DNA of 38,995 nt from a virus (IMGVR_UViG_3300044630_005613:1-38995), one strand, 5' to 3'. Shown: positions 1 through 38,995, counted from the stretch's first letter. A program made the numbers and translations. Notes: generated by a model not told the origin, from the letters alone.

Positions 1-2
1 GA

Positions 3-53
3 TATGATAGAATTTGGGATTGTGGTAAATATAGATATGAGGTAAAATTTTAA
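3..53 (+). CDS. 3' end of an unidentified upstream gene (partial)
   Basis: A reading frame enters from the left edge and ends at a TAA at 51-53. The sixteen residues read YDRIWDCGKYRYEVKF, with an aromatic/basic composition that looks like a real protein C-terminus. The other two forward frames stop at 5-7 and 43-45 and give less protein-like peptides. The short remnant cannot be assigned a function. The next gene starts after a promoter-like box at 87-96, so this gene belongs to a separate upstream unit. Confidence 0.4.
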   Translation, partial: YDRIWDCGKYRYEVKF

Positions 54-86
54 TGCTACTTTAGCGTAAAACAATCTTTTTCCTCT

Positions 87-96
87 CTATTTATAA
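87..96 (+). promoter_or_regulatory. Late-promoter-like box CTATTTATAA
   Basis: CTATTTATAA starts 25 bases before the ATG at 112. It is one of a family of TATTTAT-core boxes found before most virion genes here. Its role as a -10-type late promoter is inferred from this recurrence and from the loose resemblance to the T4 late element TATAAATA (reverse complement TATTTATA). Confidence 0.5.
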
Positions 97-111
97 GGAG
101 AATGAATTGCT

Positions 112-771
112 ATGAGTCTTAGAAAAATCATAAGAGAAAATATAGAAAATATTACAGGGACAGATCAATTATTTGATATTGATGGTTTTGAGTTTGTTAA
201 TAAAAAAACAGATAAAAATAATAATATTCTTTGGAAATATTCAAAATCAATAAAAAGTGGTTCAAGTAATAGGAAGGATAATGACTATATTTTTAATGTT
301 TTTATAGCAAAAACACCTAATGAAAATTGGTATTATAAATTTTTTGTTTATTGGAAAACACATACTTCTGACTTCACAAGCGGAAAAGGTAAAGATTTTG
401 ATTTACAATTTGGCCCTTTCGATTCATTAGAGGCGATGGAAAAAGATTTAATGCATAACCTAAACCACAACACGCTATATTCATTCAATAATTACAAGGA
501 TAATAATAAAATTCAACTAGATAATGAAATTTTTACAATGGTTGATAGGATTAGAGGAATGTATGATAAGTTAAACTCTTGTTCAGATTCTTATTTTGAT
601 GATTTAAAGAAAGAATTACCAAATTTATTCAAAGAAAAACCTGAAGTTCAATTATATATTGACGAATCTTACCCTGATGAAGATGATAAACAACAATTAT
701 TATTAATGCTTAGCAAGATAGGGTCTTTGGATAATCTGAAGGAAATAGAGTCAATCAAATCAATATTTTAA
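112..771 (+). CDS. Hypothetical protein with IIRE-type N-terminus
   Basis: This 219-residue protein is not recognised. It is rich in Asn, Lys and Asp, with no signal peptide or membrane segment. It opens with MSLRKIIRENIENI, a basic amphipathic helix. A similar N-terminus occurs in the protein at 20258-20719 and a related helix ends the protein at 22729-24837. The middle has aromatic stretches (WYYKFFVYWK) and a LQFGPFDSLEAMEKDL segment that resembles a small alpha/beta domain. It is the only gene in the window with a clear Shine-Dalgarno sequence, AAGGAG at 95-100, 11 bases before the ATG. It stands just before the neck genes and has its own promoter-like box. A virion or head-associated role is possible from position only. 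Confidence 0.8.
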   Translation: MSLRKIIRENIENITGTDQLFDIDGFEFVNKKTDKNNNILWKYSKSIKSGSSNRKDNDYIFNVFIAKTPNENWYYKFFVYWKTHTSDFTSGKGKDFDLQFGPFDSLEAMEKDLMHNLNHNTLYSFNNYKDNNKIQLDNEIFTMVDRIRGMYDKLNSCSDSYFDDLKKELPNLFKEKPEVQLYIDESYPDEDDKQQLLLMLSKIGSLDNLKEIESIKSIF

Positions 772-772
772 A

Positions 773-782
773 CTATTTATAA
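773..782 (+). promoter_or_regulatory. Late-promoter-like box CTATTTATAA
   Basis: An exact copy of the ten-base box at 87-96. It lies directly after the stop codon of the preceding gene, and its first base is 19 bases before the ATG at 792. If it acts as a -10 element the transcript would be almost leaderless. Confidence 0.55.
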
Positions 783-791
783 TAAAAAAAT

Positions 792-1070
792 ATGGCAACT
801 TTTAATGCAAATTATGGTATTGTAAACCTTACGTCTGGAACATACGGAGTTGATGTTTTAGGAAATAATCTAACAGCCACTACTGTTCATGAGATTTATT
901 GTCTGACAAGTGGTAGTATTACTATTTCTGCAACAGGTGGAGGTCAGGCTACAATACCAATGACTTCAGGGCAGTCAATAAATTGTATGGTTAGACAGGT
1001 AACTGTAAATAGCGGTACTTACATTGGTTTTAGGTCTAAATTAGACAGTAGAGGTCCTTTATTTGGTTAA
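792..1070 (+). CDS. Small beta-rich protein, probable virion component
   Basis: This 92-residue protein is rich in Gly, Ser, Thr and Val, with few charged residues (for example SGSITISATGGGQATIPM). Alternating hydrophobic and small polar residues suggest a single beta-sandwich. There is no signal peptide. It is separated from the neck gene by only 11 bases, so the two are probably co-transcribed from the box at 773-782. Small beta-rich proteins next to neck genes are often decoration or head-tail joining parts, but no family is recognised and the role is inference from composition and position. The start is preceded by A-rich DNA with no Shine-Dalgarno sequence. Confidence 0.75.
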   Translation: MATFNANYGIVNLTSGTYGVDVLGNNLTATTVHEIYCLTSGSITISATGGGQATIPMTSGQSINCMVRQVTVNSGTYIGFRSKLDSRGPLFG

Positions 1071-1081
1071 TAATTATTTTT

Positions 1082-2278
1082 ATGGGAATATTTTGTGATG
1101 AAGAAAGCTGCTTGGTAGGAATGCCAGACGCAGATAGAGCTAAGTTAATACGAAGAATTCGTAGATTCTTAGGTGAGCCTGTTATGGGCGTTGAGCTTGA
1201 CGACGAACAAGTCGAAGAGGCTATTTGTATGGCTATAGAAGAGTATTCTACATTTATTAATAATTGGGTGATTAACAACAGGTTGGGTGAGATGCTAGGC
1301 CTTCCTTCTGAGTATGATTTTACCCTAAAATATGTTTCAAATAGTTTATATTTTGAAAAATCATTTGCAACTTCTTATGGTGAGCAAGTTGGTCTAGGTG
1401 CTGATAGTGTAAGAGAATCTAAAATGGGTTCGATTGTTCTTACAGCTGGAACTCAGGACTATATTATACCAGAAGACAGAGAGGTAAATGAAGTTCTTTG
1501 GTTTACTCCTAGTTTTGTAAACTTGTTTGGTCTAGATCCATTCGCAAATACAAATATTGCATTTACGGAATTTGGCGCTTCTTTTGCGGGATATACATTA
1601 TATCACGTAATGCCTGTTTTCGATACGATTTTAACAGCACAAGCTGCTGAATTAAGAAATAGAGTAAGAGGTTCTGAATATTCATATATTTTAAAGCCAG
1701 GGCCAAATGGAACAAAAAGATTAAGATTACTTCCTATACCATATCCTACAAACCCTTCTTCTGGTGCAAATATGGGAATTGGTGGTGGATTTGGAACTCC
1801 AGGAACTGTTTTTTATTATTACTACGATAAAGCAAACTACTACGGAAATCCTTTATATAGTGGAAATACGGCAAATCCAAACTTTTCAGGATACTCAGGT
1901 AGTTTATCGGGAAATCAAGGAAATGGATTAGTTTCTTCTCCTGCTGATGTTCAATTAAATTTCATTACTTGGAATCAATTAAATTCCGTAGCTCAAAGAT
2001 GGGTTAAGAGATACGCTCTAGCGCTTTGTAAGGAAATACTAGGATTGGGTATCAGAGGTAAGTTTAATGGCGCCCTACCTATACCTGGGGCTGAATTAAC
2101 ACTAAACAAAGATGACTTAATTTCTACTGGAAGAGAAGATCAGTCAAAGCTTATAGAGGAGCTTTCTGCTCAATTGGCTGAATTATCTTACGAGAAGATA
2201 TTGGAGAAAAGAGCAATGATGCAAGAGTCAATAAATAAAACTTTAGGATTTGGCCCTATGGGTATATCCACTTTTTAA
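1082..2278 (+). CDS. T4 gp13-like neck protein
   Basis: This 398-residue protein carries the N-terminal pattern typical of T4-type gp13 neck proteins: RRIRRFLGEPVMGVELDDE around residues 23-41, then a helix with EEAICMAIEEYSTF. In T4, gp13 and gp14 form the neck that seals the filled head and receives the tail. A Gly/Tyr/Asn-rich insertion at about residues 225-285 (with FYYYYDKANYYGNP) looks like a surface loop. The C-terminal part is helical and charged. T4 gp13 is about 309 residues, so this copy is longer. It is followed by a gp14-like gene after 7 bases, matching T4 order. No Shine-Dalgarno is present. Confidence 0.75.
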   Translation: MGIFCDEESCLVGMPDADRAKLIRRIRRFLGEPVMGVELDDEQVEEAICMAIEEYSTFINNWVINNRLGEMLGLPSEYDFTLKYVSNSLYFEKSFATSYGEQVGLGADSVRESKMGSIVLTAGTQDYIIPEDREVNEVLWFTPSFVNLFGLDPFANTNIAFTEFGASFAGYTLYHVMPVFDTILTAQAAELRNRVRGSEYSYILKPGPNGTKRLRLLPIPYPTNPSSGANMGIGGGFGTPGTVFYYYYDKANYYGNPLYSGNTANPNFSGYSGSLSGNQGNGLVSSPADVQLNFITWNQLNSVAQRWVKRYALALCKEILGLGIRGKFNGALPIPGAELTLNKDDLISTGREDQSKLIEELSAQLAELSYEKILEKRAMMQESINKTLGFGPMGISTF

Positions 2279-2285
2279 TCTTTAG

Positions 2286-2855
2286 ATGTCAGATTTAACA
2301 GAAATAGGTAAAAATCCTGAGAATTTTAGTTCTCACGAAGCAGTTCCAAAAGGGATTAAACTTTTTTTTGGAGAAAAAGAAGCAAATTTCTTTTCTGCGA
2401 CAGGTAGAGAGATAACTGAAAGTGTTCTTCAAGAAAGCTTTCTATTGTATAGAATAGATTTACAAAAGACAAAGACTCACAAATTATATGGTGAGGCAAA
2501 AAGAAAAGTATGGCTTCCTGAAATTCAAGTGTTTGGTAGAATAAATGTAGAGACTCAAGATCCTACATATCAAGTCGCTGGCGGTATTGAGAAGAAAGGG
2601 TTGGGTAACTTAACTGCACATATCTACATAGATCAACTTGAGGAATTAGGTTTGATTACAAAACAAGAGGGTACAAATGTTATAGTATCTGGAATTAAAA
2701 TGGGTCACTTTATTGGTTATAAAGGACAATTCTACAAGATTGTTGATGATGGTTATTCTCAGATATCAAATGAATTCTCTTGGGCTGGTGACAGAAGGTT
2801 CTTTGTTACTGTCAAGGCTGTTGAGGTTGATGAAGATATTTTCCAAGGAAGATAA
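2286..2855 (+). CDS. T4 gp14-like neck / head-completion protein
   Basis: This 189-residue protein starts 7 bases after the gp13-like gene and is presumably translated from the same message. The central segment, KLYGEAKRKVWLPEIQVFGR, followed by a beta-rich region with LEELGL and GHFIGYKGQFYKIVDDG, resembles gp14-type neck proteins of T4-related phages, whose partner is gp13. T4 gp14 is about 256 residues, so this copy is shorter. No signal peptide or membrane segment is seen. The assignment rests on weak motif resemblance plus synteny with gp13 upstream and gp15-like downstream. Another head-tail connector function is possible. Confidence 0.55.
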   Translation: MSDLTEIGKNPENFSSHEAVPKGIKLFFGEKEANFFSATGREITESVLQESFLLYRIDLQKTKTHKLYGEAKRKVWLPEIQVFGRINVETQDPTYQVAGGIEKKGLGNLTAHIYIDQLEELGLITKQEGTNVIVSGIKMGHFIGYKGQFYKIVDDGYSQISNEFSWAGDRRFFVTVKAVEVDEDIFQGR

Positions 2856-3221
2856 TATGGTTTGAGTAAAATTAATCTTATTACTACTAGTAATATACTT
2901 TACTATAGGTATGGTATTTTACTACCAATTCTTTAGGTAAAAATTTAAAAACTTGAACGCCCCCCTTACCCCCCAAAGGTTTGATAAACCCTTGTTTGCC
3001 AAGCAAATATGACTATTTCTAATCATTGAGATAAGGAGGTGTTAACTTTAAAAATTATTACCTGATGATACTACCATATCCCCAGTGTAAAACCTTCATA
3101 TACGAAATCAACGCCCCTAAGAAAAACGCTATATGAAGTAAAAATCCATGACAAATATAATACAAACATTTTTTTATTACAACTTTTTTGAAACTATTTA
3201 TTTAAAATAACTACAGAAAGT
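2856..3221 (+). other. 366-bp intergenic region with clustered inverted repeats
   Basis: No convincing gene is present. The stretch holds several short inverted repeats: 2879-2886/2888-2895 (8-bp arms, 1-nt centre), 2912-2916/2923-2927, 2978-2982/2986-2990 (GGTTT gat AAACC), 2995-2999/3003-3007 (TTTGC caa GCAAA, extendable by a G-U and a U-A pair) and 3094-3102/3130-3138 (9-bp arms). It also has two C6 runs at 2960-2974, a direct repeat AACGCCCC (2956, 3110), and AAGGAGGTG at 3033-3041 that precedes no plausible gene. The only small frame of note, 3065-3136 (23 codons), lies too far from that site. A structured RNA, a DNA-processing site or the remains of a gene are all possible. Confidence 0.45.
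3194..3203 (+). promoter_or_regulatory. Late-promoter-like box CTATTTATTT
   Basis: CTATTTATTT begins 28 bases before the ATG at 3222, at the end of the long intergenic region. It belongs to the TATTTAT-core family. Confidence 0.5.
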
Positions 3222-3941
3222 ATGTCAATCCTTGATAATATAGGGAAAAATTTGGATAGAGATTTTGAAAATCACAATTATTTGCCTCAAGGTATTTTCC
3301 TAGAAGACATTGATGTAGCTATTGTAGATTATATAAAAAATCTGAATTTAACCGTTGAGGATGAAACTGGGAATCAAAAAACAGTTCCTGTTATATTTTT
3401 AGCTCAAGAATTATGGGCTGAAAAAAAAATGAATTGGAAAGATTTCAGATTTGAGTACGGAGAAGAGCTTTCAAGACCTTTTATCGCTATTGCAAGAAAG
3501 ACAGTAAAACCTGGAACATCTCCCTTAAAAAGAACAATTCCTATAAAAAGGCAATTTAAATTTGTTAAAGTGCCGACATTTGACGGAACACTTAAGGGTT
3601 ATTCTTTATACAAAATACCACAACCTACTTGGGTTGACGTGGAATATGATATGATTTTGGCCGCTTATTACATGGTTGATGTCAATGCATACTACGAAAA
3701 AGTATTGCGTGACGGCTATTCTAATGGTCAGGGATATTTAAATATAAATGGGCATCATATCGCTTCAAAAATATCAGATCCATCACAAACATTACAAGAA
3801 GAATTGGCTTCGGAAAAGTTATATCAAGTAACAATACCAATAATTGTTCATGGAAAACTACTAGATCCCTCAAGTTTTGAGAAAGTAAACACAATCAATA
3901 AGATTTCAATTAAAATTTCTGAGCAAAAAAGTAGGAAATGA
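3222..3941 (+). CDS. T4 gp15-like tail completion / sheath terminator protein (tentative)
   Basis: This 239-residue protein has the pattern of contractile-tail terminator proteins. An N-terminal segment (YLPQGIFLEDIDVAIVDYI) is followed by VPVIFLAQELWAEKKMNW, a stretch with SRPFIAIARKTVKPGTSP, and a C-terminal beta-rich domain (YQVTIPIIVHGKLLDPSSF). T4 gp15 is about 272 residues and caps the finished tail before head joining. The position between the neck genes and the tail sheath matches gene 15 in the T4 order 13-14-15-18. No family-specific catalytic site is expected. The call combines weak sequence resemblance with synteny; another tail-completion protein of the gp3 type is the main alternative. 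Confidence 0.5.
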   Translation: MSILDNIGKNLDRDFENHNYLPQGIFLEDIDVAIVDYIKNLNLTVEDETGNQKTVPVIFLAQELWAEKKMNWKDFRFEYGEELSRPFIAIARKTVKPGTSPLKRTIPIKRQFKFVKVPTFDGTLKGYSLYKIPQPTWVDVEYDMILAAYYMVDVNAYYEKVLRDGYSNGQGYLNINGHHIASKISDPSQTLQEELASEKLYQVTIPIIVHGKLLDPSSFEKVNTINKISIKISEQKSRK

Positions 3942-3952
3942 TATTTTTTTTA

Positions 3953-3962
3953 ATATTTATAA
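3953..3962 (+). promoter_or_regulatory. Late-promoter-like box ATATTTATAA
   Basis: ATATTTATAA begins 26 bases before the ATG at 3979, in the 37-bp gap after the gp15-like gene. It is a variant of the TATTTAT-core box and is the nearest such signal upstream of the tail sheath gene. Confidence 0.45.
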
Positions 3963-3978
3963 ATAAAACTTTAAGTAG

Positions 3979-4245
3979 ATGAAAGTGAGGAACAGAAGAA
4001 ATGGAACAAATACAATAGCATACAAGCTTGGAGGTGTTGCCAAATCTGAAATAATTCCTGCAGGTTCAGTGGTGAATTTGACCGACTTAACTGACTTTAA
4101 TCAGATTGTAAATAAACAAGATTTTAACAGAGGTTGGTTTGAATTGATTGAAGAAAATAAAAAAGAAGAATTGATTTTTAATAGCGAACTAGAAAAGGCA
4201 AAGAAAGAAGCTAAAAACTATTCGACAGAAACAATAAAAAAGTAA
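3979..4245 (+). CDS. Small hypothetical protein before the tail sheath
   Basis: This 88-residue protein is not recognised. The first 60 residues form a likely beta-rich domain (KVRNRRNGTNTIAYKLGG, then SEIIPAGSVVNLTDLTD), followed by NRGWFELI and a Lys/Glu-rich helical tail. There is no membrane segment. The 21-bp gap to the sheath gene contains no promoter box, so the two probably share the transcript starting near 3953-3962. A small virion or tail-assembly protein is a reasonable guess from position, with no direct evidence. Confidence 0.7.
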   Translation: MKVRNRRNGTNTIAYKLGGVAKSEIIPAGSVVNLTDLTDFNQIVNKQDFNRGWFELIEENKKEELIFNSELEKAKKEAKNYSTETIKK

Positions 4246-4266
4246 AAACAAATAATAAATAGAAAT

Positions 4267-6951
4267 ATGAGTACAATATTCGTTTCACCAGGTGTATACA
4301 CAAAAGAACAGGACTTTTCAGTTTTTGCTTCTAGGATTGGTATCACTAGATTAGGATTGGTTGGTAAAACCCTAAAAGGACCTGCATTTGAAAGCGTAAA
4401 AGTGACAAGTACAGATGAATTCCTTTTGAGATTTGGTGGTACCAATGTAAAATATCCTATGCCTTATGTTGCTAACTCTTTCTTGTCACAATCAAACGAA
4501 TTGAATGTGGTAAGAATTTTGGGTACAACTGGTTTTCAAAATTCATCTGCTTGGATTATTGCCGCAGACAGATCTATAGAGTATGAAGGCTCTACTACCG
4601 CAACTGGTATAACTTTCAGCATTAACTCACTTACTGCTCCCGCTACTTACAATATCACCCTTTCTGCTGAGACAAGTGGTGGTACGGTTGGTATAATAAC
4701 TGCTACAACAGTTGGTAATAATACTGCAGTTGCTTTTATAGCACCTACAACTTCTGCTCAGCTATTAACAGGTCTTACTGCTTCTGCAGGATTCAATGCT
4801 TTGGGTATTAGTGCGACTGGTGGAAATACAACTGGAATTAGCGCATCTACTATTACATTGGCAGCTACAAATGTTGAACCTAGAGGCTCTGAGTCAGGTT
4901 CTACGCTGGCAATAATTAGAAGTAAGAAAAATCAAATTTCAGGAAACTTTTACTACACTGCTGAAAATCAAATTAAAATTGGAGCAATAACTTCAGCTTT
5001 AGCACCATTTGTTCTTTCAGCTTCAACAGGTCCATTATCTTTGATTACAAATAGTGGTTACACTGTATCTCTCGATGAAACACGTGACGATTATATCGTT
5101 AAGATTTTAGGAAAGAGTCCAGAGGTAACAACTGGAAATCCAGACTTCTATGTTGAAAGAATTTATCCTCACTTTGTAAGAGAGGCTGCTGCTAGACAAG
5201 AAATTTCAGGAATTAATCCTCAAATAGTTTACTCTACAGAAGCAGCTTATGAAGATTTTGAAGATTCATACACGAACGCAATTACACCTTGGATTGTATC
5301 TAGAGTTATTGGTGCAAACGTAAGAAGATTGTTTAGAGTACAAACTATTTCTGATGGTGATGCTTCTTCAAATGAAGTAAAAATTTCGATTGCAAATATT
5401 GATATCGTAAATTATACATTTGATTTAATTGTAAGAAATTATTTTGACACTGACGCAACTGCTTCTTCTACAGCATTAGAAAGATGGTCAAATGTGTCTT
5501 TAAATCCTGAGCAACCTAACTATATCGCAAAAATAATCGGTACAACTGATGAAACTTATCCAAGAAGATCAATGTTCATCACTGTTGACATGGAAGAAAA
5601 TCACCCTGTAAACACTGTGCCTGCTGGATTTGAGGGTTATTCTTTGAGAAACTCTGGAATTAGTGGTATCACAGAAACAAATGTTTACTATAAGACTGAA
5701 TATTTCCCAACGGATTCTAAATTCAAAACTTATTTAGGTCTTTCTGAGCTTGGATATACAAGTTTAACCCAGAATCAGATTTCTGTGAAAAACTCAGTTA
5801 AATCTTTAGAGTTTGACTTATTTGCTTATGACGGAGGCGTTTCTTCTGGAATGACTTCAATCAAAGGTTTCCACATGGAGAATACAGCAGATGCTACTCT
5901 TTTCATTAGTGGTGATAAAAATAGTTTAACAGGTTATACAAATGCTGCTGGAACTTTGATTGACAAAGCGCTTCTTAAATTTACAGTTGCACCTGCTGGA
6001 GGATTTGACGGATGGAATAAATACCAACAATACGACAACTTGTACGAAGAGTTTACAGATGCTTACGCTGATAATGTTAATTCTTTCAAATCAGGTATTG
6101 ATTTGATGGCTAGTCCTGAAGAAGTAGACATTAACTTGTTCGCAACTCCAGGTATAGATTTCTCTAATAATGATTCAATTATTACATATGCTCTTGAAAT
6201 TATTGAAGATAGAGCAGATACTTTGTACATCATGGATGCACCTAGATTAACTATTGGAACAGAAAAAGGAACTGCAGATGAAGTTACATCTATCCTTGAG
6301 TCTACTGGAATCGATTCTAACTATGCTGCTACATATTGGCCTTGGGTTCAATTACAAGATCCAACAAGTGGTAAGTACACTTATCAATCGCCTACATTTA
6401 TGGTTGTTAGAAGTATGGCTTATACTGACAATGTTGCAGCTCCTTGGATTGCACCTGCAGGTGAACTTAGAGGTCTTGCTCCAGCGAATGTTGTAAGAGC
6501 CGATGTTAAGCTTAAGAAAACAGATAGAGATACATTGTATCAAGGTAGAGTAAACCCAATCGCAACTTCAATTCAAGTTGGTGTTAAGATTGATGGTCAA
6601 AAAACTCTTCAAGTTAGACAATCTGCTCTTGACAGAATCAACGTTAGAAGATTGTTGTTACAAGTAAGAAGATTGGTTGCTGCGGCATCTCAAACTTTAG
6701 TGTTCGAACAAAACGACCAAACATTGAGAGATCAATTCTTGGCAAGAGTAGAGCCTATCTTGTTGCAAATCCAAAACCAAAGAGGTTTAACAGCGTTCAA
6801 GGTGGTTATGGATGATTCAAACAACACTAATGAGACAATCGATAGAAATACATTGGTAGGTAAGATTCAATTGAAACCAACAAGAACTGCAGAGTTTATA
6901 GACTTGACATTCCAAGTCTTGCCAACTGGAGCAAACTTCGAAGATTTTTAA
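4267..6951 (+). CDS. Tail sheath protein (T4 gp18-like)
   Basis: This 894-residue protein is a contractile tail sheath subunit. The N-terminus VSPGVYTKEQDFS and the following GLVGKTLKGPAF are hallmarks of the phage sheath family. The C-terminal third has the conserved core with APWIAPAGELRG, then NVRRLLLQVRRLVAAASQ and FEQND in the region that forms the inter-subunit handshake. T4 gp18 is 659 residues. The extra length includes a Thr/Ser/Ala/Gly-rich block at about residues 105-213 that looks like an exposed beta domain. The sheath surrounds the tube encoded on the opposite strand at 9774-10262. A terminator follows at 6978-7005. The start is not preceded by a Shine-Dalgarno sequence. Confidence 0.95.
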   Translation: MSTIFVSPGVYTKEQDFSVFASRIGITRLGLVGKTLKGPAFESVKVTSTDEFLLRFGGTNVKYPMPYVANSFLSQSNELNVVRILGTTGFQNSSAWIIAADRSIEYEGSTTATGITFSINSLTAPATYNITLSAETSGGTVGIITATTVGNNTAVAFIAPTTSAQLLTGLTASAGFNALGISATGGNTTGISASTITLAATNVEPRGSESGSTLAIIRSKKNQISGNFYYTAENQIKIGAITSALAPFVLSASTGPLSLITNSGYTVSLDETRDDYIVKILGKSPEVTTGNPDFYVERIYPHFVREAAARQEISGINPQIVYSTEAAYEDFEDSYTNAITPWIVSRVIGANVRRLFRVQTISDGDASSNEVKISIANIDIVNYTFDLIVRNYFDTDATASSTALERWSNVSLNPEQPNYIAKIIGTTDETYPRRSMFITVDMEENHPVNTVPAGFEGYSLRNSGISGITETNVYYKTEYFPTDSKFKTYLGLSELGYTSLTQNQISVKNSVKSLEFDLFAYDGGVSSGMTSIKGFHMENTADATLFISGDKNSLTGYTNAAGTLIDKALLKFTVAPAGGFDGWNKYQQYDNLYEEFTDAYADNVNSFKSGIDLMASPEEVDINLFATPGIDFSNNDSIITYALEIIEDRADTLYIMDAPRLTIGTEKGTADEVTSILESTGIDSNYAATYWPWVQLQDPTSGKYTYQSPTFMVVRSMAYTDNVAAPWIAPAGELRGLAPANVVRADVKLKKTDRDTLYQGRVNPIATSIQVGVKIDGQKTLQVRQSALDRINVRRLLLQVRRLVAAASQTLVFEQNDQTLRDQFLARVEPILLQIQNQRGLTAFKVVMDDSNNTNETIDRNTLVGKIQLKPTRTAEFIDLTFQVLPTGANFEDF

Positions 6952-6977
6952 TCTTAGAAATAAATAATAAAAAGAAT

Positions 6978-7005
6978 AGGGAGGTAATTATTATCTCCCT
7001 TTTTT
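6978..7005 (+). terminator. Intrinsic terminator after the tail sheath gene
   Basis: A 6-bp stem, AGGGAG (6978-6983) with CTCCCT (6995-7000), encloses an 11-base A/T loop and is followed by T residues to 7005. It ends the transcript that includes the sheath gene. Confidence 0.8.
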
Positions 7006-7037
7006 ATTAACCAAAATAGGATAAAAAGTTTTTAATT

Positions 7038-7047
7038 CTATTTATAT
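7038..7047 (+). promoter_or_regulatory. Late-promoter-like box CTATTTATAT
   Basis: CTATTTATAT begins 25 bases before the ATG at 7063. Because an intrinsic terminator ends at 7005, the fibre gene needs its own promoter, which makes this box a strong example of the motif. Confidence 0.6.
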
Positions 7048-7062
7048 AAAAGTTTTTATTAT

Positions 7063-8916
7063 ATGTCAGGTAGTTATTTTCAGCCAATAAAAAGAGAGTT
7101 TTTAAACCTGAGTGGTGGTACCGTTACAGGCGAAACTGCTTTTACAAGTGGATTAACAATAATAAATGGTAATGTAGGTATTGGCACATCAACACCAGAA
7201 ACTACATTACAAGTTTTAGCGCCAACCGCTCTATTGGCAGAAGAAATATCCAGATTTGGTATTTCAGGCGTTACTGGTAGTTCGGTAAGTATTATAAATG
7301 CAACTTCAGCCTCTGGACAATTTAATCCCGCTTTACTGAGTATCAATAGTGAAACTAATCGTCAAGCATTTTTATTTTATGGCGTTGGAGGTTTAGACAC
7401 AGGAACGAATCCAATCAGTACTTTCGACTCTAGAATTGTAACATCAGGAAGTAGTTATCCAAATTATGGTTGGAGTGCAGCAACTACAAGACCACTTTTC
7501 AGATGGGCTAACAATGGGTCAGCTCAAATGACAATGTCTGCAAACGGTAATTTGGGTATTGGGACAGCAACACCTACTGAAAAACTAGAAGTTAACGGAA
7601 CTTATGGTAGGGTTTTCAATCGTTTAGATACGACTGGGACTACATCAGTAACACTTACAGGTCAATCTAGCGGTATTACAGTTTTCGAAGCTGGATCAAC
7701 AGATGTTGGTCATATTTATATGGGTGTTAGAGGAAAAGATAACACATTAAATCCAGGTTTTGGTAAGGTAGGTGATTCTTTTATGTATTCATCAATAGCG
7801 AGTAATGGCTTAAATATACTTAGTGCAAATGGCGTAGAGACAGACGATTATATTAGATTTTATGCTGGAAGATTGTATGTTTCAGGTTCAACTATTTTAA
7901 CTCCCGATATTCATATCCAAGGAAGTGGTTCAACAAGAGGTAATATAGGTATTGGCACAGCAAATCCTACTCAAAAATTACACATTAGTGGAAACACTAG
8001 AGTGTTAGTGCTCGAAGGTTCTGATCATGTTTATCAAGAGTTTTATCCTCAATCAATGTCTGGTGGTAGATTTGGTTGGATTGGATATGGCTCTTCTGGT
8101 ACTACTGATTTTAGAGTTTGGAATCAACCTATAGGGGGTAGATTATTGTTTGGAACTGAGAATAATCTTAGAATGACAATAAATGGTGATGGCAATGTTG
8201 GTATTGGTGTTGGAGCAGCACTGCCAACAGCAAAGTTACATATAAACAATACCACAACAGGAGCAACATTCTTAGTTGAAGATTCATCAAACCCTGATTC
8301 AACACCATTTATAATTGATACGAGCGGTAATGTAGGTATAGGAACAACCACGCCGTCCACTTTATTAGATGTGCAAGGATCTAATAGCACTTACTTTAGG
8401 TTCTCACCAACCACAAGTGGTGGTAGAGTACTATTGAGTGGTGCCACAGGTACAACTTCATCGCCTGCATATGTAATTACAGTTCCTATTTCATCAGAAT
8501 CTTCATTAACTGCTGACGCTCAGTTTGGGGTAATTTCCTTTGAAAATACTAGCAATCTGATTTTTGGTAAGCCAGGTGACACCTATATTAGGTCGTCTAG
8601 TAGAGGTAATGGTTTAAATTTAATTACATCACCACTTGCAGAAACTGGTACAACTGAAGATTATATTAGATTTTATGCGGGACAAAACGCTTCAGGAACC
8701 ACTCCTGATATGCATATTCAAGGGACAGGAACAACAAGAGGATTTGTCGGTATTGGTACAGCAACACCTAATCGACCACTTCATGTCAGAGATGTTATGC
8801 GTCTTGAGCCAAGAAGCACGGACCCTTCCGATCCTGCTGAGGGAGATATTTATTTTGACTCAACACTCAAGAAACTAAGAGTATTCGATGGTACAACGTG
8901 GCAAAATTGCTGGTAA
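7063..8916 (+). CDS. Tail fibre protein with VGIGTxxP repeats
   Basis: This 617-residue protein is a probable fibre or adhesin. It has a short N-terminal attachment region (SYFQPIKREFLNLSGGTV) and six copies of a G-N-[VIL]-G-I-G-type module (for example GNVGIGTSTPETTLQV). The module is found in many fibre proteins of Bacteroidota and their phages, and folds as trimeric beta structure. A longer module of about 70 residues, containing DYIRFYAG and a D-x-H-I-Q-G motif, occurs twice (near 7770-8000 and 8570-8790). The C-terminus ends with PAEGDIYFDSTLKKLRVFDG and TTWQNCW. No C-terminal S74 autocleavage chaperone is present. It converges on the reverse-strand gene at 8931, with only 14 bases between the stops. 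Confidence 0.85.
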   Translation: MSGSYFQPIKREFLNLSGGTVTGETAFTSGLTIINGNVGIGTSTPETTLQVLAPTALLAEEISRFGISGVTGSSVSIINATSASGQFNPALLSINSETNRQAFLFYGVGGLDTGTNPISTFDSRIVTSGSSYPNYGWSAATTRPLFRWANNGSAQMTMSANGNLGIGTATPTEKLEVNGTYGRVFNRLDTTGTTSVTLTGQSSGITVFEAGSTDVGHIYMGVRGKDNTLNPGFGKVGDSFMYSSIASNGLNILSANGVETDDYIRFYAGRLYVSGSTILTPDIHIQGSGSTRGNIGIGTANPTQKLHISGNTRVLVLEGSDHVYQEFYPQSMSGGRFGWIGYGSSGTTDFRVWNQPIGGRLLFGTENNLRMTINGDGNVGIGVGAALPTAKLHINNTTTGATFLVEDSSNPDSTPFIIDTSGNVGIGTTTPSTLLDVQGSNSTYFRFSPTTSGGRVLLSGATGTTSSPAYVITVPISSESSLTADAQFGVISFENTSNLIFGKPGDTYIRSSSRGNGLNLITSPLAETGTTEDYIRFYAGQNASGTTPDMHIQGTGTTRGFVGIGTATPNRPLHVRDVMRLEPRSTDPSDPAEGDIYFDSTLKKLRVFDGTTWQNCW

Positions 8917-8930
8917 CAAAAATATTTGTA

Positions 8931-9290
8931 TCAATAAGGATTCACATCATTCTCAATCTCAACTCTAATAGCACCTATTTGAGGAATAGACATTCTATTC
9001 CCATTTGCATATATCAATTGAAATTCAGCATCAAATAACCCAGAATCACTAGTATCTTCAGCTTCCCAATTGTATTGAATAACTCCTCCACTATAAGAAA
9101 CAATTTGTGCATTTTTGGCCATAATTTTAATATCACCACAAGAATTTTTCATTGTGAAAGTTGCGCTTGATACGCCAGTTAAATCAAAAGGAATTCTACT
9201 TCCCAAACAACTCCTGTCTATAAGTTGCATTTTAAGAACGGGTAATGTATCGTTTCTCTTAAGGTGAAATTCATTATTATTTCCTGCCAT
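8931..9290 (-). CDS. BppU-like N-terminal domain protein (baseplate/fibre)
   Basis: This 119-residue protein matches the pattern of the BppU N-terminal domain family: LKRNDTLPVLKMQLID near the start, FDLTGVSSATFTM next, then YNWEAEDTSDSGLFDAEFQL and IPQIGAIRVEIENDV. In lactococcal phages BppU anchors receptor-binding proteins to the baseplate. Many phages carry the domain alone as a small fibre or baseplate accessory protein. It is the last gene of a reverse-strand trio that includes the tail tube, and has a TATTTAT-type box just upstream (9299-9308). A role as a fibre connector next to the fibre gene is inferred from this context. Confidence 0.65.
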   Translation of the reverse strand: MAGNNNEFHLKRNDTLPVLKMQLIDRSCLGSRIPFDLTGVSSATFTMKNSCGDIKIMAKNAQIVSYSGGVIQYNWEAEDTSDSGLFDAEFQLIYANGNRMSIPQIGAIRVEIENDVNPY

Positions 9291-9298
9291 CTTTTTTA

Positions 9299-9308
9299 AT
9301 ATAAATAG
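9299..9308 (-). promoter_or_regulatory. Late-promoter-like box CTATTTATAT, reverse strand
   Basis: On the reverse strand CTATTTATAT starts 18 bases before the ATG of the gene ending at 9290. It follows the box-before-gene rule on the opposite strand, which argues that the motif is directional and functional rather than A/T background. Confidence 0.55.
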
Positions 9309-9309
9309 A

Positions 9310-9696
9310 TTATAATATCTCTATTTCTAGTGTGTTTGATAATATTTCTATAGAAATTTCACCAGAAGGCCCACTTTGATTGTTTAATCTAAACCTAGTT
9401 GTCAATTTCTTTTCAGGAGCACTATTTGTATATTGAATATACCAAACCAAATCATAGGTTACATCTGTTGCATATAGTGTTGGGTTGAGATTTGTGTAAT
9501 ATATTCCAGTCTCTTCTTGCACAATAGGAGTATTGCTTTCTATTAATGTTGCAGATTCATTTCCGTTCAATCCAGCGACATAAGAACTAGCAGCTATTGA
9601 AGTTGGGTCAAAAAGATTATATGATTGTGTTGTTCCAGTCGGCGTTGCCGTAAGTGAAACATAATAAATTTTCCTATACAATCTTATTTCTCCCAT
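9310..9696 (-). CDS. Small beta-rich protein, probable fibre/baseplate accessory
   Basis: This 128-residue protein is not assigned to a family. Composition is rich in Thr, Ser, Asn, Tyr and Ile, with a YDLVWYIQYTNSAPEKKL segment that looks like the middle strands of an immunoglobulin-like or BppU-like sandwich. It has no membrane segment. It lies between the tail tube terminator and the BppU-like gene on the reverse strand, so it is probably a virion accessory protein. Its leader contains TATATAAAATAATATGG, nearly the same as the leader of the unrelated-looking beta-rich gene at 10488, suggesting shared control. Confidence 0.65.
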   Translation of the reverse strand: MGEIRLYRKIYYVSLTATPTGTTQSYNLFDPTSIAASSYVAGLNGNESATLIESNTPIVQEETGIYYTNLNPTLYATDVTYDLVWYIQYTNSAPEKKLTTRFRLNNQSGPSGEISIEILSNTLEIEIL

Positions 9697-9708
9697 ATTA
9701 TTTTATAT

Positions 9709-9754
9709 AAAAAATCCTTGGAACATTATATTAAAAATACAACACCCCAAGGAT
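9709..9754 (-). terminator. Intrinsic terminator after the tail tube gene
   Basis: Read on the reverse strand, an 8-bp stem ATCCTTGG (9754-9747) with CCAAGGAT (9721-9714) encloses 25 bases and is followed by a run of T residues. It separates the tail tube transcript from the next gene, which starts at 9696. Confidence 0.7.
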
Positions 9755-9773
9755 AAATATGTTTTTTTTGCTA

Positions 9774-10262
9774 TTAGGCGTTTAGTAAGCAGATATCGGG
9801 CTGAAGCGTGATTGTTACCTCTGCAAGGTCGTCAGCACCGTAATCGTAATCACCGAAAGCTGCGTTTGTAATACAACATCCAATCAAAGTCCACTTTTCA
9901 ACTTCAACACCCGTTGGGTCAAGAGCTTTAAGGACAAGATTTTTCTTGTATCCTACAGCGTAACCCATTCTTCCTGTTGCAGATTCGAAATGAAGTCTTA
10001 CCCATTCCATAATCTTTTGAGTTGTAGATGGTCCGATAACGTCAATAAACTTCACCTCGATTGTACCCCACTTAGAACGACCAGCTACCCAAGTACTAGT
10101 GTTCATGTATGGGATCTCTGTACTTCCGATTTCCAATGAAGGTTTTCCTGAGGTTTGAACTAGAAAAGACTCAATTCCCAACTCAGTTGGAAACTCAAGT
10201 ACGAATCTATTTTTTCTTTTTGGTTCCTGTTCAATAGGAACTGGTCTAAACATATCAGCCAT
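9774..10262 (-). CDS. Tail tube protein (T4 gp19-like)
   Basis: This 162-residue protein is the inner tube of the contractile tail. T4 gp19 is 163 residues. The N-terminus has KRKNRFVLEFPTELGIESF, the middle has STWVAGRSKWGTIEVKF, and the second half has KIMEWVRLHFESATGRMGYA, a pattern typical of gp19-type tube subunits. The subunits stack as hexamers inside the sheath encoded at 4267-6951. It is on the reverse strand, unlike the sheath. The leader contains a 13-bp inverted repeat (10269-10308) that includes a TATTTAT box. A strong reverse-strand terminator follows. Confidence 0.9.
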   Translation of the reverse strand: MADMFRPVPIEQEPKRKNRFVLEFPTELGIESFLVQTSGKPSLEIGSTEIPYMNTSTWVAGRSKWGTIEVKFIDVIGPSTTQKIMEWVRLHFESATGRMGYAVGYKKNLVLKALDPTGVEVEKWTLIGCCITNAAFGDYDYGADDLAEVTITLQPDICLLNA

Positions 10263-10268
10263 AGCTAT

Positions 10269-10308
10269 AGTATTTATTTAAGTTTATTTTCCTTTTTAAA
10301 TAAATACT
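10269..10308 (-). promoter_or_regulatory. 13-bp inverted repeat carrying TATTTAT boxes before the tail tube
   Basis: AGTATTTATTTAA at 10269-10281 is perfectly repeated in inverse at 10296-10308, with 14 bases between. The right arm read on the reverse strand gives GTATTTATTT (10307-10298), 45 bases before the tail tube ATG. The left arm gives the same box on the forward strand, pointing toward the gene at 10488. It could be a two-way promoter, an operator, or a hairpin in the tube leader. Confidence 0.5.
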
Positions 10309-10395
10309 TAGAAAAAAATTTTTTTTATTTGGTATTTGCGTTAAAATAATTTCTATGTGGTTAAAATTGGCATATGCATCACAAATAGACATTAA

Positions 10396-10412
10396 TTTGA
10401 TTTTAAATCAAA
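10396..10412. repeat. Short inverted repeat in the divergent intergenic region
   Basis: TTTGATTT (10396-10403) and AAATCAAA (10405-10412) form perfect 8-bp arms around one central T. It lies midway between the divergent tail tube gene and the gene at 10488, where an operator could sit. In A/T-rich DNA a chance origin is also possible. Confidence 0.35.
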
Positions 10413-10428
10413 AATATTTTATTAAAAA

Positions 10429-10438
10429 CTATTTATTT
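10429..10438 (+). promoter_or_regulatory. Late-promoter-like box CTATTTATTT
   Basis: CTATTTATTT lies 59 bases before the ATG at 10488, farther than usual. It is followed by AGGAG at 10441-10445, which is too far from the ATG to act in initiation there. Confidence 0.4.
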
Positions 10439-10487
10439 GTAGGAGTTTCATAGCTTTATTTTTAACAAAATTCTATATAAAATAATT

Positions 10488-10787
10488 ATGGCAGACATAG
10501 GAGAGATAATATACAATCAAGTATTGTCATTGGATGTGGATAATAACCCTATCACAGGAGCAACGTTTGATTACGTCCTTTATTTGGATAATACAATATA
10601 TTCTGGAGGAAACATTAGTTATACGCTTACGGATGATATTAGGAGTATATTTACGTTTTCTTGGTCTGCAGATACATATGGAACTTATCAGTTGTATACA
10701 AAAAATAACAACACAAATATGATTTATATATCTGATATTGTTAATGTGAAACCATCAATAGATACGAGCATATACATAGGTCTGTAA
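10488..10787 (+). CDS. Small beta-rich protein, probable virion accessory
   Basis: This 99-residue protein has no recognised family. It reads as one immunoglobulin-like or carboxypeptidase-regulatory-like beta domain: LSLDVDNNPITGATFDYVLY, then SWSADTYGTYQLY, then YISDIVNVKP. There is no signal peptide or membrane segment. It occupies the place before the large terminase where T4 encodes the small terminase gp16, but its beta-rich composition does not fit a small terminase. The leader TATATAAAATAATTATGG is shared with the gene starting at 9696 on the other strand. A fibre or decoration role is inferred. Confidence 0.65.
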   Translation: MADIGEIIYNQVLSLDVDNNPITGATFDYVLYLDNTIYSGGNISYTLTDDIRSIFTFSWSADTYGTYQLYTKNNNTNMIYISDIVNVKPSIDTSIYIGL

Positions 10788-10803
10788 TTAGAAAATAAAT
10801 AAT

Positions 10804-10832
10804 TATAAGCTATTTATTAAAGAAAGCTTATA
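10804..10832 (+). promoter_or_regulatory. Late-promoter-like box framed by an inverted repeat, before terminase
   Basis: CTATTTATTA at 10810-10819 begins 27 bases before the terminase ATG. It sits inside an 8-bp perfect inverted repeat, TATAAGCT (10804-10811) and AGCTTATA (10825-10832). A regulator bound there would cover the promoter, or the right part could lie in a short leader. Confidence 0.5.
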
Positions 10833-10836
10833 GTCA

Positions 10837-12558
10837 ATGACTGCAGAATATATATTACAAGAGCGTATAAAGTGCGCCAAAAGTCCTGTTTATTTTTTTA
10901 ACAATTACGGCTACGTATTTGACGCTATAGCAAAAAGCGTTAGAAAGATGAAGTGTTTTGAGTATCAAGAAAAGTGCGTTGAAATTTTTCACAAAAACCA
11001 AAATTCAATAATACTTAAATCGAGACAAACAGGTTTATCTGTAATTACAGCAGGTTATGTCGCTTGGAGATTAATGTTTAGATATGATGAGAAGATATTA
11101 ATTATTGCCAATGACGGAGCAGGAGCTAAAAGGTTTTTAGCCACTGTTAAACAGTTTGTCGAACATACCCCTTCATGGCTTCAGCCTGAATCTATAGTAA
11201 CAAACAACCAAACAAAATTAGAATTTTCTAATAAGTCTTGGGTTGAAGCAAAAGCAAGTAGTCCCAATGCAGGTCGTGGGGAATCTTTAACAATGCTTGT
11301 TCTTGATGAGACTGCCTTTATTAAAGATGCTGAAGCAATTTGGATGGCGGCTGGTATGGCACTTTCTGCTACAAAAGGTAAATGTATAATGATTTCAACT
11401 CCGAATGGTACAGGTAATTTATATCATAAAACTTGGGTGGGCACAACCAATAAGAAGAATGACTTTATTCCTTTAACTGTACATTGGACACAAAACCCTC
11501 AATCATCTGTAGGTTTACAAATAAATAAAAATATTAACGGAGAAGAGTTTCCTTGGAGTCCTTGGTATGAAGAGCAGTGTAGAAGAATGAGTTACGATAG
11601 CGTTAAAATTGCGCAAGAGCTTGATTTATCATTCGAAGGTTCGAAATACCTTGTGATTGAACAACAACTCATCGATAAATATGAAAAGAGAGTAAGAGAT
11701 CAAAGACCGAATTTTTATATTAAATATGATTTTAATCTTAAGGGAACACCTGAGTCAGGAAGTTTTATTATAGATGAAACCGCTTTCTATGTTTGGAAAA
11801 GACCTGAAGAAGGGAAGAATTATATTGTTGGATGTGACGTTGCCCGTGGAGATGGAAAAGATTTCTCTACAATTCAAGTTTTAGATGCTGAAACACTAGA
11901 GCAGGTTGCGGAATATAGAGATAAAATTGGAGTGGATTTATTTCCATACTTAATTGATTGGGTTGGTAGGGCTTATAATAACGCATACCTAGTTGTCGAA
12001 TGTAACTCTTTCGGTATGCACGTTGCTTTGACACTAAGGGATGCGCTCCAATATAAGAAGATGTTCTTCTCTAAAAATATCCAAGATATTCACGTTAGAC
12101 CTTTCGATTATAAGATTAATGAGGGAACTGAAATTCCAGGATTTCAAACAACAATGAAAACAAGACCTCTTATTGTTGCGGCGATTATACAACACATGAG
12201 AGAAAACAATCTGATTCTGCATTCTCCACGACTTACTGCTGAATTTTCAACATTCGTTATGATTAATAATAAGCCTCAGCACGAGCCTGGATTTCATGAC
12301 GACTTAATATTTGGTTTAGGATTGGCGTTGTATGTAAGAGATAATGAATACAACAATATCATTGCAACAGATGGTCTTTATAAATCAATGCTTGGCGCTA
12401 TATCATTTAGCTCAAATAATATGATGGGTAAAATAGAGCACAACGGGCAAGGTGGCAGAAAAGATATTGAAGTGCCAGATGGCGGAAGTGGCTTGTTTAT
12501 GGGCTCATCGTTCACGCAATCAGATGATGATGATTTAGATTGGCTTCTAAAGCCTTAA
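10837..12558 (+). CDS. Terminase large subunit (T4 gp17-like)
   Basis: This 573-residue protein is the DNA-packaging motor and headful nuclease. The ATPase half shows a Walker A-type KSRQTGLS at residues 61-68, a Walker B ending in VLDE with D157 and E158, and the coupling motif around MISTPNGTGN. The RNase H-like nuclease half shows acidic residues in VGCDVARGDGKD (D334), VVECNS (E about 389) and FHDDLIFG near residue 488. T4 gp17 is 610 residues, so this is full length. It is expected to dock on the portal encoded next at 12608-14794. No small terminase gene is recognised nearby. No Shine-Dalgarno is present; the promoter-like box is inside an inverted repeat. Confidence 0.95.
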   Translation: MTAEYILQERIKCAKSPVYFFNNYGYVFDAIAKSVRKMKCFEYQEKCVEIFHKNQNSIILKSRQTGLSVITAGYVAWRLMFRYDEKILIIANDGAGAKRFLATVKQFVEHTPSWLQPESIVTNNQTKLEFSNKSWVEAKASSPNAGRGESLTMLVLDETAFIKDAEAIWMAAGMALSATKGKCIMISTPNGTGNLYHKTWVGTTNKKNDFIPLTVHWTQNPQSSVGLQINKNINGEEFPWSPWYEEQCRRMSYDSVKIAQELDLSFEGSKYLVIEQQLIDKYEKRVRDQRPNFYIKYDFNLKGTPESGSFIIDETAFYVWKRPEEGKNYIVGCDVARGDGKDFSTIQVLDAETLEQVAEYRDKIGVDLFPYLIDWVGRAYNNAYLVVECNSFGMHVALTLRDALQYKKMFFSKNIQDIHVRPFDYKINEGTEIPGFQTTMKTRPLIVAAIIQHMRENNLILHSPRLTAEFSTFVMINNKPQHEPGFHDDLIFGLGLALYVRDNEYNNIIATDGLYKSMLGAISFSSNNMMGKIEHNGQGGRKDIEVPDGGSGLFMGSSFTQSDDDDLDWLLKP

Positions 12559-12607
12559 AAAGTTGATTTTGACAACATAATTACTTATATTTAAAAAAAT
12601 AGATAAA

Positions 12608-14794
12608 ATGGCTGAAGATAAAAAACCACAAAGTATATTCCAAGGAGTTGTGGATGCGATAAATGGAGGGAAAAAGAAAACCCCTACAGCACCTGCTTCT
12701 GCGCAGTTTGCTCCAAATAAATCAGATGGTTTAATCAATAGTGAAAGTCCAATTGAAGAAATGCAACAGCAATTTTTAGATTGGCAGGTTAATAAAATTG
12801 CACACAACCTTTACACGAGATCAATATATTTTGACACAGACAGACTTAGTGCATACCAGGATTTTAGAGCCATGGATATGTCTCCTGAAATTGCAGCGGC
12901 GCTTAATATTATTAGAGATGAGTGTCTTACAAGAAGTGAAAAAGGTAACATTCTTGAAATTTATTCAGAAAATTCTAGAGTAAAAGAAATTCTAAAAGAT
13001 TTATTTGGGAATAGAATCAATGTTGACTACAATCTTAAACTTTGGATTCGTGATTTAGTTAAATACGGAGATTATTTTGTATTCCTAGAAATTGATAAAA
13101 CAGAAGGTATTTATAACTTTCTTTCTTTACCTGTTGAAGAAATTCACAGAGAAGAAGCTTATGACGGAAATCCTGAAAGTGTAAGATTCCGTTGGGAAAC
13201 AATGGGTATGTATTTTGAAGATTGGCAAGTTGCTCACTTTAGAATGCTAGAAGACACAAAGAAATTACCTTATGGACGTTCTATTTTAGATCCTGCTAGA
13301 AAACTTTGGAAACAATTGCAGTTAGCGGAGGATTCTATGCTTGTTTATCGTATCACAAGAGCACCAGAAAGAAGAGTTTTTTATATTGAGGTTGGTAACT
13401 TAGGTGATCAAGATGTACAAGGGTATATGATGAAAATTCAAAACCAAATCAAGAAACAACCTGTTGTCGATTCTAGAAATGGTCAATATAACCTAAAGTA
13501 CGATCCAATGAATATCACGGAAGATTACTTCATTCCTATTAGGGGTGATAAATCTTCAAAGATTGATACATTGCCAGGTGCATCTAATATGGGTGATATC
13601 CAAGATATAGAATACCTTCAAAATAAACTTTTTGCATCTCTTCAAGTTCCTAAGGCATATTTGAACTATGCGGAGAACTTACCAGGGGGCTCAACACTTT
13701 CTCAGGCAGATTTGAGGTTCTCTAGAACAATAAACTCAATCCAAGAAGTTATCTTGTTGGAGCTTAGAAGAATTGCAAATATTCACCTTTTCTTCTCAGG
13801 ATTGAAAGATGAAATTGACAACTTTACATTAACGCTTACAAACCCTTCCACTCAGCAAGAGTTGTTGAAATTGGAAACAATGAAAGCGAGAATGGAAGTG
13901 TTTAAAGAAATGTATTCTTCTGAATCAAACTCTCCTGTTTCATATACTTGGGCGATGGAAAATGTTCTTGGATTCTCCAAGGCTGAAATTAAACTCATAC
14001 TGAAACAGAAGAAAGTTGAGAAGAAAATATTTGCTGAAATCGATGCATCGGTTGAGACATACAAGAAAATTGGATTGTTCAAAGAACTTGATGATAGATA
14101 TGAACTTCCAGGTGCAGCGCCTGCGGGTGCAGCCTCTACAGGAGAGGAATCTGCCGCAGGCGGTGGCGGCGGTGGCGGAGCCGCAGGTGGAATGGGTAAT
14201 ATGGAACTTGGAAGTCAACTTGGTGGAATGGACGCAGGTGGTGGCGAAGCAGCTCCTGAGGCAGGTGGTGCACCTGAAGCAGGTGGTGCTGAAGAAGTTC
14301 CGTTAGCAGAGAATAGAATAGTAAAAATAAAAAGAGTTTTAGCTGAATCAGATAGAAACGCTGACGATTTATTATTAGATTTGCTTGGTGATACAGATGA
14401 TGCTCCAACTTTGGCTGAAAGAGAAGAAAGTGAAAATAAACTACTTCACCAAAACAAAAAATTGAATTACAAAATTCAAAAGATGATTGAGAATATTCAG
14501 ACTAGTTTGGACGATACAAAGAAAGAGGAGAGAGACGAGAACGAGAAAAAATTCCAAGAGATTAAAACTAAAAATACTTTGTTTGAAAGAAGTGGAATGG
14601 TAATTGACAGAACTAATAGTATGTTTAAACACTTAGAAGAGATGATGAGCGGAAATAAAGTGTCTGGTTTTGATGTTGAAAAAATGGATATTATAAACGA
14701 AGAATTTGTAGAGGAAATTGAGCTGAATGAAGAAATCATAGAAGATGTAAATGAAATTCCAAACGAAGATTCAGAAGATAAAACAGAAGAGTAA
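12608..14794 (+). CDS. Portal protein (T4 gp20-like) with long C-terminal extension
   Basis: This 728-residue protein is the portal at the head vertex, through which terminase drives DNA. Residues 1-500 carry the T4-type portal pattern: RSIYFDTDRLSAYQDFRAMD, then PEIAAALNIIRDECLT, then the YGRSILDPARKLWKQLQLAEDS helix and AYLNYAENLPGGSTLSQADL. T4 gp20 is 524 residues. Beyond that lies a Gly/Ala/Glu-rich linker (about residues 501-565, encoded by locally GC-rich DNA) and then a charged, probably coiled-coil domain that ends very acidic. Such a tail could interact with scaffold inside the prohead. The next gene overlaps by one base (TAATG), indicating translational coupling. Confidence 0.92.
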   Translation: MAEDKKPQSIFQGVVDAINGGKKKTPTAPASAQFAPNKSDGLINSESPIEEMQQQFLDWQVNKIAHNLYTRSIYFDTDRLSAYQDFRAMDMSPEIAAALNIIRDECLTRSEKGNILEIYSENSRVKEILKDLFGNRINVDYNLKLWIRDLVKYGDYFVFLEIDKTEGIYNFLSLPVEEIHREEAYDGNPESVRFRWETMGMYFEDWQVAHFRMLEDTKKLPYGRSILDPARKLWKQLQLAEDSMLVYRITRAPERRVFYIEVGNLGDQDVQGYMMKIQNQIKKQPVVDSRNGQYNLKYDPMNITEDYFIPIRGDKSSKIDTLPGASNMGDIQDIEYLQNKLFASLQVPKAYLNYAENLPGGSTLSQADLRFSRTINSIQEVILLELRRIANIHLFFSGLKDEIDNFTLTLTNPSTQQELLKLETMKARMEVFKEMYSSESNSPVSYTWAMENVLGFSKAEIKLILKQKKVEKKIFAEIDASVETYKKIGLFKELDDRYELPGAAPAGAASTGEESAAGGGGGGGAAGGMGNMELGSQLGGMDAGGGEAAPEAGGAPEAGGAEEVPLAENRIVKIKRVLAESDRNADDLLLDLLGDTDDAPTLAEREESENKLLHQNKKLNYKIQKMIENIQTSLDDTKKEERDENEKKFQEIKTKNTLFERSGMVIDRTNSMFKHLEEMMSGNKVSGFDVEKMDIINEEFVEEIELNEEIIEDVNEIPNEDSEDKTEE

Positions 14795-15039
14795 TGGAAA
14801 AATATCCAGGTTGGCTAAATGTAAACGATACCCACAAAATAAAAAAAGATTTTGCTGAGTTGAAAGCTATTCTTGATGAAATAGAAAGTGATATAAATGC
14901 TTTCTTAGGACACAAAAAGACTAAGTATAAAGGCAAGAGAGCGAGAAAAAAATTAGCCCTATTGAAGAATGAACTAATACCAAATATTTCTAGAAAAATA
15001 TTAAAAACAAAACAAGATTATGAAAGTGACTACTCCTAG
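14794..15039 (+). CDS. Small basic protein coupled to the portal gene
   Basis: This 81-residue protein is not recognised. It is helical and Lys-rich, with a strongly basic stretch KKTKYKGKRARKKLALLK. Its ATG overlaps the portal stop codon (TAATG), so it is probably translated by re-initiation in a fixed ratio to the portal. T4 places the small prohead-core gene 67 just after the portal gene, but gp67 is acidic, so the comparison is only positional. The TAG stop codon lies inside the stem of the terminator at 15023-15052. Confidence 0.8.
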   Translation: MEKYPGWLNVNDTHKIKKDFAELKAILDEIESDINAFLGHKKTKYKGKRARKKLALLKNELIPNISRKILKTKQDYESDYS

Positions 15040-15052
15040 TCACTTTTTTTTT
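15023..15052 (+). terminator. Strong intrinsic terminator ending the terminase-portal unit
   Basis: A perfect 10-bp stem, AAAGTGACTA (15023-15032) with TAGTCACTTT (15037-15046), encloses a 4-base CTCC loop and runs into T residues through 15052. The last stop codon of the upstream gene is within the stem. It isolates the virion unit from the polymerase gene. Confidence 0.9.
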
Positions 15053-15053
15053 G

Positions 15054-15061
15054 TATATTTG
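15054..15061 (+). promoter_or_regulatory. Bacteroidota-type -7 element TATATTTG before the polymerase gene
   Basis: TATATTTG matches TAnnTTTG, the published -7 element of Bacteroidota housekeeping promoters, and ends 6 bases before the ATG at 15067. No TTG lies at the usual 17-23 base spacing upstream, where the terminator hairpin is. If active, transcription would begin at or next to the ATG, giving a leaderless message. Confidence 0.45.
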
Positions 15062-15066
15062 CCAGT

Positions 15067-18000
15067 ATGAGTGAAGTCTGTAATAGTAAAAACTGCAATT
15101 GCGGTAAGCAACACGTATATAAAGATGACTTAACAGAGGTCGCTAAAGGCAACCTACATAAGGCTATGGATACTTTTGAAGAACGAAAGTATGATTTGGG
15201 TAACGTTATCAAAGAAGAGGATAGAAGAAAGAGACCAATGGTTCATCTTCATCTCCACACATTTCATTCCATATTGGATGGTTGTGGTAGTATTGATAAT
15301 TATGTAAAGTTAGCCAAAGAATATAATCACCCCGCAATTGCTGTAACTGATCACGGAACCTTGTCAGGCACTTATGAATTATTTAAGAAGTGTAAGGCAG
15401 GTGGTGTAAAATCCATTATGGGAATGGAAGCTTATGTGAATGATAAGCAGGGTGAATTTGAAGAAAAGAAATACGAGGGTGGAAATTCACACCAATCCAT
15501 ATTTGTTATGAATCAAGAAGGTTTTGTCAATATTAATAGATTGGCATATCGTTCTTATGATGAGGGTTTTTACAAAAGAGGTAGGATTAAGACAGATTGG
15601 TTGTTTGAACACAAACAGGGTTTGTTTCTTACGACATCTTGCGCAGTTAGTCATATGTCCAAATTGACATTAGAAGGTAGAGAGACAGAGGCTGAAGAGT
15701 ATCTAAAAGGGCTTATGAGAGAGTTCGGAGATAATTTGGTTGCTGAATTGCAATTTAATGAATATGATGGTCAAAAGATTTACAATAGGTGGCTTTTGAA
15801 GATGATTAAAAAGTATAGTCTTATGCCTATACTTACGAATGATGTTCACTATGCTTTTAAGGAAGATGCAGAACTGCAAGATACACTCATCGCAATTAAC
15901 CAAAAGTCAAAATTAGGAAATTCATTTAAGCTTAATACGAGAAATCTTTATTATGCAAACGTAGATGATTTTCATATTTTCAATAAAAAATTTGGTTTTA
16001 ATTATCCAGAGTCATTTGTTGACTTGTGTTTGGATAATACTCTAAAGGTTGCCGAAAAGCTAAACTACGAATTTGATACAAAAACCGAAAAGTTTCCAAG
16101 ATATGAAGTAACCACTGATGTGTTGGACTATTTCAAAACTGATAGCACGGAAGAAATTATTACCAGACTTGCTTTTGGAAAGTTAAAGCAAAAACTAACT
16201 AAGTATAAGGAAAATAAGATTGTTGAAATTACACCTGAAAAAGAAAAAGAATATCACGATAGATTAACGTATGAGTTGGAGGTAATTAAGGAGAAAAATA
16301 CTCTTGATTACTTTATGGTGTATTGGGAGTTGATTAGAGATTATAGAAAGAAAGGCTATAACATTGGTCCATCCAGGGGCTCAGCAGGCGGTTGTCTGCT
16401 TTCTTGGTGTTTGGAGATTACTGATATTGATCCTATACGATTTGATTTGTATTTTGAAAGATTCTTAAATCCAACTCGTAAAGGTCTCCCTGATATTGAT
16501 GTGGACTTTATGAAGGGAACGGATGATGTGACAAATAATTTCTTGTATGAGAAATATGGAAAGAATCGTGTTTTGAGTGTTTCCACATTTTCCACATTTA
16601 ACGAAAAAGGCTGTCTTAAAGACGTTGTTAGGGCTCATTTCGGAGACGAAGAGACGGGTTTTGAATCAGATGTTCACGCAGTTACTAAAGAAATGCCAAA
16701 CTTTGATAGGGTTGAGTATTCATTAGGTGATTGGTTTGAAAAATGGCCTAATGACCCTGCGTGCTCAGACAGAGTAAGGAGATGGCTGACAGATAAAGAT
16801 AATAGAAAAATATTAGACCAAACATTAATGTTGCAAGGTCAAATTAGAGGTATTGGTCAGCACGCAGCAGGTATTGTAATTACACCTGGTCCTTGTTGGG
16901 AATATTTACCAACAAACATTATCGCCTCAAATAAGAGTATTGTAACAGCATTTCAAGAAGCTGATAAGAGTGGTAAAGATTTGTCAGAGCTAAACATATT
17001 GAAACTTGATAGGTTAAAGCTTGAAACTCTCAATGTAATTGAAGATACCATAAAGATTGTAAAAGATAAGCATGGACATGACATTACGGACAAAGTTCGA
17101 AATGTAAACTTGAATGATGAAAATCTCTTTATTGAATTAAGACTTGGTTTGAATCATGGTATTTTTCAGTTTGAAAGTCCAGGAATGAACGCTTTGATTA
17201 GAGGTATGGCAACAGAGAGCTTTTCAGAGCTTACAGCGGCCAATGCCTTATATAGACCAGGGCCTATGGGTATTGGTGCTCACGAAGAGTTTATTAAGAA
17301 CAAGTTTAATCCTGAAAACATTAAGTATGTTCATCCTGCTCTCGAAACTATTTTGAGAGAAACGAACGGAGTATTAATTTATCAAGAGCAACTGATGTTC
17401 TTGGCAAATAAAGTTGGAGGAATGAGTTTGGGTGAGGGTGATATGCTTCGTCGATATATGGACAAGGCGAGTTCTGCTATTATGAAAAAGTCTTCAGGTG
17501 AAACATTGAATAAAAAAGAGCAAGATAATTATGTAGAGTTTGAAAAGTATTGGAATAAATTTATTGATGGAGCTGTAAAGAATGGGTATAAAGCAGACGA
17601 GGTTGATGTGATTAAAGATTGGGTAATCAAGTATTTGGGATATTCATTCAACAAGTCGCATTCAACGGCGTATGCTTATCTCGCAATGCAAACACTTTAT
17701 CTGAAACATTATCACCCAACTGAGTTTTACACAGCACTTCTAAATCACCCTAAGACAAGTGGTGGAAAAGAAAAAGAACAATCTTGGCTAGCATCAGCAA
17801 TTGCATCGGCAATGTCTAAGGGTATTGTCATATCACCTCCATCTAGAAAATCAGGTTGGACATGGACAGTAACTGGTGAAAAAGAAATATCTATGGGATT
17901 CTCAGGAATTAATGGTTTAGGTGATATAGCTTACCAAGAGTTGGTCGAATTGATGGCTAAAAAGAATAAAAATCTTCAGAACATAAGTGTTTCCGAGTTT

Positions 18001-18600
18001 TATGATTTACCTTTCTCAAAGTTTAATAAGAAAGCTTTTGAATCTTGCATTAAAGCAGGTGTTTTTGATGAATGGTCTGAATCTAGAGAATACTTAATAG
18101 CATTAAGAGAGAAGAAGAAAAAGAAAGTTGTTGTTGCCAACCAAATGTCTCTTTTTGATATGAGTTCCAAAGAGTTTGATATTAAAACTGATGATATTGG
18201 TCATCATTTAAAAACAACTGAATCTCAGAAAAGAGATGAGTTTATTGAGGTTTGTAATTTTGATTTAGAGAAAATCAAATTTATGTTAAAAATTAAGACC
18301 ACAATAAATTTGAAAGCTAAAAAACCATTAGACAATATCATAAACTTTGAAGATGAAGGATGGTATTTCTTTGTTTTAGAAGAGTTTACTACAATGATAT
18401 CAAAAACAGGAAAGGAGTATTTGACGCTTCGTGTTGGTGATGGTGTAAATAGTACGACGTTGAGAGTTTTTGATCCTTTAGCAAAGAAAATAAAGCCAGA
18501 GATGATAGCAAATGGTGTATATGTAGCCAAGTTTGAGAAGAATGATGGTGGATTTATTAACTTTGCTAGAAATACACAATTTAAGAGAGTAGAAATATGA
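15067..18600 (+). CDS. dnaE: DNA polymerase III alpha subunit, DnaE type
   Basis: This 1177-residue protein is a full-length C-family replicative polymerase; E. coli DnaE is 1160 residues. The PHP domain begins with HLHLHTFHSILDG (H60, H62, H64), and TDHGTLSG follows. The polymerase palm shows GPSRGSAGG and the catalytic PDIDVDF (D476, D478), with a third acidic residue in KLDRLKLETL (D648). Fingers, a helix-hairpin-helix region and a C-terminal OB-type domain (about residues 1080-1177) follow. A short Cys-rich N-terminal extension (CNSKNCNCGKQH) is not usual for the family. RNase HI overlaps its stop by four bases. It lies in the late cluster but has a host-type promoter element, which suggests earlier expression. 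Confidence 0.96.
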   Translation: MSEVCNSKNCNCGKQHVYKDDLTEVAKGNLHKAMDTFEERKYDLGNVIKEEDRRKRPMVHLHLHTFHSILDGCGSIDNYVKLAKEYNHPAIAVTDHGTLSGTYELFKKCKAGGVKSIMGMEAYVNDKQGEFEEKKYEGGNSHQSIFVMNQEGFVNINRLAYRSYDEGFYKRGRIKTDWLFEHKQGLFLTTSCAVSHMSKLTLEGRETEAEEYLKGLMREFGDNLVAELQFNEYDGQKIYNRWLLKMIKKYSLMPILTNDVHYAFKEDAELQDTLIAINQKSKLGNSFKLNTRNLYYANVDDFHIFNKKFGFNYPESFVDLCLDNTLKVAEKLNYEFDTKTEKFPRYEVTTDVLDYFKTDSTEEIITRLAFGKLKQKLTKYKENKIVEITPEKEKEYHDRLTYELEVIKEKNTLDYFMVYWELIRDYRKKGYNIGPSRGSAGGCLLSWCLEITDIDPIRFDLYFERFLNPTRKGLPDIDVDFMKGTDDVTNNFLYEKYGKNRVLSVSTFSTFNEKGCLKDVVRAHFGDEETGFESDVHAVTKEMPNFDRVEYSLGDWFEKWPNDPACSDRVRRWLTDKDNRKILDQTLMLQGQIRGIGQHAAGIVITPGPCWEYLPTNIIASNKSIVTAFQEADKSGKDLSELNILKLDRLKLETLNVIEDTIKIVKDKHGHDITDKVRNVNLNDENLFIELRLGLNHGIFQFESPGMNALIRGMATESFSELTAANALYRPGPMGIGAHEEFIKNKFNPENIKYVHPALETILRETNGVLIYQEQLMFLANKVGGMSLGEGDMLRRYMDKASSAIMKKSSGETLNKKEQDNYVEFEKYWNKFIDGAVKNGYKADEVDVIKDWVIKYLGYSFNKSHSTAYAYLAMQTLYLKHYHPTEFYTALLNHPKTSGGKEKEQSWLASAIASAMSKGIVISPPSRKSGWTWTVTGEKEISMGFSGINGLGDIAYQELVELMAKKNKNLQNISVSEFYDLPFSKFNKKAFESCIKAGVFDEWSESREYLIALREKKKKKVVVANQMSLFDMSSKEFDIKTDDIGHHLKTTESQKRDEFIEVCNFDLEKIKFMLKIKTTINLKAKKPLDNIINFEDEGWYFFVLEEFTTMISKTGKEYLTLRVGDGVNSTTLRVFDPLAKKIKPEMIANGVYVAKFEKNDGGFINFARNTQFKRVEI

Positions 18601-19064
18601 TTTACAATGTATACACAGATGGATCTTGTGACCAAGGTTCTGCTTCCTCTGCCACAACAAATGGTGGGTGGGCATTTATAGTAACAGATGAACAAGGCGT
18701 TATTCTCTTCACGGATTCTTCATTTGAACCAAACACAACAAATAACAGAACGGAAATGCTGGCTATAATAAAGTCAGTAGATTCGATGTCCGAAAAGGGT
18801 TTCTTTAACATTGAAGGGAATTGCCTGACGATAAATTGTGATAGTGCTTATATTGTAAACGCCTTTGAAGATGGATGGATTGATAAGTGGAAAAAGAATG
18901 GTTGGAAAAACTCAAAAGGAGAAGATGTTGTAAATCAAGATTATTGGAATTTGCTAATTGGGCAAAAGAGTCAATACAATATTAAATTCAAGAAAGTAAA
19001 GCGCAGGTCAAATCCGTTTGCAAAGAAAGTTGATGCTTTAGCTAGGGAAAAAATGAGGAATTAA
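18597..19064 (+). CDS. rnhA: Ribonuclease HI
   Basis: This 155-residue protein matches RNase HI in length and motifs. Catalytic positions are visible as YTDGSCDQG (D8), NNRTEML (E53) and NCDSAYIV (D82), with a C-terminal KKVDALARE that supplies the fourth acidic residue. The enzyme cuts RNA in RNA-DNA hybrids and so would remove primers or R-loops. Its ATG overlaps the polymerase TGA (ATGA), giving a coupled polymerase/RNase H unit. The stop overlaps by four bases the stop of a reverse-strand gene. The Ser/Ala-rich loop at residues 15-22 replaces the usual short turn. Confidence 0.93.
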   Translation: MIYNVYTDGSCDQGSASSATTNGGWAFIVTDEQGVILFTDSSFEPNTTNNRTEMLAIIKSVDSMSEKGFFNIEGNCLTINCDSAYIVNAFEDGWIDKWKKNGWKNSKGEDVVNQDYWNLLIGQKSQYNIKFKKVKRRSNPFAKKVDALAREKMRN

Positions 19065-19462
19065 TAGAAAATTCTCATTACTGTCAATCCAGTTGCTAAC
19101 AAGAAAGATAAAACACCAGCAATAGCATATACTTTTGTTTTAAATTTTTTGTAGTCGTCTAGTTGTTCTTCGTATTTTTTAAGAGTTTCTTTGATTGAGT
19201 CTATTGACTGCTGAACATCTTTGTGGTTTATATAAAAAGCTTTTAGACTTTGTAGGTCATTAAGGTTTGTAGCTTCCTCAACGCTTGTTTTCCAATCCTT
19301 AAGGTCATTAATAGCGTGCTTAATCCCAGAAATTTTAGTTAACTCAACATTTAGACCGTTAATTTCATCGGCTAAAGAATCACATATTTCCCCAAGTTTC
19401 TCTAGTTCTTTTAATACGTATTTGGACCATTCGTTCCATCCATTATTTTCTAATCCTGACAT
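19061..19462 (-). CDS. Coiled-coil protein with C-terminal membrane anchor
   Basis: This 133-residue protein is not recognised. Residues 10-110 are helical and charged with heptad-like spacing, suggesting a coiled coil. Residues about 113-133 (VYAIAGVLSFLLATGLTVM) form one membrane segment near the C-terminus, so it is probably tail-anchored in the inner membrane with its coiled coil in the cytoplasm. Its start overlaps the end of the upstream 62-residue gene by 20 bases. It is convergent with RNase HI. A host-takeover or membrane-tethering role is possible; a spanin is less likely because there is no N-terminal export signal. Confidence 0.7.
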   Translation of the reverse strand: MSGLENNGWNEWSKYVLKELEKLGEICDSLADEINGLNVELTKISGIKHAINDLKDWKTSVEEATNLNDLQSLKAFYINHKDVQQSIDSIKETLKKYEEQLDDYKKFKTKVYAIAGVLSFLLATGLTVMRIFY

Positions 19463-19631
19463 CTACTTTAATTTTTTGAAACATCTCCGTCTTTCTGTCT
19501 TCCTCAAGAATGATTTCAGCTTTCTTGAATTCATTTGCAATCTTATGCAATTTGTGGCTAATACTTTCTAATTTGTCCACTATTTCAATGCAGTTATGAT
19601 TTAGATAGAAATCTATAGGCTGTTCGTTCAT
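19443..19631 (-). CDS. Small helical hypothetical protein
   Basis: This 62-residue protein is unrecognised. It is almost entirely helical with heptad-like Ile/Leu spacing (VDKLESISHKLHKIANEF), so it may pair with the coiled-coil membrane protein encoded next, which overlaps its 3' end by 20 bases. A TTG and a TACTTTTG element with 21-bp spacing lie upstream on the same strand (19709-19678), making it the first gene of a two-gene unit. Confidence 0.6.
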   Translation of the reverse strand: MNEQPIDFYLNHNCIEIVDKLESISHKLHKIANEFKKAEIILEEDRKTEMFQKIKVDVRIRK

Positions 19632-19677
19632 AAAAAAAATTTTAAAAGTTTTTCATTTTTATTGGTTTTTTAGAAGA

Positions 19678-19709
19678 CAAAAGTAATCCAGTAGTTTCAA
19701 AAAATTCAA
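19678..19709 (-). promoter_or_regulatory. Bacteroidota housekeeping-type promoter
   Basis: On the reverse strand a TTG (19709-19707) is followed after 21 bases by TACTTTTG (19685-19678). This fits the TTG-N17-23-TAnnTTTG arrangement described for Bacteroidota. It lies 47 bases before the ATG of the small gene ending at 19631. Confidence 0.45.
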
Positions 19710-19780
19710 TTCTGTTATTATATATATTCTTAAAACTTTTTTATTCCCCATATTTTGAAAGAATTTTAGTAAAAATTTGA

Positions 19781-19790
19781 ATATTTATTA
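19781..19790 (+). promoter_or_regulatory. Late-promoter-like box ATATTTATTA
   Basis: ATATTTATTA begins 25 bases before the ATG at 19806. The identical ten bases precede the tape measure gene at 25481-25490. Confidence 0.5.
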
Positions 19791-19805
19791 AAAGAAGAAT
19801 TTTAG

Positions 19806-20261
19806 ATGAAGAAGATAAATTTTAAGAAAGCAGCAGGTAGGGAATTAAGTAAGGCAAAGAAAAAAGCTAGAAGCCCTTTTGGGTCAAGCCAAGATTTGAA
19901 AAACAAAGCCTCTAAGATGTCAACAAAAATGACAAAACCAGAGAGGGAAATGAATCAAATCTTAACTGAATTGCAAGTTAAGTTTGAACCGCAAAAAGTT
20001 GTCGGATCTAAGATTTACGACTTCTATGTTCCTCAGGCAAACTTGCTTATCGAAGTTGATGGGGATTACTTTCATGCAAATCCTGATGTATATACAGAAG
20101 GTGATTTGAATTCAATGCAGAAAAGAAATGTAAAAAACGATGAGTTTAAAGATACTCTTGCCAACGGAAGAGGTTATGTTTTAACTAGAGTTTGGGAAAG
20201 TGACTTAGCAAAAAAATACGAAGAAGTAAAAGATAGCATAAAAAAACAAATAGGTTTATGA
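19806..20261 (+). CDS. PD-(D/E)XK nuclease, DUF559/Vsr-like
   Basis: This 151-residue protein has a Lys/Arg-rich N-terminal tail (residues 1-41) and a compact restriction-endonuclease-like fold. MTKPEREMNQIL supplies the N-terminal helix with a conserved Glu. The active-site pattern is D72 in IYDFYV, followed by E83 and D85 in LIEVDGDYFH, and VLTRVWESDL closes the fold. The DUF559/Vsr group contains nickases and repair endonucleases. Here it may serve DNA repair, recombination or packaging-related trimming; the sequence does not decide. The downstream gene begins inside its stop codon (ATGA). The basic tail could bind DNA. Confidence 0.8.
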   Translation: MKKINFKKAAGRELSKAKKKARSPFGSSQDLKNKASKMSTKMTKPEREMNQILTELQVKFEPQKVVGSKIYDFYVPQANLLIEVDGDYFHANPDVYTEGDLNSMQKRNVKNDEFKDTLANGRGYVLTRVWESDLAKKYEEVKDSIKKQIGL

Positions 20262-20719
20262 AAAAAAGTTTAAGATATATCATAAGAGAACAAGTAGAAA
20301 GGTTGTTTGAGGTCGATATGGCCAATCCTGCTGGTGATGCTATAAAAGATATGCAAGCTCAAGTTGCTGATACATTAGATTATTTGACAAATCTAGAAGA
20401 TGAAACAGAGTCTGATGTAAAAACTGGAAATAAACTTTTAAATGTAAAAAAACAAGCTAGAAGCAACTCGCCAACATCAATAAAGGTAGATGGTAAATCA
20501 TATATAAATCCAGAAAGAGCAGCTAAAAATGCTGAAGTTCCTGCGGAAGATAAGATTTTGGGCGCCAAAGAAAAAAGCTTAGATAAGATAAAAAAGACTA
20601 GGAAGGATTACGAACAAATGGCAAAAGAGCTTGAGAAAAAAGAATTGGAAATGATGAAGACGCAAAAAGGCGGAGAATCGAAATCATCAGTACTTCCGTC
20701 TTTGGGATCTGCAATCTAA
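20258..20719 (+). CDS. Charged helical protein with IIRE-type N-terminus
   Basis: This 153-residue protein is unrecognised. It begins with LRYIIREQVERLFEVD, closely resembling the N-terminus of the protein at 112-771. The rest is highly charged and helical with long Lys/Glu stretches (KTRKDYEQMAKELEKKELEM) and a short Ser/Gly-rich C-terminus. Its start overlaps the nuclease stop codon (ATGA), so the two are translationally coupled. A scaffold-like, nuclease-partner or internal virion protein role are all possible; none is shown. Confidence 0.75.
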   Translation: MKKSLRYIIREQVERLFEVDMANPAGDAIKDMQAQVADTLDYLTNLEDETESDVKTGNKLLNVKKQARSNSPTSIKVDGKSYINPERAAKNAEVPAEDKILGAKEKSLDKIKKTRKDYEQMAKELEKKELEMMKTQKGGESKSSVLPSLGSAI

Positions 20720-20751
20720 AATTTCTATTTACTTTATTTTTTTTTAGTTCT

Positions 20752-20761
20752 ATATTTATCT
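20752..20761 (+). promoter_or_regulatory. Late-promoter-like box ATATTTATCT
   Basis: ATATTTATCT begins 30 bases before the ATG at 20782, in the 62-bp gap after the preceding gene. It is a variant of the TATTTAT-core box. Confidence 0.4.
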
Positions 20762-20781
20762 AAAAATAAAAATAGATATCT

Positions 20782-21642
20782 ATGGAAGAAAATGAAAAAA
20801 TCACCGTTGGCAATAACGCTAGTAGAAATACATCAGCGGCAGATGATAAAAAGACGGTTGCGCAAGGGTATGGTATTCCTGAAGAATTCGTTAACAATGA
20901 TGAATTTATTATTCCTACGGAAAAAATTGACCTTCCTTCTCAGGGGTTATTTTACCCAAACAAAAAATCTACAGTAGAAATTAAGTATATGACTGCTGAG
21001 GAAGATAACATCCTTTTCTCTTCAGACTTAATCAAGAGTGGTAAGGTTTTGGACGTTCTATTGGAAGCTGTAATTAAAGACAAAGATTTGAGACCTGACG
21101 ATATGCTTTCTGGTGACAGAAATTATGTTCTTATTGAGGCGAGAAGAACAGGTCTTGGAGATGATTATAAACCAGGAAAAATTAGATGTGAATCTTGCGC
21201 AAATGACTTTGAGCCAACTGTGGATTTGAGTTTATTAAAATCTAGAGAGATTACTGAAATCCCAGATTCTGAAGGATTCTATTCAGTAGTTCTTCCTGTA
21301 ACAAAAATCAACATCAAATTTAGACTTTTAAGAGGTTCTGATGAGAAGAGATTGAGCAAAGCCATGGAAAAGAAATCAGGAAATGCTAGAGTAAGCAGAT
21401 TAATTACTGAAAGATACTTGCTTCAAATTATGGAGGTAAATGGAAACAGAGACAAAACTTATATCAATAAGTTTATTTCTGCTATGCCAACAAAAGATTC
21501 TTTATTCTTTAGAGAATACAATAGACAGATTGAGCCAGGTATTGACTTGAATTATGAGTTTGAATGTGAACATTGTGGACAAATTCAAGAGCGTGATGTT
21601 CCAATTACAAGCAAATTGTTTTACCCTGATGCAGATGTTTAA
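20782..21642 (+). CDS. T4 gp26-like baseplate hub assembly protein, zinc-ribbon copy 1
   Basis: This 286-residue protein fits the T4 baseplate protein family (gp26/gp51 type). After a variable N-terminus it has the family opening LPSQGLFYPN, then YMTAEEDNILFSSDLI, then GDRNYVLIEARRTGLGDDY. Two cysteine pairs, C136/C139 (CESC) and C262/C265 (CEHC), can form one zinc site. Such proteins help assemble the central hub of the baseplate in T4-type phages. The next gene is a paralogue that starts on the last base of this stop codon (TAATG), so the two are coupled and may form a heteromer. Confidence 0.8.
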   Translation: MEENEKITVGNNASRNTSAADDKKTVAQGYGIPEEFVNNDEFIIPTEKIDLPSQGLFYPNKKSTVEIKYMTAEEDNILFSSDLIKSGKVLDVLLEAVIKDKDLRPDDMLSGDRNYVLIEARRTGLGDDYKPGKIRCESCANDFEPTVDLSLLKSREITEIPDSEGFYSVVLPVTKINIKFRLLRGSDEKRLSKAMEKKSGNARVSRLITERYLLQIMEVNGNRDKTYINKFISAMPTKDSLFFREYNRQIEPGIDLNYEFECEHCGQIQERDVPITSKLFYPDADV

Positions 21643-22685
21643 TGTCTGAAGAAAACAAAGATATAGAATTAAGAAAAAATATAAGTGAGTTAAAAGAAGA
21701 GTTTGATGTTTTTAAGGGTGAACATAGACACCTATTGGAGAACATAGAACAATTTACCGAAAAACTTAAAAAAGAGAATAAAAAACTAGAAAAGCCTTTT
21801 GAGATGTTAAACCTTCCTTCAAAAGGCTTTTTTTATGAAAATAAAAACAAGTACATTCTCATCGGATACCTTACTTATGTTGAAGAAAACTTGCTCACAA
21901 GTGAGATGCTTGTTGAGAGTGGTATTGCCTATGAAATTGCTTTCGAAAATTTGATATGCAATACTGACATTACCATAAACGAATTATTGACAGGAGATGT
22001 ACAGGCAATGGCTTTGGCGCTTAGGTCTTTTTCTTATGGAAATAATATAGAGCTCGACTTAAAGTGTGAGCATTGTCAAAAGATTGACAAGGCCACAATA
22101 CCACTTACAAGTTTTAAGATGAAGACGGTTGAGAGCGACGTGGATGATAATGGTGAAATTCCAGTCTATATAGCCAATGGTAAGATATTGATTAAAGTAA
22201 AGCCAATAACATTTAAGCAAGAAATAGAGCTAAACGCTAAAAAGAATAAAAAACCTTTAGAGGAGTTGGCTATTTATATCAAAGAATTTAATGGAGAAAG
22301 AAATCCAAACAAAATTCTGAATGCTATAAGAATGTTGAGGCTTTTAGAATCAAGAGACCTTAGGACGGCTATAAAAGAGAATACTCCAGGTGTTGATACT
22401 AAATACTATTATGAGTGTGATTATTGCGACAAAACAACGTTATATGATTTTGGGGGAAATACTTTTGATTTATTAAAACTACCAGCTAGTTATAGAAATA
22501 ATGTATTGGAGGAAATATTCTTATTGACTTACTACGGAAAGTCTATTACCATTGAAGATGCCAAGCAAATGCCAGTTACCGAGAGAAGATGGTTTATAAA
22601 TAGAATTAGTGAAGAGCTTGAAAAGCAGAGAGAATACGAAAAGAAAGAAATGTCAAAAGCTAGAAGTTCATCCAAGAAAAGATAA
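21642..22685 (+). CDS. T4 gp26-like baseplate hub assembly protein, zinc-ribbon copy 2
   Basis: This 347-residue protein is a paralogue of its upstream neighbour. It keeps the opening LPSKGFFYEN, the YLTYVEENLLTSEMLVES segment and the position of both cysteine pairs, C142/C145 (CEHC) and C259/C262 (CDYC). It has an extra N-terminal coiled-coil-like stretch (residues 1-50) and a longer, Lys/Glu-rich C-terminus (residues 285-347). T4 has separate gp26 and gp51 hub assembly factors, so two coupled copies could divide those tasks. It overlaps the first copy by one base. The next gene has its own promoter-like box. Confidence 0.78.
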   Translation: MSEENKDIELRKNISELKEEFDVFKGEHRHLLENIEQFTEKLKKENKKLEKPFEMLNLPSKGFFYENKNKYILIGYLTYVEENLLTSEMLVESGIAYEIAFENLICNTDITINELLTGDVQAMALALRSFSYGNNIELDLKCEHCQKIDKATIPLTSFKMKTVESDVDDNGEIPVYIANGKILIKVKPITFKQEIELNAKKNKKPLEELAIYIKEFNGERNPNKILNAIRMLRLLESRDLRTAIKENTPGVDTKYYYECDYCDKTTLYDFGGNTFDLLKLPASYRNNVLEEIFLLTYYGKSITIEDAKQMPVTERRWFINRISEELEKQREYEKKEMSKARSSSKKR

Positions 22686-22702
22686 TTTTTATAAAAATCA
22701 CT

Positions 22703-22712
22703 CTATTTATTG
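22703..22712 (+). promoter_or_regulatory. Late-promoter-like box CTATTTATTG
   Basis: CTATTTATTG begins 26 bases before the ATG at 22729, in the 43-bp gap after the second gp26-like gene. Confidence 0.5.
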
Positions 22713-22728
22713 AAAAACATTTTCTCTA

Positions 22729-24837
22729 ATGAATAACTTAGATTTTTTTTCAGAATACGAAAGTCAGAAAAGAAGAGCTCAAAAAATTTTTGAATCTCTA
22801 GATAAGAAAATTGGTTCAAATAAAAATGAATTGAATGAGGCTTTGTTTGGTTTAATTAAAACAGCTAAAGATAGAGAGAAAGCGTTAAAAGATTATTTCT
22901 TTAAAATCACAAAAGCTCCAAATTGGCAACCCTATAGTGTAGATTTGGATTCGACAGGAAAACAAGTGAAGATAGAAAATGCAACCCCTGAAGATTTAGA
23001 TGATGCATGGGAGTTTCTTAGACAACAAGCTGCTAGCGACGAATTTAAAGGCGCTATAAAGCAAGACGGGGATTCTATAATATATCAAAAAGGAGGCAAA
23101 GGCTCTAAGTCACAAGACCCAGATCAGTCTGCCGACCCAAATGCCGATCCTGATGCTGATCCTGATGCTGACCCAGATGCACAAACATCACAGCCGAGCG
23201 TTCCAACATATGAACTTACGTATGATAAAAGACAAGGAAAGTATTTTTTTGGAAGTAGCGAGAGATTTGTAAATAAAATAGCCAACGCACTTTCTGAGAT
23301 TGAAACTTATAATTTTGAAAAAAGTCCTCTAAAATATTTATTTGAAGATCCATTAAAGTTTGGATTAAGAGAAATCGTATTTGATTTTAAAGCAGGAAAT
23401 ATATCTGCAGCAAGAGATGGTTTTTGGATTGGTGATTTTTCAGGAGGAATGCTTGAAGCTGATTTTATTGGAAACAATTTTAGAGGTCGTTTCTTCGCTA
23501 ATAATGAAGATTGGAGATCAAAACCTACAGCATTTATTTCAGGAACATTTCTTGACAAGTCTAAAACGGGAATATTAGGGTTAAACGATGTAAAACAGGG
23601 TAATGAAAATTACGCATTTCATTTAATACAATTACCTGCAGGTTATTCGGTTGAAATATTAACTGACAAACAATTAAGACACACTATTACTTGTGAAAAA
23701 AGAATGGACATATCAAACTCTAATTTCATATATTCTGTTTATATGGGTTACGATATTGACCAAGACTCGCCAAAGAGTGTTACACTGACATGGGAAACCA
23801 TAAGAACAGAGTATGATGCTTATAAAATAAGTGGAAAAATGAATTCATTGCCTGATTTGTTTTCTTTGGCAAGTGATGAAAAAATAATTGAACTAAGAGT
23901 TGTTGAATCAGGCACGCCCCCATCTTTTAAAAAGAAAGAGCGTTTTGATAGCACTAAAGAATATATAGAAAATACATCTGGACTAAGAGGTTTAAAACAA
24001 GTTTCAGGAAGTCAATATAACAGGGATTTGAAATTTAACATTACAAACGATTCTGATTTTGAAAACTTTAACAAGATTAAAGGTTATATAAACTCAAATC
24101 AATTTATAAATGATTTAAGTCAAGCTTCTATTTATTTAGATAACAAATTGATTTCTTTACAAGATATAAAAAATAAATTCCCATATCTCGTAAATGTGTT
24201 TACCAAAGATGTGCTTAAAGAGGCTGTTGTTAATTTGGCAAATCCTAGAAAATCATATGGAAGAAGAACATATTCTTCAAGGTCTTCAGTTAAAAATCCT
24301 CTTACGGGTAAAAAATTTGAAGAAACTTATGAGATTGCCGACTATCTAAATCAAAAATATAAAGCACAGATAGAAGCTAATGGTGGTAAAAAGCCTGCTG
24401 CTTATCAAAAAGAATATCAAGATTTGTATAATGCTGTTTTTGGCGCAAAAAATACATCCACATCCAAATCAACAAGTAGTACATCCCCTGCTGAAGATGA
24501 CTCAACTGTTACTGGTGGAATATCTAAAGAAGAAGGTGCTGTTCTTAAAAGAATTGAAAACTTTGTTAAATATTTTGTTTATAAAATAGATGATGGCAGA
24601 AACACAAATAAAGTAAGAAAATATTTTATGGATATGCTAAAGACTAAAGTCACCGCTCATAAAGAGCCTGTCAATACAAAACCAGCCAATGCGACAACTG
24701 CTACGCCAGCTACGCCAGCTACGCCAGCTGCTACACCTAAAACGACTAAATCGACTCCTAAAAAAGGTGGCGTTGGAAAGTTGAAGGAGAGTATAGTAAG
24801 AAACGAAATTAGAAATATTTTTAAAGACTTGTTGTAA
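22729..24837 (+). CDS. Large hypothetical virion-module protein with acidic and Thr/Pro linkers
   Basis: This 702-residue protein is unrecognised. Segments in order: a helical N-terminal part (1-125); an acidic PDAD-type repeat linker (about 126-153); a long alpha/beta core; a Gly/Phe-rich stretch near residues 230-280 (GDFSGGMLEADFIGNNFRGR) that resembles repeats of pentapeptide-like beta helices; a second helical region; a Thr/Ala/Pro linker (about 652-675); and a terminal helix LKESIVRNEIRNIFKDLL that resembles the IIRE-type helices of two other proteins here. It sits between baseplate genes and the tape measure, so a tail or baseplate role is inferred. No enzyme motif was seen. Confidence 0.8.
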   Translation: MNNLDFFSEYESQKRRAQKIFESLDKKIGSNKNELNEALFGLIKTAKDREKALKDYFFKITKAPNWQPYSVDLDSTGKQVKIENATPEDLDDAWEFLRQQAASDEFKGAIKQDGDSIIYQKGGKGSKSQDPDQSADPNADPDADPDADPDAQTSQPSVPTYELTYDKRQGKYFFGSSERFVNKIANALSEIETYNFEKSPLKYLFEDPLKFGLREIVFDFKAGNISAARDGFWIGDFSGGMLEADFIGNNFRGRFFANNEDWRSKPTAFISGTFLDKSKTGILGLNDVKQGNENYAFHLIQLPAGYSVEILTDKQLRHTITCEKRMDISNSNFIYSVYMGYDIDQDSPKSVTLTWETIRTEYDAYKISGKMNSLPDLFSLASDEKIIELRVVESGTPPSFKKKERFDSTKEYIENTSGLRGLKQVSGSQYNRDLKFNITNDSDFENFNKIKGYINSNQFINDLSQASIYLDNKLISLQDIKNKFPYLVNVFTKDVLKEAVVNLANPRKSYGRRTYSSRSSVKNPLTGKKFEETYEIADYLNQKYKAQIEANGGKKPAAYQKEYQDLYNAVFGAKNTSTSKSTSSTSPAEDDSTVTGGISKEEGAVLKRIENFVKYFVYKIDDGRNTNKVRKYFMDMLKTKVTAHKEPVNTKPANATTATPATPATPAATPKTTKSTPKKGGVGKLKESIVRNEIRNIFKDLL
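23134..23181 (+). repeat. 12-bp in-frame tandem repeat coding an acidic linker
   Basis: Four 12-base units related to GATCCTGATGCT run in tandem; the two central copies (23146-23157, 23158-23169) are identical and the outer two are degenerate. They encode a D-P-D-A type linker in the large hypothetical protein. Slippage can change the copy number without a frameshift. Confidence 0.75.
24702..24728 (+). repeat. Three perfect 9-bp tandem repeats coding a Thr-Pro-Ala linker
   Basis: TACGCCAGC is repeated three times without change inside the gene at 22729-24837. The units encode A-T-P repeats just before the C-terminal helix. The high identity suggests a recent expansion. Confidence 0.8.
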
Positions 24838-24881
24838 CATTTTTTTTATATCTCCGTATAATAGAGAAAATAAGATTTATT

Positions 24882-25421
24882 ATGAGCGGATTAAATTCAA
24901 TGTTAGATGATAATGCAAGTGGAAAAAAACTACTTGGCGGTATTTTTAGAGTTACTTCGGTTTGTTTGGCTTACACATATTTAGGGCCTGAATGGGTGGC
25001 TGATGTGCAAGATTCAATTGTTTCAACTTTGAGTGATGACCCTGACTCTGCGAATGCAAATTTCGTCGCTAAGTTATTCGCTGCAATAATTGCTATTTGG
25101 GGCTTGTATTGGTTTTTTACTGGAATATACAAAATATACACATTTAATATGTATATAGACGTTTATGAAGCCAAGCTGACTCCTTTTCAAAAGAGAAATA
25201 TGACAGACAGTGTTTCAAGTACTTCAAACATTGAGGATACATTGAGATATAGAGACTCTAAAATGAGAACTATGACTCAAGAACAAGCTGCGGAGTTTTA
25301 TTTGAGCACCAATAGAATTGTAAACTCAACAACAAATAAGTCTGTTTTAGGATATATAAACTCTAAAATGACTATGATGTCTCCAGATAAAAGAATAGAT
25401 TTTTTGAGAGGTAAAAAATAA
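24882..25421 (+). CDS. Small membrane protein upstream of the tape measure
   Basis: This 179-residue protein is unrecognised. It has two likely membrane segments, about residues 17-36 (LLGGIFRVTSVCLAYTYLG) and 61-88 (FVAKLFAAIIAIWGLYWFF), separated by an acidic loop, and a soluble C-terminal half of about 90 residues. It is located between the large hypothetical gene and a terminator that precedes the tape measure. Tail modules often encode assembly chaperones at this position, but those are soluble; a membrane protein here could be a virion component released into the host envelope or a lysis/superinfection factor. These are guesses from position. Confidence 0.75.
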   Translation: MSGLNSMLDDNASGKKLLGGIFRVTSVCLAYTYLGPEWVADVQDSIVSTLSDDPDSANANFVAKLFAAIIAIWGLYWFFTGIYKIYTFNMYIDVYEAKLTPFQKRNMTDSVSSTSNIEDTLRYRDSKMRTMTQEQAAEFYLSTNRIVNSTTNKSVLGYINSKMTMMSPDKRIDFLRGKK

Positions 25422-25442
25422 AATTAACCATTATGGTATAAG

Positions 25443-25475
25443 AAAGTCACGTCTACTTTAGCGTGACTTTTTTTT
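25443..25475 (+). terminator. Strong intrinsic terminator before the tape measure gene
   Basis: A perfect 9-bp stem, AAAGTCACG (25443-25451) with CGTGACTTT (25462-25470), encloses a 10-base loop and runs into T residues through 25475. It separates the membrane-protein unit from the tape measure unit. Confidence 0.9.
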
Positions 25476-25480
25476 GTTGT

Positions 25481-25490
25481 ATATTTATTA
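25481..25490 (+). promoter_or_regulatory. Late-promoter-like box ATATTTATTA
   Basis: ATATTTATTA lies just after the terminator and begins 29 bases before the ATG at 25510. Because transcription from upstream should stop at 25475, this is one of the best-placed examples of the motif. Confidence 0.6.
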
Positions 25491-25509
25491 AAAATGAATA
25501 TACGCTGTT

Positions 25510-28500
25510 ATGGCAGATCCTAATGAAAATTATAAAAAAGCTCTAGAGAATGTTGAGTCTATGCTTAAAAAGCAAGAGGCTTTAAATAAGTCTACGGATA
25601 AATTAAAAAATTCTTGGAATGCTATTGCGTCACAAGTTTTTCAGCTAGATGGTGCGGCATTCTTCAAACAAGTGCCTCTTAGTGTTGAGGATATTAAAGA
25701 ATTAAATAGCAAGCTAAGGGACATTAATGAGGAAGTTAGAAAGCTTGGGGAAGAGTTTGGAAATGCCTTAGATCAAGATGAAAAATTAGAAGAATTTACA
25801 ATATTAGCAAAAGCTTCATTTGAAGAGCTTGCTGCAAAGCAAGAACAATATGGTCAAGGGACTAGAGCAGCTTATGAAGCTGAAATTGAGTATTTAGCGA
25901 CAATTAGAAATCAAAGAAAAGAATTCGCCAATCTAAGTGATGACGATTTAAAGGCAATAGGTGAGCATTTATCTGAAGGAGGCAAGCTGTCTGAAATATA
26001 TGACGAGCTAGAAGAAACATCAAAAAATATTATTAAATCAAACTCTCAAAATCCTGATATTTTTATTGAATCTGAAATAGCAGCCAAAAAATTACATGAG
26101 CAGACACAGCAAATTAGAGATGATTTAGAAAACGGAACTAAAGAGGCATTCTCTCTAAAGGCGGGCTTACAAGCAGCGTTTCAGAAAAATGTAATAACGG
26201 GAGGTTTAGAATCTTTAATGGCGTTTGATGTAACATTAAATGAGGTTCAAAAAAATACTGGCGCTATGATGGACAAAAATTCTCAGGCATTTGCTAGTTT
26301 AACTAGAAATGTTTCAGAATTTGGTATGACAACAGCGCAAGCTGGTCAATATATGACGGCAATGTCTGATGCGTTAAAAACAACTGATTTTAATACACTA
26401 GCTAAGGCTACAGAGGATTTTGCCGCTATTGAAGGCGCAACGGGCGCATCCGCAGACAATGTTACAGACATAGCGGGTGAATTGATGAGAATGGGTCAAT
26501 CATCTGGGCAAGTTAAAGACTATATGGAAGGCGCATCTAAAATGGCTCAAAAGTTTGGAGTTAGTTCTAAGAGAGCAATTGATGGAATTTCTAGAAATAT
26601 AAGCAAGATTAGAACTATGGGCTTCAAAGGTGGAGAGGAGTCATTAACAAGAATGGTAATTAGAGCCGAAAAGCTTAATATGAATATTGATGAAGTATTT
26701 GATGTTGCTAAAAAAGCTAGAAATATTGAAGGTGCTATGGAAATGGCGTCTGAACTACAATTAGCAGGAGGCTCGTTTGCAAATATAAACCCTATGGACT
26801 TATTGGCTGCGGCTAGAAACGGCCCTGAAGAACTTCAAAAAATCTTAACCAAGATGGGTGGAGATATCGGTAAGTTTAATGAGAAGACAGGTAAGTATGA
26901 GTTCGATGCTGTTGATGTTGATAGATTGCAAATGGTCGCAGATGCAACAGGTCAAACATTAGACTCAGTTCAAAATATGATTCAATCTAATGCTGAACAA
27001 GCCAAGAAGACAGATATGTTTAAAGGTATCACTGATGGTATGGACTCGCTCGATGCCGAGATGGTTAACTCAGGCCTTTCTGATATGATGAAAATTGGTA
27101 AAGACGGAAAGGTTACATTTGATGCCGATAGTGATATGGCTAAGAGAATGGGTATTGATTCTATGGAAGACCTTCAAAAACTATCTGGAGCAGAGCTTAA
27201 AACAAAAATGGAGGCTGATCAAAAAACTCTTGAAGAGCAAAACAAAGCAAATCAAGATTTTGCAAAATCACTAGAAAATTTTTGGGCATCAATTCAAAGT
27301 TTATTTAATGTTTTACAACCTGTATTAGAAGGTCTTACTTGGGCTGTGCAGGGAATTACATCTCTTATTACTGGGTTTTTTAAGATATTGGATGGCTTAG
27401 GTGGGTTTGGAACGGCAATTAAAATGGCAGTACCTTTGTTATTATTGTTTGGGACTGGATTTGCAAAAAGTGTAATAAGTTTTATCACTAAAGGTGTTGG
27501 GGGTTTTGCTAAAAACATTAAAGAGTTGGTCACGTCTAAGGGTGCAAGTTTATTTAGTAAAGGTAAAGATGTGGCCACTAGTGCTGCACCAGATATGGGC
27601 GACAAAGCAAAAGGCCCTGCTCCAACTGTCGGCGCAGGTTTGACTAGTTTGTCTGAAGGCTTGAAAGCAATGGGTACAGATTTTGGCACTGTCGCCAAAG
27701 GTATTCTTGCTGTTGCAATGGCAGGTCCTGCGTTTTTACTTTTTGTTCCTGCACTCCCAGGTTTACTTGTTATGGCAGGAGTTGGATTGGTAGGAAAATT
27801 TGTTACCGCTGGATTTGATGCTATTGCAAATGGTCTAATTAAATTAGGTGCAAACTTTGGTGAGGTTATGAAGGGCGTCGCTGCGTTAGCTATAATGGCT
27901 ATACCTATGTTAATGTTTATACCTGCATTGCCAGGTCTTCTTTTAATGGCATTGGTAGGCGTTGCAGCTCCTTTAATTACAGGTGGATTCCAAGCGTTGA
28001 GTACTGGTCTTGGAATTTTAGGTAATAACTTTAAGAATGTATTAATGGGGTCAATAGCTATGGCGATAATAGGTGCATCTCTAATACCTTTTGCTTATGC
28101 CTTATCTCTTATGACAGATGTAAGTTGGGACGCAGTTCTTGCTAGTTTGGCATTTATGGTTATGGCTGCGGCTGTAGTTGTTGGTATGGGATTCTTATTA
28201 GCAGGCCCTCAGGCTTTATTATTGTTAGCTGGAGCCGCTGCTATGCTTATAATTGCAGGAGCTTTATTGGTGTTTGCATTGGCAATGCAACAAATGCTTC
28301 CTGTGATGACGGCTATGCAAGGCGCTGATTTTTCTTGGATGAGTAATTTAGGATGGGCTTTATTGATGGCAGCACCTGGGTTACTACTTGGAGGTATTGC
28401 TTTAGGTATAGCAACTCCATTTTTGATGTATGGATCACTAGGTCTTATGGCAATTTCTCAAGCAGCATTGGTGGCATCTCAAGTGGATTGGGCGCTTATA

Positions 28501-28950
28501 TCAGGAATGGGCGATGCCCTATCTAATGCGGCAAGTGGTTTATTTTGGTTTTCACTTTCAGCTGCGGCGTTTGCAAATCCTCTTACGTTAATTGGAATGA
28601 TGATTATGGTTGTGGCAATATCTGCATTAGCAGCTGTTATGGTTCCTTTAGCAAATTCGCTTCAATTAGGAGCAGACTCTTTAACAAACTTTGCCATAGG
28701 GTTAGAAAGATTATCAGCTGCCGCAGACACACTATCTGATGAAAAACTAGCTAAGCTACAAAAGATATCTGAAGCTATGGCAAAATCATCTGCCGCTGGA
28801 AATGTTGCAGGCGCTATGGCTAGTAATGCTGAAGCTGCAGGTGGAGGTGGCGCTGGTGGCGGTGGAGTTAGAAAGATTGAGGTCGATGTCAAATTGAATG
28901 GTAGAGAGCTTCAAAACTACATTGTCAAAGACACTAAGATAGCAAAATAA
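25510..28950 (+). CDS. Tail tape measure protein
   Basis: This 1146-residue protein sets tail length. It has a helical, charged N-terminal part (coiled-coil-like up to about residue 230), an alpha-helical middle with TMP-type segments (SEFGMTTAQAGQYMTAMSDA, then GMDSLDAEMVNSG), and a long hydrophobic region at about residues 600-1060 with many Gly/Ala/Leu/Met-rich membrane-like segments, as usual for tape measures that enter the host envelope. It ends with a Gly-rich linker and VRKIEVDVKLNGRELQNYIV. At the usual 0.15 nm per residue the tail would be about 170 nm, longer than that of T4. A terminator follows at 28974-29004. Confidence 0.88.
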   Translation: MADPNENYKKALENVESMLKKQEALNKSTDKLKNSWNAIASQVFQLDGAAFFKQVPLSVEDIKELNSKLRDINEEVRKLGEEFGNALDQDEKLEEFTILAKASFEELAAKQEQYGQGTRAAYEAEIEYLATIRNQRKEFANLSDDDLKAIGEHLSEGGKLSEIYDELEETSKNIIKSNSQNPDIFIESEIAAKKLHEQTQQIRDDLENGTKEAFSLKAGLQAAFQKNVITGGLESLMAFDVTLNEVQKNTGAMMDKNSQAFASLTRNVSEFGMTTAQAGQYMTAMSDALKTTDFNTLAKATEDFAAIEGATGASADNVTDIAGELMRMGQSSGQVKDYMEGASKMAQKFGVSSKRAIDGISRNISKIRTMGFKGGEESLTRMVIRAEKLNMNIDEVFDVAKKARNIEGAMEMASELQLAGGSFANINPMDLLAAARNGPEELQKILTKMGGDIGKFNEKTGKYEFDAVDVDRLQMVADATGQTLDSVQNMIQSNAEQAKKTDMFKGITDGMDSLDAEMVNSGLSDMMKIGKDGKVTFDADSDMAKRMGIDSMEDLQKLSGAELKTKMEADQKTLEEQNKANQDFAKSLENFWASIQSLFNVLQPVLEGLTWAVQGITSLITGFFKILDGLGGFGTAIKMAVPLLLLFGTGFAKSVISFITKGVGGFAKNIKELVTSKGASLFSKGKDVATSAAPDMGDKAKGPAPTVGAGLTSLSEGLKAMGTDFGTVAKGILAVAMAGPAFLLFVPALPGLLVMAGVGLVGKFVTAGFDAIANGLIKLGANFGEVMKGVAALAIMAIPMLMFIPALPGLLLMALVGVAAPLITGGFQALSTGLGILGNNFKNVLMGSIAMAIIGASLIPFAYALSLMTDVSWDAVLASLAFMVMAAAVVVGMGFLLAGPQALLLLAGAAAMLIIAGALLVFALAMQQMLPVMTAMQGADFSWMSNLGWALLMAAPGLLLGGIALGIATPFLMYGSLGLMAISQAALVASQVDWALISGMGDALSNAASGLFWFSLSAAAFANPLTLIGMMIMVVAISALAAVMVPLANSLQLGADSLTNFAIGLERLSAAADTLSDEKLAKLQKISEAMAKSSAAGNVAGAMASNAEAAGGGGAGGGGVRKIEVDVKLNGRELQNYIVKDTKIAK

Positions 28951-28973
28951 TTAAAAATTAAATAAAACTTTAC

Positions 28974-29004
28974 AAATCCCTTTCATTTGAGAGGGATTTT
29001 TTTT
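28974..29004 (+). terminator. Intrinsic terminator after the tape measure gene
   Basis: An 8-bp stem, AAATCCCT (28974-28981) with AGGGATTT (28992-28999), can extend inward by a U-G and a U-A pair and is followed by T residues to 29004. Confidence 0.85.
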
Positions 29005-29023
29005 ATAATATTTTTTTGGCTGA

Positions 29024-29033
29024 TTATTTATTA
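29024..29033 (+). promoter_or_regulatory. Late-promoter-like box TTATTTATTA
   Basis: TTATTTATTA starts 24 bases before the ATG at 29048, just after a terminator. The first base differs from the common C or A, but the core TATTTAT is intact. Confidence 0.45.
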
Positions 29034-29047
29034 AGAAATGAGTTAAT

Positions 29048-32000
29048 ATGTCTAGTTTATTTGATGATAATAACGAAGAGGAAAGACAAGAGCAGAAATT
29101 GTACGAATTTTATGAAGTTTTTTCCCTTGAAGTTAGAAGGCAACTTTTAGCTAAGAATCTTCCTATTATCCAAAATGTCTATGATGTATTGTACCCTCAA
29201 ACAAAAAATACACTTTTATCTAAAAATGTCACAAGCGACATAACTATAGATAGTACTGCTGAAAGCGTAAGAAATGCACTAGTTGCTAAGCTTGTCGAGG
29301 ATAATATCAATATAGATACAATAAGTGAAAATTTCAGAAAACAATTACTTTCAAAAAATGTACTTGCAGACTCATCTAGAGAATTGCAATATAAGATAGA
29401 TCAAGTAAGAAAAAACTTGCTATCAAAAAATAAGAGTTCAAATCCAAATACGATTGATTCTATTTCTGATAGTCAAAGAAGAGATTCTTTAAGTAAAAAC
29501 AAAGAGTCTTTAAATAGGAATAATGAAATTGAAAGAGACAATATTTCTTTTAGAGAAAGTAATTTGAGCAAAAACGCTCAAACGGAAAATACATTAGACG
29601 AACAATCTGCTGAGTTTAGAAAAAACAATATTCACAAAAATGTTGATTCCAATAATGATTTAGATAGACAAGGTCAGCAAGCTAGGGATAATAATTTAGC
29701 AAAAAATGCAACTCTTCAAAATAATAAAAATGAGTTAGACACTATTGCTAATGAAAAAAGAAATATTCAAGAGGGTAGAAATACACCAAATCTAAAAGAA
29801 AATCAAGGATTAGAGATAGAGTCTGAAGAATTTAGAAATAACAATATTGCTAAAAATGTACCAGAAGAAACTTCTCTAGAAGACTCTTCAAGTTCTGTGA
29901 GAGATAATAATTTATCGAAGAATGATTCATCAGGCGGAGATTTACTAGAAGATTCTAGTGCATTTAGAAAGCAAGATCTTTCAAATAACGTACAATCAAC
30001 TAGTGATTTACTGACAGATTCTCAAGTATTAAGAGAAGATGATTTATCAAAAAATACTCCTACTGAGTCTAATTTGTTAGATTCATCAGAAGAAGCTAGG
30101 TTGAATGATTTATCTAAAAACGACGAATCAAAGAATGACTTATTAACTGATTCAGAAATTATTAGAAAAGACGACCTGTCTAAAAACACATCTATAGGTG
30201 GTGATTTATTAGTTGATTCAGAAGGTGTTAGAGATAATAATTTATCAAGCAATACCCCAAAAACTACTGATATATCTGTGGATAGCGAATCTTTCAGAAA
30301 AGATAATTTATCTAAAAACGCTCTTATTGAGAGTGACTTAGTGCTTGAATCTGAAGATTATAGAATAGACGATTTATCTAAAAATAAACCTAATGAATCT
30401 GATTTATTTGCCGACTCTTCTATAGTAAGAAATGATAATATTTCTAAAAACGTAGAGACAGGGGGTGATTTATTGACAGATTCAAATGTGGTCAGAGATG
30501 ACTCATTGTCAAAAACAGTTCCTGTCATAACTAACCTAGAGGTACTGTCTCAGAATCCAAGAGAAGATTTGTTGAGTAAAAATACACCCAACCCATCTGA
30601 TTTATTAGATAGAGGCTTAGTTCCTAGAGAAGACTTATTGGCTGCCAATGTCCCTAGTACTTCTGAATTGTTGTCAGATTCACAACCTTTTAGAGATGAC
30701 TTATTAGCTATAAACGTACCAGTAACAACAGATTTATTATTTGATTCACAGCCTTTTAGAGATAATGTATTAAGCGAGAATGTACCAACAACTACAGATT
30801 TGTTGAATGATTCAGTACCTTATTATGCTAACAATCTTTCTGCTAATGTACCTGCTGAATATGATATATTAGATGCGTCTCAGACTTTCTTAGATGCTAA
30901 TTTAGCGTCTAATAATTCTATAAATTCAGATTTACTTAATGATTCTTATGAAATACTACAAGATAATTTAGCGCCTAATGTACCTAATGACTCTGATTTA
31001 TTAGTAGACTCTCAAACATACTTGACTGATAACTTGGCGTCAAATGTACCTAATACTTCAGATTTGCTTGCTGAGTCATTGCCTATTAGAAATGATTTAA
31101 TAGCTAGCAATCAACCTAGTAATTCTGATCTATTAAATGACTCAAGTTTATATAGAGATAATTTGGTTGCTCAGAATGACAATGCAGAGCTTGGTGTTAC
31201 ATTTGAAGGTTTTGGTACATTCAGTTATTTAGGGGTATCGAAAGTGGCACTTCAAGGTTTGGTTATTAGATCTTTCTTAAAATCTAAGAATAAACCAAAT
31301 CCTCTTATGGATTTTGACCAAAATAATCCTATTAGTTATAGATTAGATGCTTTATCTAGAAATGATTATGTCTTAAATGATGCTGAATATAGTAGATCTA
31401 CGGCTGTATTGATTACAGGCAAGGTGGATGCACGTGGATTTCCTCTAAAGGGATATCCAAGCGCTTATCCAGACGAAGATTTATCGGCTGCTATAAGTAG
31501 ACAAATGGGTGAAAATAGGTTTTATACCGATGTGTTTGTTGAAAATTTACAATCAAAGTATGGAATACAGGATAAAGGAGATAAAACTACCTCGTTAGGT
31601 GGTGGATATTTTGGTGTAGACACTATAAATCCACAAGGTGGTTCTTTCCAACTTTCTAATAAAGCAGGTTCAGTGGTTATTTCTAGCCCAGGATATGTAG
31701 GTTCTACAACTATGGCAATTAGAAAATACAATGTTTCTAGAAACATATATAACTTAGTAGGCATACAAAACCTAGCATCAATGACCGAAGCTATAGGTGT
31801 TTTAAATTCTAATAATGATTTAGGCTTCCAAGATTTAATTAATAAAACGATTGGAGCATTCCATACTCCTAATAATTCTATTTCAGCACAAGCATTTGGA
31901 AATTTAATTCCAAGTAGTGTGTTGGAAACGAACAATAATCTGTATTTAAGAAAATCTGCAGAGGAAATGATGGGGAGAAATGAACCAACTGACCCACAAT

Positions 32001-33319
32001 TAAAAGCGAGTTGGATTGGCACTCCTGAATCTATGATGCAAAAAACAATAGCAGGAAACCCTTTGCAAGAGCCTGCTTTTGATACAAGCCAAAGAGGTGT
32101 TAAGCATATTATGAAAAGCATTAGAAATAATCCTAATGTTAAAATGTCGGTCAATTATGATCCTCAGAATACAAATAAATATGTGATTAAACAAACAAAG
32201 GATGGAACACCTACATATGCAAGTCAGAGATTTACGATAGCGAACCCTTATAGTCCGCCTTCGGCAAAATCTTTAACTTTTTCTTTTAAGAATTACTCAA
32301 GTGGTGATTTAGTATATTTGCCTCCTTATATAGATTCTTTTTCAGATTCACACACAGCAAACTGGAATGAGATAAATTTCCTTGGTAGACCAGAGCCAAT
32401 ATACACATATAACAACTCTAAGAGAGATGGTTCAATATCTTTCTTTGTTTTGACTGACTTTAGTGAAATTGTGCTAATGGGTAGGGAGTGGAATACGGCT
32501 GATATGAATAAAATAGAGAAAAGTATAGGTACATCATTTGCAAACAAAGCATCTTATAATGTTGCTGGGGCAATATTTGATGCAAGTGGCTTAATTGAGC
32601 AATATGGTGTAGATAATGAAAAAATTAAAGAATACGTGAATTTTAAGGCGGCTCAAAACACTTCTACGACAGTGCCAACTACAGGACAAACAGAAGCGGC
32701 TCAAGCTGGTGATACCCCTGCGAATAACGCAGAAGCTGAGCCTGAAACTGCAGAACAAACAGAATATCAAAAGATTTTAGCTGAAACAAAATCAAATTTA
32801 GAAAATCAAGTTAATTTAGTGTCAGAAACTTTAGATGAAGATTTTATATATGCTTTAGCTAGTGAGACAAATAAAAATATATATGATTTCATGACTAGTA
32901 AGTCTACTCCAGAAAATGGAGAGATTACATCAACACCTGGAGATACTTTAGCTAGATTAGATGAAATGATACAAGGTACAATATTCCAACCTGCTTATTT
33001 TTCTGGATCCAAGATTGATTTTTTACAAAGAATGGATTTCTTAGCGAAATTAACAAAACCAGCGAAAGCATCTGAAGGGTCAGGTTATTCATTTACTAGC
33101 CCTCCTGTGGCTCACATCAAACTAGGAAATTGGTGGAATCATGATATTGTTGTAAAAACAGTCTCTGTAGATTATACGGATTCGCCTTGGGCATTAGATG
33201 CAGGAAGAGTTCAACCATTATGGGCTAAGGTAACAGTCAGTTTTGATTTTGTAGGAAGATATGGTGGTGAAGGAGCCCCTGTTTTATCTACAGATTCTGG
33301 CGGTGTATATTCATCTTGA
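29048..33319 (+). CDS. Giant repeat protein of the baseplate/tail module
   Basis: This 1423-residue protein has three parts. Residues 1-37 are an acidic N-terminus. Residues about 38-710 are a tandem array of about thirty units, each with the pattern D-L-L-x-D-S then R-x-D-N-L-S-K-N; the last twenty units (residues 271-710) are each exactly 22 residues. Residues 711-1423 are a non-repetitive domain that includes GRPEPIYTYNNSKRDGSISF and a C-terminal beta-rich part, resembling LysM-associated or hub-linked proteins of contractile tails. It lies between the tape measure and the gpX-like gene, which supports a baseplate/hub role. The array may form an extended arm. The repeat family is not recognised, and the N-terminal units are more divergent and variable in length. 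Confidence 0.82.
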   Translation: MSSLFDDNNEEERQEQKLYEFYEVFSLEVRRQLLAKNLPIIQNVYDVLYPQTKNTLLSKNVTSDITIDSTAESVRNALVAKLVEDNINIDTISENFRKQLLSKNVLADSSRELQYKIDQVRKNLLSKNKSSNPNTIDSISDSQRRDSLSKNKESLNRNNEIERDNISFRESNLSKNAQTENTLDEQSAEFRKNNIHKNVDSNNDLDRQGQQARDNNLAKNATLQNNKNELDTIANEKRNIQEGRNTPNLKENQGLEIESEEFRNNNIAKNVPEETSLEDSSSSVRDNNLSKNDSSGGDLLEDSSAFRKQDLSNNVQSTSDLLTDSQVLREDDLSKNTPTESNLLDSSEEARLNDLSKNDESKNDLLTDSEIIRKDDLSKNTSIGGDLLVDSEGVRDNNLSSNTPKTTDISVDSESFRKDNLSKNALIESDLVLESEDYRIDDLSKNKPNESDLFADSSIVRNDNISKNVETGGDLLTDSNVVRDDSLSKTVPVITNLEVLSQNPREDLLSKNTPNPSDLLDRGLVPREDLLAANVPSTSELLSDSQPFRDDLLAINVPVTTDLLFDSQPFRDNVLSENVPTTTDLLNDSVPYYANNLSANVPAEYDILDASQTFLDANLASNNSINSDLLNDSYEILQDNLAPNVPNDSDLLVDSQTYLTDNLASNVPNTSDLLAESLPIRNDLIASNQPSNSDLLNDSSLYRDNLVAQNDNAELGVTFEGFGTFSYLGVSKVALQGLVIRSFLKSKNKPNPLMDFDQNNPISYRLDALSRNDYVLNDAEYSRSTAVLITGKVDARGFPLKGYPSAYPDEDLSAAISRQMGENRFYTDVFVENLQSKYGIQDKGDKTTSLGGGYFGVDTINPQGGSFQLSNKAGSVVISSPGYVGSTTMAIRKYNVSRNIYNLVGIQNLASMTEAIGVLNSNNDLGFQDLINKTIGAFHTPNNSISAQAFGNLIPSSVLETNNNLYLRKSAEEMMGRNEPTDPQLKASWIGTPESMMQKTIAGNPLQEPAFDTSQRGVKHIMKSIRNNPNVKMSVNYDPQNTNKYVIKQTKDGTPTYASQRFTIANPYSPPSAKSLTFSFKNYSSGDLVYLPPYIDSFSDSHTANWNEINFLGRPEPIYTYNNSKRDGSISFFVLTDFSEIVLMGREWNTADMNKIEKSIGTSFANKASYNVAGAIFDASGLIEQYGVDNEKIKEYVNFKAAQNTSTTVPTTGQTEAAQAGDTPANNAEAEPETAEQTEYQKILAETKSNLENQVNLVSETLDEDFIYALASETNKNIYDFMTSKSTPENGEITSTPGDTLARLDEMIQGTIFQPAYFSGSKIDFLQRMDFLAKLTKPAKASEGSGYSFTSPPVAHIKLGNWWNHDIVVKTVSVDYTDSPWALDAGRVQPLWAKVTVSFDFVGRYGGEGAPVLSTDSGGVYSS
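29858..31177 (+). repeat. Twenty in-register 66-bp coding repeats
   Basis: The segment encodes twenty consecutive 22-residue units with no length change. Conserved positions are a Val-Pro or Thr-Pro opening, S/T-D-L-L, D-S, an aromatic or aliphatic residue then Arg, and N/D-L-S-K-N at the end. Later units replace S-K-N with A-x-N. DNA identity between units is moderate, so the array is old or under diversifying change rather than a recent slippage product. Confidence 0.9.
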
Positions 33320-33350
33320 TTTTAAATAATTAAACAACTATTATTGTAAT

Positions 33351-33662
33351 ATGCCATACGATTTTTATAAATATCTGCAACAACCAAATAATCCTAGAGC
33401 TTTAAAGGATATGCCCCCAATTTCTATTCAAAGAAGAAAGACGGATAAATTTATCATATACGATAGAGGCAAGGTTAGGCTTGACTATATAGCAGGTCAG
33501 ATATATAACGATGAAACATTGACAAGGGTTATTCTTTGGGCAAACCCTGAATACTTTATAGAATTTGATATTCCACCTGGAACGGTTATAAGAATTCCAT
33601 ATCCAATCAATGATGTTTTGTCTGAAATAACTCAACAGTTGGTGAACTATTCTAGTCAATGA
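33351..33662 (+). CDS. gpX / gp53-like LysM-type tail protein
   Basis: This 103-residue protein has the pattern of LysM-fold tail proteins (Phage_tail_X type): RLDYIAGQIYNDETLTRVIL, then WANPEYFIEFDIPPGTVIRI, then PYPI. In simple contractile tails gpX binds the hub; in T4 the gp53 wedge protein contains a similar fold. The N-terminal 45 residues have a PISIQRRKTDKFIIYDRGKV strand-rich extension. It stands 31 bases after the repeat protein and 6 bases before the hub gene, with no promoter box between, so it is probably in one unit with the hub. Confidence 0.7.
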   Translation: MPYDFYKYLQQPNNPRALKDMPPISIQRRKTDKFIIYDRGKVRLDYIAGQIYNDETLTRVILWANPEYFIEFDIPPGTVIRIPYPINDVLSEITQQLVNYSSQ

Positions 33663-33668
33663 TAATCT

Positions 33669-36600
33669 ATGCCAATAGAAAATAATATAATAAGACCAGA
33701 TGATGTACCATTTAAAATAAGCGATCCAGGTTTTTATTTAGACGGTAGCTTAACTGCTATTGTAGATGGTAGTTGTTATGATTTTATGGGTCGTGCAATA
33801 TTTACAACTGGATTTTTCAGAGAAAACATTGGATTTGGAATCATCAATATCGATATAGAGATAAATCAATCTTTACAGCCTATTATAACTATTACCCTTA
33901 AGGATTTATATGGAAATGCTGTATTCGGAAAAGAGGTAATCGACCAAGAAGTTCCTGATTACTCTGTTTTATTTAATTGGCCACCACCAAAATTCTTATT
34001 TACATTTAAGGGCTATCTAGGAAAGCAGGTGTCTTGGATGCTTAGTTTAAAAAAGACAGGCACCACGTATCAAGCTGATGGAAGTTATGAAATTAAATGT
34101 GAGTTCGTACCAAACCAGTGGGGATTTATGGGTGATTTACCGTTCCTTTTCCTCCTAGCTGTAAAGGGCCTTAAGAGAAAAGAGCTTCCGCCAGACAAAT
34201 TTAAGACATTACAAACTATATTTGACTTAATTAAGATTGGTAAAAAAGTTGAAGTTAAGACAAAAGAGGTATCTAGAGAATTTGATACCCTATTGCAACA
34301 GATGACTTTAATTAAAGCTGGGAGAATTGTCGAAGCTATATGTTATAGTCAACTTGTAAAATTAGAAGAAGAAATAGATGGAACAGCAGGTAATCTTAAA
34401 ATTACAGGTAATGGTTCTTTAAATTTCGCAAAGGTAACTATAAATCCAGCTAAAGAATTTCTTTTCTCTAACTATGACAGTATTGAAAAAATAAAAGAAT
34501 ATACAACAAACAGTGCAGAAGCATTGAGAAAAATGAATACTTTTTTGTTTTTAAATGCAACAATAGATGGTGCGGCTCCAGTAGCATTATCAACTGTTAA
34601 TGATGTAAATTTTGATAACGGAGGATATAAAGAAGAAGAATCAAGACAAAGAGCTCAAATAATATCCAACAACATCAAGTTAATTGAGGATGCGATAAGA
34701 CAAAGAGCTTACGAATCTTCAAAATCTCAATTGAGACAAGTTACAATTGGCGAGATATTTAAACAGCTTGCTCAAGATTCTGGTTATATTTTGGGTAAAA
34801 TATTGGAGGCAGGTCAAAAAGGTTTTGAGGCAGATCCTGGTAGAGAAGATGCAGCGAAAAACAATCAGATTATAGGGATGCAATATCCTTTGATGATTGA
34901 CCCTGACAAAGATGAGGAAATTCCAGCTAAGGGATATGCTGTTGCTGAAAACGAGCTCGCTTTCGTAAATGAATTTATTTCGGCGATTAGCGAAGGAGTT
35001 GCTCTCGACTTAGTTCAAGACAATCAAGCGCTAGGCTTAGCAAATGATAATGCATTGGTGAAAAGAATAAATAATGTTGAAGCACCTAGGGGAAATCCTT
35101 ATGCTCCATTCTTTAGAAACATCGCTCAAAACATAATGATTAGAGCAGGTATTATTGGTTTTTTAACTAGAAGTAGTGATCCAAATTACCCAGGAGATTA
35201 TGATACATTTTGGGGTATAGATAGAGAATCTATAGAGGAGATATTAGAATTAGCCGCTGCTGATATGGAAAACATTTCAACAGGTATGTTATCTCAATTA
35301 GACAACAAAGAATATATACAATTAAGACAATTCTGTAATTATTGGAAAAACTTAATGACAGAAGACGGTTTATATTATTTAGATGATGAAGGGGCAGCAA
35401 CAACCACTGAAGTGCCAACTAATGATTTTGGAGACCCTTTAGGTGGAAATTTGGCTACTCGTGGCGTTATCGTAGATAAAGCATCTGACACAAGAAAAAC
35501 ACTGAATGGTATATTTAATGAAGTTTTTGGTAGTATTGCAGAGACTGAAAATACTGTGGGCGGTGTTATAGATAACTCTAGTGCTCTTTATATAAATAAG
35601 GAAAATATGCAGTCTCAAGCTGTGTATAATAATAGAATATTATATAGAGTGCCAAAAACAGATAAGGCGGAAGATGATTATATATATGTATTATTTCAAG
35701 GTGCTGATGCAACAAAAGCAAAAGAGTCAAATACTGCAAATAGTGATGGAACTGTAAAGGGCGAAAATTTAGATGAAACTTTATTAGGTATTGTACCAAT
35801 TGATTCATTTAAGGGCAGTGATGATGCTGAGTTAGGCAGAGTATCTCTTATTAATAAAAGATTTGCAATTTCTGTATTGAAGTATTCTGAAATGGCAAAC
35901 CCAGCAAGGCTTACCTGGAAAGATGCAACAAATTGGGATAAAAATGTAGTTTTTGATTTAACAGCAAAAATAGTAGACCCAAAAGCTGAAACAACAGATA
36001 ATGAAACGAAAATTGACCCAGCAGGATTAGCTGTAACTGTAGCTTTTCACCCTTATTCTGCAGATCAAGGTTTAGTTTTTGCTCCTTTTTATCCAACCTC
36101 TTCTGGTCGAAACCACAGAGCTGCAATAAAGAAGATGTGTACAGTTATTTTAGAAAAAATGGACACACTAGAAGAAGAAAGAAATAAAGTAATATCTAGC
36201 GTTGTAGGAAAAGCTGAGGAAGGAAAAAATGCATTATATAAACAATTTCATGTATTATATCATCAATGGGAAGTGATGATGTTTAATGACTCAGATACTG
36301 ATAATAACTGCAGCAATCCAAAAATAAGCTCAAAGTCTATTGTAAGTACGCTAGAAGATAGATTCGGCGCATCAAAGTCAAGTGATAGACACGTGTCAAT
36401 AAAAAAAGAAAGCAGAAAGGCTAGGATAAAAACACTGGACTCTAATGTTTTTATTTATGACTGCCCCGTTAGTGATGTTGCAAATATTGATGTTAAGAAT
36501 TCACTGATAAATATCGAACCTCTATATAAGCCTGATGGTAATACAACGGTTTTAAATATGATTCAGCAACTTTGTACTAAGAATAATTTTACATTTGTTG

Positions 36601-37973
36601 CCGTTCCTGGTAATGGTGATTTTAATGATTATTCAGAAGTTTTTAAACCACATCCTTCAACGCCTCAAAAAATTCAAAATCTTTTTTATGTTTTATTCTC
36701 TCCAACGCCAGAGAGCAGAACAACTTTATCAAATTCCAGTCAGGTTGTTTTATCTCAAGCAAAAAGCCCAGTGTTGAATACTGAGGCGTTTGAGGTGAAA
36801 GTAGGATCTACTGAGAATAAAATATTTAAAGGTATAACTATAGATAGTTCTGAAAATAAACCAACAGCGGAAAGTGTTTTTAATCTACAAAAATTAACTG
36901 ATAATCAAAATCAAAATAAAAAAGTTGGAATAGAATGCTCAACGCTTCCAGTAATGGAGGGCAAGAGTTATATGGCAGGTTTTACTATGCTTGGGAATGC
37001 TCAAATATTTCCTATGCAATATTTTTATTTAAATAGCATACCATTGTTTAATGGGTTGTATCAAATAAAGACTGTAAAGCATAATATTACACCAAATAGT
37101 ATGACAACTACCGCAGAGGGAATGAGAATGAGAATGAGTCTAGGTGAAGCTGCGTCCATTAGGCCGATTACATTAGAAACTTTTGAAAACTTAGGCATAC
37201 AAATAGATTCGTTAGATGTTGATGAGTTAACAGGTAGACCGTTTATTACTAGACCAATTGTAGCGCCTACAACAGCCGCTGCATACCCTCTTGTAGAAGC
37301 CGCAGATTCTGAGTCTATTGCTGGAGGAACTCCTTCGGGTGAATACATACCATATGATAAACTATCGACTCGTACTCAAGGTATTTTAAATATGAAAGAT
37401 ACTTTGGTGGTAGTAAGAGAATTTTCTGATGCTAAAAGAACTGGAGGCACTATGTGGTATAATAAAAAAGTTTTAGGCTTCACAGTTGAAGACCCTGTTA
37501 GAACTAAAAAAATTGCTGATAAAACGGCTATACCAAACGGTTATTATTTTATTGCCTTAGATACAACTAGTAATGAAAATTTAACTAGATGTTATGTTAG
37601 ATTTCCCCAAGATTCTAGATCTAAATTTAAAAGCCCAGGAGTTTTTCCTAGAGTTGGATCAACTACAGATGCGGTTTCACTGAAAGGTTACGGTTTAAGT
37701 TTTGGAGGTATTAGAATTCACAATGGAACTGACGAAAATTGGTCTTCAGGTTGTATTATATACTCATCTGAAAGATTGACTGATGGTAGATTAAAAAATG
37801 ATGTAAACCACTGTAAGGTTTTAACAAAGCTTATTTATGATGATAAATTAGATAGAATAGTTGTAACGAATGAATTTGAGAGACTAGGAGAGCAAACTCC
37901 AAACACAAATACAGGAACGGCAACGAATACTACAAGTCAGACGTGGTTGCCAGATTGGCTACCAGATTTTTAA
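33669..37973 (+). CDS. Baseplate hub protein (gp27/gpD-like) with C-terminal DUF5675-like domain
   Basis: This 1434-residue protein combines hub-type parts with a terminal enzyme-like domain. The N-terminal region (DPGFYLDGSLTAIVDGSCYD, NWPPPKFLFTFKGYLG, FVPNQWGFMGDLPFLFLLAV) is shared with the paralogue that starts at 38024. At about residues 1085-1160 there is a hub-type segment (STLPVMEGKSYMAGF, MLGNAQIFPMQYF, GLYQIKTVKHNITPNSM). Residues about 1235-1410 resemble DUF5675, with TVEDPVR, KTAIPNGYY, GIRIHNG (H1351) and SSGCIIYS (C1362), a His/Cys layout like that of L,D-transpeptidase-type folds. Puncturing or cell-wall processing during entry is plausible. The middle has long Glu/Lys- and Asn-rich linkers. 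Confidence 0.82.
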   Translation: MPIENNIIRPDDVPFKISDPGFYLDGSLTAIVDGSCYDFMGRAIFTTGFFRENIGFGIINIDIEINQSLQPIITITLKDLYGNAVFGKEVIDQEVPDYSVLFNWPPPKFLFTFKGYLGKQVSWMLSLKKTGTTYQADGSYEIKCEFVPNQWGFMGDLPFLFLLAVKGLKRKELPPDKFKTLQTIFDLIKIGKKVEVKTKEVSREFDTLLQQMTLIKAGRIVEAICYSQLVKLEEEIDGTAGNLKITGNGSLNFAKVTINPAKEFLFSNYDSIEKIKEYTTNSAEALRKMNTFLFLNATIDGAAPVALSTVNDVNFDNGGYKEEESRQRAQIISNNIKLIEDAIRQRAYESSKSQLRQVTIGEIFKQLAQDSGYILGKILEAGQKGFEADPGREDAAKNNQIIGMQYPLMIDPDKDEEIPAKGYAVAENELAFVNEFISAISEGVALDLVQDNQALGLANDNALVKRINNVEAPRGNPYAPFFRNIAQNIMIRAGIIGFLTRSSDPNYPGDYDTFWGIDRESIEEILELAAADMENISTGMLSQLDNKEYIQLRQFCNYWKNLMTEDGLYYLDDEGAATTTEVPTNDFGDPLGGNLATRGVIVDKASDTRKTLNGIFNEVFGSIAETENTVGGVIDNSSALYINKENMQSQAVYNNRILYRVPKTDKAEDDYIYVLFQGADATKAKESNTANSDGTVKGENLDETLLGIVPIDSFKGSDDAELGRVSLINKRFAISVLKYSEMANPARLTWKDATNWDKNVVFDLTAKIVDPKAETTDNETKIDPAGLAVTVAFHPYSADQGLVFAPFYPTSSGRNHRAAIKKMCTVILEKMDTLEEERNKVISSVVGKAEEGKNALYKQFHVLYHQWEVMMFNDSDTDNNCSNPKISSKSIVSTLEDRFGASKSSDRHVSIKKESRKARIKTLDSNVFIYDCPVSDVANIDVKNSLINIEPLYKPDGNTTVLNMIQQLCTKNNFTFVAVPGNGDFNDYSEVFKPHPSTPQKIQNLFYVLFSPTPESRTTLSNSSQVVLSQAKSPVLNTEAFEVKVGSTENKIFKGITIDSSENKPTAESVFNLQKLTDNQNQNKKVGIECSTLPVMEGKSYMAGFTMLGNAQIFPMQYFYLNSIPLFNGLYQIKTVKHNITPNSMTTTAEGMRMRMSLGEAASIRPITLETFENLGIQIDSLDVDELTGRPFITRPIVAPTTAAAYPLVEAADSESIAGGTPSGEYIPYDKLSTRTQGILNMKDTLVVVREFSDAKRTGGTMWYNKKVLGFTVEDPVRTKKIADKTAIPNGYYFIALDTTSNENLTRCYVRFPQDSRSKFKSPGVFPRVGSTTDAVSLKGYGLSFGGIRIHNGTDENWSSGCIIYSSERLTDGRLKNDVNHCKVLTKLIYDDKLDRIVVTNEFERLGEQTPNTNTGTATNTTSQTWLPDWLPDF

Positions 37974-38005
37974 TTTGATTTTTGGCAGTTAGAAAAAAAA
38001 GAACT

Positions 38006-38015
38006 ATATTTATAC
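38006..38015 (+). promoter_or_regulatory. Late-promoter-like box ATATTTATAC
   Basis: ATATTTATAC begins 18 bases before the ATG at 38024, in the short gap after the first hub gene. Confidence 0.45.
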
Positions 38016-38023
38016 AATAATTT

Positions 38024-38995
38024 ATGGCAAGAATAACACCAGACAAAGCATCGTTTAACATAAGCGACCCAGGCTTCTATTTAGATGGCAGGCTAACTGC
38101 TTTGGTGGATGGTAGTGCTTATGATTTTATGGGAAGGGAAATATTCACCGTAGGATTCTTTAGAGAAAATATTGGATTTGGAATTATAAATGTGGATATA
38201 GAATTAAATACTAATTTAAATCCGATTATAACTATCACATTTAAAGATTTGTATGGAAATACAATGTTTGGAAAAGATGAAACAGCAGATTTTACAAACT
38301 ACAAAGTGTTATTTAATTGGCCACCACCAAAATTCCTATACACATTTAAAGGTTATTTAGGAAGTCAAGTATCATGGTTGTTGACTTTGAAACAAACATC
38401 TGTGACATATCAGTCAGACGGAAGTTATGATATCAAATGCGAATTTGTTCCAAACCAATGGGGCTTTATGGCTGACTTACCATTTCTTTTTCTATTAGCC
38501 GTAAAAGGTTTGAGAAAAAAAGAACTCAACGATGTTGATTTTAAGCAAGTTAGAAGTATATTCGATTTAATTAAGATAGGTAGGAAAGTTGAAGTTAAAT
38601 CACAACAAGTCTCTGCCGAATTCGACATTCTACTACAGCAAATGACGCTCTTAAAATCTAGTAGGATTGTAGAAGCATTGGTTTATAGTAGAGTTATTAA
38701 ACTTGATGAAGCTATTGATGGAACTTTCGGCAGGTCTAGAATAAAGCAAAGTGGAAGCTTATTTTACAAAACTATAACAATTGTAAAACCTGATGATAAT
38801 AAGATAGACACGCTTGAAAAAATTAAAACATATACATCTTCCAGTGCAGAAGCGTTAAGAAAGGTAAATACATACTTATTGCTAAATGCTGAATTTGAAG
38901 GTGTAAAATCACAAAAAGTTAGTTTAAATGAAATTAACTTTGATAACGGTGGCTTCAAAGATGTAGAGGTAAAACAGAGAATTGATATTATTAAT
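38024..38995 (+). CDS. Second baseplate hub paralogue (3' end beyond the window)
   Basis: An open frame of 324 codons runs to the window edge without a stop. Its product starts MARITPDKASFNISDPGFY and aligns along its whole visible length with residues 8 to about 340 of the hub protein upstream. It shares GFFRENIGFGIIN, LFNWPPPKFL, TFKGYLG, FVPNQWGFM and DLPFLFLLAVKGL; well over half the positions look identical. The two genes lie head to tail, 50 bases apart, so this is a tandem duplication. Whether the second copy keeps the C-terminal DUF5675-like domain cannot be seen. A promoter-like box precedes it. Confidence 0.92.
   Translation, partial: MARITPDKASFNISDPGFYLDGRLTALVDGSAYDFMGREIFTVGFFRENIGFGIINVDIELNTNLNPIITITFKDLYGNTMFGKDETADFTNYKVLFNWPPPKFLYTFKGYLGSQVSWLLTLKQTSVTYQSDGSYDIKCEFVPNQWGFMADLPFLFLLAVKGLRKKELNDVDFKQVRSIFDLIKIGRKVEVKSQQVSAEFDILLQQMTLLKSSRIVEALVYSRVIKLDEAIDGTFGRSRIKQSGSLFYKTITIVKPDDNKIDTLEKIKTYTSSSAEALRKVNTYLLLNAEFEGVKSQKVSLNEINFDNGGFKDVEVKQRIDIIN

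Follow-up and report, generated by a model that had tools for sequence, protein, structure and literature searches.

A repeat arm of a baseplate-module phage protein covaries in length with the tape-measure protein

A virus with a contractile-tail gene set encodes a 1423-residue protein with a long N-terminal array of short repeats, and among its relatives the length of such arrays rises and falls with that of the tail tape-measure protein (TMP). The repeat is genuine and matched in length to the TMP, and it is conserved in a family for which the profile libraries gave no match. The window analysed, a 38,995-base IMG/VR virus record (IMGVR_UViG_3300044630_005613:1-38995), contains sheath, terminase, portal, DNA polymerase and baseplate genes (Table 1).

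The repeat array and its gene surroundings

Counted by its Arg column with a circular 22-column profile, the array comprises 31 units over approximately residues 23-710, with the consensus VPSNSDLESDSEPFRNDDLSKN. In the alignment of the last 20 units, the Arg positions run from 285 to 703 with a constant step of 22. Lag-22 residue identity was 0.350, against a maximum of 0.132 in 2000 residue shuffles over lags 8-59. These results bear out the initial annotation, which had described about thirty units, twenty of them in perfect 22-residue register. It had also read the motifs D-L-L-x-D-S and R-x-D-N/D-L-S-K-N correctly, and the regular Pro opening that it mentioned is frequent (13/20). In the last 20 units, S11 and N22 are each present in 19, L7 in 18, L19 in 17 and R15 in 16. 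As the conserved positions of these units are encoded by mixed synonymous codons, and unit-to-unit DNA identity is mostly 60-70%, the units are old and conserved as protein. ORF starts were assigned mechanically, and repeats in metagenomic sequences can be misassembled.

Searches with the array of the window protein gave no Pfam match at E 0.1 and no PHROG match. An AlphaFold model of the array (nine sequences) predicted about one helix of ~15 residues and a 7-residue linker per unit, with low confidence and no packed solenoid (mean pLDDT 50, pTM 0.16), so that the array may be a string of short helices, one per unit; the model does not point to a particular fold. The resemblance to the amphipathic 11/22-residue helices of apolipoproteins or synucleins, the former suggested initially, is weak: it extends to the 22-residue, Pro-punctuated spacing and, in the low-confidence model, to one helix per unit, but the window units are acidic, polar and of low complexity, match no Pfam repeat family and have no clear 11-residue sub-period (lag-11 identity of 0.128 in the window, at shuffle level given the maximum of 0.132 for all lags).

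Table 1. Features of the window discussed in the text
Feature	Position	Strand	Evidence
Tail sheath, 894 aa, contractile tail	4267..6951	+	phrog_23 E=2.7e-65
Two adjacent T4-baseplate-family (hub) genes	20782..22685	+	phrog_150 baseplate hub on both; PF12322 on second
Tail tape-measure protein (TMP), 1146 aa	25510..28950	+	Heptad periodicity; homology to immuto and Mel-JY01 TMPs
Repeat-arm baseplate protein, 1423 aa	29048..33319	+	ORF translation; no Pfam/PHROG match
N-terminal head, residues 1-22	29048..29113	+	Alignments: conserved among 22-aa-type relatives
Initial ~11 units (residues 23-270), unit length 22-25 aa, small insertions	29114..29857	+	Circular profile, Arg columns of alignment
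In-register block of 20 units (residues 271-710), each exactly 22 aa	29858..31177	+	Arg-column alignment, lag identity, unit composition
C-terminal region, residues 711-1423	31178..33319	+	Parts conserved in relatives with and without arrays (alignment, blastp)
Conserved C-terminal domain, first half, W-N-x5-GRPEPIYTY-x4-RDGSISF	32258..32473	+	Alignment, viral scan, at least 581 encoded relatives
Conserved C-terminal domain, second half, FQPAYFSG ... PPVAHIKLG ... W-x-VTVSFDF	32981..33262	+	Alignments
LysM/tail-X-like baseplate protein, 103 aa, directly downstream	33351..33662	+	phrog_7145 (baseplate wedge family) E=5e-9
1434-aa protein with C-terminal DUF5675	33669..37973	+	Pfam DUF5675 E=1.2e-7; hub/spike-type position

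The TMP gene lies directly upstream of the arm gene, with a gap of 98 bp. Homologues of its product are the annotated TMP of Flavobacterium phage immuto and the TMP of Microcystis phage Mel-JY01, the latter with matches to PHROG tape-measure families. The TMPs have mainly 7/14 heptads of the coiled-coil type, and TMP repeats sharing the period of the arm were looked for and not found. The Mel-JY01 counterpart of the 103-aa downstream protein matches phrog_7145, the LysM chain 7aeb_M (E=0.0013) and, weakly, Phage_tail_X (E=0.04); we take PDB 7aeb chain M to be Alg7. The order TMP, arm protein, LysM-like protein is common to the window, Mel-JY01 and immuto. This position, together with the adjoining tail and baseplate genes, supports the original assignment of the protein to the baseplate module.

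By position, the 1434-aa protein is a putative hub/spike-type gene; DUF5675 is a family of unknown function. The adjacent phrog_150 genes suggest a duplicated hub-type gene. The sheath is long, and its conserved match covers mainly residues 379-891. An ORF resembling HNH/homing endonucleases (19806-20261; phrog_559 E=2e-15) is found among the structural genes of the window, and in one close relative a 371-aa ORF rich in CxxC/CxxH-type motifs, resembling a homing endonuclease, lies between the TMP and arm genes (L088:5383-6498, minus strand).

Relatives, unit types and family placement

A scan of viral contigs retrieved at least 581 encoded relatives of the C-terminal domain, the two halves of which are split by an insertion in the window type. 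No relatives came from a scan of genome contigs. Counting repeats in related phages showed that the arrays are conserved. Arrays of 22-aa units are present in the window, L087-L090, L169-L174 and L334-L361 (about 20 distinct). Arrays of 44-aa units are present in Mel-JY01 (2255 aa; WWT39329, annotated as a hypothetical protein) and its relatives (49 distinct with a complete TMP, Mel-JY01 included), some members of this family having other best periods, from 39 to 63. WWT39329 and its relatives share with the window protein a homologous C-terminal domain, the gene position and an N-terminal array that scales with the TMP, but the 44-residue units are aromatic-rich and not detectably related to the 22-residue unit. 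The huge phage LR756508 (L004:32765-37504), for which a single-sequence scan found no close relatives in IMG/VR, encodes a 1579-aa homologue with 52.8 very acidic 17-aa units, and a TMP of 1602 residues. All three unit types stand upstream of one conserved C-terminal domain. Their profiles show no mutual resemblance beyond that of shuffled columns, and a candidate common motif, V-P-x-x-[S/D], performed no better than column shuffles. Relatives devoid of arrays include immuto-like proteins (mostly ~580-880 aa), a protein of Rhodothermus phage RM378 (458 aa) and an L091-like group.

PDB, Pfam and PHROG searches with the conserved C-terminal domain gave nothing significant, and an AlphaFold model of the C-terminal half (5 sequences) reached a pLDDT of 30 and was not used for fold searches. 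The proposed likeness of this half to hub-associated tail proteins was therefore not recovered by sequence or fold. In profile comparisons, the domain did not match the CIS_tube family. The T4 gp48 family was the closest profile, still at a non-significant hhalign P=0.04 (probability 1.3%), and neither T4 gp54 (P=0.57) nor P2 gpU (P=0.17) showed significant similarity. Given these results, we do not claim membership of a tube-initiator family.

Our proposal of a tube-initiator type derives from the gene order TMP, initiator-like protein, LysM. In the window, Mel-JY01 and immuto the gene lies between the TMP and the LysM/hub genes, the LysM part of this statement resting on the Mel-JY01 counterpart. 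The known tube initiators Alg7, Mu gp43, T4 gp48/gp54 and P2 gpU share this place after the TMP and beside a LysM-type gene, but to our knowledge none of them has a long repeat arm. In AlgoCIS, Alg7 is the tube initiator and joins a barrel to a LysM domain (PMC8894135); the initiator gp43 of Mu forms a hexamer and includes a LysM-containing domain (PMC11915804). We regard the protein as a probable variant of the baseplate/tube-initiator type, with a putative tube-initiator fold. No description of such an arm was found in the open-access literature searched.

Covariation of arm and tape-measure length

For each phage we determined how long the TMP is, how many units the arm protein has and how long its remaining parts are, with TMP length as the stand-in for tail length in all comparisons. 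Phylogenetic correction was by independent contrasts on trees built from the C-terminal region only, leaving the arm out. In the 44-aa family (n=49), the number of units correlated with TMP length (r=0.77, Spearman 0.81), and the relation TMP = 586 + 19.5 x units + 0.98 x pre-array residues had an R2 of 0.91 and a residual sd of 23 aa; this R2 is descriptive, since the two-term model was picked from among many regressions after seeing the data, and the pre-array coefficient is partly a matter of how far the profile still recognises degenerate units. By contrasts, the two-term model gave an R2 of 0.69, or 0.74 without the insert-bearing clade, with p<1e-9 for both coefficients (about 1e-10), and C-terminal length added to it had a coefficient of ~0 (p=0.93). 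In a 32-phage subset R2 was 0.89, a value reached in 0 of 20,000 permutations. The more conservative single-term contrasts remained significant both for units (p=3.5e-4) and for the arm (p=1.4e-5), and by contrasts neither the length of the downstream gene nor C-terminal length alone was related to the TMP in this family. Arm length alone predicts TMP length worse than units plus pre-array residues because one clade (L321-L329) has insertions inside its units. The mean spacing there is 52-63 residues, and the unit count is still near that expected for the TMP length.

In the 22-aa family (n=20), the correlation between arm and TMP length was r=0.86 (p=6e-6 for the contrast r of 0.83). The control is not clean here, since TMP length is correlated with the length of the C-terminal part as well (contrast r=0.71); with C-terminal length in the model, the arm term weakens but stays significant (p 3e-4 to 4e-3). 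Several diverged phages have 31.0 units at a TMP of 1126-1148, a separate clade has 28.6-28.9 units at 1049-1059, and three members (L173, L344, L351) show recent unit turnover. The initial idea of a length-adjustable element is thus supported, as the covariation persists after phylogenetic correction in both families.

Among the array-less relatives, the N-terminal length of immuto-like proteins (L003, L005-L084) tracks the TMP (contrast r=0.52, p=7e-5, n=53) and their C-terminal length does not. The L091-like group shows no relation between N-terminal and TMP length, and three relatives (L253-L255) combine long TMPs (1166-1186) with no array; the arm is therefore not required.

The number of TMP residues per unit depends on the direction of regression. 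For the 44-aa family we obtained 14.5-19.5 by regressing TMP on units with the pre-array term, 21.7 by reduced major axis and 26-37 by inverting the slope of units against TMP (raw data and contrasts); the corresponding values for the 22-aa family were 15.7-23.8, 20.8 and 23-30. These agree despite a twofold difference in unit size, whereas arm residues per TMP residue differ between the two families (0.97 vs 1.37-1.55), so units rather than residues look matched to the TMP. With a rise of ~1.5 A per residue for a helical TMP and of ~40 A per tube ring, one ring corresponds to ~27 residues, a value inside the bracket given by both regression directions; one unit per tail-tube ring is therefore compatible with the data, not proven by them. 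LR756508, as a single point, falls close to the line of the 22-aa family (TMP of 1602 residues, ~1599 expected by reduced major axis).

Possible roles of the arm

TMPs set tail length in the phages where this has been tested. The TP901-1 TMP, for instance, contains 29 repeats, each 11 or 18 residues long, and these affect the length of the tail (PMC5099701). TMPs, including that of TP901-1, resemble the arm in that their length scales with the tail, but here the TMP is a separate upstream gene and the arm protein has no PHROG tape-measure match.

Across dozens of relatives arm length follows the TMP, so the arm is probably a second element, matched in length, that extends along the tail. We give about an even chance to a baseplate component, probably of the tube-initiator type, whose long N-terminal arm lies along the tail or the TMP with ~1 unit per ring. 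The C-terminal half would sit at the tail base, with the TMP on one side and the LysM/hub proteins on the other. Short docking units in series would make up the arm, each one in the window type a predicted ~15-residue helix and 7-residue linker, stretched along the tail or the TMP at roughly one unit per tail-tube ring. Threading of the arm during tube growth would keep unit number in step with the TMP and could give the arm a part in assembly or length fidelity. It is possible, although on balance doubtful, that the initiator arm is a second, covalently repeated ruler, so that arm and TMP set or check tail length as two matched molecules, and that the arm, its 17-, 22- and 44-residue units being unrelated in sequence, arose or was rewritten on three or more occasions.

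The same scaling is expected if the arm is a tethered sleeve whose units bind the TMP before tube assembly, in the manner of tail assembly chaperones, and are displaced as rings polymerise, leaving none along the finished tail. The adjoining genes agree with this, and a helix per unit could pack against the TMP heptads. However, the known tail assembly chaperones are not baseplate proteins but have genes of their own, usually frameshifted, that precede the TMP gene, and in the 22-aa type both arm and TMP are net acidic; we consider such a sleeve unlikely.

A flexible spacer or appendage projecting from the baseplate, as envisaged initially, would suit a low-complexity, acidic, Pro-punctuated arm predicted to have no tertiary structure (pTM 0.16), whose copy number varies and whose units are still duplicating in some phages. 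It offers no reason why, in the 44-aa family, the make-up of the arm should predict TMP length with an R2 of 0.91, whatever the C-terminal part. We therefore regard it as quite improbable, and the covariation points along the tail rather than outward. There is also little probability, in our view, that arm and TMP covary without being physically linked, through shared ancestry or because tail genes change in size in general. The C-terminal correlation in the 22-aa family and the array-less group lacking any relation would fit such an origin, but the relation is kept in contrasts on trees built without the arm, and in the 44-aa family neither the C-terminal part nor the downstream gene follows the TMP.

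The prevailing view is that the TMP sets tail length. That the arm covaries with the TMP in two families whose units are unrelated, ~70 phages in all, suggests that contractile tails have another length-matched part. This makes the register between rulers and tube rings testable, and provides a clue to the function of a family not described in the profile libraries used.
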